IMG/VR virus record: IMGVR_UViG_3300022562_000826
Coordinates: 1-34,998 of that record
Reading direction: 5' to 3' (one strand)
Source of the DNA: a virus
DNA length: 34,998 bases
Position numbers and translations under genes: made by a program. Positions 1 to 34,998 of the stretch are shown piece after piece (position 1 is the first letter of the stretch; the number at the start of each line of letters is the position of its first letter). The notes beneath the pieces were generated by a model, which was not told the origin of the DNA, ran no database searches, and worked only from the letters and a program-made list of their open reading frames with translations.

Positions 1-313
1 TGCCCATGATCTCCAGCGTCTGCCGGTACACGTCCTGCTCCCACTGCTCGTTGTGTAGCGTGCGGCCGAAGATGCAGATGCACGGCTCCGGGTGGTTGAA
101 CATGTAGTCCCAGAAGCCCATGTGGTCGTCGCAGCCGAACCAGCGATTGCTGCGCCACACCCAGTGCCCGATCAGGCTGGACTCGACGCTCACCCCGGTG
201 GCTGGGTCGTAGTAGAACGTCTGCATCACGCCCGTGCGCGGTGCCTCGTGCGGCGCACCGTCCTCGCTCGAGAAGGTGCTGCCGTCCGCGTACTGCACGA
301 GCCAGTCGATCAC
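1..313 (-). CDS. Hypothetical phage protein, 3' end cut by window edge
   Basis: An open frame starts with GTG at 313 and runs off the left edge, giving at least 104 residues without a stop. The start overlaps the stop of the upstream tail gene as GTGA, the junction style used throughout this operon, which supports the start. The visible part is rich in Trp, Tyr, His and Cys (for example WVWRSNRWFGCDDHMGFWDY) and looks like a compact globular domain. I do not recognise the family. By position it is the last visible gene of the tail module. Confidence is moderate because the end is missing. Confidence 0.6.
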   Translation of the reverse strand, partial: MIDWLVQYADGSTFSSEDGAPHEAPRTGVMQTFYYDPATGVSVESSLIGHWVWRSNRWFGCDDHMGFWDYMFNHPEPCICIFGRTLHNEQWEQDVYRQTLEIMG

Positions 314-2331
314 TGGATGTCGTTGTAGTTGGTGACGCGCACGCCGCTGAAGCCGCTTGCGGCGGGCCAGGCGGCAGCGACCCATAGGCCGTCGGTCAGC
401 GAGCCCGCCGAGGTGAACTCCGCGTTGATCGTGCTGCCGGTGGCTCGGCCGAACGCGGCCATCATCCAGCTCAGGCCGTTGATCTCCTCCTGGCTTTCGT
501 AGCCGCCCGTGAGGCCCGTCGGTTGGGCAAGCTCAAGGTCGCTGACCACGCAGCCAGCGAGCACGATGTCGCCAGAGCTGACGCTCAAGCTCGCATTGCC
601 GATGTCGCCCGCCGTCACATCGGTGTCGGTCTGCAGCGTCGGCGGGGTCTGACTGCGGTTCTGCAGCTCAAGGATGGCGATGGCCGAGTGCGCATCGGTC
701 GTGCTCCAGCTCACGCTGACCGTCGTGCCGGACATGCTGGCAACGGTGGACTCCAGCGCGTACCAGATGCTGATGGCGTTGTTCGTGCCCGTCTGCCGCG
801 TACCGAGCAGCGTGAGGCTTTGCCCGCCGACGCTGACGGCGAGGGCAGTCGAGCCAGCACCGTTGTAGCCCTGCGGCACGATAGCGAGGACCACGCGGTT
901 GCTGCCGGAGCTGATCGCGCGATAGAGGTCGCCTGTGTCGAGCGGGCTGTACTCGTCGAGGTTGCGCGTCAGGGTGACCCATTGCTTCACGTCGGTCGTC
1001 GCGGCGACGTAATTGCCAGTCAGCGTCTGAGGGAACGGCGTGCTCGCTCCCCACGTGGCTCCGGTGTCAGGAATGTCGAACCCACGCCAGACGCCGAGCC
1101 CGGACATGGGCTTGAAGACGAAGGCGACGTTGCCGTCATAGTTGCTGTCGTAGACCCACTCCTGCAGCGCCCTTGTGACATCCACCGACTTATCGTTGCC
1201 TGTCCCCATCGCCACGATATCTGTCGTCACCTTGCGATTGCTCAGCGTGCGCTGCGTCGGTCGGCTGGTGCCGCTCCACGCGTCCGAGCCGGTCGAGCCG
1301 ACGGCCGCATGGGTGTCGAACGTGTCACCGGACGTTGTGTTCGCTTGGATGAAGTAGACGCCGAAGCCGATCGCGGCGTCTACGATCGTATCATCCGCGC
1401 TCGGGCCAATGGTCGTGAAGCGTAGGCCGGTCCACGTCTCGGTGTCGTCCTTGCCCGTGCTGTTGTGCGCGTCTCCCGTCTCCAGCGCGCCCGCGTACTC
1501 CTCCACGTCGTCGTTGTCGGTCGGGATCGTTTCGCTGATCGCGTCGTTCATCTTGACCGGATACTCGACCCCGGCCAGGGCCTCGGGGACGGGCGAGGTC
1601 ACGCGGGTCTGCTCGTTCATGTCCCAGACGCGCCCCGTCCATTGCTTGCGGACGGTGATGCGCTGGCGACCGTCGGGCAGAAGCTCTAGCTGCGGCCCGC
1701 CGAAGTCGTCCACCTCGAGCCACCGCTGTCTCGGCCGGCCCGCCGCCCAGGCGGAACGGTCGGCGGTATCGAGGAGGTTCTCGCGGCACGCCCTGGCGTC
1801 TGGCTCGAACTTGAAGTTGTCTGCGATGTCGAAGCCCGTGTATTCCCAGGTCCAGTCGCGGGGCGCGTTGTCGCCGTACAGCCAGATGCCGTCGCGGACG
1901 GGGCCAGCGGTGAGCGCGAACCGGCGCACCGTGTTCGGGCCCACGGTGTAGTCGAGCAGGTTGGGCGCGGGCTGGTTTTCGTCGCCGGCCGACAGGTCGC
2001 CCTGGCCCGTCTCGTATAGGCGGCAGTCCATCACGGTGCCGTTGCGATGCACCATCTTCCAGGTGCTCGGTCCCGTGACGTAGACCTTCCGGGCGTCGGT
2101 CTCGCAGCTGTAGCCGTCGCCGTCGGCGTTCCACTTTAGGCGGCGCGTGCGAACCTCGCCCAGATCGTCAACGTAGTGGACCGGGGTGGTGGCTGTCTGG
2201 AACCCCGTCTTGCCGCCTGGCATGTCCCAGGTCTTGGTGTGCAGCTGCGGCTCGCCGCCGCGCTTCCTGTCTTCGGTGCGCTCGCGGAGCGCGCCTACCA
2301 GATCGTCAAGGATGCTGCCGTCGGGCTTCAT
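310..2331 (-). CDS. Large virion protein, probable tail fibre/receptor-binding component
   Basis: This 673-residue protein starts at ATG 2331, overlapping the upstream stop by four bases (ATGA). The N-terminal third is rich in aromatic and acidic residues. The middle part (about 360-470) has the alternating Ser/Thr/Asp pattern and the DVTRALQEWV and NVAFVFKP stretches seen in DNRLRE-like jelly-roll repeats of surface proteins. The C-terminal 200 residues are Ser/Thr/Gly-rich beta-strand repeats ending in WVAAAWPAASGFSGVRV, typical of phage fibre or spike tips. Position at the end of the structural operon agrees with a tail role. The assignment rests on composition and context, not a sure family match. 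Confidence 0.6.
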   Translation of the reverse strand: MKPDGSILDDLVGALRERTEDRKRGGEPQLHTKTWDMPGGKTGFQTATTPVHYVDDLGEVRTRRLKWNADGDGYSCETDARKVYVTGPSTWKMVHRNGTVMDCRLYETGQGDLSAGDENQPAPNLLDYTVGPNTVRRFALTAGPVRDGIWLYGDNAPRDWTWEYTGFDIADNFKFEPDARACRENLLDTADRSAWAAGRPRQRWLEVDDFGGPQLELLPDGRQRITVRKQWTGRVWDMNEQTRVTSPVPEALAGVEYPVKMNDAISETIPTDNDDVEEYAGALETGDAHNSTGKDDTETWTGLRFTTIGPSADDTIVDAAIGFGVYFIQANTTSGDTFDTHAAVGSTGSDAWSGTSRPTQRTLSNRKVTTDIVAMGTGNDKSVDVTRALQEWVYDSNYDGNVAFVFKPMSGLGVWRGFDIPDTGATWGASTPFPQTLTGNYVAATTDVKQWVTLTRNLDEYSPLDTGDLYRAISSGSNRVVLAIVPQGYNGAGSTALAVSVGGQSLTLLGTRQTGTNNAISIWYALESTVASMSGTTVSVSWSTTDAHSAIAILELQNRSQTPPTLQTDTDVTAGDIGNASLSVSSGDIVLAGCVVSDLELAQPTGLTGGYESQEEINGLSWMMAAFGRATGSTINAEFTSAGSLTDGLWVAAAWPAASGFSGVRVTNYNDIQ

Positions 2332-3062
2332 CGGAGGTAGCTCAGCTCCCCGGCCCAGGCGTCGGGCGACACCTCGGCACGCACGGGTGAGCCCTCGACC
2401 AGCGCGTGTCGCTGGAAGCGGTTCAGCTCGGGCTTGACCGTCTGGCTCGCCACCATCGGGTCGATGGGCCAACCGCGCTGCGCGAGGCGGGTCCAATAGT
2501 GGTAACGCTTGAGCGACGAGGGGTCGAACAGGTGCTGCGCCCAGGCCAGGGTCTTCCGCTTGGTCGGTGCGCTGTCGTAGAAGCTGCACACGTTCAGGTA
2601 GTGCTCGGCCGGCCCTACGTTGTACTCCTGGCCCATGGCGGCCCAGCTTTGCCGGACCTCCTCGTAGTCGCGCAGCAGCACGAGCAGCGTGACCGTCTTC
2701 GGCATCACCCTGGGCCAGACAGGGCTCTCGATGTGGTGCTTGACCAGGCAGCCGTCGGGGAGGCCGCGAGCCAGCCAGTAGGACCAGCAGCCGGGGTTCT
2801 CGCACGCCCTACGCTTGACTCGCTTGCCACCGCCACGGTGCCGGTTCATGGCGAGCATTTCGTGGCGGCGACACGGGTCGCAGAACTCCAGCTCCACCAG
2901 CTCGCCGTCGTTGAACTGGTAGCCACCGGGACCAGCGTCCATGCCCCGGAACCGCTCGTACCGCTCAGGCGTGGCAACGGGCTGGAGGTCCGAGCTGGCC
3001 CGCACGGCCTTCATGGCCGCGTTGGTGAAGCTCCGCTGCGTGCCCGCGATGACGTAGATCAT
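2328..3062 (-). CDS. Sulfotransferase-like P-loop protein
   Basis: The 244-residue product begins MIYVIAGTQRSFTNAAM. The GTQRSFTNA segment directly after the first beta strand resembles the 5'-phosphosulfate loop of sulfotransferases (G-x-x-R-S-x-T). Residues near 135 read LVLLRDYEEVRQS, which fits the 3'-phosphate motif (R followed by S eight residues on). Between them lies an insertion with Cys pairs (CDPCRRH and CENPGC) that could bind zinc. The family transfers sulfate from PAPS to hydroxyl groups of glycans or proteins. It overlaps both neighbours by ATGA junctions. Fold assignment is moderate; the substrate is unknown. Confidence 0.55.
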   Translation of the reverse strand: MIYVIAGTQRSFTNAAMKAVRASSDLQPVATPERYERFRGMDAGPGGYQFNDGELVELEFCDPCRRHEMLAMNRHRGGGKRVKRRACENPGCWSYWLARGLPDGCLVKHHIESPVWPRVMPKTVTLLVLLRDYEEVRQSWAAMGQEYNVGPAEHYLNVCSFYDSAPTKRKTLAWAQHLFDPSSLKRYHYWTRLAQRGWPIDPMVASQTVKPELNRFQRHALVEGSPVRAEVSPDAWAGELSYLR

Positions 3063-4514
3063 GCCCTCGGGATCTCCGCGACGTACAGGCTGTAATCGTT
3101 GTTCGCGTTCGTGCCGTTGGTGCTGTTGCGGCTCGTCCAGATCACGAGATGCCCGCTCGGGCTGATGTTCGCGAACGGCAGCGACCAGTAGCTGGCGGTG
3201 TTGTTGTTGCTGCCGGTGTGCGCGACCAGCCTGGCGTCTGAGCCGTCAGCGCGAATCATGCAGACCGCGAAGTGACCGAGCACGTAGGTCGCGTTGTTCC
3301 AGCCGCCGTCGTGCATACTGGCAGCGACATACCATTGATCTGTCCCCGATCCCTGGTTGGACCATGCGCCCGACAGGTGCGTTTCGAGGTCGTCGAAACA
3401 CATCTTGTCCATCGTGTGCGTGGCGGCCCCTTGCCCGCTGCCCGTCGGGTCGATGCGGTGGTACCCACCGTTGTCCCAATCGGTGGACACAAAGTAGCCA
3501 CGCAGGTTCGCGTTATGGGCAAACGCTTTGCCGCTATTGCTGCGAACAGCGGACAACGTGTCCTGCTCGATGTCCCAAATCTGAAAGTTGTACGTGGGGT
3601 AGTCGCTCTGCTGCGCGCAGGCGACGTATCGTCCGTTGCGCTCCATGCGCGGTTCGTTCAACGTGCAGGCGATTGTATCGGTGGCATTCGTGAACTGGTT
3701 CCAGTAGCCCGCGCCGCTGGTCGTGTGCCATACAAATACGCTGTCCGACGCCGAGCAGTTGAGCCAAGGCGAGCCCTGTGGGCTGGTCAGCGTATGCGGG
3801 AAGTTCGTGCCGCTTTCCGCGATGGAATCGCCCGCTGTATCGTAGCGCCTGAGCGAGCCCGACATAACGAAATATGCGATGCGCCTCGCGGTAGTTGCTG
3901 ACCGTGCCGCCGATCTGGTAATCCACGAGCCATGTGCGCGTATCGTCGCCCTGCCAGATGGCGATCGTGAACATGTCACCGTTATCGCCCCAGGGATGCG
4001 AGATGTACGTGCCGCCGTCGGAATACATGCTGCCGAACCCCAGCCCGCCGCTGTAGGGCAACGTGTCGTCGGTCAGCTTCGTGACCAGCGCGCCCGACGT
4101 TGTGTCGGTGTAGCTATAGCCTGCGGCCTTGCTGCCGAGCGCGTGGTCCACGAACTGCGCCCACACCGGGTCGATCGGGTTGCCGGTCAGCATCGTCGGC
4201 AACTGCGTCGGGTCCGGGGCGCCCAAGCCGCTGGGTGTGTCCGTAGCGTCGTTGTACCACGTGGTGGTTGTGCGCGGCGACATGTCGGCCTGCAGGCTGC
4301 CCCAGCCCCAGCTGCCCAGCGCGACCAGGGCCACGCCGCCTAGGCCGTAGCGTAGGAGCGTGCGCCTGGCGATGTGCCTGGCCTCCTCGCGGAGGATGTC
4401 GGCAGCGGCGTCGCCTAGTGCCTGGAGGGTGTCCTCGCGCTTGCGGCGCAGGGCGAATACGGCCATGGCGATGGCGGCCAGAACCACCAGGGCGGCGGAC
4501 ACGTGGTCGCTCAC
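3059..4514 (-). CDS. Membrane-anchored beta-propeller protein, interrupted by a frameshift near 3872
   Basis: The gene starts at GTG 4514 (GTGA overlap with the upstream sulfotransferase stop). Its first 60 residues hold a hydrophobic helix (AALVVLAAIAMAVFAL), an amphipathic helix and a second hydrophobic helix (LGGVALVALGSWGWG). About 213 residues in, the protein-like sequence jumps to another frame and continues for about 270 residues to the stop at 3059. The C-terminal part has TolB/WD40-like blades (IWDIEQDT, ISPSGHLVIWTSRN). Beyond 3872 the original frame stays open to 3534 but becomes Arg-rich with no protein character. Dropping one T of the minus-strand TTT at 3872-3870 restores one frame of about 484 residues reading HRIFVMSGS across the joint. 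A separate start at ATG 3865 is the alternative. Confidence 0.55.
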
Positions 4515-5062
4515 GGTGCCTCCTCGAAGGTGTAGCCCCACCGCTCGATGTCCTCGCCGTAGACGGCGGCCACGATGCGCCTCGACTTGTCGGTGTAGTA
4601 CGTGCTGTAGTGCCGCCTCGGCGTGGAGGCGTGGCCGCGCTGGCTTTCCCTGGCCCCGTGGTGGGTCACCGGCACCGGACGCCCCAGGGCGCCCGCGAGG
4701 AGCTCCACGTCGCGCCTGTCTTCGAAGCGGCCGACGAAGTTCGCGTGCCTCAGCCACGTGCTGCACGGCGCAGCGATCGGGATGCCATCCCACAGCGCGG
4801 CGATCATGCGCGCGCCTGCGCCCTCGAGTAGCCAGCCGTTGAACGTGACCTGCCCCTCCCGCGGCTCCTCCGGGTGCAGCAGGTGGAAGACGCTGACGAG
4901 CCGGTCCCAGGGGTTGCGGCAGAACCCGTAGGTCCACCGCTCCCCCCGAGACAGCTCGTGCCCTAGGTACTCAGGCGGGCCCAGCCTCCACGCAGACGTG
5001 AGGGTCGTGCCACCTGTCCTCGGGACATGCAGGAACCGGATGCCATCAGTCGACGACGGCAA
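4511..5062 (-). CDS. Sulfotransferase (Sulfotransfer_2-like)
   Basis: This 183-residue protein shows the classic order of the carbohydrate sulfotransferase family. FLHVPRTGGTTL near residues 10-21 is the 5'-phosphosulfate loop. GFCRNPWDRLVSVFHLL near 46-62 is the 3'-phosphate-binding motif. The tail HYSTYYTDKSRRIVAAVYGED ends as in bacterial and phage relatives, with a conserved Tyr-rich helix before the C-terminal strand. The enzyme would move sulfate from PAPS to a sugar hydroxyl. The start is TTG 5062, overlapping the upstream gene by 17 bases and lacking a clear ribosome site, so the first residues are uncertain. It is shorter than cellular homologues. No PAPS-synthesis genes are visible. 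Confidence 0.8.
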   Translation of the reverse strand: MPSSTDGIRFLHVPRTGGTTLTSAWRLGPPEYLGHELSRGERWTYGFCRNPWDRLVSVFHLLHPEEPREGQVTFNGWLLEGAGARMIAALWDGIPIAAPCSTWLRHANFVGRFEDRRDVELLAGALGRPVPVTHHGARESQRGHASTPRRHYSTYYTDKSRRIVAAVYGEDIERWGYTFEEAP

Positions 5063-5297
5063 GGCCGGGCCTGTCCGGGTCAGGCGTGTCGCGGAGACGC
5101 TGCAGGTGCGATTCGGACTTCCGCACCTGCGCCCTCGCGATCACGGTCTCGTCGATCAGCTGGTTGATCGTTTCGCGGAGTCGCCTTTCCACCATCTCGA
5201 GCGCCTGCTTCGCGCTCCGCAGGTCGTTCTCCGCGCCGTTGATCCGCGCCTCATGCAGCGTCCAGTTGTTCTTCTTGACGGTGCCGTCGATTGCCAC
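5046..5297 (-). CDS. Small coiled-coil protein
   Basis: The 83-residue product has a long heptad-patterned helix from about residue 18 to 70 (LRSAKQALEMVERRLRETIN), so it should form a coiled coil. It starts at GTG 5297 behind a strong ribosome site (AGAGGAGG, spacing about 5). There is no signal peptide or membrane segment. It sits between a structural protein and a sulfotransferase in the tail module. Function unknown; a trimeric or dimeric connector or chaperone for a tail part would fit, as inference only. Confidence 0.7.
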   Translation of the reverse strand: MAIDGTVKKNNWTLHEARINGAENDLRSAKQALEMVERRLRETINQLIDETVIARAQVRKSESHLQRLRDTPDPDRPGLAVVD

Positions 5298-5307
5298 GAG
5301 ACCTCCT

Positions 5308-5967
5308 CTAGGCGTCGGCGGCCGTGATCGTGTAGGTGATGTCGATCGTGTCGGTCGCGGTCATCGCCTTCGACGCGCCGAACAGCGAGTAGCAGAACAG
5401 CGTGCCGCCGCCGGCGGTGTTCGCGATCGTGTTGAGCGCGGTACCGCCACCGACGATGCTCGCCCCGTAGAGCGTGACCGTCGTGTTCGCGGTGTACGTG
5501 GCCGGCGAGGCGTTCGTCAGCTGCTGCGAGCTGGCGCCGCCCTCGCCCCAGGTCTGCCGGATCGTCTCGGTCACGTCCGAGCCCGCGATCTCCGTATAGG
5601 TCGGAGTCGCGTAGGTCATTCCGGCGGCCGGCGTCGTGTTCGTCTTCACGGCCGCGATACGCCAGCTGGTGATCGCCGTCGCGCCGGACATGCCGGCGTC
5701 GAGGATGTAGTTGAGCCCCTGGTTCGTGACGAGGTTGTGGACCATCTCCTCGTCGACGAGGTCGCGGCCCTGACGCATCGCCTCCGATCGCCCGACCTCG
5801 TTGATCAGCTGGTCCCAGTGGCGGTTGCGCTTGTACAGCTTGACGCCGAAGACGCCGCCGCTGCGCGCGCGCAGCTCCTCCACCTTCTGGGGCGTGCTGA
5901 GGTCGAGCCCGAGCAGCATGGCGCGCTCGGCATTGTCGCGGATGAACTGCTCGGTGGTGTAGAGCAT
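5308..5967 (-). CDS. Phage structural protein, putative tail component
   Basis: The 219-residue product has an N-terminal helical half (MLYTTEQFIRDNAERAM through about 90) and a Thr/Ala-rich beta half. The block VHNLVTNQGLNYILDAGMSG followed by a Trp-containing strand resembles a pattern I associate with podovirus virion proteins, where a NLV-x-x-GLNxxLD motif precedes an Ig-like or jelly-roll domain. The C-terminus (DTIDITYTITAADA) is typical of beta-sandwich virion subunits. It starts at ATG 5967 with a weak purine-rich site. It lies between head-tail genes and the fibre module. Confidence 0.6.
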   Translation of the reverse strand: MLYTTEQFIRDNAERAMLLGLDLSTPQKVEELRARSGGVFGVKLYKRNRHWDQLINEVGRSEAMRQGRDLVDEEMVHNLVTNQGLNYILDAGMSGATAITSWRIAAVKTNTTPAAGMTYATPTYTEIAGSDVTETIRQTWGEGGASSQQLTNASPATYTANTTVTLYGASIVGGGTALNTIANTAGGGTLFCYSLFGASKAMTATDTIDITYTITAADA

Positions 5968-5992
5968 CTGTCTCGTTCCTGTGGTGAGGTAC

Positions 5993-6451
5993 TTAGGGCT
6001 GATTTGCTACGAAGCGGATCTGCAGGTCGCTGTAGTCGGTGATCGCGTCCGCTTCCGCGCCCGACAGCGTGTCCGAGGTGGTCGTCTGCGAGTCTGGGAT
6101 CGCGGTGTCGCTGTACGTGTTGATCAGCGTGCCCTGCGCGCCCTCGCTCACGTAGCCCTGCCTCAGCTCAACGGTGAGGTCGATCTGCGAGCCGCCGGCG
6201 GAGTCCTTCCCGCGACGCCAGCGCATGATGTGCCCGGTCGAGACCGCTGGGTCCTCCGGGTCCGACAGGTGGAACGCGCACGCGGCACTCGACGGCGCGC
6301 TCGGTGACTCGATGTAGGTCGCATCGTCGCCGGCACCGATCGAGCCCGGCGTGCCCGGCACGATGCCGTCGTAGAGGTTGACCGCCGACGCAGCCTCGTC
6401 GAGCCAGCTGCCGTCGGTGATGTCAGCGTTCGGGGTCGCGTACTGAGCCAT
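5993..6451 (-). CDS. Hypothetical virion protein
   Basis: This 152-residue acidic protein is dominated by beta-prone, Ser/Thr/Asp-rich sequence. HIMRWRRGKDSAGGSQIDLTVELRQG suggests a strand-turn-strand core with a basic loop. No signal peptide or membrane segment is present. Its start joins the upstream stop as TGATG at 6451, giving tight translational coupling. Position and composition suggest a tail or neck subunit; the family is not recognised. Confidence 0.6.
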   Translation of the reverse strand: MAQYATPNADITDGSWLDEAASAVNLYDGIVPGTPGSIGAGDDATYIESPSAPSSAACAFHLSDPEDPAVSTGHIMRWRRGKDSAGGSQIDLTVELRQGYVSEGAQGTLINTYSDTAIPDSQTTTSDTLSGAEADAITDYSDLQIRFVANQP

Positions 6452-6771
6452 CAGTCACCCCTCCGCCTGCGCGTGTCCGCGATGACCTTCGACTTGCCGA
6501 GGAGCTGCTTCGACACGACCCAGCGCCCGCCCTTGTGCCACTCGACGAGCTGCAGCCCGTGGTGGGGCGCCCATCGCATCCGGCCACCGCGCAGCCACGG
6601 CACGCTGAACCCGAGCCGCGGGGTGAGCGTGATGTGGTAGGGCCGCAGCGGCTTCGGGCCCCACTGCACGAGCGTGCGGACCTTCGCCATGCGCCAGCGG
6701 TTGAACGGCGCGCGTCCCCAGATCGCGAACACGACCACGACCACGACGAGCACGACGGCGGCCTCAACCAT
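6451..6771 (-). CDS. Small single-span membrane protein, very basic
   Basis: Translation from ATG 6771 gives 106 residues: an N-terminal hydrophobic helix (AAVVLVVVVVVFAIWG, residues 4-19) followed by a strongly basic soluble part ending in DTRRRRGD. It is joined to the upstream adaptor gene and the downstream gene by TGATG overlaps at both ends, so it is clearly a gene of the structural operon. A type I/III membrane topology with a cytoplasmic basic tail is likely. Function unknown. Confidence 0.6.
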   Translation of the reverse strand: MVEAAVVLVVVVVVFAIWGRAPFNRWRMAKVRTLVQWGPKPLRPYHITLTPRLGFSVPWLRGGRMRWAPHHGLQLVEWHKGGRWVVSKQLLGKSKVIADTRRRRGD

Positions 6772-7487
6772 CAGACGATCCACCGGCCGCGCCCGGCGAC
6801 CGTCTGGACCTGCCTCGAGCCACGGGTGAGGCGCCCGCGCCGGTACGCCTCCTTCTGGGCCGAGGCGAGGTTCTGCGTGATGGCGCTGCGCTGCTCCTGC
6901 CCGCCGCTGAACCACGCCTGGTTCATCGCGTAGTCCGCCGCGTAGGCCGGCACCAGCGGGCGGTCGTCGGCCCGCATCTCGATGTTGGTGCCGTCCGCCA
7001 GCGTGTCGAGCCGGCGGTAGTAGTACGGCAGCAGCGTCGTGGGCACCGCGGCGCCACGCGCGAAGTGGACATAGGCCAGGTCCGTTGCCGGCGTCGCGTC
7101 CCACTCGATCCAGTAGTAGTTGCCGATCGCACGGCGGCCGGTGTTCTCGGTGACCTCCATGCCCCACGGCAGGCCGGTCGAGTACCGCAGCCCCGACACG
7201 TACTGCTTCGGATCGGCCTCGAGCTGCAGAAAGTCAGCGGGCAGCGCCGCCTTCCTGTTCGGGTCCGAGCCGCTCACCGACAGGGCGCTTCCGATCGTGC
7301 GCCACTGCGAGCCCATCCCGATGCCGATCAGGAAGAGCTGGGCGCGCGCCGCCCCCACGTCGAGTGCCTCATAGGCTCCCTCGAGCGTGCTGTTATCGTG
7401 CTCAGTCATGTCCTCGTCGGTCGAGTCCGCGTTGACAAGACGAAAGAACGCGCGCAGGGCGGACGCCCTGTCGGTGAGCAGGCTCAC
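6771..7487 (-). CDS. Putative head-to-tail adaptor/connector protein
   Basis: The 238-residue protein begins with a helical segment (LTDRASALRAFFRLVNADS) and carries ALPADFLQLEADPKQYVSG followed by WGMEVTENTGRR, YYWIEWD and LPYYYRRLDTLA. This order (a PxDFxxL turn, a strand, an aromatic strand, then YYRR) is what I know from adaptor proteins of podovirus-like phages that dock under the portal. It starts at GTG 7487. Located between capsid and tail genes, as expected for a neck protein. The call is by pattern and context. Confidence 0.6.
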   Translation of the reverse strand: MSLLTDRASALRAFFRLVNADSTDEDMTEHDNSTLEGAYEALDVGAARAQLFLIGIGMGSQWRTIGSALSVSGSDPNRKAALPADFLQLEADPKQYVSGLRYSTGLPWGMEVTENTGRRAIGNYYWIEWDATPATDLAYVHFARGAAVPTTLLPYYYRRLDTLADGTNIEMRADDRPLVPAYAADYAMNQAWFSGGQEQRSAITQNLASAQKEAYRRGRLTRGSRQVQTVAGRGRWIV

Positions 7488-7493
7488 GTTCCG

Positions 7494-8135
7494 TTACCCG
7501 GCCGGCTGCACGTAGTCGGGCGGCGGCGCCTCGTCATCGCCGAGCGCCTCACCGTCCGACATCGAGGCCATCAGCTCCGACTCGAGGTCCTCGCCGAGGA
7601 TCTCCTGCTGCATGGCAGCGATCGCCTCCTCGGTCACGTCGATCTCGACCGAGTCTTCCGGCTCGTCGCCGAGGATCTGGCGCTTGATCACCTGAACTAG
7701 CTCGGCCGCGCTGATGCCTGCGGCGGACGACTCGCGGACGAACTCCTTGAAGAAGTTCGCCTCGGCCTCGCGCCGCTCGATCTCGGCCCGCTCTTCCGGG
7801 GTCATCTCGAAGTGGTAGACGCGCTTCACGTGCCTGCCGTTCATCTCCTGCAGCACGTAGCGGATCGTCTTGTACTTCACGTCCTTCACGAGGATCTGGT
7901 AGAGCGGCTCGCCGGACACGCTGCGCTTCCAGACCTCGTTGCCCTTCTCGTCGAGCTTCGGCCGGGCGGACGCCTTCGTGCCGGGGACGTCGAGCACCGT
8001 CTCGGTGTAGATGATCTTCTGGTCGTGGACCGAGCTTGCGTCGCGGAACACGCCCTCGACCTCAGCACCGCGCGGCGGCCGGAGCGGGACAGGCGGCAGG
8101 TTGCTCTGGTTGTTCATCACGTGCTCGTAATTCAT
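7494..8135 (-). CDS. Hypothetical acidic phage protein in head-tail module
   Basis: This 213-residue protein is lysine- and glutamate-rich in the middle (MTPEERAEIERREAEANFF, probably helical) and ends in a very acidic, Pro-rich tail. It starts at ATG 8135 behind GAGGTGAGGA. No signal or membrane segment is seen. A role as a minor virion or assembly protein would fit its place between capsid and adaptor genes. Family not recognised. Confidence 0.6.
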   Translation of the reverse strand: MNYEHVMNNQSNLPPVPLRPPRGAEVEGVFRDASSVHDQKIIYTETVLDVPGTKASARPKLDEKGNEVWKRSVSGEPLYQILVKDVKYKTIRYVLQEMNGRHVKRVYHFEMTPEERAEIERREAEANFFKEFVRESSAAGISAAELVQVIKRQILGDEPEDSVEIDVTEEAIAAMQQEILGEDLESELMASMSDGEALGDDEAPPPDYVQPAG

Positions 8136-8704
8136 TCCTCACCTCGCTGTAGGTCGATCCCGACCGGAAGGAACGGGATGTCTAGGGCCTGCCGTCGTCC
8201 GTCGCGGAACCGTGCGCCGGCGTCGTCGCGGCCCGACTCACGTCGCCGTTCTTGCACCTTCTCGTTGTCGGCGCGCGCCTTCGCTGCCGCGCCCTCGAGG
8301 GAGTCGAACTCGCCGCGCCCGGAGAGGATGTTGCCCTGGTCCAGCCGCGCGATCACGCCCTCCACGCCGAGGTCGTCCAGCTCGTAGGCGTAGTAGCCTG
8401 GCATGATCCTGTTGTCCGCCGGGTGCCGGCGTGCGCGCTCAGGCGCACGAGCGGCCCACTGCTCGGCCGTCCAGAACTCATGCAGCAGGACGGGCTCGCC
8501 ATCGTCGGCCGACGCCTTGCGGGGGTCGCCAACGCGGTACTCGAGGATCACGGCCCAGCAATTCATCGGCGCCTGCAGCCACTTCAGCTTCGCGTGGCCG
8601 CCATGCGCGCGCGCCCACTTCTCGACGGCGTCAGCAAATGCCACAGGGACCGGACGGGTATGCTCCCGTCCGGCCCGCAGTGGGTTGGTCAGCGTCTTCA
8701 GCAT
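8132..8704 (-). CDS. Hypothetical phage protein near the capsid gene
   Basis: The frame from ATG 8704 gives 190 residues and is coupled upstream (TGATG) and downstream (ATGA). Residues 40-60 (HAKLKWLQAPMNCWAVILEY) look like a structured alpha/beta core; the last 60 residues (AAAKARADNEKVQERRRESG) are helical and charged. Such mid-sized proteins commonly sit between the capsid decoration gene and the adaptor in podovirus-like genomes, but I do not know a function. Confidence 0.55.
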   Translation of the reverse strand: MLKTLTNPLRAGREHTRPVPVAFADAVEKWARAHGGHAKLKWLQAPMNCWAVILEYRVGDPRKASADDGEPVLLHEFWTAEQWAARAPERARRHPADNRIMPGYYAYELDDLGVEGVIARLDQGNILSGRGEFDSLEGAAAKARADNEKVQERRRESGRDDAGARFRDGRRQALDIPFLPVGIDLQRGEE

Positions 8705-9132
8705 CAGCCAGCCGGGCGCTCGGGCTCGTACTCGACGACGACCGTCAGGTCGCCAGGCCCGGCCGTGGCGGTCGCGGCCGTGACCGTGACCTCGAGCAGC
8801 TGGTCCTCTTCGAGCAGCAGGTTCGCGACCGTCGCCGTGAGCGACGCCGCGACACCAGCCAGCGCCGCCGCGCCCGTCGCGAAGTCGATGTTCGTCGCAG
8901 CCGACTGCAGCGTGACCGCGGTGCCTCCGCTCGTCGGACGCGCCTTGACCTCGGCCGTGAGCGTCGCCGCCGTCGGCGCCGACTGCCCGTAGAACCGGAT
9001 GCCCTTGATCCGGCATCCGCGCCGGGTCGCGCCGACCGCGTAGGTCGCCGTCGTAACGGCGCCGGTCCCGAGCCCCACGACCCGCTGGATCGTCTGCTTC
9101 AGGCCGCCACCGAAGAACTCGTTTGCCGACAT
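8704..9132 (-). CDS. Putative capsid decoration/head structural protein
   Basis: The 142-residue protein is small, Ala/Thr/Val-rich and almost wholly beta-strand in pattern (TLTAEVKARPTSGGTAVTLQ, DLTVVVEYEPERP), with a short polar N-terminus. It is the first gene after the major capsid gene and the capsid hairpin. Its start ATG 9132 has a good ribosome site (AAGGTGAGG). Size, composition and position match head decoration or stabilisation proteins. No diagnostic motif is present. Confidence 0.5.
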   Translation of the reverse strand: MSANEFFGGGLKQTIQRVVGLGTGAVTTATYAVGATRRGCRIKGIRFYGQSAPTAATLTAEVKARPTSGGTAVTLQSAATNIDFATGAAALAGVAASLTATVANLLLEEDQLLEVTVTAATATAGPGDLTVVVEYEPERPAG

Positions 9133-9194
9133 CGTGTCCTCACCTTGTTTAGGGCATCGCAGGGCCCTCGTGGCCCCGGCCTCCTCAACCGCTA

Positions 9195-9220
9195 GGGGTG
9201 GGGGCCGAAGCCCCCACCCC
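9195..9220 (-). terminator. 11-bp hairpin with UUCG loop behind the capsid gene
   Basis: The arms at 9195-9205 and 9210-9220 are perfect reverse complements of 11 bp. On the transcribed (minus) strand the loop is TTCG closed by C-G, the exceptionally stable cUUCGg tetraloop. It lies 26 bp past the capsid stop and 62 bp before the next gene. There is no T-run after it, so it could be a partial or factor-assisted terminator, or an RNA 3'-end stabiliser that raises capsid mRNA. Confidence 0.7.
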
Positions 9221-9246
9221 GTCCAGCCTCACTGCGTCACGCTGCC

Positions 9247-10557
9247 CTAGTAGTTCGGGGTCGGCGTGTAGTCGCTGGCGGTCACCGTCAGCGTGATGCC
9301 CGTCAGGGCACCGAACCGATTGCGGGACGGCGAGAAGCTGTTCCCGTAGTCACGGGCGTACCACTCCTTACCGTCGAAGTCCGCGATGCGCTGGTACATC
9401 GAGCCGTCCTCCTCGAAGTAGCCAGCCTCCACCAGAGAGACCGTGTACAGGTCCTCGGTGCAGTAGGCGTTCAGCACGTCGTGCAGCTGGAAGTCGTCGA
9501 CCGCGATGTCGTAGTCGGCGATGCGCACGGCGGTGTAGCCACCCTCGAAGGTCTTGCCGAGGCTGGTCTGCTGCTGGAATCCCTCGAGCGTCCGGGCGAG
9601 CGTCGCGTAAACAGCGCCGCTAGACACGAGCGTGTGAGAGTCCGGGGTGACCGGGAAGGTCGACTTCGCTGCGAGTCTGCGCAGGAACTCGGTGACTTCC
9701 ATGTGGTCGAACGTGCCGCTGGTGATGCGGAACGGCTTCCACCGCGGGAACGTGCCCTCGGCGATGTTGAAGACCGTCGTCAGGTTGCCATCGGGATCGA
9801 TGATCTGCGCCTGACCGTTCCACCCGAGGTTGTTCTCGGACACGAAGTAGTCCGCCGTCGGATCGGAGGTCGTCGCCACGCAGACGATGTCGTTCGCCGC
9901 GACCGCGGCCGTCTGCTCCCAGTCCGCCGCCATCGTCACCGTGTTGGTGCTGTAGGCGATCGAACTCACGACACCGGCACCCTCGGCGGCACCGCCGTCG
10001 GTGGAGTGGTGCGTGAGGATCATGCCCTCGTCGAGCATGATCAGCGGGTCCATCCCGGTGTGGTTGTAGCCGTCCTTCCCGACCCAGACCGTCGCGCTCG
10101 TGCGAGACGAGACGAGGCACAGGATCGCGTCCACCCCGCCGATCGCGTGGCGGATCTTCATCAGGCGGAAGGCACCCCACATCTGGTCGAACAGCCGCTG
10201 ACCGAGGTCACCGAAGCTGCCCGGCCCGACCTGGGCCTTCGCGCCGACGAAGTTGTCGATCGCCCTGCGGACGAACGCACGGCCAGGAGTCGTCTGCCAG
10301 TTGGCAGCGTCCTGATGGTTCGAGTCGGGCAGCTGCCCGTTCGTACCCATGGCGCCGTGCGGGCGCAGGAGGTCGATCGCGCCGTTCAGGGACTCACCGT
10401 CGTAGCGGTACATCCCCTCGGGTGCGTTCTGGTACATCTGGTTGGTGACAGACGACCAACGCACGCCAGGAATCACCTGGCCCACGAAAATCTCGTGGAT
10501 CAGCCCGGTGATGTCGGTGGCGGCGTCGAGATTCGCCTGCTGTGACCCATAGGCCAT
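9247..10557 (-). CDS. Major capsid protein
   Basis: The 436-residue product is the expected size for a phage capsid subunit and follows the portal and scaffold-like genes. It begins MAYGSQQANLDAATDITGLI and has a helical N-arm, a long glycine-containing loop (GAMGTNGQLPDSNHQDAANW), a helix-rich P-domain-like region near 300 (SGAVYATLARTLEGFQQQTS) and a C-terminal beta region. The segment 200-255 (VSSIAYSTNTVTMAADW) looks like an inserted beta domain. Start ATG 10557 has GAGG nine bases upstream. The HK97 fold is inferred from gene order and secondary-structure pattern; no cleavage site was identified. Confidence 0.75.
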   Translation of the reverse strand: MAYGSQQANLDAATDITGLIHEIFVGQVIPGVRWSSVTNQMYQNAPEGMYRYDGESLNGAIDLLRPHGAMGTNGQLPDSNHQDAANWQTTPGRAFVRRAIDNFVGAKAQVGPGSFGDLGQRLFDQMWGAFRLMKIRHAIGGVDAILCLVSSRTSATVWVGKDGYNHTGMDPLIMLDEGMILTHHSTDGGAAEGAGVVSSIAYSTNTVTMAADWEQTAAVAANDIVCVATTSDPTADYFVSENNLGWNGQAQIIDPDGNLTTVFNIAEGTFPRWKPFRITSGTFDHMEVTEFLRRLAAKSTFPVTPDSHTLVSSGAVYATLARTLEGFQQQTSLGKTFEGGYTAVRIADYDIAVDDFQLHDVLNAYCTEDLYTVSLVEAGYFEEDGSMYQRIADFDGKEWYARDYGNSFSPSRNRFGALTGITLTVTASDYTPTPNY

Positions 10558-10575
10558 GATGGCTTACCTCGCTGT

Positions 10576-11856
10576 TTACCGGCGAGGCGCGTACCTCTGC
10601 GCGATCTCTCGCGCCTGCGCCTGCCGTTCTCTGTGAGTCAGAGCCCTGGGCGCTGGGTCCTCGAGTTGCGGAGGCGGCGCTGCGGGCGTGGTCGATTGGT
10701 GGACCGGAGTGCGTCTCGAGGTCGGCGGCAGCGTGCTCCGGCGCTCTGCAGCCTGCTGGGCTGCGGCCTCGCGCTCTGCCTCGATCCTCTTCCGCTCCTC
10801 GGCCCTGATCCTCTCAACGCGGGCCTGCTCCTCCGCCTGACGTACACGCTGCACCTCGGCCTTCACTCGTGGGTCCGCGAAGTACCGCGGCTTCAACCAC
10901 TCGTAGAACTCCTGCGGTGTCGGGGTCGTGACCTGCTGACCCGCCGCGACCATCCGGTCCTTCTCGGCCAGATACTCGCGGAAGTTCTGATCGACCCGCC
11001 ACGGCTCGTCCTTCCAGATCCTCGCGACCTGGGCGGCCTCAGCCATGACCGTGTTGTACGCCTGGCGCGTAGCCATGCCCTCGCTGAACTCCCGACTCGC
11101 CTGGCCCTCCGCGCGAACGACGGCAAGCTCCTCTCTGGCCTTGAACGCCTCCTTGATCTGCGCGGTGATCTCCGGGCCGAAGCCTGGAGCCGCATCGATC
11201 TGTCGGAGGACTTCCTGCCAGGTCGGATCGTTGTCGATCGACGGTAGCTCACCAGACACCTTGCTGCGCGCCTGCTCGATTGCTCGCTGGCGCTCCAGCT
11301 CGGCCATCTGCTTCGAGACCTCTTTGTTCTGCATGGCGGCATTGATGCCAGCACGCGCCTCGATCTCGAACTCCTTGGCGGTGCGGAAGTACGTCTTTCC
11401 GCGGTCACGCCAGGGGTGGCCATCAGGGAGCGGGATGTCCACCATGCCTTCGGGGGTTGTCTGCGCTTGCCCCTGCGTGGTGGGTGCGGAGTCATCGACC
11501 ACGTCCTGTGCGTCGGTGGTCCCACCGGCCGGCGCCGAAGCAGCGGCCGTCTCAGGCGCGAGCGGTGACTCCTCGCCGCCCTCGCCTTCCTTCGTGAACT
11601 GTCCGCCGCCAGGTGCGCCCGCTTCCTTGCGGGGCTGCTCGAGCGCGCGCTGACGCGCCGCCTCGGCGTGGTCCTGGCGTCGGTTCGCCATCCCCTCTGC
11701 GATCTCGCGGACGCGCTGTCTGCGGTCGTTGCGGGTCAGGCCCGTCTCTGGTGCGGCCGGCTGTAGGGTCTGGGACTCGACGGCCGGCTGCTCGGTAGCT
11801 GGTGCAGCAGCCGGAGGTGCCTCGACTACGGTCGCCCCGGTGTTCTGCTCGCTCAT
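10576..11856 (-). CDS. Scaffolding-like protein
   Basis: The 426-residue product is Ala/Glu/Gln/Arg-rich, with a disordered N-terminal 150 residues (many Pro, Thr, Ala), a long helical middle (KEVSKQMAELERQRAIEQAR) and a basic, Arg-rich coiled-coil C-terminus (RIRAEERKRIEAEREAAAQQ). This is the usual build of capsid scaffolds: a helical body and a positively charged C-terminal tail that contacts the capsid subunit. It lies between portal and capsid genes, the canonical scaffold place. No protease motif was seen. Start ATG 11856 overlaps the portal stop (ATGA). Confidence 0.7.
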   Translation of the reverse strand: MSEQNTGATVVEAPPAAAPATEQPAVESQTLQPAAPETGLTRNDRRQRVREIAEGMANRRQDHAEAARQRALEQPRKEAGAPGGGQFTKEGEGGEESPLAPETAAASAPAGGTTDAQDVVDDSAPTTQGQAQTTPEGMVDIPLPDGHPWRDRGKTYFRTAKEFEIEARAGINAAMQNKEVSKQMAELERQRAIEQARSKVSGELPSIDNDPTWQEVLRQIDAAPGFGPEITAQIKEAFKAREELAVVRAEGQASREFSEGMATRQAYNTVMAEAAQVARIWKDEPWRVDQNFREYLAEKDRMVAAGQQVTTPTPQEFYEWLKPRYFADPRVKAEVQRVRQAEEQARVERIRAEERKRIEAEREAAAQQAAERRSTLPPTSRRTPVHQSTTPAAPPPQLEDPAPRALTHRERQAQAREIAQRYAPRR

Positions 11857-14126
11857 GCGATCCTCTGCTCAAACTGTTTGTCCGCGCTCACCATGCTGCT
11901 GGCCGACGCGGACCCGCCCTCGGGGGCGCGTGAGTTGTGCTGCGCGCCCTGCGTGCCGGCCGGCCGAGCCTGGGGGCCCGCCTGACCTGACATCTTGCCC
12001 TGCTCCTTCGCCTGCGCCTCGGCGCCGACCTGCTGGGTCTGCTGCTGCGAGGTCGCCATCTGCTGGCCCTGGAGCCACATGAAGTAGCGCATCTGCCGCT
12101 GCTGGGCGGCGTAGCGCGCGACAGGGTCTTCGGTCGTGTCCTGCGTGATGATCGACAGCACGTCGATGTTCGTCGCCATGTCGTCGTCCATCAGGACGTC
12201 CTCGCTCTGCGCGACCTCCATCTCGACGATCTGGCCGAGCTGCTGCGTCATCGGGTCGCCCATGCGCGGCTGCCACTTCGGCTCGCCGGTCATCGGGTCG
12301 ACGAACTGGCCCTGCAGCTGCTGCGTGTACCGCTTCGCGGCCTGCCGGATCAGCTCGTTCACGACGCGCGGCCTGCGCTCGCGCACGTCCGCCGGGTCGT
12401 CGACCTCGTTGTAGAGCGACTGGTCGGGGAACGCCTTCTTGAACTGCCGCGTGGTCAGGACCGGCTCACCGAGCGGGTCGATCATCGGCAGCATGTTCAT
12501 CAGCTGCTGGGCCTTCGCCTCCATCGAGGTGCCGAACCCGGACACGAGCCTGAACCGCGGCGGCGTCCGCGACATCATGGTCTTGTCCACGTAGGGCTGG
12601 ACCATGTGCGCCAGCTCCTCGCCTACAGCCTCGAGCACCGACGGCACGTCCATGAAGTTCTTGCGGAGGCGCCACGCCAGCTGGGCCATGTCCTCCAGCT
12701 CTTCCTTCGTGCGCTGACCGATCGGGCCCATCAGCGAGTCGTCCGCCTGCTGCAGCGCGATGATCGCCTTGCCCGACTGGCCGCTCACCTCGCCACGCGA
12801 CGGCGCCGTCCAGCCGGCCTTGCGGTACATCCGGTCGCGGATGTCCTGGGCCTCAGCGAACACGGTCGCGATGTGCGAGCCCGGAAACTCGAGCCACTGC
12901 AGGTCGACCTGGCCGGCACCGACCATCGCCTCCAGCTCGAAGTAGGTGTCGCCTTCGAAGCCGACCGTGTCCTCGTTGACCGCGCCGGAGCCACCGAGCT
13001 GCGGACGCGACGCGCGGCGCACGTATTCCTTCAGGATCGAGAGCCGTTGGTTCAGCTCAATCTGATCGTCGTCGATGTCGCCGATGTACGGCTTGCCGAG
13101 CACGTCATCGAAGCGGTGGTGCGAGTAGTGGATCGTCGAGGAGAACGTGCCGGCGGGCAGCGGCCCGCTCCACAGGTGGACCGGCCGGCCTGGCGCCCCC
13201 CGCGCCTCCTCTGGCCGCGTGACCGCGGCGCCCTGCAACGCGATGATGCACAGCGAGCCCTGCGGGTACTGCGGGTCGATGCCCGGCAGGATCTCGTCGT
13301 AGACCAGCGCGATCATTTCCTCGTGGCCACTCGAGGCGGTGATCTCCGAGTGACCGTGTCGGGCCCGCCCGAGCCGTGTCCACTTCCGAACGGCGCGCTG
13401 GAACGCCGACGCCGACGGTATCTTGTCTGATCCCTCGAGGTCAGGCCGCCCGAATAGGGCCCTGACGAGATCAGCCGGTAGCGTGCGGCCCCATGTCCGA
13501 CGGTGTGACGACGCCCGTTTCGCGCCAGCGTTGAACACGAAATCGAACGGGTTGCCAACGAACGCATCGATGTGCCCTGGCATCTGGCCGGGCATCACTG
13601 CTTCGAACGAGTCGTCCTCGTCCTCTCGCCACATCTGGTGGACCGGGCAGAAGCCTGCGACCGCGGCGAGCATCTTCGCCTCGGCCATCAGGTAGTTCCA
13701 CTTCTGGGTCGCCACCTCGTTGTTGATGATCGCCTGGTCGATGATCGCAGCGGCGCGACTCTCGCGGTCGGGCTTGAAGTCGACGACGAAGCGGTACGGC
13801 TGAGTCGTCAGGTGCGCCACGAAGTTGTCGAGGATCGGGCGCAGCTGGTTGTCCTGCGATGGACTGAAGCCGTTGAGCACCGGCATCATGCTCAGGCGTT
13901 GGCCGTCGACGATGTCGTACCACTGCGCGTCGCCTTCGCCGTCGACGTGCAGCATGTACTTCTCGGCGGTCAGGTGGCGGAGCCGGTAGGAGTCGAGGCC
14001 CTTCACGTGGAACTGATGCGTACGACGTGCGCGCGCCTCAAGATCGACCTGGCCCATGGCATCGGACTGGTCGCTCGCCGGGCTGGGAAGTCCGGGGGGT
14101 CGCTCGATCGGGATGATGTCCGCCAC
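11853..14126 (-). CDS. Portal protein
   Basis: The 757-residue protein is the length of large podovirus-type portals. Features include the N-terminal wing with NQLRPILDNFVAHLTTQPYR, a membrane-free body, DDDQIELNQRLSILKEYVRR as a long helix, and a C-terminal Gln-rich helical barrel (AAQQRQMRYFMWLQGQQMAT). It forms the 12-subunit DNA channel at one capsid vertex and the terminase docking site. It precedes scaffold-like and capsid genes, as in most tailed phages. Start is GTG 14126 with no obvious ribosome site; no better in-frame start is near. Confidence 0.85.
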   Translation of the reverse strand: MADIIPIERPPGLPSPASDQSDAMGQVDLEARARRTHQFHVKGLDSYRLRHLTAEKYMLHVDGEGDAQWYDIVDGQRLSMMPVLNGFSPSQDNQLRPILDNFVAHLTTQPYRFVVDFKPDRESRAAAIIDQAIINNEVATQKWNYLMAEAKMLAAVAGFCPVHQMWREDEDDSFEAVMPGQMPGHIDAFVGNPFDFVFNAGAKRASSHRRTWGRTLPADLVRALFGRPDLEGSDKIPSASAFQRAVRKWTRLGRARHGHSEITASSGHEEMIALVYDEILPGIDPQYPQGSLCIIALQGAAVTRPEEARGAPGRPVHLWSGPLPAGTFSSTIHYSHHRFDDVLGKPYIGDIDDDQIELNQRLSILKEYVRRASRPQLGGSGAVNEDTVGFEGDTYFELEAMVGAGQVDLQWLEFPGSHIATVFAEAQDIRDRMYRKAGWTAPSRGEVSGQSGKAIIALQQADDSLMGPIGQRTKEELEDMAQLAWRLRKNFMDVPSVLEAVGEELAHMVQPYVDKTMMSRTPPRFRLVSGFGTSMEAKAQQLMNMLPMIDPLGEPVLTTRQFKKAFPDQSLYNEVDDPADVRERRPRVVNELIRQAAKRYTQQLQGQFVDPMTGEPKWQPRMGDPMTQQLGQIVEMEVAQSEDVLMDDDMATNIDVLSIITQDTTEDPVARYAAQQRQMRYFMWLQGQQMATSQQQTQQVGAEAQAKEQGKMSGQAGPQARPAGTQGAQHNSRAPEGGSASASSMVSADKQFEQRIA

Positions 14127-14160
14127 GGACCCAAATGTGTGGCGGGCGGAACGTCACATA

Positions 14161-14385
14161 CTAGTCACTCGCAGGGGCACTGCCCTGCCGTGCTACCTCG
14201 GAGTAGTACAGCGCGATGACCGCCTCACGCTGCGGCAGAGGCGACCGCATCCGGTCGGCGACACGGCGCACGTGCGCACGCACGGTCCACACACTGATGC
14301 CGAGCGTGCGGGCCACGGTCTGGTACTGCAGCCCGTCCCTCGCGATCAGCTCGACGACTTCCAGCTCACGTGGCGTCAGCCTCAT
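14161..14385 (-). CDS. Stand-alone LuxR-type (GerE) helix-turn-helix protein
   Basis: The 74-residue protein is little more than a LuxR-type DNA-binding domain. RLTPRELEVVELIARDG (residues 2-18) is the conserved entry, TVARTLGISVWTVRAHVRRV is the helix-turn-helix with its T-V-x-x-H core. No receiver or autoinducer domain precedes it. It starts at ATG 14385 behind GGAG, overlapping the upstream stop. It sits between packaging genes and the portal gene. It could regulate late genes or host promoters; minimal GerE proteins also occur as DNA-binding cofactors. Domain assignment is firm, role unknown. Confidence 0.8.
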   Translation of the reverse strand: MRLTPRELEVVELIARDGLQYQTVARTLGISVWTVRAHVRRVADRMRSPLPQREAVIALYYSEVARQGSAPASD

Positions 14386-14735
14386 GTTGGCTCCTCGCCG
14401 GGCTCGCCCAGCTGTATGGTGAGGGCGCGCTGGATCTCCTCCCACGGCGCACCACGGCGGTGCATCTCCTCGACCTGCAGCCTGATCGCGTCCTCCGCGG
14501 CACGCGACGCGGTGCGCCCCATGAAGAGCCGCGAGACGTGCGGCGGGATCGTCACGTGCGGCGGAGGCGGTGGCGCCTGCTCACGCTTCGGCCGCGGCGC
14601 CTCCGGCAGCCGATGCTCGACGCGCTTGAGCCTGACCAGATCATCGAGGAGGCGATCGACTTGGCTGCGCAGCCGGTCGCGCTCCTCGATGGCCAGGTCG
14701 TAGGCACGCCTCGAGACGAGGGGCCACCTCGGCAT
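14382..14735 (-). CDS. Hypothetical protein with N-terminal coiled coil and Pro-rich linker
   Basis: Translation from ATG 14735 (TGATG with the upstream gene) gives 117 residues. Residues 9-38 (AYDLAIEERDRLRSQVDRLL) form a heptad helix, 40-60 a Pro-rich linker, and the rest a charged helical domain. Starting further upstream would run through the neighbouring membrane gene. Its build recalls small assembly or terminase-accessory factors but no family is recognised. Confidence 0.6.
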   Translation of the reverse strand: MPRWPLVSRRAYDLAIEERDRLRSQVDRLLDDLVRLKRVEHRLPEAPRPKREQAPPPPPHVTIPPHVSRLFMGRTASRAAEDAIRLQVEEMHRRGAPWEEIQRALTIQLGEPGEEPT

Positions 14736-14875
14736 CAGCCCTTCCGGTTCGTCCGGTACTTCGCGTGGACCCACGCCCACGTGATCAGGCAGCCCATGAT
14801 CGCGCCCAGCGCCACGTACATCACCACACCGAACCCGATGTCGTTCACCGTCTCAACCACTTGCAGTGTGTCCAT
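14735..14875 (-). CDS. 46-residue single-span membrane peptide
   Basis: A short frame starts at ATG 14875 with an excellent ribosome site (GAGGAGGTGAACG before ATG) and ends at TGA 14735, giving 46 residues. It contains one membrane helix (FGVVMYVALGAIMGCLITWA, residues 15-34) and a basic tail HAKYRTNRKG. The stop overlaps the next start as TGATG. Strong ribosome site and coupling make this a convincing gene despite its size. Function unknown; similar mini-proteins act as holin regulators or membrane toxins, which is only a guess here. Confidence 0.75.
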   Translation of the reverse strand: MDTLQVVETVNDIGFGVVMYVALGAIMGCLITWAWVHAKYRTNRKG

Positions 14876-14878
14876 CGT

Positions 14879-15106
14879 TCACCTCCTCGTAGAGTTCACT
14901 TCATGCCACTCGTTCCACAGCTGGTCGAAGATGCGGTACTGCAGGCTCGCGAAGTCGCGCTTCCCGCTACTGAGGTCGTCGTACAGCACGTGCATTCCGT
15001 CCGGCGACACGCCGACCACGCGCCGCTGCTCCGGCCACGGCACGTCGATGAACGCGCACGCGGCGGCGGCCATGGCCATTCGCTTGAGAAAGCCTCGCCG
15101 GATCAC
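14879..15106 (-). CDS. Small protein with Tat-like N-terminus
   Basis: The 75-residue product starts at GTG 15106 (GTGA with the upstream stop). The first residues MIRRGFLKRMAMAAAACAF combine a twin-arginine core (RRGFLK) with a short moderately hydrophobic stretch, as in Tat export signals. The remaining 55 residues are soluble (VSPDGMHVLYDDL). Either it is exported folded, or the resemblance is fortuitous. No catalytic motif is visible. Confidence 0.6.
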   Translation of the reverse strand: MIRRGFLKRMAMAAAACAFIDVPWPEQRRVVGVSPDGMHVLYDDLSSGKRDFASLQYRIFDQLWNEWHEVNSTRR

Positions 15107-15291
15107 TTCACGCCCTTCGTCCCGTGATGCAGCCGGGTGCCGCCCTTCACGATCGGACGCTGCGTCGACTGGATCACCGGCTCGACCGGCTTGCCGCACG
15201 TCGGGCAGCTGGTCAGCCGCGGGCCGTCCATCGACTCGAGGACGTCGACCTCGTGCCCGTCCTCGCAACGGTACGCACGTAGCGGGCTCAT
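15103..15291 (-). CDS. FmdB-like zinc-ribbon protein
   Basis: This 62-residue protein has the layout of FmdB-family zinc ribbons: an N-terminal YRCEDGHEVDVLESM strand pair, then TSCPTCGKPVEPVI, then a basic tail. Likely zinc ligands are Cys and His of CEDGH and the two Cys of CPTC. Members are small regulators or RNA/protein-binding accessory factors and are common in phages. It overlaps both neighbours by four bases. The fold is well supported, the role is not. Confidence 0.7.
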   Translation of the reverse strand: MSPLRAYRCEDGHEVDVLESMDGPRLTSCPTCGKPVEPVIQSTQRPIVKGGTRLHHGTKGVK

Positions 15292-15611
15292 GCTCTCAGC
15301 GGTCTCCCGTCAGGGCTGACCAGCGCGGCCCCGGCGTGCATCGCCTCGTTCACCTTCGACTCCAGCACGTCCGCGAGAATCTCCAGGCTCACGATCGTGA
15401 TCGGGATGGACGCCTTCAGGCCGACCTGCGCCAGGCCCTTCTGGCTCGGGTTGTCCTGCCTCTGCCCGTCGTAGACCGCCGTCACCTGCACCTGCGGCAG
15501 GCCCAGGTCGAGCAGACGCTGGGCCACCGCCATGCCCCTCGCCAGCAGCTCGTCCCCCGTGATCTGCTTCTGCAGCTCCTGCATGAACTGCTCCTGCGAC
15601 AGCTCCTCCAT
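15288..15611 (-). CDS. Hypothetical helical protein
   Basis: The 107-residue product begins MEELSQEQFMQELQKQITGD behind a strong site (GGAGG seven bases before ATG 15611). It continues with an alpha/beta-like sequence (VQVTAVYDGQRQDNPS, SIPITIVSLEILADVLESK). Its coding sequence lies almost wholly inside the open frame of the upstream gene; protein-like composition and the ribosome site favour this frame over the other here. Family not recognised. Confidence 0.6.
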   Translation of the reverse strand: MEELSQEQFMQELQKQITGDELLARGMAVAQRLLDLGLPQVQVTAVYDGQRQDNPSQKGLAQVGLKASIPITIVSLEILADVLESKVNEAMHAGAALVSPDGRPLRA

Positions 15612-15996
15612 ACAGCGCCTCCACTCGTTGTAGGTCCCTGCGTGCCCTGCGTGCGCGCCACCAGCTGCGGAGCTCGATCCACCACCGCTTGAGCAGCCAC
15701 GTATCGTGCAGCGCGATCCAGTATTCAATCTGGTCGAGCTTGTGCGCGATGGGGAGGATCTGCTGCTCCTGCCACAGCGCGAGGATCTTCACCACGTCTT
15801 CGCGCGTCGTGAGCTTGCCGGCGTAGAGCCGCCCGTCGTCCTCCTGCTGGATGAGCGTGCGCTCGAGACGCTTCCACTGGGCGCGCGACATCAGCGCCTG
15901 GAACTGCGCCTTCACCTCGTCGGGGAACCGCGGCCAGCGTACCGCGAGCGCGGCCCAGCCCGCTTCGGTCGTGGGTAGCTCGACGGGCGAGGTCAC
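15310..15996 (-). CDS. Hypothetical basic protein; 3' part overlaps the next gene in another frame
   Basis: The start GTG 15996 overlaps the GroES stop (GTGA). The first about 128 residues look like a real, Trp-rich helical protein (TTEAGWAALAVRWPRFPDEV, WWIELRSWWRARRARRDLQR). After about 15611 the frame stays open for 100 more codons but becomes Gly/Ala/Arg-rich and without protein character, while the overlapping frame encodes a good protein. Either the stop is simply missing in GC-rich DNA, or a single-base change has fused the ends. The real C-terminus is therefore uncertain. Confidence 0.5.
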   Translation of the reverse strand: MTSPVELPTTEAGWAALAVRWPRFPDEVKAQFQALMSRAQWKRLERTLIQQEDDGRLYAGKLTTREDVVKILALWQEQQILPIAHKLDQIEYWIALHDTWLLKRWWIELRSWWRARRARRDLQRVEALYGGAVAGAVHAGAAEADHGGRAAGEGHGGGPASARPGPAAGAGDGGLRRAEAGQPEPEGPGAGRPEGVHPDHDREPGDSRGRAGVEGERGDARRGRAGQP

Positions 15997-16298
15997 GGCG
16001 CGTCGCCCTCCCGCACCCGCGCCATGATGTCGGACGCGCGGAGGAAGAGGACCTTGCGACCGTCGACCTCGATCTCGACGCCCGAGAACTTGCCGTAGAT
16101 CACCGTGTCGCCCACCGCCAGGTCGACCGGCCTGACCTTGCCACCGTCGACGGGCTTGCCAGGCCCCACCGCGATCACTTCGCCCATCGTCGGCTTCTGC
16201 TCGGAGATGTCGGGCAGGATCAGCGAGCCGAACTTCTTCTCGCCCTCCGCGACGAGCGGGGTCACGATCACGCGGTCTTCCATCGGGTCCAGAATCAT
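15993..16298 (-). CDS. groES: Co-chaperonin GroES
   Basis: The 101-residue product aligns by eye over its full length to bacterial GroES (usually about 95-100). It opens MEDRVIVTPL, has a mobile-loop region (EGEKKFGSLILPD), then GEVIAVGPGKP, the roof loop, VGDTVIYGKFSGVEIEVDGR and the closing strand. GroES caps GroEL and allows folding in the closed chamber. No groEL is visible, so it would work with host GroEL, probably on the capsid protein, as T4 gp31 does. It is coupled to the terminase stop (ATGA) and lies in the packaging operon, so it would be made with head proteins. Confidence 0.9.
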   Translation of the reverse strand: MILDPMEDRVIVTPLVAEGEKKFGSLILPDISEQKPTMGEVIAVGPGKPVDGGKVRPVDLAVGDTVIYGKFSGVEIEVDGRKVLFLRASDIMARVREGDAP

Positions 16299-17962
16299 GC
16301 GGCTGCTCCCTCACGTTTGAGTTTCTGCTGGACTGCCTTCTTCATGCGCTCGAAGCCGTCGTCGAAGTTCCTGTCCTTCGGCGCCTCGGGCACCTTGCCC
16401 TTCTTCGGCGGCCGGAAGTGGCTCATCACGAGGTAGCGCAGCGCAGCGATCAGGTCGGCGCCGTCAGCGGTGTCGTCGTCCGGGTCGTCGGTCTGCGCGC
16501 GGTCGGCGTCGTTCTTCGGCTTCGGCGTCGGGTAGCGCCACTGCCCGATCTCGAAGAGCAGCCGCGAGTCGGCCATCGGCTGGCCCTCGCTCGCTGCGTT
16601 CTGGCCGCGGTACCAGACCTTGCCATCCTCGGCGACGTCGCGCGAGATCAACAGCGTGCCCCGCTCGAGCATGTTGTTCAGCACCTTCGTGCCGGTCGCG
16701 CGCGCCTTCGACTCGCCACGCACCGCACGCACCCGGAACGGCGAGCCGATGCGCTGGAACTCGACGTTCAGCTCGTTGATGTCGGTCGGGTTCGCGCAGT
16801 CGCCCCACAGCCTCGTGTCGGGCGGCGCGCCCCAGTCGGTCAGGTGGTTGTGAATCCAGCGCGCGCGCACCGAGAGGTTCTGCTTCTGGCTGAAGTATTC
16901 CTTGACGATGTGCAGCCGGCCGGCGTGGTCGACCATCCCGTGGACCAGGCCGAACCGCCAGTACTGGAAGTCGAGCCCGCAGACGTGGGTCCAGCCCTTG
17001 CCACCGCGTGGGCTCGGCTCGTTCGCAGCGAGCGCCATCTCGCGGGTGAACGTCTCGAGGTTGCGGCCCGGATCGTAGGACGACAGCGCGAGGCCGGCAG
17101 GCTTCGCGAACTTGCCGAACAGCCGCGCGGCGAGCTCGGCGGGGTTGCCCGCGAACTGGCGCCGGACGAACTCGATCTGCTCCTCGCCGATCGATGGGTT
17201 GTCCATCAGGCCGGCGTGGCTGCACCACACGTCCGGGTCGGTGCCGCGCTGCCATGACAGGTACATGCGGAAGTACAGCCAGGTCAGCCCAAGCAGCGGT
17301 GTCGCGGTCGTGAGCGTGCGCCCACCGAACCGCACGAGCCGGAGCATCAGCTCGTTCCAGATCGCCTCGGGGTGCTCCTCGTCCATCCAGCAGAAGTGGA
17401 CCTTCGCCGACTGGTAGCTCTTCCGGCCCTGCTGCACCGACTTGCCGACGATGCGACTGAGCGTGCCGTCGTCTGCGCGGACCACGATCGTGCGCCGGCC
17501 TGGCGTCGACTTGAACGGCTCCGGCGCGAGGATGATGCGCTCGGGCGGTATCCACGTGAGCAGCTCGGGGAGCAGGATGTTCTCCCACAGCTCCCAGGTC
17601 AGCGCGCTAGCCCAAATCAGCGCCGAGCCCTGGACCCTGATGTGCGGGTGGCGCTTGAGCGCGACCATCGCGCACTCCTGCGCGCCCTCGGTCGTCTTGC
17701 CGACCTGATTGCCCCAGAACAGGAAGCGGTGGCGGTGCGTGGCGCTGGCGAGGAACGCCTCGACCTGCTTCTCGTGCAGGCTGCCGGGCACCATCTCGCC
17801 GATGTAGCTGCCGTCGTACTCCCAGAGCGTGTCGGTGAAGCTCGGGTCGTGCAGCCGGCGCAGCGGGTCGATCGCGTCCTCCTTGCCGAGCCCGAGCACG
17901 CCACGCAGGCGCTGCCCGATCTGCCACTCGACGAGGGACTCGTGGTCGATCGCTGGGATCAC
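16295..17962 (-). CDS. terL: Terminase large subunit (packaging ATPase/nuclease)
   Basis: The 555-residue protein has the full set of terminase motifs. Walker A is GNQVGKT at residues 84-90. Walker B with catalytic glutamate is VHFCWMDEEH, acidic residues 194-196. The coupling motif TTATP lies at 218-222. The RNase H-like nuclease begins at GLDFQYWRFG (D331), with D388 in WGDCAN and a late acidic cluster DGADLIAALRYL. It cuts concatemers and pumps DNA through the portal. The start is GTG 17962, overlapping the upstream stop (GTGA); longer starts would run through that gene. Confidence 0.95.
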   Translation of the reverse strand: MIPAIDHESLVEWQIGQRLRGVLGLGKEDAIDPLRRLHDPSFTDTLWEYDGSYIGEMVPGSLHEKQVEAFLASATHRHRFLFWGNQVGKTTEGAQECAMVALKRHPHIRVQGSALIWASALTWELWENILLPELLTWIPPERIILAPEPFKSTPGRRTIVVRADDGTLSRIVGKSVQQGRKSYQSAKVHFCWMDEEHPEAIWNELMLRLVRFGGRTLTTATPLLGLTWLYFRMYLSWQRGTDPDVWCSHAGLMDNPSIGEEQIEFVRRQFAGNPAELAARLFGKFAKPAGLALSSYDPGRNLETFTREMALAANEPSPRGGKGWTHVCGLDFQYWRFGLVHGMVDHAGRLHIVKEYFSQKQNLSVRARWIHNHLTDWGAPPDTRLWGDCANPTDINELNVEFQRIGSPFRVRAVRGESKARATGTKVLNNMLERGTLLISRDVAEDGKVWYRGQNAASEGQPMADSRLLFEIGQWRYPTPKPKNDADRAQTDDPDDDTADGADLIAALRYLVMSHFRPPKKGKVPEAPKDRNFDDGFERMKKAVQQKLKREGAAA

Positions 17963-18168
17963 AGCGCGCTCCCCACGTCGCCTGTCTTCTCCCACGCGCC
18001 CGTCGCCCAGTCGAGCGTCCACACAGCGCCGTCAGTCGTGACAAGCTCCAGCGCCTCACCGTCCCACCAGATTCGGCTCAACCAGCCGAGCGTCGCATCG
18101 GGGATAGCATGGAAGCTGACCCCATCCATCGGGTGCTTGATCGGCAGGTCGTGGATCTTGATGATCAT
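17959..18168 (-). CDS. Small Trp-rich hypothetical protein
   Basis: The 69-residue product has a beta-strand pattern with many Trp (GWLSRIWWDGEALELV, AVWTLDWATGAWEKTG), resembling a small beta-barrel or propeller blade. It sits between the TerS-like and TerL genes and is coupled to TerL by GTGA. No known motif. A packaging accessory role is only suggested by position. Confidence 0.6.
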   Translation of the reverse strand: MIIKIHDLPIKHPMDGVSFHAIPDATLGWLSRIWWDGEALELVTTDGAVWTLDWATGAWEKTGDVGSAL

Positions 18169-18175
18169 TGGTCGC

Positions 18176-18655
18176 TCACCCGTCGTTCCTCTTCTGCGCG
18201 AGGATCGGCACCCAGGCCTCGGCGATCTTCTGACCGATGTCGGCGCCGTTGTCGAGCGGCAGCAGCACCTCGTTCGCGGCGGAGATCAGGTTGTCGACCA
18301 GCTCCTCGTCGTAGCCGACCTTCGGCGGCCCGAACCCGTACTTCGCCATCAGGTCGAGCGCCTTGGCGCGGTCGGACGGCGAGGGAGCGAGCTTCGCGAC
18401 GTCCTTCGCGGTGAGGTCGCTCACGTACCCGCACTTCGGGCACTTCTCCCTGAACAGCGGGACGGTGCCGGTCGCGATGTCCTGCAGCACCTGCCTGTTC
18501 TCGTCGAACGAGCTACGCAGGTCGCGTCTGATCGCTGAGGTCGGACGGCCTGGGCCACCTGGGTCTCCGGGTGCGCCACCGCGGCGTATCGCTCCGCCGT
18601 GCGGTTGTGGCACTAGCTCGCCGGGCTTTCCACCGGGCTTTTTCGGTTCGCTCAA
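18176..18655 (-). CDS. Putative terminase small subunit
   Basis: The 159-residue protein begins with a Gly/Pro-rich segment ending GGPGRPTSAIRRDLRSSF, followed by a helical body (PSDRAKALDLMAKYGFGPPK). This build, a GRP-type N-terminus then an LMAKYG-like helix, recurs in phage small terminases, and the gene directly precedes TerL. A single CPKCG pair near residue 72 may be half of a zinc site. The only start before an in-frame stop is TTG 18655 without a good ribosome site; an internal GTG about 14 codons on is the alternative. Confidence 0.5.
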   Translation of the reverse strand: MSEPKKPGGKPGELVPQPHGGAIRRGGAPGDPGGPGRPTSAIRRDLRSSFDENRQVLQDIATGTVPLFREKCPKCGYVSDLTAKDVAKLAPSPSDRAKALDLMAKYGFGPPKVGYDEELVDNLISAANEVLLPLDNGADIGQKIAEAWVPILAQKRNDG

Positions 18656-18700
18656 GTTCGCCGCAGGTGCTCGAGGCTGCTGTGGGTCACTCCGGCGAAG

Positions 18701-19228
18701 CTACACCGCGCTGCCTGGTGGGAGCAAGTTTCGCGTCGCGGCCAGCCGCCTGATCGCCTCGTCCGCCGTCTTCAACGGGAAGGTCGCCCGGTAGGAGTCC
18801 CCGGCCGGCCCAACCTCGCCTTCATCGTAGAAGCTCAACGTCAGCGTGGTCTCGAGTGTGTCGTGCGGGTACAGCACCTTCGTGCCGCCCGCGTAGCCGC
18901 GCTCGCGCCACTCGCTTGTCACGCGCATGATCGCATCGTCGGCGACGTCGGCCGGCTTCCTGCTGCCCCAGTCGACGCGGTACCTGACACCGGACGCTCG
19001 GCAATACTCCTCGGCCTCGATCGTCAGGGTGAACAGCAGATCGTTGCCCACACGATTGGCCTGCACCATTGGGATGATGCCGACCCCGAGCACGCCGTCT
19101 GGCCCGTAGACCTGCAGGATCAGGCACGGCTCGTCAACGTCGTCCCACCAGCTACCGGCCGGCATCGCCGCGACGACGACCAGCCCCAGCGATCGGCGCA
19201 GGAACTCGGCGCGGTCGATGTCGCTCAT
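18701..19228 (-). CDS. Hypothetical protein with Tat-like N-terminal segment
   Basis: The 175-residue product starts at ATG 19228 behind AGGAGG. Its N-terminus (DRAEFLRRSLGLVVVAAMPA) closely resembles Tat signals such as RREFLRRSL but has Ala in place of the second arginine. The body is an alpha/beta protein (LILQVYGPDGVLGVGIIPMV, YRVDWGSRKPADVADDAIMR). It may be exported, lipid-anchored or soluble. No catalytic motif is recognised. Confidence 0.6.
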   Translation of the reverse strand: MSDIDRAEFLRRSLGLVVVAAMPAGSWWDDVDEPCLILQVYGPDGVLGVGIIPMVQANRVGNDLLFTLTIEAEEYCRASGVRYRVDWGSRKPADVADDAIMRVTSEWRERGYAGGTKVLYPHDTLETTLTLSFYDEGEVGPAGDSYRATFPLKTADEAIRRLAATRNLLPPGSAV

Positions 19229-19458
19229 GGCTCCTCCTCGTCGTCTATGCCGTCGTCTGTGGTGAGGAGATGTGATCGATCCTTGATGGCATGCGGGACG
19301 GCACTGGCGGCTTCTACTTCCGCTTCGAGGCCAGCGATGTATGCCGCCCACCGATCGAAGTAGCACGACACCCCTTCGTAGCCCTTGGCCTCTGCGTCGC
19401 GATAGTCATGCTCTAGGCGACCCCTCAGCTCGCTCCATCTGCTCTGTCCTGTGCTCAT
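19225..19458 (-). CDS. Small acidic hypothetical protein
   Basis: The 77-residue product starts at ATG 19458 behind AGGAG. It is helical (WSELRGRLEHDYRDAEAKGY, WAAYIAGLEAEVEAAS) with an acidic tail DGIDDEEEP. It overlaps both neighbours by ATGA. Family not recognised. Confidence 0.55.
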   Translation of the reverse strand: MSTGQSRWSELRGRLEHDYRDAEAKGYEGVSCYFDRWAAYIAGLEAEVEAASAVPHAIKDRSHLLTTDDGIDDEEEP

Positions 19459-19736
19459 GGCTCTACTCCTTCTCTCAGGTGGCGAGCGGCGCGTAGTAAA
19501 TCGTGCTCGCCCACAGCTACTATCGTCTCGCCGTGCCGTGTCCGCACCCATTCCTCCAACGCCTGCGCCAACACCTCCCGTGCGGCGTCCAGGGTGTAGA
19601 GCGGGACGACAGAGTAGCCCTTGCGCTTGCGAACTTCCTCGCGCCACTCCTCGACCGTTGTCCCGCTCACCGCTGCCAGCAATACCCTACCGTCCGGTAT
19701 CTGCCAGCCCCACGCGGTCGGCTCCACCTTGCTCAT
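19455..19736 (-). CDS. Small hypothetical protein
   Basis: The 93-residue product opens with beta strands (TAWGWQIPDGRVLLAAVSG) and continues as two helices (TVEEWREEVRKRKG, AREVLAQALEEWVRTRHG). It starts at ATG 19736 in the same junction word as its neighbours. It looks like a small alpha/beta domain of unknown role. Confidence 0.55.
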   Translation of the reverse strand: MSKVEPTAWGWQIPDGRVLLAAVSGTTVEEWREEVRKRKGYSVVPLYTLDAAREVLAQALEEWVRTRHGETIVAVGEHDLLRAARHLREGVEP

Positions 19737-19999
19737 GGCTCTACCCTCCAGGCCTCCGGGTCCGCGTTCGCGATGCACTCACGCACCGTCGCGTCGCTGA
19801 GCCCGAACATCCGCGCAGCGATCTGCTCCCACTGCTCTGTGCGCGCCTCCGCGATGTGGGCGCGCTCGACGGCCATGGCGAGCTGGTCCCGCAGGTCGTC
19901 GTTGCGCTGGCCGAGCACGTTGATGATCACCACGAAGATCGCGCAGAATGCGATCACGGCGGCAGCGGCCAGCGCCTCGCCCAGGTGGTCGTCGCTCAT
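19733..19999 (-). CDS. Small single-span membrane protein
   Basis: The 88-residue product has one membrane helix (LAAAAVIAFCAIFVVIINVL, residues 9-28) followed by a helical, heptad-patterned soluble part (DQLAMAVERAHIAEARTEQW). N-terminal ATG 19999 overlaps the preceding stop. The build, membrane anchor plus coiled coil, occurs in phage spanin-like and superinfection-exclusion proteins, but neither can be claimed. Confidence 0.6.
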   Translation of the reverse strand: MSDDHLGEALAAAAVIAFCAIFVVIINVLGQRNDDLRDQLAMAVERAHIAEARTEQWEQIAARMFGLSDATVRECIANADPEAWRVEP

Positions 20000-20256
20000 G
20001 CGTCGTTCCCCCTCATCTCGCTCAGGACCACCCCGAGCATCGACGTCAGGATCGCTTCGTCGACCTTGGCCTCGCCGCCATACGCGACCCACGCCTCCTC
20101 GGCCCACTTGCGGACGTCTTCCTTCACCGTGTCCCTGTGGATCGGCGGGAGGTGCCCCTCGCCGATACGGATGATCGCGTAGGTCAGGCCGGCGCAGAAC
20201 TGCGCCTTCGCCATCCCGTGTACCGCCGCCAACATCTCCTTCGTGTCCGGGTCCAT
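19996..20256 (-). CDS. Small hypothetical helical protein
   Basis: Starting at ATG 20256, with a clear AGGAGG eight bases before, the product has 86 residues. An N-terminal helix (TKEMLAAVHGMAKAQF) is followed by a moderately hydrophobic stretch and helices rich in Glu and Lys. It is the first gene after the hairpin at 20275-20300. Family not recognised. Confidence 0.6.
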   Translation of the reverse strand: MDPDTKEMLAAVHGMAKAQFCAGLTYAIIRIGEGHLPPIHRDTVKEDVRKWAEEAWVAYGGEAKVDEAILTSMLGVVLSEMRGNDA

Positions 20257-20274
20257 CGGAACCTCCTGGGTTGG

Positions 20275-20300
20275 GCGGGAGCCCCCGGAGGGGCCCCCGC
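20275..20300 (-). terminator. 11-bp hairpin with UCCG loop
   Basis: Arms 20275-20285 and 20290-20300 pair over 11 bp; on the minus-strand RNA all positions pair with one G-U wobble, closed by C(UCCG)G, again a UNCG-type stable tetraloop. It lies 6 bp past the stop of the gene ending at 20307. No T-run follows, and the ribosome site of the next gene starts a few bases on. It may be a leaky terminator or RNA stabiliser. Confidence 0.6.
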
Positions 20301-20306
20301 TGTTCG

Positions 20307-20513
20307 TCACGCCGCGTTCTCCGCGGGGTGCTTCTTCCGCCTGCTGCCCTTCGCGCTGAGCAGCTGCTCGGTGTACGCCTCGCCCAACGCGCGCAGCTGC
20401 TCCTCGCTGAACTCGCTGAGCGGCACAGACGAGCCGCGCTTCTGGCCCGGCAGCTTCACGCGCAGGAAGCTCGGCACGGCCGGGACCTCGATCTCCACCT
20501 CGAACTTTGCCAC
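20307..20513 (-). CDS. Small basic hypothetical protein
   Basis: From GTG 20513, four bases after an AGGAGGG ribosome site, the product has 68 residues: a beta-strand N-terminus (AKFEVEIEVPAVPSFLRVKL) and a helix (SEEQLRALGEAYTEQLLSAK) with a lysine/arginine-rich tail. It lies between the hairpin and the helicase-loader-like gene. Family not recognised. Confidence 0.6.
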   Translation of the reverse strand: MAKFEVEIEVPAVPSFLRVKLPGQKRGSSVPLSEFSEEQLRALGEAYTEQLLSAKGSRRKKHPAENAA

Positions 20514-20521
20514 AGTCCCTC

Positions 20522-20998
20522 CTAGTTGCTGAGGCCGACGATCGGAACGCCAGCCTGCTGGTGTCTGACCCGGTCGTGGATTACGCCGAGTCGCTTCGTG
20601 GGTGGCGGATCGTCTGGCTGACGTTTCCGCATCACCCGCTTCTTGTGATCCCACACGGCGCGCTTCGCGAGCGGGTCGGTGACCACACGCATCACGGCGC
20701 CACAGATCGGGCACGGGCCGTCCTGCAGCTGGTTCCAGTCCGCCGTCTCCGCGACGCGCCTGTCGCCGTAGCTCTCGCTCTCGAGTCGCCTGATGATCAC
20801 GAGCAGCTGTCCGGGCTTCGGGAAGAACTGGCGCTCGGATCGCATGTACTCGACCACAGCCTCTTCGAGGTGCCGCGGGTCGACCTCGCCCAGCGCACGC
20901 CGCCACGTGGCCACCATGTCGTCGCGATCGCCGTCGGGCCGCTTGTAGACGCTCGCCAGGTCCTTCAGCGCGCGCCGCACGTCTAGGTCTGTCACCAT
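20522..20998 (-). CDS. Putative helicase-loader-like replication protein
   Basis: The 158-residue product has an N-terminal helical domain (DMVATWRRALGEVDPRHLEE followed by AVVEYMRSERQFFPKPGQLL) of the kind found in G39P/DnaC-type phage loaders, where the FFPKPxxL motif closes the domain. A CPICG zinc-like pair and a basic C-terminal half follow. It directly follows the initiator gene and overlaps it by 7 bases, the usual initiator-loader order. The call is by pattern and context. Confidence 0.55.
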   Translation of the reverse strand: MVTDLDVRRALKDLASVYKRPDGDRDDMVATWRRALGEVDPRHLEEAVVEYMRSERQFFPKPGQLLVIIRRLESESYGDRRVAETADWNQLQDGPCPICGAVMRVVTDPLAKRAVWDHKKRVMRKRQPDDPPPTKRLGVIHDRVRHQQAGVPIVGLSN

Positions 20999-21681
20999 GT
21001 CTCACCCCCGTCGTCTTTCTGCTCCTCGATCACGCTCTCGAGTATCCGGCGGAAGAGCCGCCCGTTGTACGCCTTCTCCTCGGCGACCAGCCGCGTGACC
21101 GCGATCGTGAGGCACTGGTCGCGGTTCACGCCGTTCGCCTTGCGCCAGACGGCCGCGTCGGTGCCCTCCTGCCCGTCCCAGCCGTAGAGCCCCCGGATCG
21201 CCTTTACGGCCATAGTGCTCAACCTGGCCCATGGGTCGTGCGCGTCGTGCGGCTCGTCGTTCCCATCTCCCTGATCGTTGATAGTAGATCGTAGATCGTA
21301 GATATGGGTCGACGATCCTTCGTCGACGCTTCGACGATCTTTCGTCGAATGCTCAGAAATCGGGTCCAGGCAAGCACTTAGGTTGGGCCTGTCGATCTTC
21401 TGGTGGCTCCAGTTGACGATTTGGATCACCGCCTGGCCTGAGCGTGTCTTGCCGCGCTTGATGACCCCGATGCGCGAAAGCTCGTCGAGGCTTCGTCGAC
21501 ACGTCGTCGAATCGTCGTAAGGGAAGAGCAGGCCGTCGATTAGACGAACGGAATCGATCAGGCGGCCGGCGTCGTCGGCCTGCGAGATGAGCCCGAGGAA
21601 CACGAGACGTGTCAGCGGGTCGAGCGGGCCCAGCTTCTCGTCAGCCCAGAACTCGGGCTTGATGGTGCGGATGCGGGCCAT
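20992..21681 (-). CDS. Replication initiator (winged-helix, lambda O-like organisation)
   Basis: From ATG 21681 the product has 229 residues. It opens MARIRTIKPEFWADEKLGPL, a well known start of phage replication proteins, then a winged-helix domain (TRLVFLGLISQADDAGRL to VIQIVNWSHQ, about residues 20-95). A polar linker (about 105-155) carries the repeats described separately, and a C-terminal helical domain ends in a likely loader-binding region. The ATG is preceded only by a G-run that can be sequestered by upstream RNA, and by the stop of a leader ORF five bases away, so translation is probably coupled. Confidence 0.75.
   Translation of the reverse strand: MARIRTIKPEFWADEKLGPLDPLTRLVFLGLISQADDAGRLIDSVRLIDGLLFPYDDSTTCRRSLDELSRIGVIKRGKTRSGQAVIQIVNWSHQKIDRPNLSACLDPISEHSTKDRRSVDEGSSTHIYDLRSTINDQGDGNDEPHDAHDPWARLSTMAVKAIRGLYGWDGQEGTDAAVWRKANGVNRDQCLTIAVTRLVAEEKAYNGRLFRRILESVIEEQKDDGGETW
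21284..21348. repeat. Iteron-like heptamer array with adjacent AT-richer 7-mers; candidate origin
   Basis: Inside the initiator gene linker, heptamers TCGACGA (21309), TCGTCGA (21320), TCGACGA (21331) and TCGTCGA (21342) alternate in orientation with an exact 11-bp pitch, so they form two 18-bp palindromes 22 bp apart. Directly beside them GTAGATC, GTAGATC and GTAGATA repeat at 21284, 21291 and 21298 in an AT-richer stretch. An origin inside the initiator gene is known from lambda O. The spacing is visible; origin function is inferred. Confidence 0.55.
21482..21510. repeat. Three direct TCGTCGA heptamers at 11-bp pitch
   Basis: TCGTCGA occurs at 21482, 21493 and 21504, each exactly 11 bp from the next and all in the same orientation, within the winged-helix part of the initiator gene. 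A fourth, weaker TCGT start lies at 21515. The word is the same as in the array at 21309-21348. Confidence 0.5.
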
Positions 21682-21683
21682 GA

Positions 21684-21776
21684 CTAAAGCCCCCCCGAAC
21701 GGTCCCGGTTGGACCCAGAGGCGCACGGAGGCAGCGACTGACCGGAGTTGTCGGGGGGGCTATAGAATCGTCTCAT
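21684..21776 (-). CDS. 30-residue leader peptide upstream of the initiator
   Basis: An ATG at 21776 follows a textbook ribosome site (GGAGGTAGCACC before ATG) and opens a 30-codon frame ending at TAG 21684, two bases before the initiator ATG. The peptide is Ser, Pro, Gly and Arg-rich, with a Pro-Pro pair near each end of its first half (YSPPDN, LPPCAS). Its coding RNA holds both arms of an 11-bp stem whose 3' arm is the only purine-rich element before the initiator start. It is best read as a translated leader controlling the initiator; the peptide itself may have no function. Confidence 0.6.
   Translation of the reverse strand: MRRFYSPPDNSGQSLPPCASGSNRDRSGGL
21688..21761 (-). promoter_or_regulatory. 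Long-range stem over the initiator ribosome-binding region
   Basis: On the minus-strand RNA, AGCCCCCCCGA (21761-21751) can pair perfectly with UCGGGGGGGCU (21698-21688), 52 bases later. The 3' arm lies 7 to 17 bases before the initiator ATG. Ribosomes translating the leader ORF would open this stem, so initiator output would depend on leader translation. A smaller GGUCC/GGACC hairpin sits in the loop. Confidence 0.5.
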
Positions 21777-21815
21777 GGTGCTACCTCCGTTTCGTGTTCT
21801 GGGTCCGGGTCGATC

Positions 21816-21941
21816 TTACTTCCACCACTCACGCCGGGCAAGTCTGTCGCGACGCATCGCCCACGCGCTGCCGAAGATGGTGACGAGCAGCGAGGCGACG
21901 AGGAGGAGCGCGGCCACGATCACGCGCAGCCTGTCGCTCAC
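21816..21941 (-). CDS. 41-residue single-span membrane peptide
   Basis: GTG 21941 overlaps the upstream stop (GTGA) and opens a 41-codon frame to 21816. The peptide has a basic start (SDRLRV), one membrane helix (IVAALLLVASLLVTIFGSAW) and a basic end (RRDRLARREWWK). Coupling and a clear membrane helix support it as a gene. Function unknown. Confidence 0.6.
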   Translation of the reverse strand: MSDRLRVIVAALLLVASLLVTIFGSAWAMRRDRLARREWWK

Positions 21942-22132
21942 GCCTGCCCGCCCTCGATCAGCTTGCCACACGCCAGGCACGCCCACCGCCTGCCGTACTT
22001 CCGCTCCGGCCTGGGCCGCGGGCAGCCGCATCGTTGCGACGCGAGATGCTCCTGCCGCTCGGCCTCGCGCTTGCGGCGCTTGAACTCGGCGATCTCCTCC
22101 GACATGTGACTCTCGTGCCACCTACCGCCCAT
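21938..22132 (-). CDS. Small zinc-ribbon-like protein
   Basis: The 64-residue product starts at ATG 22132 after AGGAGGTGGACC. A basic helix (EFKRRKREAERQEHLASQ) leads to RCGCPRP and WACLACGKL, giving two Cys pairs that could bind one zinc. A start at the Met ten residues on is possible. Such basic zinc ribbons usually bind nucleic acid. It sits between the resolvase and initiator genes. Confidence 0.6.
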   Translation of the reverse strand: MGGRWHESHMSEEIAEFKRRKREAERQEHLASQRCGCPRPRPERKYGRRWACLACGKLIEGGQA

Positions 22133-22487
22133 GGTCCACCTCCTCGAGTGTTAGCTCCAGCCCACGATCCTTCCGGTCGATCTCCTGCGTGACGGCCGCG
22201 AGGCGCACGTTCTTCGCCCGGTCATCGACGATGTAGCCTCTCGTCCGCAGCCAGTCCAGCGCGTGTTTCAGCCTTGCCCGCAGGTTGTCGGCGTCCATCT
22301 CGTTCCACAGCCGGAAGTGCGCCGTGATCTCGACGCTCTCGAACGGCTGCGGCGGCGGCGGCGGCAAGAGCCTGAACAGCTGGCGGTCGTCGCAGTCGCC
22401 GAAGAAGTTCTGCCGCCGCCGGTTCCGCACAGCCCAGTGACCGCGCTCGTTGCCGATGTCCGGCGGCACGGGCAACAGCAGCCTCAC
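22122..22487 (-). CDS. RusA-like Holliday junction resolvase
   Basis: From GTG 22487 (GTGA overlap) the product has 121 residues, the size of RusA. The motif MDADNLRARLKHALDWL (about 64-80) and GYIVDDRAKNVRL (84-96) match the RusA pattern of paired Asp in DxDN and a later DD, which bind the metal ions. NERGHWAVRNRRR near the start matches the N-terminal NxxxHWxxR pattern of the family. It would cut branched recombination or replication intermediates before packaging. It follows the recombination genes. Confidence 0.75.
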   Translation of the reverse strand: MRLLLPVPPDIGNERGHWAVRNRRRQNFFGDCDDRQLFRLLPPPPPQPFESVEITAHFRLWNEMDADNLRARLKHALDWLRTRGYIVDDRAKNVRLAAVTQEIDRKDRGLELTLEEVDHGR

Positions 22488-22801
22488 GTCGTCAGTCTCC
22501 GCGTCGAAAAGAAGCCGGCCAGCTCGGGCTCGCGCTCCATGAGCAGCCGAGCGTACCTGCTCCGGTAGTTGTTGTTCAGCTTGAAGTCCTCTGTCTCGTC
22601 CGGCAGCCCCTCGATGATGCGGTTCCACCGCAGCACCTCGAAGAGCATCCCGATCCCCAGCCGCGTGCGCCCGCGCGCCCTGGCCCGAAAACACATGGAC
22701 CGAAGCTCGTCGTATACCTCCGGGTGGCGCTGGTGAAACCGCCAGAACTGCCGGTCGATCGGCCCCCTGGGCACCGGAAGGAACTCGAACTCGTAGTTCA
22801 T
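22484..22801 (-). CDS. Conserved phage protein of unknown function
   Basis: The 105-residue product from ATG 22801 has FWRFHQRHPEVYDELRSMCF, then GRTRLGIGMLFEVLRWNRII and KLNNNYRSRYARLLMEREPE. I recognise this as a widespread small phage protein in which a FxxFhxxxPxvy start, a FEvlRw helix and a NNxyxxrYaRl motif are constant, though no function is known to me. It lies between exonuclease and resolvase, joined by ATGA/GTGA overlaps. Confidence 0.7.
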   Translation of the reverse strand: MNYEFEFLPVPRGPIDRQFWRFHQRHPEVYDELRSMCFRARARGRTRLGIGMLFEVLRWNRIIEGLPDETEDFKLNNNYRSRYARLLMEREPELAGFFSTRRLTT

Positions 22802-23700
22802 GTCGCCGCCTCCAATTCGCGCTTGAGGTAGGTCCACATCGAGCGGGTGTCCTGCCACCTGCCCGCGACCACGTCGTCGACCATCTGGTCGTAGTCGGCA
22901 AGGTCGATGATTCCGAGGCCGAGCGACTTCCGGGCGATGTCGCAGAAGCTGGTCACCTCCTCGAGCGTCATCGCCTGCGGGTCCGGCTCCTTGCCCTGGA
23001 TCAGGCTCGCGACCAGCTGCGAGCGGAGGTTGCCGTCGATCCGGCCCTCCGGTCCGTAGGCCTTGAGGATCTCCCATCCACGCTCCAGGCCCTTGCAGAA
23101 CTGCTCCAGCCCGACGTCGAGCGCGTCCATGAACTCCTCGTCGCGCATGTAGCGCCGGAGCACCGGCGGGAACGCCGGGTTGTACGCGAGCACGTCCCAC
23201 CACTTCGCGCCCGTGACCCAGATGTTGCCCTGGACCTGCGTGTCCTTCGCGATCTCGTCGTCGCTGCCCAGCAGGTTCACGTGATGCGACGCGCCCCGAC
23301 ACTGGATCTCGAGGCCGCCCTCGTCGCCGACCAGCGCGTCCGGGCTCGCGCCCACGGTGCCGTCGTCGATCGTGCAGAAGCCCACCCGCCGCACGTCGAC
23401 CTCGCGCACCGCCTCGTAGTAGGCGACCGCCTCCTCCTCTAGCTCCGTACCGCGCGCCGTGAACGAGGCGTACATGTCGGCCGAGCCGAGCGCGTTCTCC
23501 CACTTGCTCATCGGGTCGACCGGGTGGATCGGCTGACCCAGCCACCGCTCCGCGAGCAACTCGTTCGCGTAGCCGCCAGCAGCCGCGGAGAGCTTCCGCT
23601 GCTTCGGTGTGATGATGCGGTGGAACTGCGAGGCCGTCGGCTTGCCCAGCCTGATCGCGATCCACTCGGGCGAGCCCTGCGCCATCTCGTGGATGATCAT
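22798..23700 (-). CDS. YqaJ-type/lambda-exonuclease-like recombination nuclease
   Basis: The 300-residue product has the YqaJ viral recombinase layout: QGSPEWIAIRLGKPTAS at the start, RGTELEEEAVAYYE (83-96), then GASPDALVGDEGGLEIQCRG (117-136). Catalytic D121 and E131 are present, but the lysine of the usual E-x-K is Gln (Q133, codon CAG). Downstream QGNIWVTGAKWWDVLAYNP matches the family's QxQxxMWVT-like region. These nucleases resect double-strand ends 5' to 3' and hand the strand to an annealing protein, here the adjacent ERF gene. Activity of the Gln form is uncertain. Confidence 0.8.
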   Translation of the reverse strand: MIIHEMAQGSPEWIAIRLGKPTASQFHRIITPKQRKLSAAAGGYANELLAERWLGQPIHPVDPMSKWENALGSADMYASFTARGTELEEEAVAYYEAVREVDVRRVGFCTIDDGTVGASPDALVGDEGGLEIQCRGASHHVNLLGSDDEIAKDTQVQGNIWVTGAKWWDVLAYNPAFPPVLRRYMRDEEFMDALDVGLEQFCKGLERGWEILKAYGPEGRIDGNLRSQLVASLIQGKEPDPQAMTLEEVTSFCDIARKSLGLGIIDLADYDQMVDDVVAGRWQDTRSMWTYLKRELEAAT

Positions 23701-24479
23701 GCGGACTCCTTCTTCGCCTGAAGCTCGGCGAGCGCCACGTCGAAGCGCGTGGCCGGTAGCTCCTGAATCACGTCCACCCCGAGCTTCTTCAGCCACCACG
23801 TGATCCACTTCGGGCTCGCGTCGATCTCGTGGAGTAGCTGCACCAGCTGCGCCTTCTGCTCCTCGCTGATCGGCTCCGACGAGGCCACCATGCCGTCGAC
23901 GTCGTCGTCCGCGGTCGTGAGCCCGAGCGCCATGATCAGCGCCGCGCGTCGGCCGTAGCTCTGCGTCGCGATCGCACGCTGGGCGTCGTTCATCTGCGGG
24001 TTCGCGCCCGAGCCCTTCGGCAGCCGCGTGCTCGCCGGCCGCTTCGCGCCTAGCTCGTGGTGGATGATGCACTCGTACTCGACGTCGCCGTCGGGCGATG
24101 GCCGCTCGTTCCACGAGTAGCTGAGCCCACACTCGGCGAGCAGCGGCCGGATGTGCGTCGCGATCGTGTCGAGCTTCGCGAAGCTGTACTTCACCTTCGC
24201 CCCGCCCTTCGTCACGTAGTCGACCACGCTCGTCTTCGGGATCGGGGTCAGCCGCCGGTGGAACTCGGCGAGCGCGGCGTTCATCGCCTGCTCGGCCTGG
24301 ATCGTCATCATCCGCTCCTGCAGCGCGACGAGCCGCTCGAGCGACTCGACCCCGTCCGCGCCCTGCTCCAGCGCCAGCTCCATCAGCCTGCCGACGTCTG
24401 GCGTCGCCATCGCGACCTGCCGCTGTCCTGCCACCTCCACTGCGTTGCCACCGATCTCGATCTGGTCGGCGTCGTGCAT
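23697..24479 (-). CDS. erf: ERF-family single-strand annealing protein
   Basis: The 260-residue product carries the ERF domain: ALAEFHRRLTPIPKT, KVKYSFAKLDTIATHIRPLL and AECGLSYSWNERP, followed by a strand with IIHHELGAKRPAS and the typical MNDAQRAIATQSYGRRAALI. ERF proteins form rings and anneal complementary strands, allowing RecA-independent recombination and genome circularisation. It pairs with the exonuclease next door (ATGA overlap). Start ATG 24479 has GAGGGGG upstream. Confidence 0.9.
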   Translation of the reverse strand: MHDADQIEIGGNAVEVAGQRQVAMATPDVGRLMELALEQGADGVESLERLVALQERMMTIQAEQAMNAALAEFHRRLTPIPKTSVVDYVTKGGAKVKYSFAKLDTIATHIRPLLAECGLSYSWNERPSPDGDVEYECIIHHELGAKRPASTRLPKGSGANPQMNDAQRAIATQSYGRRAALIMALGLTTADDDVDGMVASSEPISEEQKAQLVQLLHEIDASPKWITWWLKKLGVDVIQELPATRFDVALAELQAKKESA

Positions 24480-24501
24480 GGGGTACCCCCTCGTTGTGGG
24501 C

Positions 24502-24870
24502 TCAGTAGGCGAGCCCGTTCTCGTAGTCCATCCAAGCCTCCTGGGTCAGGCCGGCCGCCTCGTCGAGCGTCTCGACCGTGACGCCGCCGACCCGGAACAC
24601 GTGCTCGCGCTCGAACAGCTGACGCTGGCGCGAGCCCCTCGATCCCATCTGATCATGGTGCCGCCAGCAGGCCGGGACGGTGCGCGTGTAGTCGGCCTTG
24701 TAGCCGACGCCACCGACCTCGGTGTGGCAGCACTCGATCACCTTCGCCGAGCCTGGCCGGTGGTCGGTCGTCTTGCAGCCGACCACCACACAGGGCTGGC
24801 GCCAGAGCCACTCGAGTCGTCCGGGTGGCCCGTAGATCCGGCAAAACTCTTCAGGCTTCCTGGGGGACAC
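24502..24870 (-). CDS. HNH-type nuclease, Ref/DUF968-like
   Basis: The 122-residue product has a Cys pair (C27, C32), ECCHTEVGGVGYKADYTRTV and PACWRHHDQ (H49, C68, H71-72), then an R-x-x-x-FE helix. This His-Cys arrangement and the GxGxKAD motif are typical of small phage HNH proteins of the Ref/DUF968 kind, which act with recombination. Start GTG 24870 overlaps the RHH gene by 20 bases without a clear ribosome site, so the N-terminus may be shorter. Confidence 0.7.
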   Translation of the reverse strand: MSPRKPEEFCRIYGPPGRLEWLWRQPCVVVGCKTTDHRPGSAKVIECCHTEVGGVGYKADYTRTVPACWRHHDQMGSRGSRQRQLFEREHVFRVGGVTVETLDEAAGLTQEAWMDYENGLAY

Positions 24871-25012
24871 GCTTCTGCGCGAGCGAGCGCCGCATCAGCC
24901 TGCGCACGTATTCGGCGGCGCTGATCCCCTCCTCGTCGGCCAGCACCTTCACGTCTTCCCAGTCAGCCTCGTCCATCCACATCACGACCTTCTTGAGTTT
25001 CGGCCTCGGCAT
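24851..25012 (-). CDS. Ribbon-helix-helix regulator
   Basis: From ATG 25012 (AAGGAGACGAC before it) the product has 53 residues, matching Arc/CopG-size repressors. KKVVMWMDEADWEDVKVLAD is the strand and first helix, EGISAAEYVRRLMRRSL the second helix. Dimers place a two-strand ribbon in the DNA major groove. It is the first leftward gene beside the divergent control region at 25042-25085, so autoregulation and control of the rightward operon are likely. A longer start at 25039 lacks a ribosome site. Confidence 0.8.
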   Translation of the reverse strand: MPRPKLKKVVMWMDEADWEDVKVLADEEGISAAEYVRRLMRRSLAQKRVPQEA

Positions 25013-25041
25013 GTCGTCTCCTTGCGCGGGTATAGCCACAT

Positions 25042-25085
25042 GTCAATATGGGGGACTTGACCCCCCAGGTCAATTTGTCTATACA
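25042..25085. promoter_or_regulatory. Overlapping divergent promoters with palindromic -35 region
   Basis: Rightward: TTGACC (25057-25062), 17-bp spacer, TATACA (25080-25085). Leftward: TTGACC on the minus strand (25073-25068), 17-bp spacer, CATATT (25050-25045). The two -35 boxes face each other as an inverted repeat, each inside the other's spacer, so only one polymerase can bind at a time. GTCAATAT at 25042 is related to the arms of the palindrome at 25677-25696 and may be an operator half-site. Confidence 0.7.
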
Positions 25086-25090
25086 TTAAT

Positions 25091-25125
25091 GGCGACACGG
25101 ACCCCACGCCCCAGGAGGCACAATG
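25091..25125 (+). repeat. Promoter-leader repeat, copy 1
   Basis: From the predicted transcription start to the ATG this 35-bp leader (GGCGACACGG to the start codon) matches copy 2 at 25725-25759 with four mismatches, including the AGGAGG site at 25113-25118 and the ATG. The match continues into the first codons (ATGAGCA). This points to duplication of a whole expression cassette. Confidence 0.7.
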
Positions 25126-25212
25126 AGCACGACCCGCGAGATCAGGTTCCAGCTGGAGTCCTTCGATTCGGCCAGCAAGTCTTGGGTCGACGCGCCCAGG
25201 GTGGAGGACTGA
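25123..25212 (+). CDS. 29-residue peptide, first gene of rightward operon
   Basis: ATG 25123 follows AGGAGG by four bases and opens a 29-codon frame (begins MSTTREIRFQLESFD) ending at TGA 25212. The next gene starts 3 bp later. The strong promoter and ribosome site in front make translation very likely. The peptide has a strand-like start and an acidic end. Function unknown. Confidence 0.65.
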   Translation: MSTTREIRFQLESFDSASKSWVDAPRVED

Positions 25213-25215
25213 CCG

Positions 25216-25416
25216 ATGAGCGACATGACCCCAGGGCCGAGCGCCAAGAACGGCCCATGGCTATGCGAAGGAACTAGGGCCCTAGTGCGTCGCGGCACGA
25301 ACAGCAGGGTGACGTGCCCGAAGTGTGGGCGGCGCCTTAGTGCGACGACATCCCCAGTACGACGGGGCCGGCGCGTATTGCTCCGCGTCCCCGAGCATGG
25401 GAGGGCTGACCGATGA
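25216..25416 (+). CDS. Small basic protein with single Cys pair
   Basis: The 66-residue product has a CPKCGRRL knuckle near residue 34 and an Arg-rich tail. A second zinc pair is not obvious, so it may bind zinc as a dimer or be a degenerate ribbon. It starts three bases after the preceding stop and overlaps the next start (ATGA). Function unknown. Confidence 0.5.
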   Translation: MSDMTPGPSAKNGPWLCEGTRALVRRGTNSRVTCPKCGRRLSATTSPVRRGRRVLLRVPEHGRADR

Positions 25417-25760
25417 CTGACCGCACCGACGAGGTCCGCGAGTTCCGCCGGCTGGTGGGGCGCCTGATCTTCGGCGCCACCTTCCTGAAGCGCGACGGCT
25501 CGCTCCGCTCCGGCTCGTTCCGGCTCGGCGTCCAGAAGGACCTCACGGGCGCCGGGTCCGCCTACGACCGCGAGTCCCGCGGCAACGTGACCGTCTTCGA
25601 CATGAACAAGCAGGCCTACCGCACGATCCGCCTGGACGCGCTCCAGTCGCTGACCGTGCGCGGGCACACCGTCGACGTCAATACAGAGGTATTGACATCC
25701 CAGGGCGGATCGGCGAGAATAGGGGGCGACACGGACCCCGCGCCACAGGAGGCACCATGA
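25413..25760 (+). CDS. SH3-like (WYL_2-type) small protein; C-terminus read through a promoter
   Basis: The 115-residue product has REFRRLVGRLIFGATFLKRD, SRGNVTVFDMNKQAYRTIRL and DALQSLTV, which fits the WYL_2/Sm-like SH3 beta-barrel family of phage proteins. The last 30 residues are encoded by the operator, promoter and leader copy 2 (25677-25759), and the stop sits in the ATGA of the next gene. The natural C-terminus probably ended near residue 90, before the cassette was inserted. Function unknown, nucleic-acid binding possible. Confidence 0.6.
   Translation: MTDRTDEVREFRRLVGRLIFGATFLKRDGSLRSGSFRLGVQKDLTGAGSAYDRESRGNVTVFDMNKQAYRTIRLDALQSLTVRGHTVDVNTEVLTSQGGSARIGGDTDPAPQEAP
25677..25720 (+). 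promoter_or_regulatory. Second rightward promoter with palindromic operator
   Basis: GTCAATAC (25677-25684) and GTATTGAC (25689-25696) form a perfect inverted repeat with a 4-bp centre. The right arm contains the -35 TTGACA (25692-25697), followed after 17 bp by GAGAAT (25715-25720). A repressor on the palindrome would cover the -35 box. It lies inside the 3' end of the upstream gene. Confidence 0.65.
25725..25759 (+). repeat. Promoter-leader repeat, copy 2
   Basis: This leader matches copy 1 at 25091-25125 with four mismatches in 35 bp. AGGAGG lies at 25747-25752 and ATG at 25757. Upstream, both copies have a TTGAC-type -35 and a 17-bp spacer, although the spacer sequences differ. Confidence 0.7.
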
Positions 25761-26005
25761 GCATCACGACCAGAACCCGCCGCGACCTCGCCAGCTTCGC
25801 AGTCCTGCTGGAGCGGTTCCGCCCGCGCGAAGTGACCGCGCTGCGCATCGCCGAGGAGGCCGCCAACGTCCTCTCCGTCCACAGGCTCACCGCCTTCAGC
25901 GACGAGGATGTCGCGTGGGCGGCGGACGAAGTCGCTCGCATCCGGCGTCACCGCCATGGGATCACGCGCGCTGAAGCGGACGCGCAGCGGGAGATGGTCC
26001 GATGA
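25757..26005 (+). CDS. Small helical hypothetical protein
   Basis: The 82-residue product is all-helical in pattern (RRDLASFAVLLERFRPREVT, ALRIAEEAANVLSVHRLTAF, DEDVAWAADEVARIRRHRHG), with a basic C-terminus. It is expressed from the second cassette promoter. Family not recognised. Confidence 0.6.
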   Translation: MSITTRTRRDLASFAVLLERFRPREVTALRIAEEAANVLSVHRLTAFSDEDVAWAADEVARIRRHRHGITRAEADAQREMVR

Positions 26006-26649
26006 CGCTGCACACCGAGGTCGTCACGAGCCTGAAGCGCGCCCGGACCAAGATCCGCCGGCAGCGTGTGACCGTCCCCTGCCGGGTCACCTGCCACCGC
26101 TGCGGCGGGGCGGGTGGCGCAGAGAAGTGGCGCCACACGGGCTACACCTGCTTCCAGTGTGGGGGCGCGGGCGGCTGGCCGGGCACGAAGCGCGACTACC
26201 GCGACGCCGGCCTGCGCGAGCAGGACGACGCCATCACCGACATGATCGACCACGTCGAGGGCGAGGCCCGCTACCTGCGCTGGCTCGCCGACGCGCCGGC
26301 CCGCGCCGCCAGGCAGCAGTACCTGGCCGACTGGGATGCGGCCGTCGCCGAGGATCGCGAGCGTCGGTGGCTGGGCCAGCGGTGGCTCGGCACCGTCGGC
26401 GCCAAGCTGGAGGTCACCGGGACCGTCACAACGGCCCTGAGCATCGCGACCCAATTCGGGAACACCATGCTGGTCGTGGTCGAGACCGACGACGGCTCGC
26501 TGGTGAAGACGTTCGGCTCCGGCCGGACGCTGTGGGGTGCCGAGCGCGGGCAGCACGTCCGCATCTCCGGCACCGTGAAGGCGCACGAGACCTACGACGG
26601 CAACAAGCAGACGGCGCTCAGCCGCTGCAAAATCGAGGAGGCAGCATGA
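26002..26649 (+). CDS. DnaJ-type zinc finger plus OB-like domain protein
   Basis: The 215-residue product has two CxxCGGAG knuckles (CHRCGGAG, residues 31-38, and CFQCGGAG, 50-57) as in the DnaJ zinc centre. A charged helix with many Arg and Trp follows. Residues 130-212 (LEVTGTVTTALSIATQFGNT, VKTFGSGRTLWGAERGQHVR, ISGTVKAHETYDGNKQTALS) look like an OB-fold. This mix suggests single-strand DNA or RNA binding. Similar two-part proteins occur in early regions of other phages. Confidence 0.65.
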   Translation: MTLHTEVVTSLKRARTKIRRQRVTVPCRVTCHRCGGAGGAEKWRHTGYTCFQCGGAGGWPGTKRDYRDAGLREQDDAITDMIDHVEGEARYLRWLADAPARAARQQYLADWDAAVAEDRERRWLGQRWLGTVGAKLEVTGTVTTALSIATQFGNTMLVVVETDDGSLVKTFGSGRTLWGAERGQHVRISGTVKAHETYDGNKQTALSRCKIEEAA

Positions 26650-26873
26650 GGCCGCTCTACAAGATCGCGGAGGAGATCCGCGCCGACTGGACGAAGCCCT
26701 ACTTCGGGGCCGTCCCCTATCTCGAGGCCATGGAGTCGATGGGCGACGTGTCGGAGAACTTCGGCTTCGACTCCGGCCAGAGCATCGTGCTCTACTTCCT
26801 GTCCAACGCCAACACGTGGAGGGGCGAGGTCGCCCGCCGCGTGAAGGCCGAACTGAGGGGGATGGTCCGATGA
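26646..26873 (+). CDS. Small hypothetical protein
   Basis: The 75-residue product from ATG 26646 (AGGAGG in the upstream end) begins MRPLYKIAEEIRADWTKPYF and continues with SVSE-like turns and a helix RRVKAELRGMVR. It resembles a frequent small phage protein in which IxxDW and FLSNAxTWRGxxAR motifs recur; function unknown. Coupled by ATGA at both ends. Confidence 0.6.
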   Translation: MRPLYKIAEEIRADWTKPYFGAVPYLEAMESMGDVSENFGFDSGQSIVLYFLSNANTWRGEVARRVKAELRGMVR

Positions 26874-27106
26874 GCCGCACGACCAAGAGGCACGTCGAGA
26901 ACCTGGCCCGCACGCTCGGGCTCGCGTTCGACACGTGGTCGCCCGGCGATGGCGCGACCCGGTACCGCTTCGGGCTGCCGGGCGAGCCCGACGACTACTT
27001 CGCGATGCACGCACTGTTCACGTGCCTCGGCCCCAAGGAGGCCTTCGCATTCCTGCGCGGCTGGGCCGTGTGCTGGACCTTCGCAGGGTCCGAGGAGGAG
27101 GCATGA
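26870..27106 (+). CDS. Small hypothetical protein
   Basis: The 78-residue product starts at ATG 26870 (GATGGTCCGATGA junction). It has a basic helix (TKRHVENLARTLGLAF), a strand pair (GATRYRFGLPG) and a helix (MHALFTCLGPKEAFAFLRGW). The fold looks compact and alpha/beta. Family not recognised. Confidence 0.6.
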   Translation: MSRTTKRHVENLARTLGLAFDTWSPGDGATRYRFGLPGEPDDYFAMHALFTCLGPKEAFAFLRGWAVCWTFAGSEEEA

Positions 27107-27396
27107 GGCTCGCACCATGGGACAAGGAGCGCCGCACGCCGCCGATGGACGAGCGGCCTAGGTGCGCCGGCTGCGGCAAGAGGATGCGGCCACAAGTCCA
27201 CCACACATTCCACCCGGAGCAGAAGGAGCGCGTGCGCTACTGGACGGGCCGCTACGACGGCTATGGCGCGTTCTGCACGCTGACATGCGCGACCCACTGG
27301 GCGAACGGCACCGTCCGCCGCGCCGAGGCCGGCGAGACCCGGCTGCGCTACTGGAGACCGAACACACACAGCCCCAGACACAGGGGGACGGCATGA
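27103..27396 (+). CDS. Small zinc-binding protein
   Basis: The 97-residue product from ATG 27103 has RCAGCGKRMRPQVHHTFHPE and GAFCTLTCATHWANG, giving two Cys pairs and clustered His that fit a treble-clef or HNH-like zinc site. The second half is Arg-rich. It may bind nucleic acid; no catalytic motif is certain. Coupled to both neighbours. Confidence 0.6.
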   Translation: MRLAPWDKERRTPPMDERPRCAGCGKRMRPQVHHTFHPEQKERVRYWTGRYDGYGAFCTLTCATHWANGTVRRAEAGETRLRYWRPNTHSPRHRGTA

Positions 27397-27677
27397 GCGA
27401 CATCGACGTGCGGGTGACCGACAACGGCACGACGTTCAGCTTCGAGCCCGTGAGCGCGGAGGCGCAGGAGTGGTTCGAGGAGAACGTCGAGTCCGAGGAG
27501 TGGCAGTGGCTCGGCCGGACGCTGGTCGTCGACCATCGCCTGGCTGGGCCGCTCGCGGAGGGAATCATGGGGTCCGGCCTCATCGTCGAGGGCGAGCGCG
27601 AGAACTGCCCGTGGTGCGAGGGCGAGGACAGCGCGTGCGTGGTATGCGACGGGCTGGGCTACGTGGTGGGGGACTGA
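27393..27677 (+). CDS. Acidic protein with C-terminal zinc knuckle
   Basis: The 94-residue product is acidic in its first half (EAQEWFEENVESEEWQWLGR) and ends in NCPWCEGEDSACVVCDGLGY, with four Cys in CPWCEG and CVVCDG knuckles of DnaJ zinc type. The acidic first half could mimic DNA. Function unknown. Confidence 0.6.
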   Translation: MSDIDVRVTDNGTTFSFEPVSAEAQEWFEENVESEEWQWLGRTLVVDHRLAGPLAEGIMGSGLIVEGERENCPWCEGEDSACVVCDGLGYVVGD

Positions 27678-27680
27678 CCG

Positions 27681-27974
27681 ATGAAGAAAGTCAGGAAGCT
27701 CGGTATTGACCAGCAGACGGCGCTGGCCTCGCTATTCATGCACGCCAAGCACGAGTGGCATGAGCGGGCCGGGGTGGTCGTCGGAACGCAGAGCCGCACC
27801 GACCGGGTGATGCGGTCGCTGCTCCCATATGGGCTGGTCGAGATGACGCATGACAACTGGATGGGCTCCGGTTACGGCCGCTTCGTTCTGACCGAGCTTG
27901 GGGAGCAGTTCGTGCCGGAGTGGGCAAAGGCTCAGGCGAGGCACGCCAGCTCGACAAAGGAGAGCGCGGCATGA
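27681..27974 (+). CDS. Winged-helix-like small protein
   Basis: The 97-residue product has helices GIDQQTALASLFMHAKHEWH and SRTDRVMRSLLPYGLVEMTH followed by a wing-like strand (GSGYGRFVLTELGEQFV), the order of a winged helix. It may be a DNA-binding regulator. It starts three bases after the preceding stop. No closer family identified. Confidence 0.55.
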   Translation: MKKVRKLGIDQQTALASLFMHAKHEWHERAGVVVGTQSRTDRVMRSLLPYGLVEMTHDNWMGSGYGRFVLTELGEQFVPEWAKAQARHASSTKESAA

Positions 27975-28261
27975 GCATCTTCGGATGGGACTACCCGCCG
28001 GGCGTGACCGGCTCGGAGCCCGAGATCGCGGGCTACCCGGAGTGGGAGTGCCCGACCTGCGGCGGCAGCGGCGAGGTCGAGCGTACGATCGGCGGCGACG
28101 GCTACGGAGGCAGGTGCGCCGGCACGATGGACGTGCCGTGCGTCTGCTCCGAGTGCGACGGTAGCGGGACCGTCGACTACGACCCGCAGGAGGAGCCCGA
28201 ATACGACAACATGGCGGCCATCGATGCCGCCTACGAACAGGGGAGGAGCGGCGATGCCTAG
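27971..28261 (+). CDS. Small protein with DnaJ-type zinc centre
   Basis: The 96-residue product has ECPTCGGSGEVERTIG and CVCSECDGSGTVDYD, two CxxCxGSG knuckles flanking a glycine-rich loop, then an acidic tail. This matches half of the DnaJ zinc domain. Such single centres occur in small phage proteins of unknown role, perhaps as RNA or protein binders. Confidence 0.6.
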   Translation: MSIFGWDYPPGVTGSEPEIAGYPEWECPTCGGSGEVERTIGGDGYGGRCAGTMDVPCVCSECDGSGTVDYDPQEEPEYDNMAAIDAAYEQGRSGDA

Positions 28262-28685
28262 GTACAACAAGACAGCGGCGAGGGACTCGGCACGGGCCTG
28301 GAACAGACTCGAGGAGATCCGCAACGCGATGGGCCCGTCGACGGCCACAGACAACCGGCTGGCAGAGCACATCGGTTACAGCAGCGGCGCGGCCCTGCGC
28401 TGGGCGCTCAAGAAGCGCAGCGGGCTGCCCGCCGCCAAGCGCGAGCGCGTCTTCGCGCTGTCGGCCGGCACCACGCTGTTCGACCCGCCGCCTACCGTCA
28501 ACGGCACCAAGCCCGCGGCAGCGCGTGACGTGACCACCGCCTGGTCGGAGTTCCAAGCCGCTGCCCTGATGACCCACCAGCAGCTGGCCATCGTCATCGG
28601 CTCGACGCCAGAGCCGCTCCTCAACCCCGCGGTGCTCCGGTGGCGCGAGGCGCTGGCCGAGATGGCCGGCGTGAACGACGCATGA
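28254..28685 (+). CDS. Basic helical hypothetical protein
   Basis: From ATG 28254 (GGGAGGAG upstream) the product has 143 residues. ATDNRLAEHIGYSSGAALRW followed by ALKKRSGLPAAKRERVFAL looks like a helix-turn-helix with a basic recognition helix, although not of a family I can name. The C-terminal half is helical and mostly neutral. It may bind DNA. Function unknown. Confidence 0.55.
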   Translation: MPRYNKTAARDSARAWNRLEEIRNAMGPSTATDNRLAEHIGYSSGAALRWALKKRSGLPAAKRERVFALSAGTTLFDPPPTVNGTKPAAARDVTTAWSEFQAAALMTHQQLAIVIGSTPEPLLNPAVLRWREALAEMAGVNDA

Positions 28686-29056
28686 GGCTCGCGATCGCGG
28701 GGGGGCCGAGGTGCGGCAAGACGACGGCGGCCCGCAAGATCGGGGGCGCGGTCTACTCGACCGACGACCTGATCGACCTCGGCTGGAGCGAGGCGTCGGA
28801 GGCTGCGAGCGAGTGGTTCGACCTCGACGCGCCGTCGTTCGTCGTCGAGGGCGTGGCGGTGCCGCGTGCGCTCAGGAAGTGGCTGGCGCGGAACCCGGAC
28901 GGGCGCCCATGCGATCAGGTCCGGTGGATGGGCGACCCGTTCGAGCGACTCACGCGCGGCCAGGCCGTGATGTTCAGCGGCTGCTCGACCGTCATGCGGG
29001 AGATCGTGCCTGAGTTGCGACGGCGCGGCGTGGACGTCACGGGGTGGCGCGAATGA
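28682..29056 (+). CDS. P-loop kinase-like NTPase
   Basis: The 124-residue product has a Walker A (GGPRCGKT, residues 7-14) right after the first strand, then AVYSTDDLIDLGWSEASEAA and SFVVEGVAVPRALRKWL, similar to small adenylate-kinase-like AAA_18 or nucleoside-kinase folds. No clear lid is visible and the domain is short. It could phosphorylate a small molecule or act as a switch. Substrate unknown. Confidence 0.65.
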   Translation: MRLAIAGGPRCGKTTAARKIGGAVYSTDDLIDLGWSEASEAASEWFDLDAPSFVVEGVAVPRALRKWLARNPDGRPCDQVRWMGDPFERLTRGQAVMFSGCSTVMREIVPELRRRGVDVTGWRE

Positions 29057-29208
29057 GCCCCGTGCGGTGGGACGACGAGCCGCCCCAGAAGGTAGAACTG
29101 CGCTGGCAGGGCTGGCAGCCGTTCGCGATCGGCGCGTTCCTCGCCATCACGCTGTTCTGGCTGCCGCTGATCGTGTTCGTGGTGCAGGTCTGGAAGAAGA
29201 TGCGGTGA
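29053..29208 (+). CDS. 51-residue single-span membrane protein
   Basis: ATG 29053 overlaps the upstream stop and opens a 51-codon frame to TGA 29208. A polar N-terminus (SPVRWDDEPPQKVELRWQ) leads to one strong membrane helix (AIGAFLAITLFWLPLIVFVV) and a short basic tail (KKMR). It is the last gene of the rightward operon, before the terminator hairpin. Function unknown. Confidence 0.65.
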   Translation: MSPVRWDDEPPQKVELRWQGWQPFAIGAFLAITLFWLPLIVFVVQVWKKMR

Positions 29209-29248
29209 ACACCTAGCTCACAAGGAGCGTCCAGCTGAGGTGCCGCAG

Positions 29249-29300
29249 CCCTCGGCTCCCGACGACGCGGGGGGTCCGCATTGGCGTCGGGAGCCGGGGG
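29249..29300. terminator. Long hairpin between convergent operons, probable bidirectional terminator
   Basis: Arms 29249-29264 and 29285-29300 pair over 16 bp with a single G-T position; the inner 12 bp are perfect. The loop is 20 bp. It lies 40 bp after the last rightward gene and ends at the stop of the Rz-like gene. No T-run follows in either direction. Location and symmetry argue for a shared transcript end. Confidence 0.7.
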
Positions 29301-29930
29301 TCATCTACATGCAGCTGCGCAGACGAGGCCACCAAGTGCGGCCCCCTTCCAGAGCCATCCGACTCGCTTCTGGTGCCTGACCTCCCGGCCAAGCGCATCC
29401 CGCGCCTCGGTGACCTCGTCGAGCGCAACGCGCAGCTGTCCGATCTCGCCCTCGGCCGCCCGGAGCGCGCCCTCGAGTGCGGTGATCTGGGGCCGCAGGA
29501 CGGCCTCAGCTGCACGACGGCCCTCGTCCCTGCCCTGCTCCAGCGCCGCGGCCACCTGCTCGTCCCTGGCGGCCACGTAGTCGTTGAACGCCGCCGCTGT
29601 AGCCGAGTCGGCGGTCGCGAGCACCTGCTCAGCTGCCGTCTCCGCCGCCAGAACGGCCCGCTGGGCTCTTTGGTTGGCCTGGGCGAGCCGCTGGGCCCAG
29701 ACGACCGTAGAGTCCGCCCACGCGGCCTCTGCTGCCTCCGCAAGCTCCAGGGCGGCATCACGCTGCCCCTGGTAGACCGCGGCCGAGTCGATCGCGACCT
29801 GGGCCGCCACGTCGCGCTCTGCTGCGAACCGCTCGGCCTCTGTCCGGTTGAACGCCTCGCGCGCCCACGCCCCGAACAGGAGCACGAACGCGAGCGTCAC
29901 GCCGGCGGTCTTCGTGTTGAAGCTGTTCAT
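29301..29930 (-). CDS. Rz-like inner-membrane spanin candidate
   Basis: The 209-residue product has one N-terminal membrane helix (AGVTLAFVLLFGAWA), then over 150 residues of Ala/Glu/Gln-rich coiled coil (ERDVAAQVAIDSAAVYQGQR, LEGALRAAEGEIGQLRVALD). A weak hydrophobic end (WKGAALGGLVCAAACR) may be a second anchor. N-terminal anchor plus periplasmic coiled coil is the plan of i-spanins. It is the last gene of the lysis cassette, after the lysin. The C-terminal segment is unusual for Rz. Confidence 0.55.
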   Translation of the reverse strand: MNSFNTKTAGVTLAFVLLFGAWAREAFNRTEAERFAAERDVAAQVAIDSAAVYQGQRDAALELAEAAEAAWADSTVVWAQRLAQANQRAQRAVLAAETAAEQVLATADSATAAAFNDYVAARDEQVAAALEQGRDEGRRAAEAVLRPQITALEGALRAAEGEIGQLRVALDEVTEARDALGREVRHQKRVGWLWKGAALGGLVCAAACR

Positions 29931-30421
29931 TCTGTCGCCCTCCCGTCCCAGCGGATGAAGCAGACCGGGTACTTGTTCGTCTGCCTGGTCTTCAGAAAGA
30001 CGCCCTCGCCCTCACCCTCTCCGCTCGTGTTGCCCTCGACCGACATGAACATCCCACCACCGCGCGGTGGCATGGCCACGATGCCCATGTGGTTCCACGT
30101 CTCGGAGCCGCTGAACTTGAAGAGCACGAGGTCGCCGGGCTCCACGTCCGCGAGCGGGATGACCGACCCCTCGAGCGCGTCGTAGTACGACTGGACGAGC
30201 GCCTCGTCGCGGACCTCGTCGAGCGGGTTGGTGCGCCCGAGCCCGGCAGCGGCCACGTCCGATACGTACTGGACGAACGCAGCACACCACGCCAGGCCCT
30301 CGGAGACGCCCGCGTTCTTCAGGTACGCCCGCACGCGGGGCCCGCGGTTGTCGCCCCCCTCCTCGTGGACGCCGTGGTCCGACTCGGCGAGGGCGACCCC
30401 GAGTGTGACGGCCTGTATCAC
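29927..30421 (-). CDS. CHAP-type endolysin/peptidase
   Basis: The 164-residue product from GTG 30421 matches CHAP-domain enzymes. AWCAAFVQYVSDV holds catalytic Cys46, VEPGDLVLFKF is the strand before the active-site turn, WNHMGIV holds His111, and SVEGNTS (128-133) the third polar residue. It would cleave peptide or amide bonds in peptidoglycan. No signal peptide is present, so release depends on a holin. Neighbours are a lipoprotein upstream and the Rz-like gene downstream, consistent with lysis. Confidence 0.8.
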   Translation of the reverse strand: MIQAVTLGVALAESDHGVHEEGGDNRGPRVRAYLKNAGVSEGLAWCAAFVQYVSDVAAAGLGRTNPLDEVRDEALVQSYYDALEGSVIPLADVEPGDLVLFKFSGSETWNHMGIVAMPPRGGGMFMSVEGNTSGEGEGEGVFLKTRQTNKYPVCFIRWDGRATE

Positions 30422-30636
30422 GCGGGACTATCCTGCGGCACGGTGTCGGGCGGGATCTCCTGCAGGTTGTTGCAGCCCTCGATCACGTACCTGACATCGT
30501 TCACGGTGATCGTGTCGTTCTGCGTGTTGCAGTCGAGCTCGGGGAGCTGGCAGGCGGTCATAGAGGCGACCGCCGCGAACAGCATGGCTGCGCTACTGGC
30601 AGCGAGGAGTCTGGTAAACACGGAGCGTATCTCCAT
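30418..30636 (-). CDS. Small lipoprotein, outer-spanin candidate
   Basis: The product has up to 72 residues with a signal peptide (FTRLLAASSAAMLFAAVASM) ending at a lipobox-like MTAC. The mature part is about 44 residues, with two more Cys and a Pro-rich end (EIPPDTVPQDSPA), similar in size to o-spanins. ATG 30636 overlaps the upstream lipoprotein gene by 44 bases and has no ribosome site; GTG 30621, with GGAGAT before it, is a good alternative start. Confidence 0.6.
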   Translation of the reverse strand: MEIRSVFTRLLAASSAAMLFAAVASMTACQLPELDCNTQNDTITVNDVRYVIEGCNNLQEIPPDTVPQDSPA

Positions 30637-30760
30637 CGGGTGAGAAGATGACTGAGTCGATCGGGTTGCAGAGCGTCACGTCGAACGGACCAAGATCGGC
30701 GCACGCAGCCGCAGCCGCGATCCCGCCTACCGCCACGAGTACCACGAGCAGGCGCCTCAT
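30593..30760 (-). CDS. Small lipoprotein
   Basis: The 55-residue product begins MRRLLVVLVAVGGIAAAAAC, a lipoprotein signal whose Cys20 would be acylated. The 35-residue mature part has two Cys (TLCNPID, TPRCQ) that could form a disulfide. It overlaps the upstream gene by ATGA and the next lipoprotein by 44 bases. The pair recalls nested Rz/Rz1-type arrangements but both are lipoproteins. Confidence 0.65.
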   Translation of the reverse strand: MRRLLVVLVAVGGIAAAAACADLGPFDVTLCNPIDSVIFSPDGDTLRVYQTPRCQ

Positions 30761-31134
30761 CGGTGGTGCCCCGGCGGGAAGTGGTGGTGCTCTCCGGCAT
30801 CGACCGGGGCCGCCTCGATCACGTTGATCGTGCTCGGGCTCTCGACCGCGATCGTGCTGCCGAAGCTCTTCTTGTTGAACAGGTAGAGCGCCGCGAGACC
30901 GAGTCCGAGCCACGGCCAGTTGCGCTTCACCGGGTCCAGCCATGAGGGGCTGGGCGCGACGGCCTGGTCGAGCGCCGCCTGCGCCATCGTCACGTCGATC
31001 ACGACGACCGTCGTGTCCGCGTTGTTGTGCGTGATGTCGACCTGCGCCGGAGGCGAGGCGACGGTGACCTGCGCCTGCTGCTGGGCGGCCAGCGGGGAGG
31101 CGACGAGGAGGAGAACGAGCGCGAGGAGTCTCAT
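30757..31134 (-). CDS. Exported membrane protein with His-rich tail
   Basis: From ATG 31134 the product has 125 residues: a Sec signal peptide (MRLLALVLLLVASPLAAQQQ), a Val-rich exported domain (QVTVASPPAQVDITHNNADT), a second hydrophobic helix (WPWLGLGLAALYLF) and a Ser/Val stretch ending in a cluster of five His (GEHHHFPPGHHR). The tail could bind metal ions. The gene belongs to the lysis cassette by position; role unknown. Confidence 0.65.
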   Translation of the reverse strand: MRLLALVLLLVASPLAAQQQAQVTVASPPAQVDITHNNADTTVVVIDVTMAQAALDQAVAPSPSWLDPVKRNWPWLGLGLAALYLFNKKSFGSTIAVESPSTINVIEAAPVDAGEHHHFPPGHHR

Positions 31135-31283
31135 TGCGGCACCAGTCCTTTTAGGCTGTTGATGATGGAAGTCGCCGCGACCCCGATAGGGCCGAGCTTC
31201 TCCGGCCGGAAGAGCGCGACGACGGTGAACAGAACGATAGCCAGCGCGGCGACCTTCCACCCGTCCCATCGGTCAAGGTTCAT
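31131..31283 (-). CDS. 50-residue single-span membrane protein, holin-like
   Basis: ATG 31283 opens a 50-codon frame (begins MNLDRWDGWKVAALAIVLFT) that ends at TGA 31131 within the ATGA of the next gene. One membrane helix (VAALAIVLFTVVALF) is followed by a short amphipathic end. It overlaps the upstream gene by 11 bp. Size and place beside the lysin suggest a holin or holin partner. Confidence 0.65.
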   Translation of the reverse strand: MNLDRWDGWKVAALAIVLFTVVALFRPEKLGPIGVAATSIINSLKGLVPQ

Positions 31284-31527
31284 CCTGTGCCCCCTTCGTC
31301 GGCAGCTTCGGCAACCACTGGATGACGGCCGGGATGAGCGGCGACTGCGGGTGCGCCGCGACGAGCGCGAACAGCGCGCCGATCGCGCCGACGATCTGCG
31401 GCAGCCCGTCCATGAAGACCATCAGCGGGACCGCGATGACCGCCGTGCCGCTGATCGCCCACGCGCGGCCGTTGCTGACCGCCTGCCGGAACACCCGGCC
31501 CCAATTGTCGCGGGTCCTGCTAGTCAC
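31273..31527 (-). CDS. Putative holin
   Basis: The 84-residue product starts at GTG 31527 (GGAGGAG upstream). It has two hydrophobic stretches (AWAISGTAVIAVPLMVFM and IVGAIGALFALVAA) separated by a short turn (DGLPQ), a basic N-terminus and an acidic C-terminus, the layout of class II holins. It lies in the lysis cassette upstream of the CHAP lysin. Holins make the membrane lesion that frees the lysin. Confidence 0.6.
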   Translation of the reverse strand: MTSRTRDNWGRVFRQAVSNGRAWAISGTAVIAVPLMVFMDGLPQIVGAIGALFALVAAHPQSPLIPAVIQWLPKLPTKGAQDEP

Positions 31528-31918
31528 GGCTCGCTCCTCCCTCGATCCTGTCGAGGCGTGTCTCGTGGTTCGTCAGGCGGCGCTCGTAGTCGACCTGCCG
31601 CTGCTGTACGCGGGTCATCTCCAGCTGAAGCTCGCGCCCCTCCTGGCCGGTGAACCGTGTATTCTTGATCTCCCGCACGTCAGCTTGCAAGGCAATCAGC
31701 AACGAGAACGCGGCCACGATCGCGATCACGGTCACGCCGCCGATCACCTTCGTCCAAAAAGGGCTGACGCTCAGCCCCCCCGGTGGCGGGCCGTCGCCGC
31801 CACCATGGTGCTCCCTCATCTCCTCCGCCAGCGCCTTCAGCTGGGCCTCGAGATGCAGGGCCACTGCTAGGACCGGGTCGTCACCCGCGTCCGACCGGAT
31901 GGACCTCTGTGGATTCAT
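31520..31918 (-). CDS. Membrane protein with C-terminal coiled coil
   Basis: From ATG 31918 the product has 132 residues: a polar, Gly/Pro-rich N-half, one membrane helix (VIGGVTVIAIVAAFSLLIAL, about 65-84) and a charged coiled coil (RELQLEMTRVQQRQVDYERR, LTNHETRLDRIEGG). It recalls the hemolysin XhlA-type phage proteins in reverse order, or a second spanin candidate. Located in the lysis cassette. Uncertain function. Confidence 0.6.
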   Translation of the reverse strand: MNPQRSIRSDAGDDPVLAVALHLEAQLKALAEEMREHHGGGDGPPPGGLSVSPFWTKVIGGVTVIAIVAAFSLLIALQADVREIKNTRFTGQEGRELQLEMTRVQQRQVDYERRLTNHETRLDRIEGGASRD

Positions 31919-32127
31919 CCGACCGCCTCCTTGGGTTCTTCGGTGTGAAGTAGCGGGCAATCGCTCGGGGCCGTGCCGTTGTACAGGCACGGCTTGCCGG
32001 ACAACGCGCAGCGAGAGTGCAGACGGTGGTCGCACACCTCGTCTGCCACCATGGTGCTCTTGACCTCCTTGATCGCGACGCTGATGCGCAAGAAGGCTTC
32101 GACCCTGGCGACGTCGCTGCGCTTCAC
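31915..32127 (-). CDS. Small Cys/His-rich protein
   Basis: The 70-residue product starts at GTG 32127 (GTGA overlap). A helical N-terminus (DVARVEAFLRISVAIKEVKS) is followed by CDHRLHSRCALSGKPCLYNG and SDCPLLH, four Cys and several His that may bind a metal or form disulfides. No signal peptide. It links the giant virion gene and the lysis genes. Family not recognised. Confidence 0.55.
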   Translation of the reverse strand: MKRSDVARVEAFLRISVAIKEVKSTMVADEVCDHRLHSRCALSGKPCLYNGTAPSDCPLLHTEEPKEAVG

Positions 32128-34998
32128 CTCCCCCCCAACAGCTCGCGCTGGACGTCGTCCTTTGCGCGGTTGGCGGCACGCTCCAGCATCTGCCGGCGCT
32201 GGTCGGTGGTGGCCTCGTCCCAGGACAGGTAGACCGGCTCGCCGGCGACGGTCAGCTCCATGCCCGAGCGCATGACCTCGTTGAGCGCGTTGCGCACGCT
32301 CTCGCCGTACACGCGAGCGTATGCCCGGAACTCACGCGAGCCCTTCTCGACACCGAAGTTGTTCCTGATCCGCTGGTCGACCGACGGGATCGACGCACGG
32401 GTCTGCTCGATCGCCTCGCGCAGCGGCTCGGCGTCGGTCAGGTCAAGGTTGCCCGTGAACGGGTTGAACAGGTTCACGACCAATCCCGTGATGCCGCCAG
32501 GCCCGGCGCGCCGGACGTTGCCGCCCAGCGGGTCGACGCGGCCGGGCATCTCACGCGAGAGGCCGGGGATCGCGGTCTTGGCGCGATCGAGCAGCGTGGC
32601 CGGCTCCTCGAACGACGGGCGCCGCACCTCGCGCACGGTCGGGTCGTAGCCCTGCAGCCCGCGGCGCACGATGTTCGGCACGAACGACGAGGCGACGTCG
32701 GACGCGAAGTCGGACGTGCTCGTGTAGCCCTCACCAGACAGCAACCCGAGCGCGCCGTCGACCTCGCTGAGGAACGACTCGCCGGAGATGTTCTTCGCGA
32801 GGTACGCGGTCGCGGCATCGGCGGCGCCGAACGCGCCACCGCGCTTGGCGCCCTGGTACGCTTCGGCGCCCATCGTCAGCAGCGGCCCGAACGGCGCGAG
32901 TCGCTCCATCGAGTACCACGTGCTCCCGATCTTGAGCGCGCCGGAGCCCTGCCCGGTGATGCGCTGCACGTTCCGGTCGCGCGCCTCCTCCGGGTAGCCG
33001 GGGCTCCACATCCCCTTCGCCGCCATCCATGCGCCGAGCCCCATCACCGAGGTGCCGACGGTCGCGCGCCCGAGCCGGTCGGCGACCGCGCGCTGCTTGT
33101 CGAAGATCGCCGCGACGTCGGTCGAGCCCTCGGCGACCATCTTGCGTAGCTCGCCGAAATCCTTGACCGCGCCCAGAAAGCCGAACGGCGAGTACTCGGC
33201 CACCCGGCTGACGACGTTCGCCGGCGTCGTCGTGAACGGCAGGAAGAGGTCGAACACCGCCTCCCACTCCGGGCCCGCGTCGGCGAACGCCTTGCGCAGG
33301 TTCTTCGCCGAGTTCGCGAGGATGCCGCCCTGGTTCCTGAACACCGCGAGCGCCGCGTCGGCCTCCGCGCGCATCGCCATGTCCGACGTCGGGTTCTTCT
33401 GCAGCCAGGAAGCGAGCTCGCGCCAGCTACTAAACTCCGGCGACTGTGCGAGCGTCGGGCGCAGCCCGCGATTGCGGAACGCTTCCTTCGCGATCACGTT
33501 CGCCTGCTCGCGCATCGAGCGGGCCATCGCGACCGTGTGGAAGAAGCGGTCCTGGGCGCCGAGCACGTTGTAGATCGAGTCGTGCATCTTCTGGACGATC
33601 GGGTTGTCGAACGTCACCCGCATCGCGTCCCACTTCGCCATGTCGGCCGCCGTCTCGCCTTCACGCCAGATCAGCTTCGCCTGCTCCAGCCCGTCGCCGG
33701 CGGCGTCGAACGACGCACGTAGCGTCGACAGGTTCAGCCCGTCCTTCGAGCGCACGCCGGTCATGCCGGACATCATCCAGTCCCAGACAGCGGCCGGTGC
33801 GTCCTTCGCGGCTTCGGCGCCGACCATCGTCGCGGTCGACGTGATATTCATCACGTGCGTCGACGGCGCCGACAGCAGCCCGGCCTTGCGCCACGACATC
33901 AGCCGCTTCAGCGCGTTGCCCTCGCCCTTCAGCAGAGCCGGGGCGACCATCGCGAGCACGCCCACGGTCGTCGCCCCGAGCAGCTCCTCGTCCTCCGGCG
34001 CCAGCGCGGCGCCGACCGCGGCACCGATCGCGCCGCGCCCGAGCGCGCCAGCCACCGGGGCGACCGCGAAGCCCTCGTCGCCCGACAGGACCCTGGCCTT
34101 CGGGGCGAACTTGCCGCTCGTGTCGCGCACCCGCCCGCCCTGGACCGTGAAGCCCTGGCCGACCTCGTCCACCATGCCGCGGATCGCCGGAGCCTCGCCC
34201 ACGTTGCCGAGGACCGTGCCGGGGCCGCCCAGCCCGACGTCGCGCTCGGCCCTGGCCAGCTGCACGATCTGATTGTCCTGCTCGGCCTTCGTCATCAGGT
34301 TCCAGTCGGCGAGCGGCAGCCCGGTCTTCTCCGACCACCACGTGCCCAGCTCGAGTCCGGCCTTCGAGCCCTTCGCAGGCGTCACGAGGTGGCCGGCCTC
34401 GTTCCTGCCGACGAGATGCCGGATGGCTTCCGGCATGAAGGCGGCAGCCGCCGCCGTGCTCATGCCGACGATGGCGCCGCGCAGCCGGTTCTCCTCGTCG
34501 GCCGCCGCTCCGATCGCCCCACCACCCGCTACCACGAGCGCCTTGATGAGCATCACGTCGGTGTAGCCGTACTTCTCACGGTACTTCGCGAGGTCCTCGC
34601 CGACGACCCGCTTGAACTCGGCCGCGACCTCGGGGTCGTCGATCCGCGTGACGATCGATGGGTCCGACCACGGCTTCGAGCCGGAGGAGCCGCCGAGCAG
34701 CTTCTGGCGGAGGATCTCCGGGTAGTTGCCGGCGTCGGTGACCCTGCCGCGCCCGGAGTCTGCCCACCACTTCTTGATGCCGTCCCACAGAGCCGACTGC
34801 GTCTCGCGCACAGTCATGCCCTGCTCGCGTGCGATGCGCCTGACGACCTGCTCCGCGTAGCGGTACTGCGCGTCGGTCACCTCGCCCTTCTCGGAGAAGC
34901 CGAACAGCCTGCTCATCCACATGTCGTGGACATAGGCGTCGGCGTCGCCCATCAGCGCACGGTAGAACTCCTGCACCTTGCGGTCGCCAAAGATGCTT
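32124..34998 (-). CDS. Giant virion-associated polyvalent protein, 5' end cut by window edge
   Basis: The frame is open through the right edge (codons for SIFGDRKVQEF lead into the listed sequence), so at least 957 residues of a longer protein are visible. It is helical and Ala/Gly-rich with hydrophobic segments (AIRHLVGRNEAG, VAAPVAGALGRGAIGAAVGA). FYRALMGDADAYVHDMWMSR and VFDLFLPFTTTPANVVSRVAEY resemble domains of large polyvalent phage proteins that ride in the capsid and are ejected with DNA. The C-terminal third has YARVYGESVRNALNEVM. Enzyme domains, if any, would lie upstream outside the window. Confidence 0.7.
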   Translation of the reverse strand, partial: SIFGDRKVQEFYRALMGDADAYVHDMWMSRLFGFSEKGEVTDAQYRYAEQVVRRIAREQGMTVRETQSALWDGIKKWWADSGRGRVTDAGNYPEILRQKLLGGSSGSKPWSDPSIVTRIDDPEVAAEFKRVVGEDLAKYREKYGYTDVMLIKALVVAGGGAIGAAADEENRLRGAIVGMSTAAAAAFMPEAIRHLVGRNEAGHLVTPAKGSKAGLELGTWWSEKTGLPLADWNLMTKAEQDNQIVQLARAERDVGLGGPGTVLGNVGEAPAIRGMVDEVGQGFTVQGGRVRDTSGKFAPKARVLSGDEGFAVAPVAGALGRGAIGAAVGAALAPEDEELLGATTVGVLAMVAPALLKGEGNALKRLMSWRKAGLLSAPSTHVMNITSTATMVGAEAAKDAPAAVWDWMMSGMTGVRSKDGLNLSTLRASFDAAGDGLEQAKLIWREGETAADMAKWDAMRVTFDNPIVQKMHDSIYNVLGAQDRFFHTVAMARSMREQANVIAKEAFRNRGLRPTLAQSPEFSSWRELASWLQKNPTSDMAMRAEADAALAVFRNQGGILANSAKNLRKAFADAGPEWEAVFDLFLPFTTTPANVVSRVAEYSPFGFLGAVKDFGELRKMVAEGSTDVAAIFDKQRAVADRLGRATVGTSVMGLGAWMAAKGMWSPGYPEEARDRNVQRITGQGSGALKIGSTWYSMERLAPFGPLLTMGAEAYQGAKRGGAFGAADAATAYLAKNISGESFLSEVDGALGLLSGEGYTSTSDFASDVASSFVPNIVRRGLQGYDPTVREVRRPSFEEPATLLDRAKTAIPGLSREMPGRVDPLGGNVRRAGPGGITGLVVNLFNPFTGNLDLTDAEPLREAIEQTRASIPSVDQRIRNNFGVEKGSREFRAYARVYGESVRNALNEVMRSGMELTVAGEPVYLSWDEATTDQRRQMLERAANRAKDDVQRELLGGR

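Follow-up and report, generated by a model that had tools for sequence, protein, structure and literature searches.

What is the role of a strictly phased set of short repeats embedded in the gene of a predicted viral replication initiator? A first-pass annotation had proposed that seven copies of TCGTCGA or its reverse complement TCGACGA, together with adjoining AT-richer heptamers, form a replication origin inside the initiator gene, bound on one helix face as in phage lambda. The window analysed here is the whole virus record (34,998 bp), and the genes that bear on the question are as follows.

16295-17950: terminase.
20522..20998, minus strand: probable helicase loader, overlapping the initiator stop (phrog_2289, E 9e-4).
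20992..21681, minus strand: replication initiator CDS, 229 aa (PHROG matches and AlphaFold2 model).
22122..22550, minus strand: RusA-like Holliday junction resolvase of the same replication/recombination block (phrog_34, E 4e-6).
23697..24479, minus strand: Erf-like single-strand annealing protein of the same block (PF04404, E 1e-11; phrog_155, E 2e-29).

The N-terminal domain of the initiator matches the PHROG 'replication initiation protein' profiles 16167, 1408 and 2149 (E 1.1e-28, 3.6e-24 and 1.3e-20), which places it among the initiators of the MARIRTIKPEF type, with all 20 of 20 aligned members matching. A Pfam scan of the CDS gave no match, and no solved structure matched it in sequence. 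An AlphaFold2 model built from 20 family members has a confident winged helix (residues ~20-100), in which helix 62-71 is the predicted recognition helix, followed by a disordered linker (pLDDT <50 at 114-148) and a helical C-terminal part. Searches with this fold returned generic winged helices only (Fur, CodY, MarR and ORC winged helices, Z ≤7.6), so no closer family can be named. Just upstream of the initiator start lies an inverted repeat, possibly a leader structure, whose 15-nt arms CTAAAGCCCCCCCGA and TCGGGGGGGCTATAG (21684-21698 and 21751-21765, 52 nt apart) carry runs of seven C/G; an Rfam scan of the whole record found nothing.

All seven heptamers proved to be present inside the initiator CDS, in two blocks flanked on one side by a short tandem tract.

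21482..21510, plus strand: putative iteron block I, three TCGTCGA starting at 21482, 21493 and 21504, in 11-bp steps.
21309..21348, both strands: putative iteron block II, four TCGWCGA starting at 21309 (minus), 21320 (plus), 21331 (minus) and 21342 (plus), in 11-bp steps.
21284..21304, minus strand: tandem heptamers, a candidate DNA-unwinding element 3' of block II (lag-7 run and composition).

Block I covers codons 58-67, which encode the loop before the predicted recognition helix and the first half of that helix, and block II covers codons 112-125, mostly in the disordered linker, as are nearly all of codons 112-133 when the tandem heptamers are included. Counted over the whole record, the heptamer is common (41 copies compared to 13 expected from dinucleotide shuffles), so its frequency alone says little, but its 11-bp phasing is unique: the record holds five heptamer pairs 11 bp apart, all five in the initiator gene, and among its 247 TCNNNGA sites the only 11-bp chains are the four from 21309 and the three from 21482. 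Codon repetition lacks the power to explain this phase, as the annotation had argued, with 11 not being a multiple of three. Synonymous-codon permutation reached seven sites or five phased pairs in 0 of 200,000 trials; with codons drawn from the usage of the record, seven sites were reached 14 times and five phased pairs once.

The tandem heptamers, which read ATCTACG ATCTACG ATCTAC on the coding strand (GTAGATC/GTAGATA on the plus strand), are likewise real: their longest lag-7 match run is 13, a length that 25 in 20,000 synonymous shuffles attained. The tract at 21280-21304 has 36% GC, compared to 67.7% for the record, of whose 25-mers 0.05% are equally AT-rich. Two other features attributed to the array did not survive. 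The '18-bp palindromes' of block II each consist of two 7-bp arms with a 4-bp centre that is not symmetric, and the orientation of TCGWCGA, itself a 7-bp near-palindrome, is set only by its central A/T. In the wider family of initiator genes, adjacent TCGWCGA centres are the same in 38 cases and opposite in 44. Since the central base is random across the family and is the sole cue to orientation, the alternation and the palindromes in block II are incidental. A GC-skew plot, suggested as a check, has no switch at 21.3 kb, because skew in this record follows gene direction (transcription).

That family was assembled from viral contigs, bacterial genomes and phage records, and comprises 261 initiator genes, or 162 after dereplication, from viruses and prophages of several bacterial phyla; being relatives, they are non-independent samples. 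A scan of genome contigs with the window protein alone gave no match; the homologues there were recovered by profile search. When identical 6-mers in the 162 genes were counted by distance and compared to synonymous shuffles, lag 11 stood out (955 compared to 70 expected, z 76), along with lags 22 (515 compared to 55) and 33 (300 compared to 87), and a separate excess at lags 5, 7 and 8 and their multiples came from the tandem tract. At least one identical 6-mer pair at lag 11 occurs in 120 of the 162 genes (38.5 expected), and 44, about a quarter, are without an exact-match phased block. The phased sites form two peaks, ~120 bp before and 60 bp after a conserved HQ motif that marks the end of the winged helix; one block coincides with the loop before the predicted recognition helix and with the beginning of that helix, the other with the disordered linker. 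The commonest pattern is 3+4 sites, as in the window. The distance between blocks I and II keeps phase modulo 11 (n=20 nonredundant, R 0.535, p 0.003), more weakly with one gene per gap length (p 0.08), which is suggestive of helical phase locking between them.

What these sites share is a grammar rather than a sequence. Among the 16 flanking dinucleotides, TC..GA is by far the most phased at 11 bp, with gaps of 2 and 3: TCN3GA gives 227 pairs at this distance compared to 27, and TCN2GA 178 compared to 8, in the 162 genes, 107 of which have at least two phased TCN2-3GA pairs (4.2 expected). In the 7-bp unit, the central base is almost uninformative, and the spacer positions are far less informative than TC and GA, which return one step on. 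Phased pairs reach 4.19 per kb in the gene compared to 0.047 upstream and 0.069 downstream, that is, they are 60-90 times rarer in the flanks. TCGWCGA, put forward as a new unit, is one among several (TCGWCGA, TCGCGA, TCGSCGA, TCASTGA and TCCGGA), the main ones fitting TC-N(2-3)-GA. A tree from which the block I columns were excluded shows at least ~15 changes of unit class, compared to 34 with shuffled labels, and the layout stays. An identical phased 6-mer is common to blocks I and II in 54 of 66 genes, compared to 30 (maximum 37) under random pairing of blocks between genes, and units matched between the two blocks are the pattern that one co-evolving binder would leave. The in-gene layout that we define here for MARIRTIKPEF-type initiators, two TC-N2/3-GA blocks at 11 bp with a 3' tandem repeat, is found in the window gene.

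Tandem heptamers like those of the window occur at the matching place in homologues. Of 70 family genes, 64 have a tract that begins on the 3' side of block II, at a median of 22.5 bp past the start of the last site. Read on the coding strand, the repeated unit is in most cases GGGGAACA, GGGAA or GGGAACA, and in the clade of the window CTACGAY or CAACGAC; it is purine-rich on that strand in 92 of 110 genes, though not in the window's clade (CTACGAY), and the tree requires at least 11 switches of its period among 5, 7 and 8. For the family as a whole the instability of the tract is only moderate, on average exceeding that of 73% of gene windows, so that the term 'unwinding element' is firm, by base composition, for the present record alone.

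Individual homologues illustrate how the layout outlives its unit. The two nearest viral homologues first found (L001 and L002, 52-53% identity over ~135 residues) keep the 3+4 or 3+3 layout at near-identical gene positions with other units (TCCGGA and TCGCGA, respectively): L001 has TCTGGA, TCCGGA and TCCGGA followed by four TCCGGA, all at 11 bp, L002 has TCTCGA, TCGCGA and TCGCGA followed by three TCGCGA, and in each the array is followed by CTACGAC heptamers. Three plus four TCGCGA precede GGGGAACA octamers in the isolated mycobacteriophages Butters and Bernal13, and TCACTGA-type sites precede GGGAACA heptamers in Corynebacterium phage PSonyx. Loss of the sites from homologues that retain the protein sequence, which would have told against the annotation, is not what we found; the layout persists across homologues whose proteins have diverged and whose units differ. 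The array is real, non-random and conserved in layout.

Some members depart from this plan or extend its distribution. HNH nuclease-like domains are inserted in the initiator linker of L101 (2301-2660), L102 and L115; read by eye, phased TCGTCGA, TCGACGA and TCGCCGA resume in 11-bp steps beyond the insertion in L101. Some members from Pseudomonas phages (L111, L115) are without clear TC..GA blocks and have a repeated CTGATTC near the linker instead. Initiator homologues also occur on plasmids, in 40 records from Klebsiella, Bifidobacterium, Streptomyces and others (among them NZ_CP130687.1, NZ_CP008829.1 and NZ_KM406416.1), some annotated as DnaT-like; these are possibly phage-plasmids using the same type of origin.

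Could such an array arise with no function at the DNA level, through repeat slippage or through selection on the protein, as in a low-complexity linker with R-R-x-L-D-E repeats? Slippage does expand short tandem repeats, and the linker encoded by block II and the tandem tract is indeed disordered. Block I, however, lies in the folded winged helix and carries the same unit as block II, protein-preserving synonymous shuffles abolish the signal, a step of 11 is not a multiple of 3, and the spacer bases are less informative than the TC and GA that recur at the next site. This origin for the array is highly improbable, and is largely refuted by the family counts for lag 11, for TC..GA and for matching between blocks. 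It is just as improbable that the array serves partition (parS-like) or packaging and lies in the initiator gene by chance. Mycobacteriophage parS loci do consist of direct 8-bp repeats (PMC7157519), but no parA or parB was recognised among the genes scanned, which were part of those in the record, the terminase gene lies elsewhere (16295-17950), and in unrelated genomes the layout goes with the initiator family.

Somewhat better placed, but still unlikely, is an operator, at which the initiator or another phage regulator would bind within the gene and control transcription of the gene or operon, with no start of replication there. Phased near-palindromes are typical of operators too, and the winged-helix folds nearest to that of the initiator in the fold search are mostly those of repressors, such as Fur and CodY. 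Yet the sites lie 170-370 bp inside the CDS, with no sigma-70-like promoter found nearby, and are usually paired with the 3' tandem tract; moreover, they occur in initiator genes and not in those of regulators, and the flanks are without such sites.

We return to a phage replication origin, iterons plus unwinding element, embedded in the gene of its own winged-helix initiator, which, judged from sequence, is very probably what the array represents. The proposal in its joint form (an in-gene origin, sites sharing one helix face, a heptamer unwinding element and a lambda-like plan) is strongly supported by the conservation of the layout; against an origin speak the lack of a GC-skew switch, the 44 genes without an exact-match phased block and the modest instability of the tract in the family. 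The best explanation is a gene-internal origin of lambda type, in a new variant whose grammar extends to a large family. A plausible mechanism can be drawn from the present sequence facts and the analogy with lambda. The winged-helix domain of the initiator would bind the 7-bp TCGWCGA, or more generally TC-N2/3-GA, in blocks of three and four. Because the sites are one helical turn apart, all subunits of a block would lie on one DNA face, where they would pack side by side and probably cooperatively. Blocks I and II would probably be joined by bending or wrapping of the DNA, and the resulting nucleoprotein complex would melt the AT-rich tandem repeats next to block II on its 3' side. There the host helicase could be delivered to the opened strand, either by the C-terminal part of the initiator or by the probable loader from the overlapping next gene; helicase loading by the C-terminal part would fit the DnaT domain found at the C-terminal end of some family members.

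The likeness to lambda is one of plan. In lambda, the origin lies in the middle of gene O, and the smallest unit that unwinds consists of two iterons and the AT-rich tract beside them (PMC7466680). Like the lambda ori in gene O (PHROG 277, 'replication initiation O-like'), the window has multiple iteron-like sites inside the initiator gene, adjoined just 3' by a tract of differing composition, AT- or purine-rich; the coding strand of this tract is purine-rich in lambda (AAAAGAAAAAAGAAAAG) and in most of the family. The next gene encodes a loader in both, P in lambda and the probable helicase loader in the present record. Lambda iterons, in contrast, form one block of four 18-bp inverted repeats in steps of 20, 24 and 23 bp, whereas the present array has 7-bp (or 6-bp) units in strict 11-bp steps and two blocks, one of them over codons of the DNA-binding domain itself. 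Membership of the lambda O family was considered and rejected: direct profile comparison of the initiator with lambda O gave no match (hhalign probability 0.2%), 18-19-bp inverted-repeat iterons are absent, and inverted pairing is not conserved. The sole bridge between the two proteins is a shared phrog_5810, which is indirect.

Plasmid iteron origins such as those of RK2, R6K, pPS10 and P1 also combine winged-helix initiators, phased direct iterons and an adjacent unwinding element, but their iterons are mostly 17-22 bp long, about two turns apart and outside the rep gene. The present array shares with them the winged-helix initiator, the phased iterons and the adjacent candidate unwinding element, and differs in having sites about one turn apart inside coding sequence. 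In mycobacteriophages Miko, Rachaly and Jeeves, repA and its flanks suffice for replication, and an origin was suspected in or next to repA, with no repeats found in the region searched (PMC7157519); their RepA is described as pMSC262-type. Our full-text literature search, mostly without subscription journals, found no earlier description of the array, and the papers it returned held no binding or origin assay on this family.

A more general proposal, for which we judge the odds to be even, is that a widespread phage initiator family has its origin within its own gene and that a single grammar governs it: TC-N2/3-GA every 11 bp, two helically phase-locked blocks and a tract of 5-, 7- or 8-mers, in which the DNA that encodes the loop and the start of the recognition helix would also be a site of that helix, so that origin and initiator specificity would form an inseparable module, re-tuned repeatedly with its grammar fixed. 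Peptide repeats such as GREGKG, GNREQGT and STNDRR in these initiators may then be explained as the translation of DNA sites, and the family would offer a natural experiment in which a DNA-binding domain co-evolves with a site overlapping its own codons. Outside a few models, the origins of most phages are unmapped. A grammar readable from sequence would place a candidate origin to the base, and make it proposable and testable, in a large class of phages, with candidates in phages and prophages of Pseudomonadota, Actinomycetota, Gemmatimonadota, Planctomycetota, Verrucomicrobiota and others, including the isolated mycobacteriophages Butters and Bernal13.
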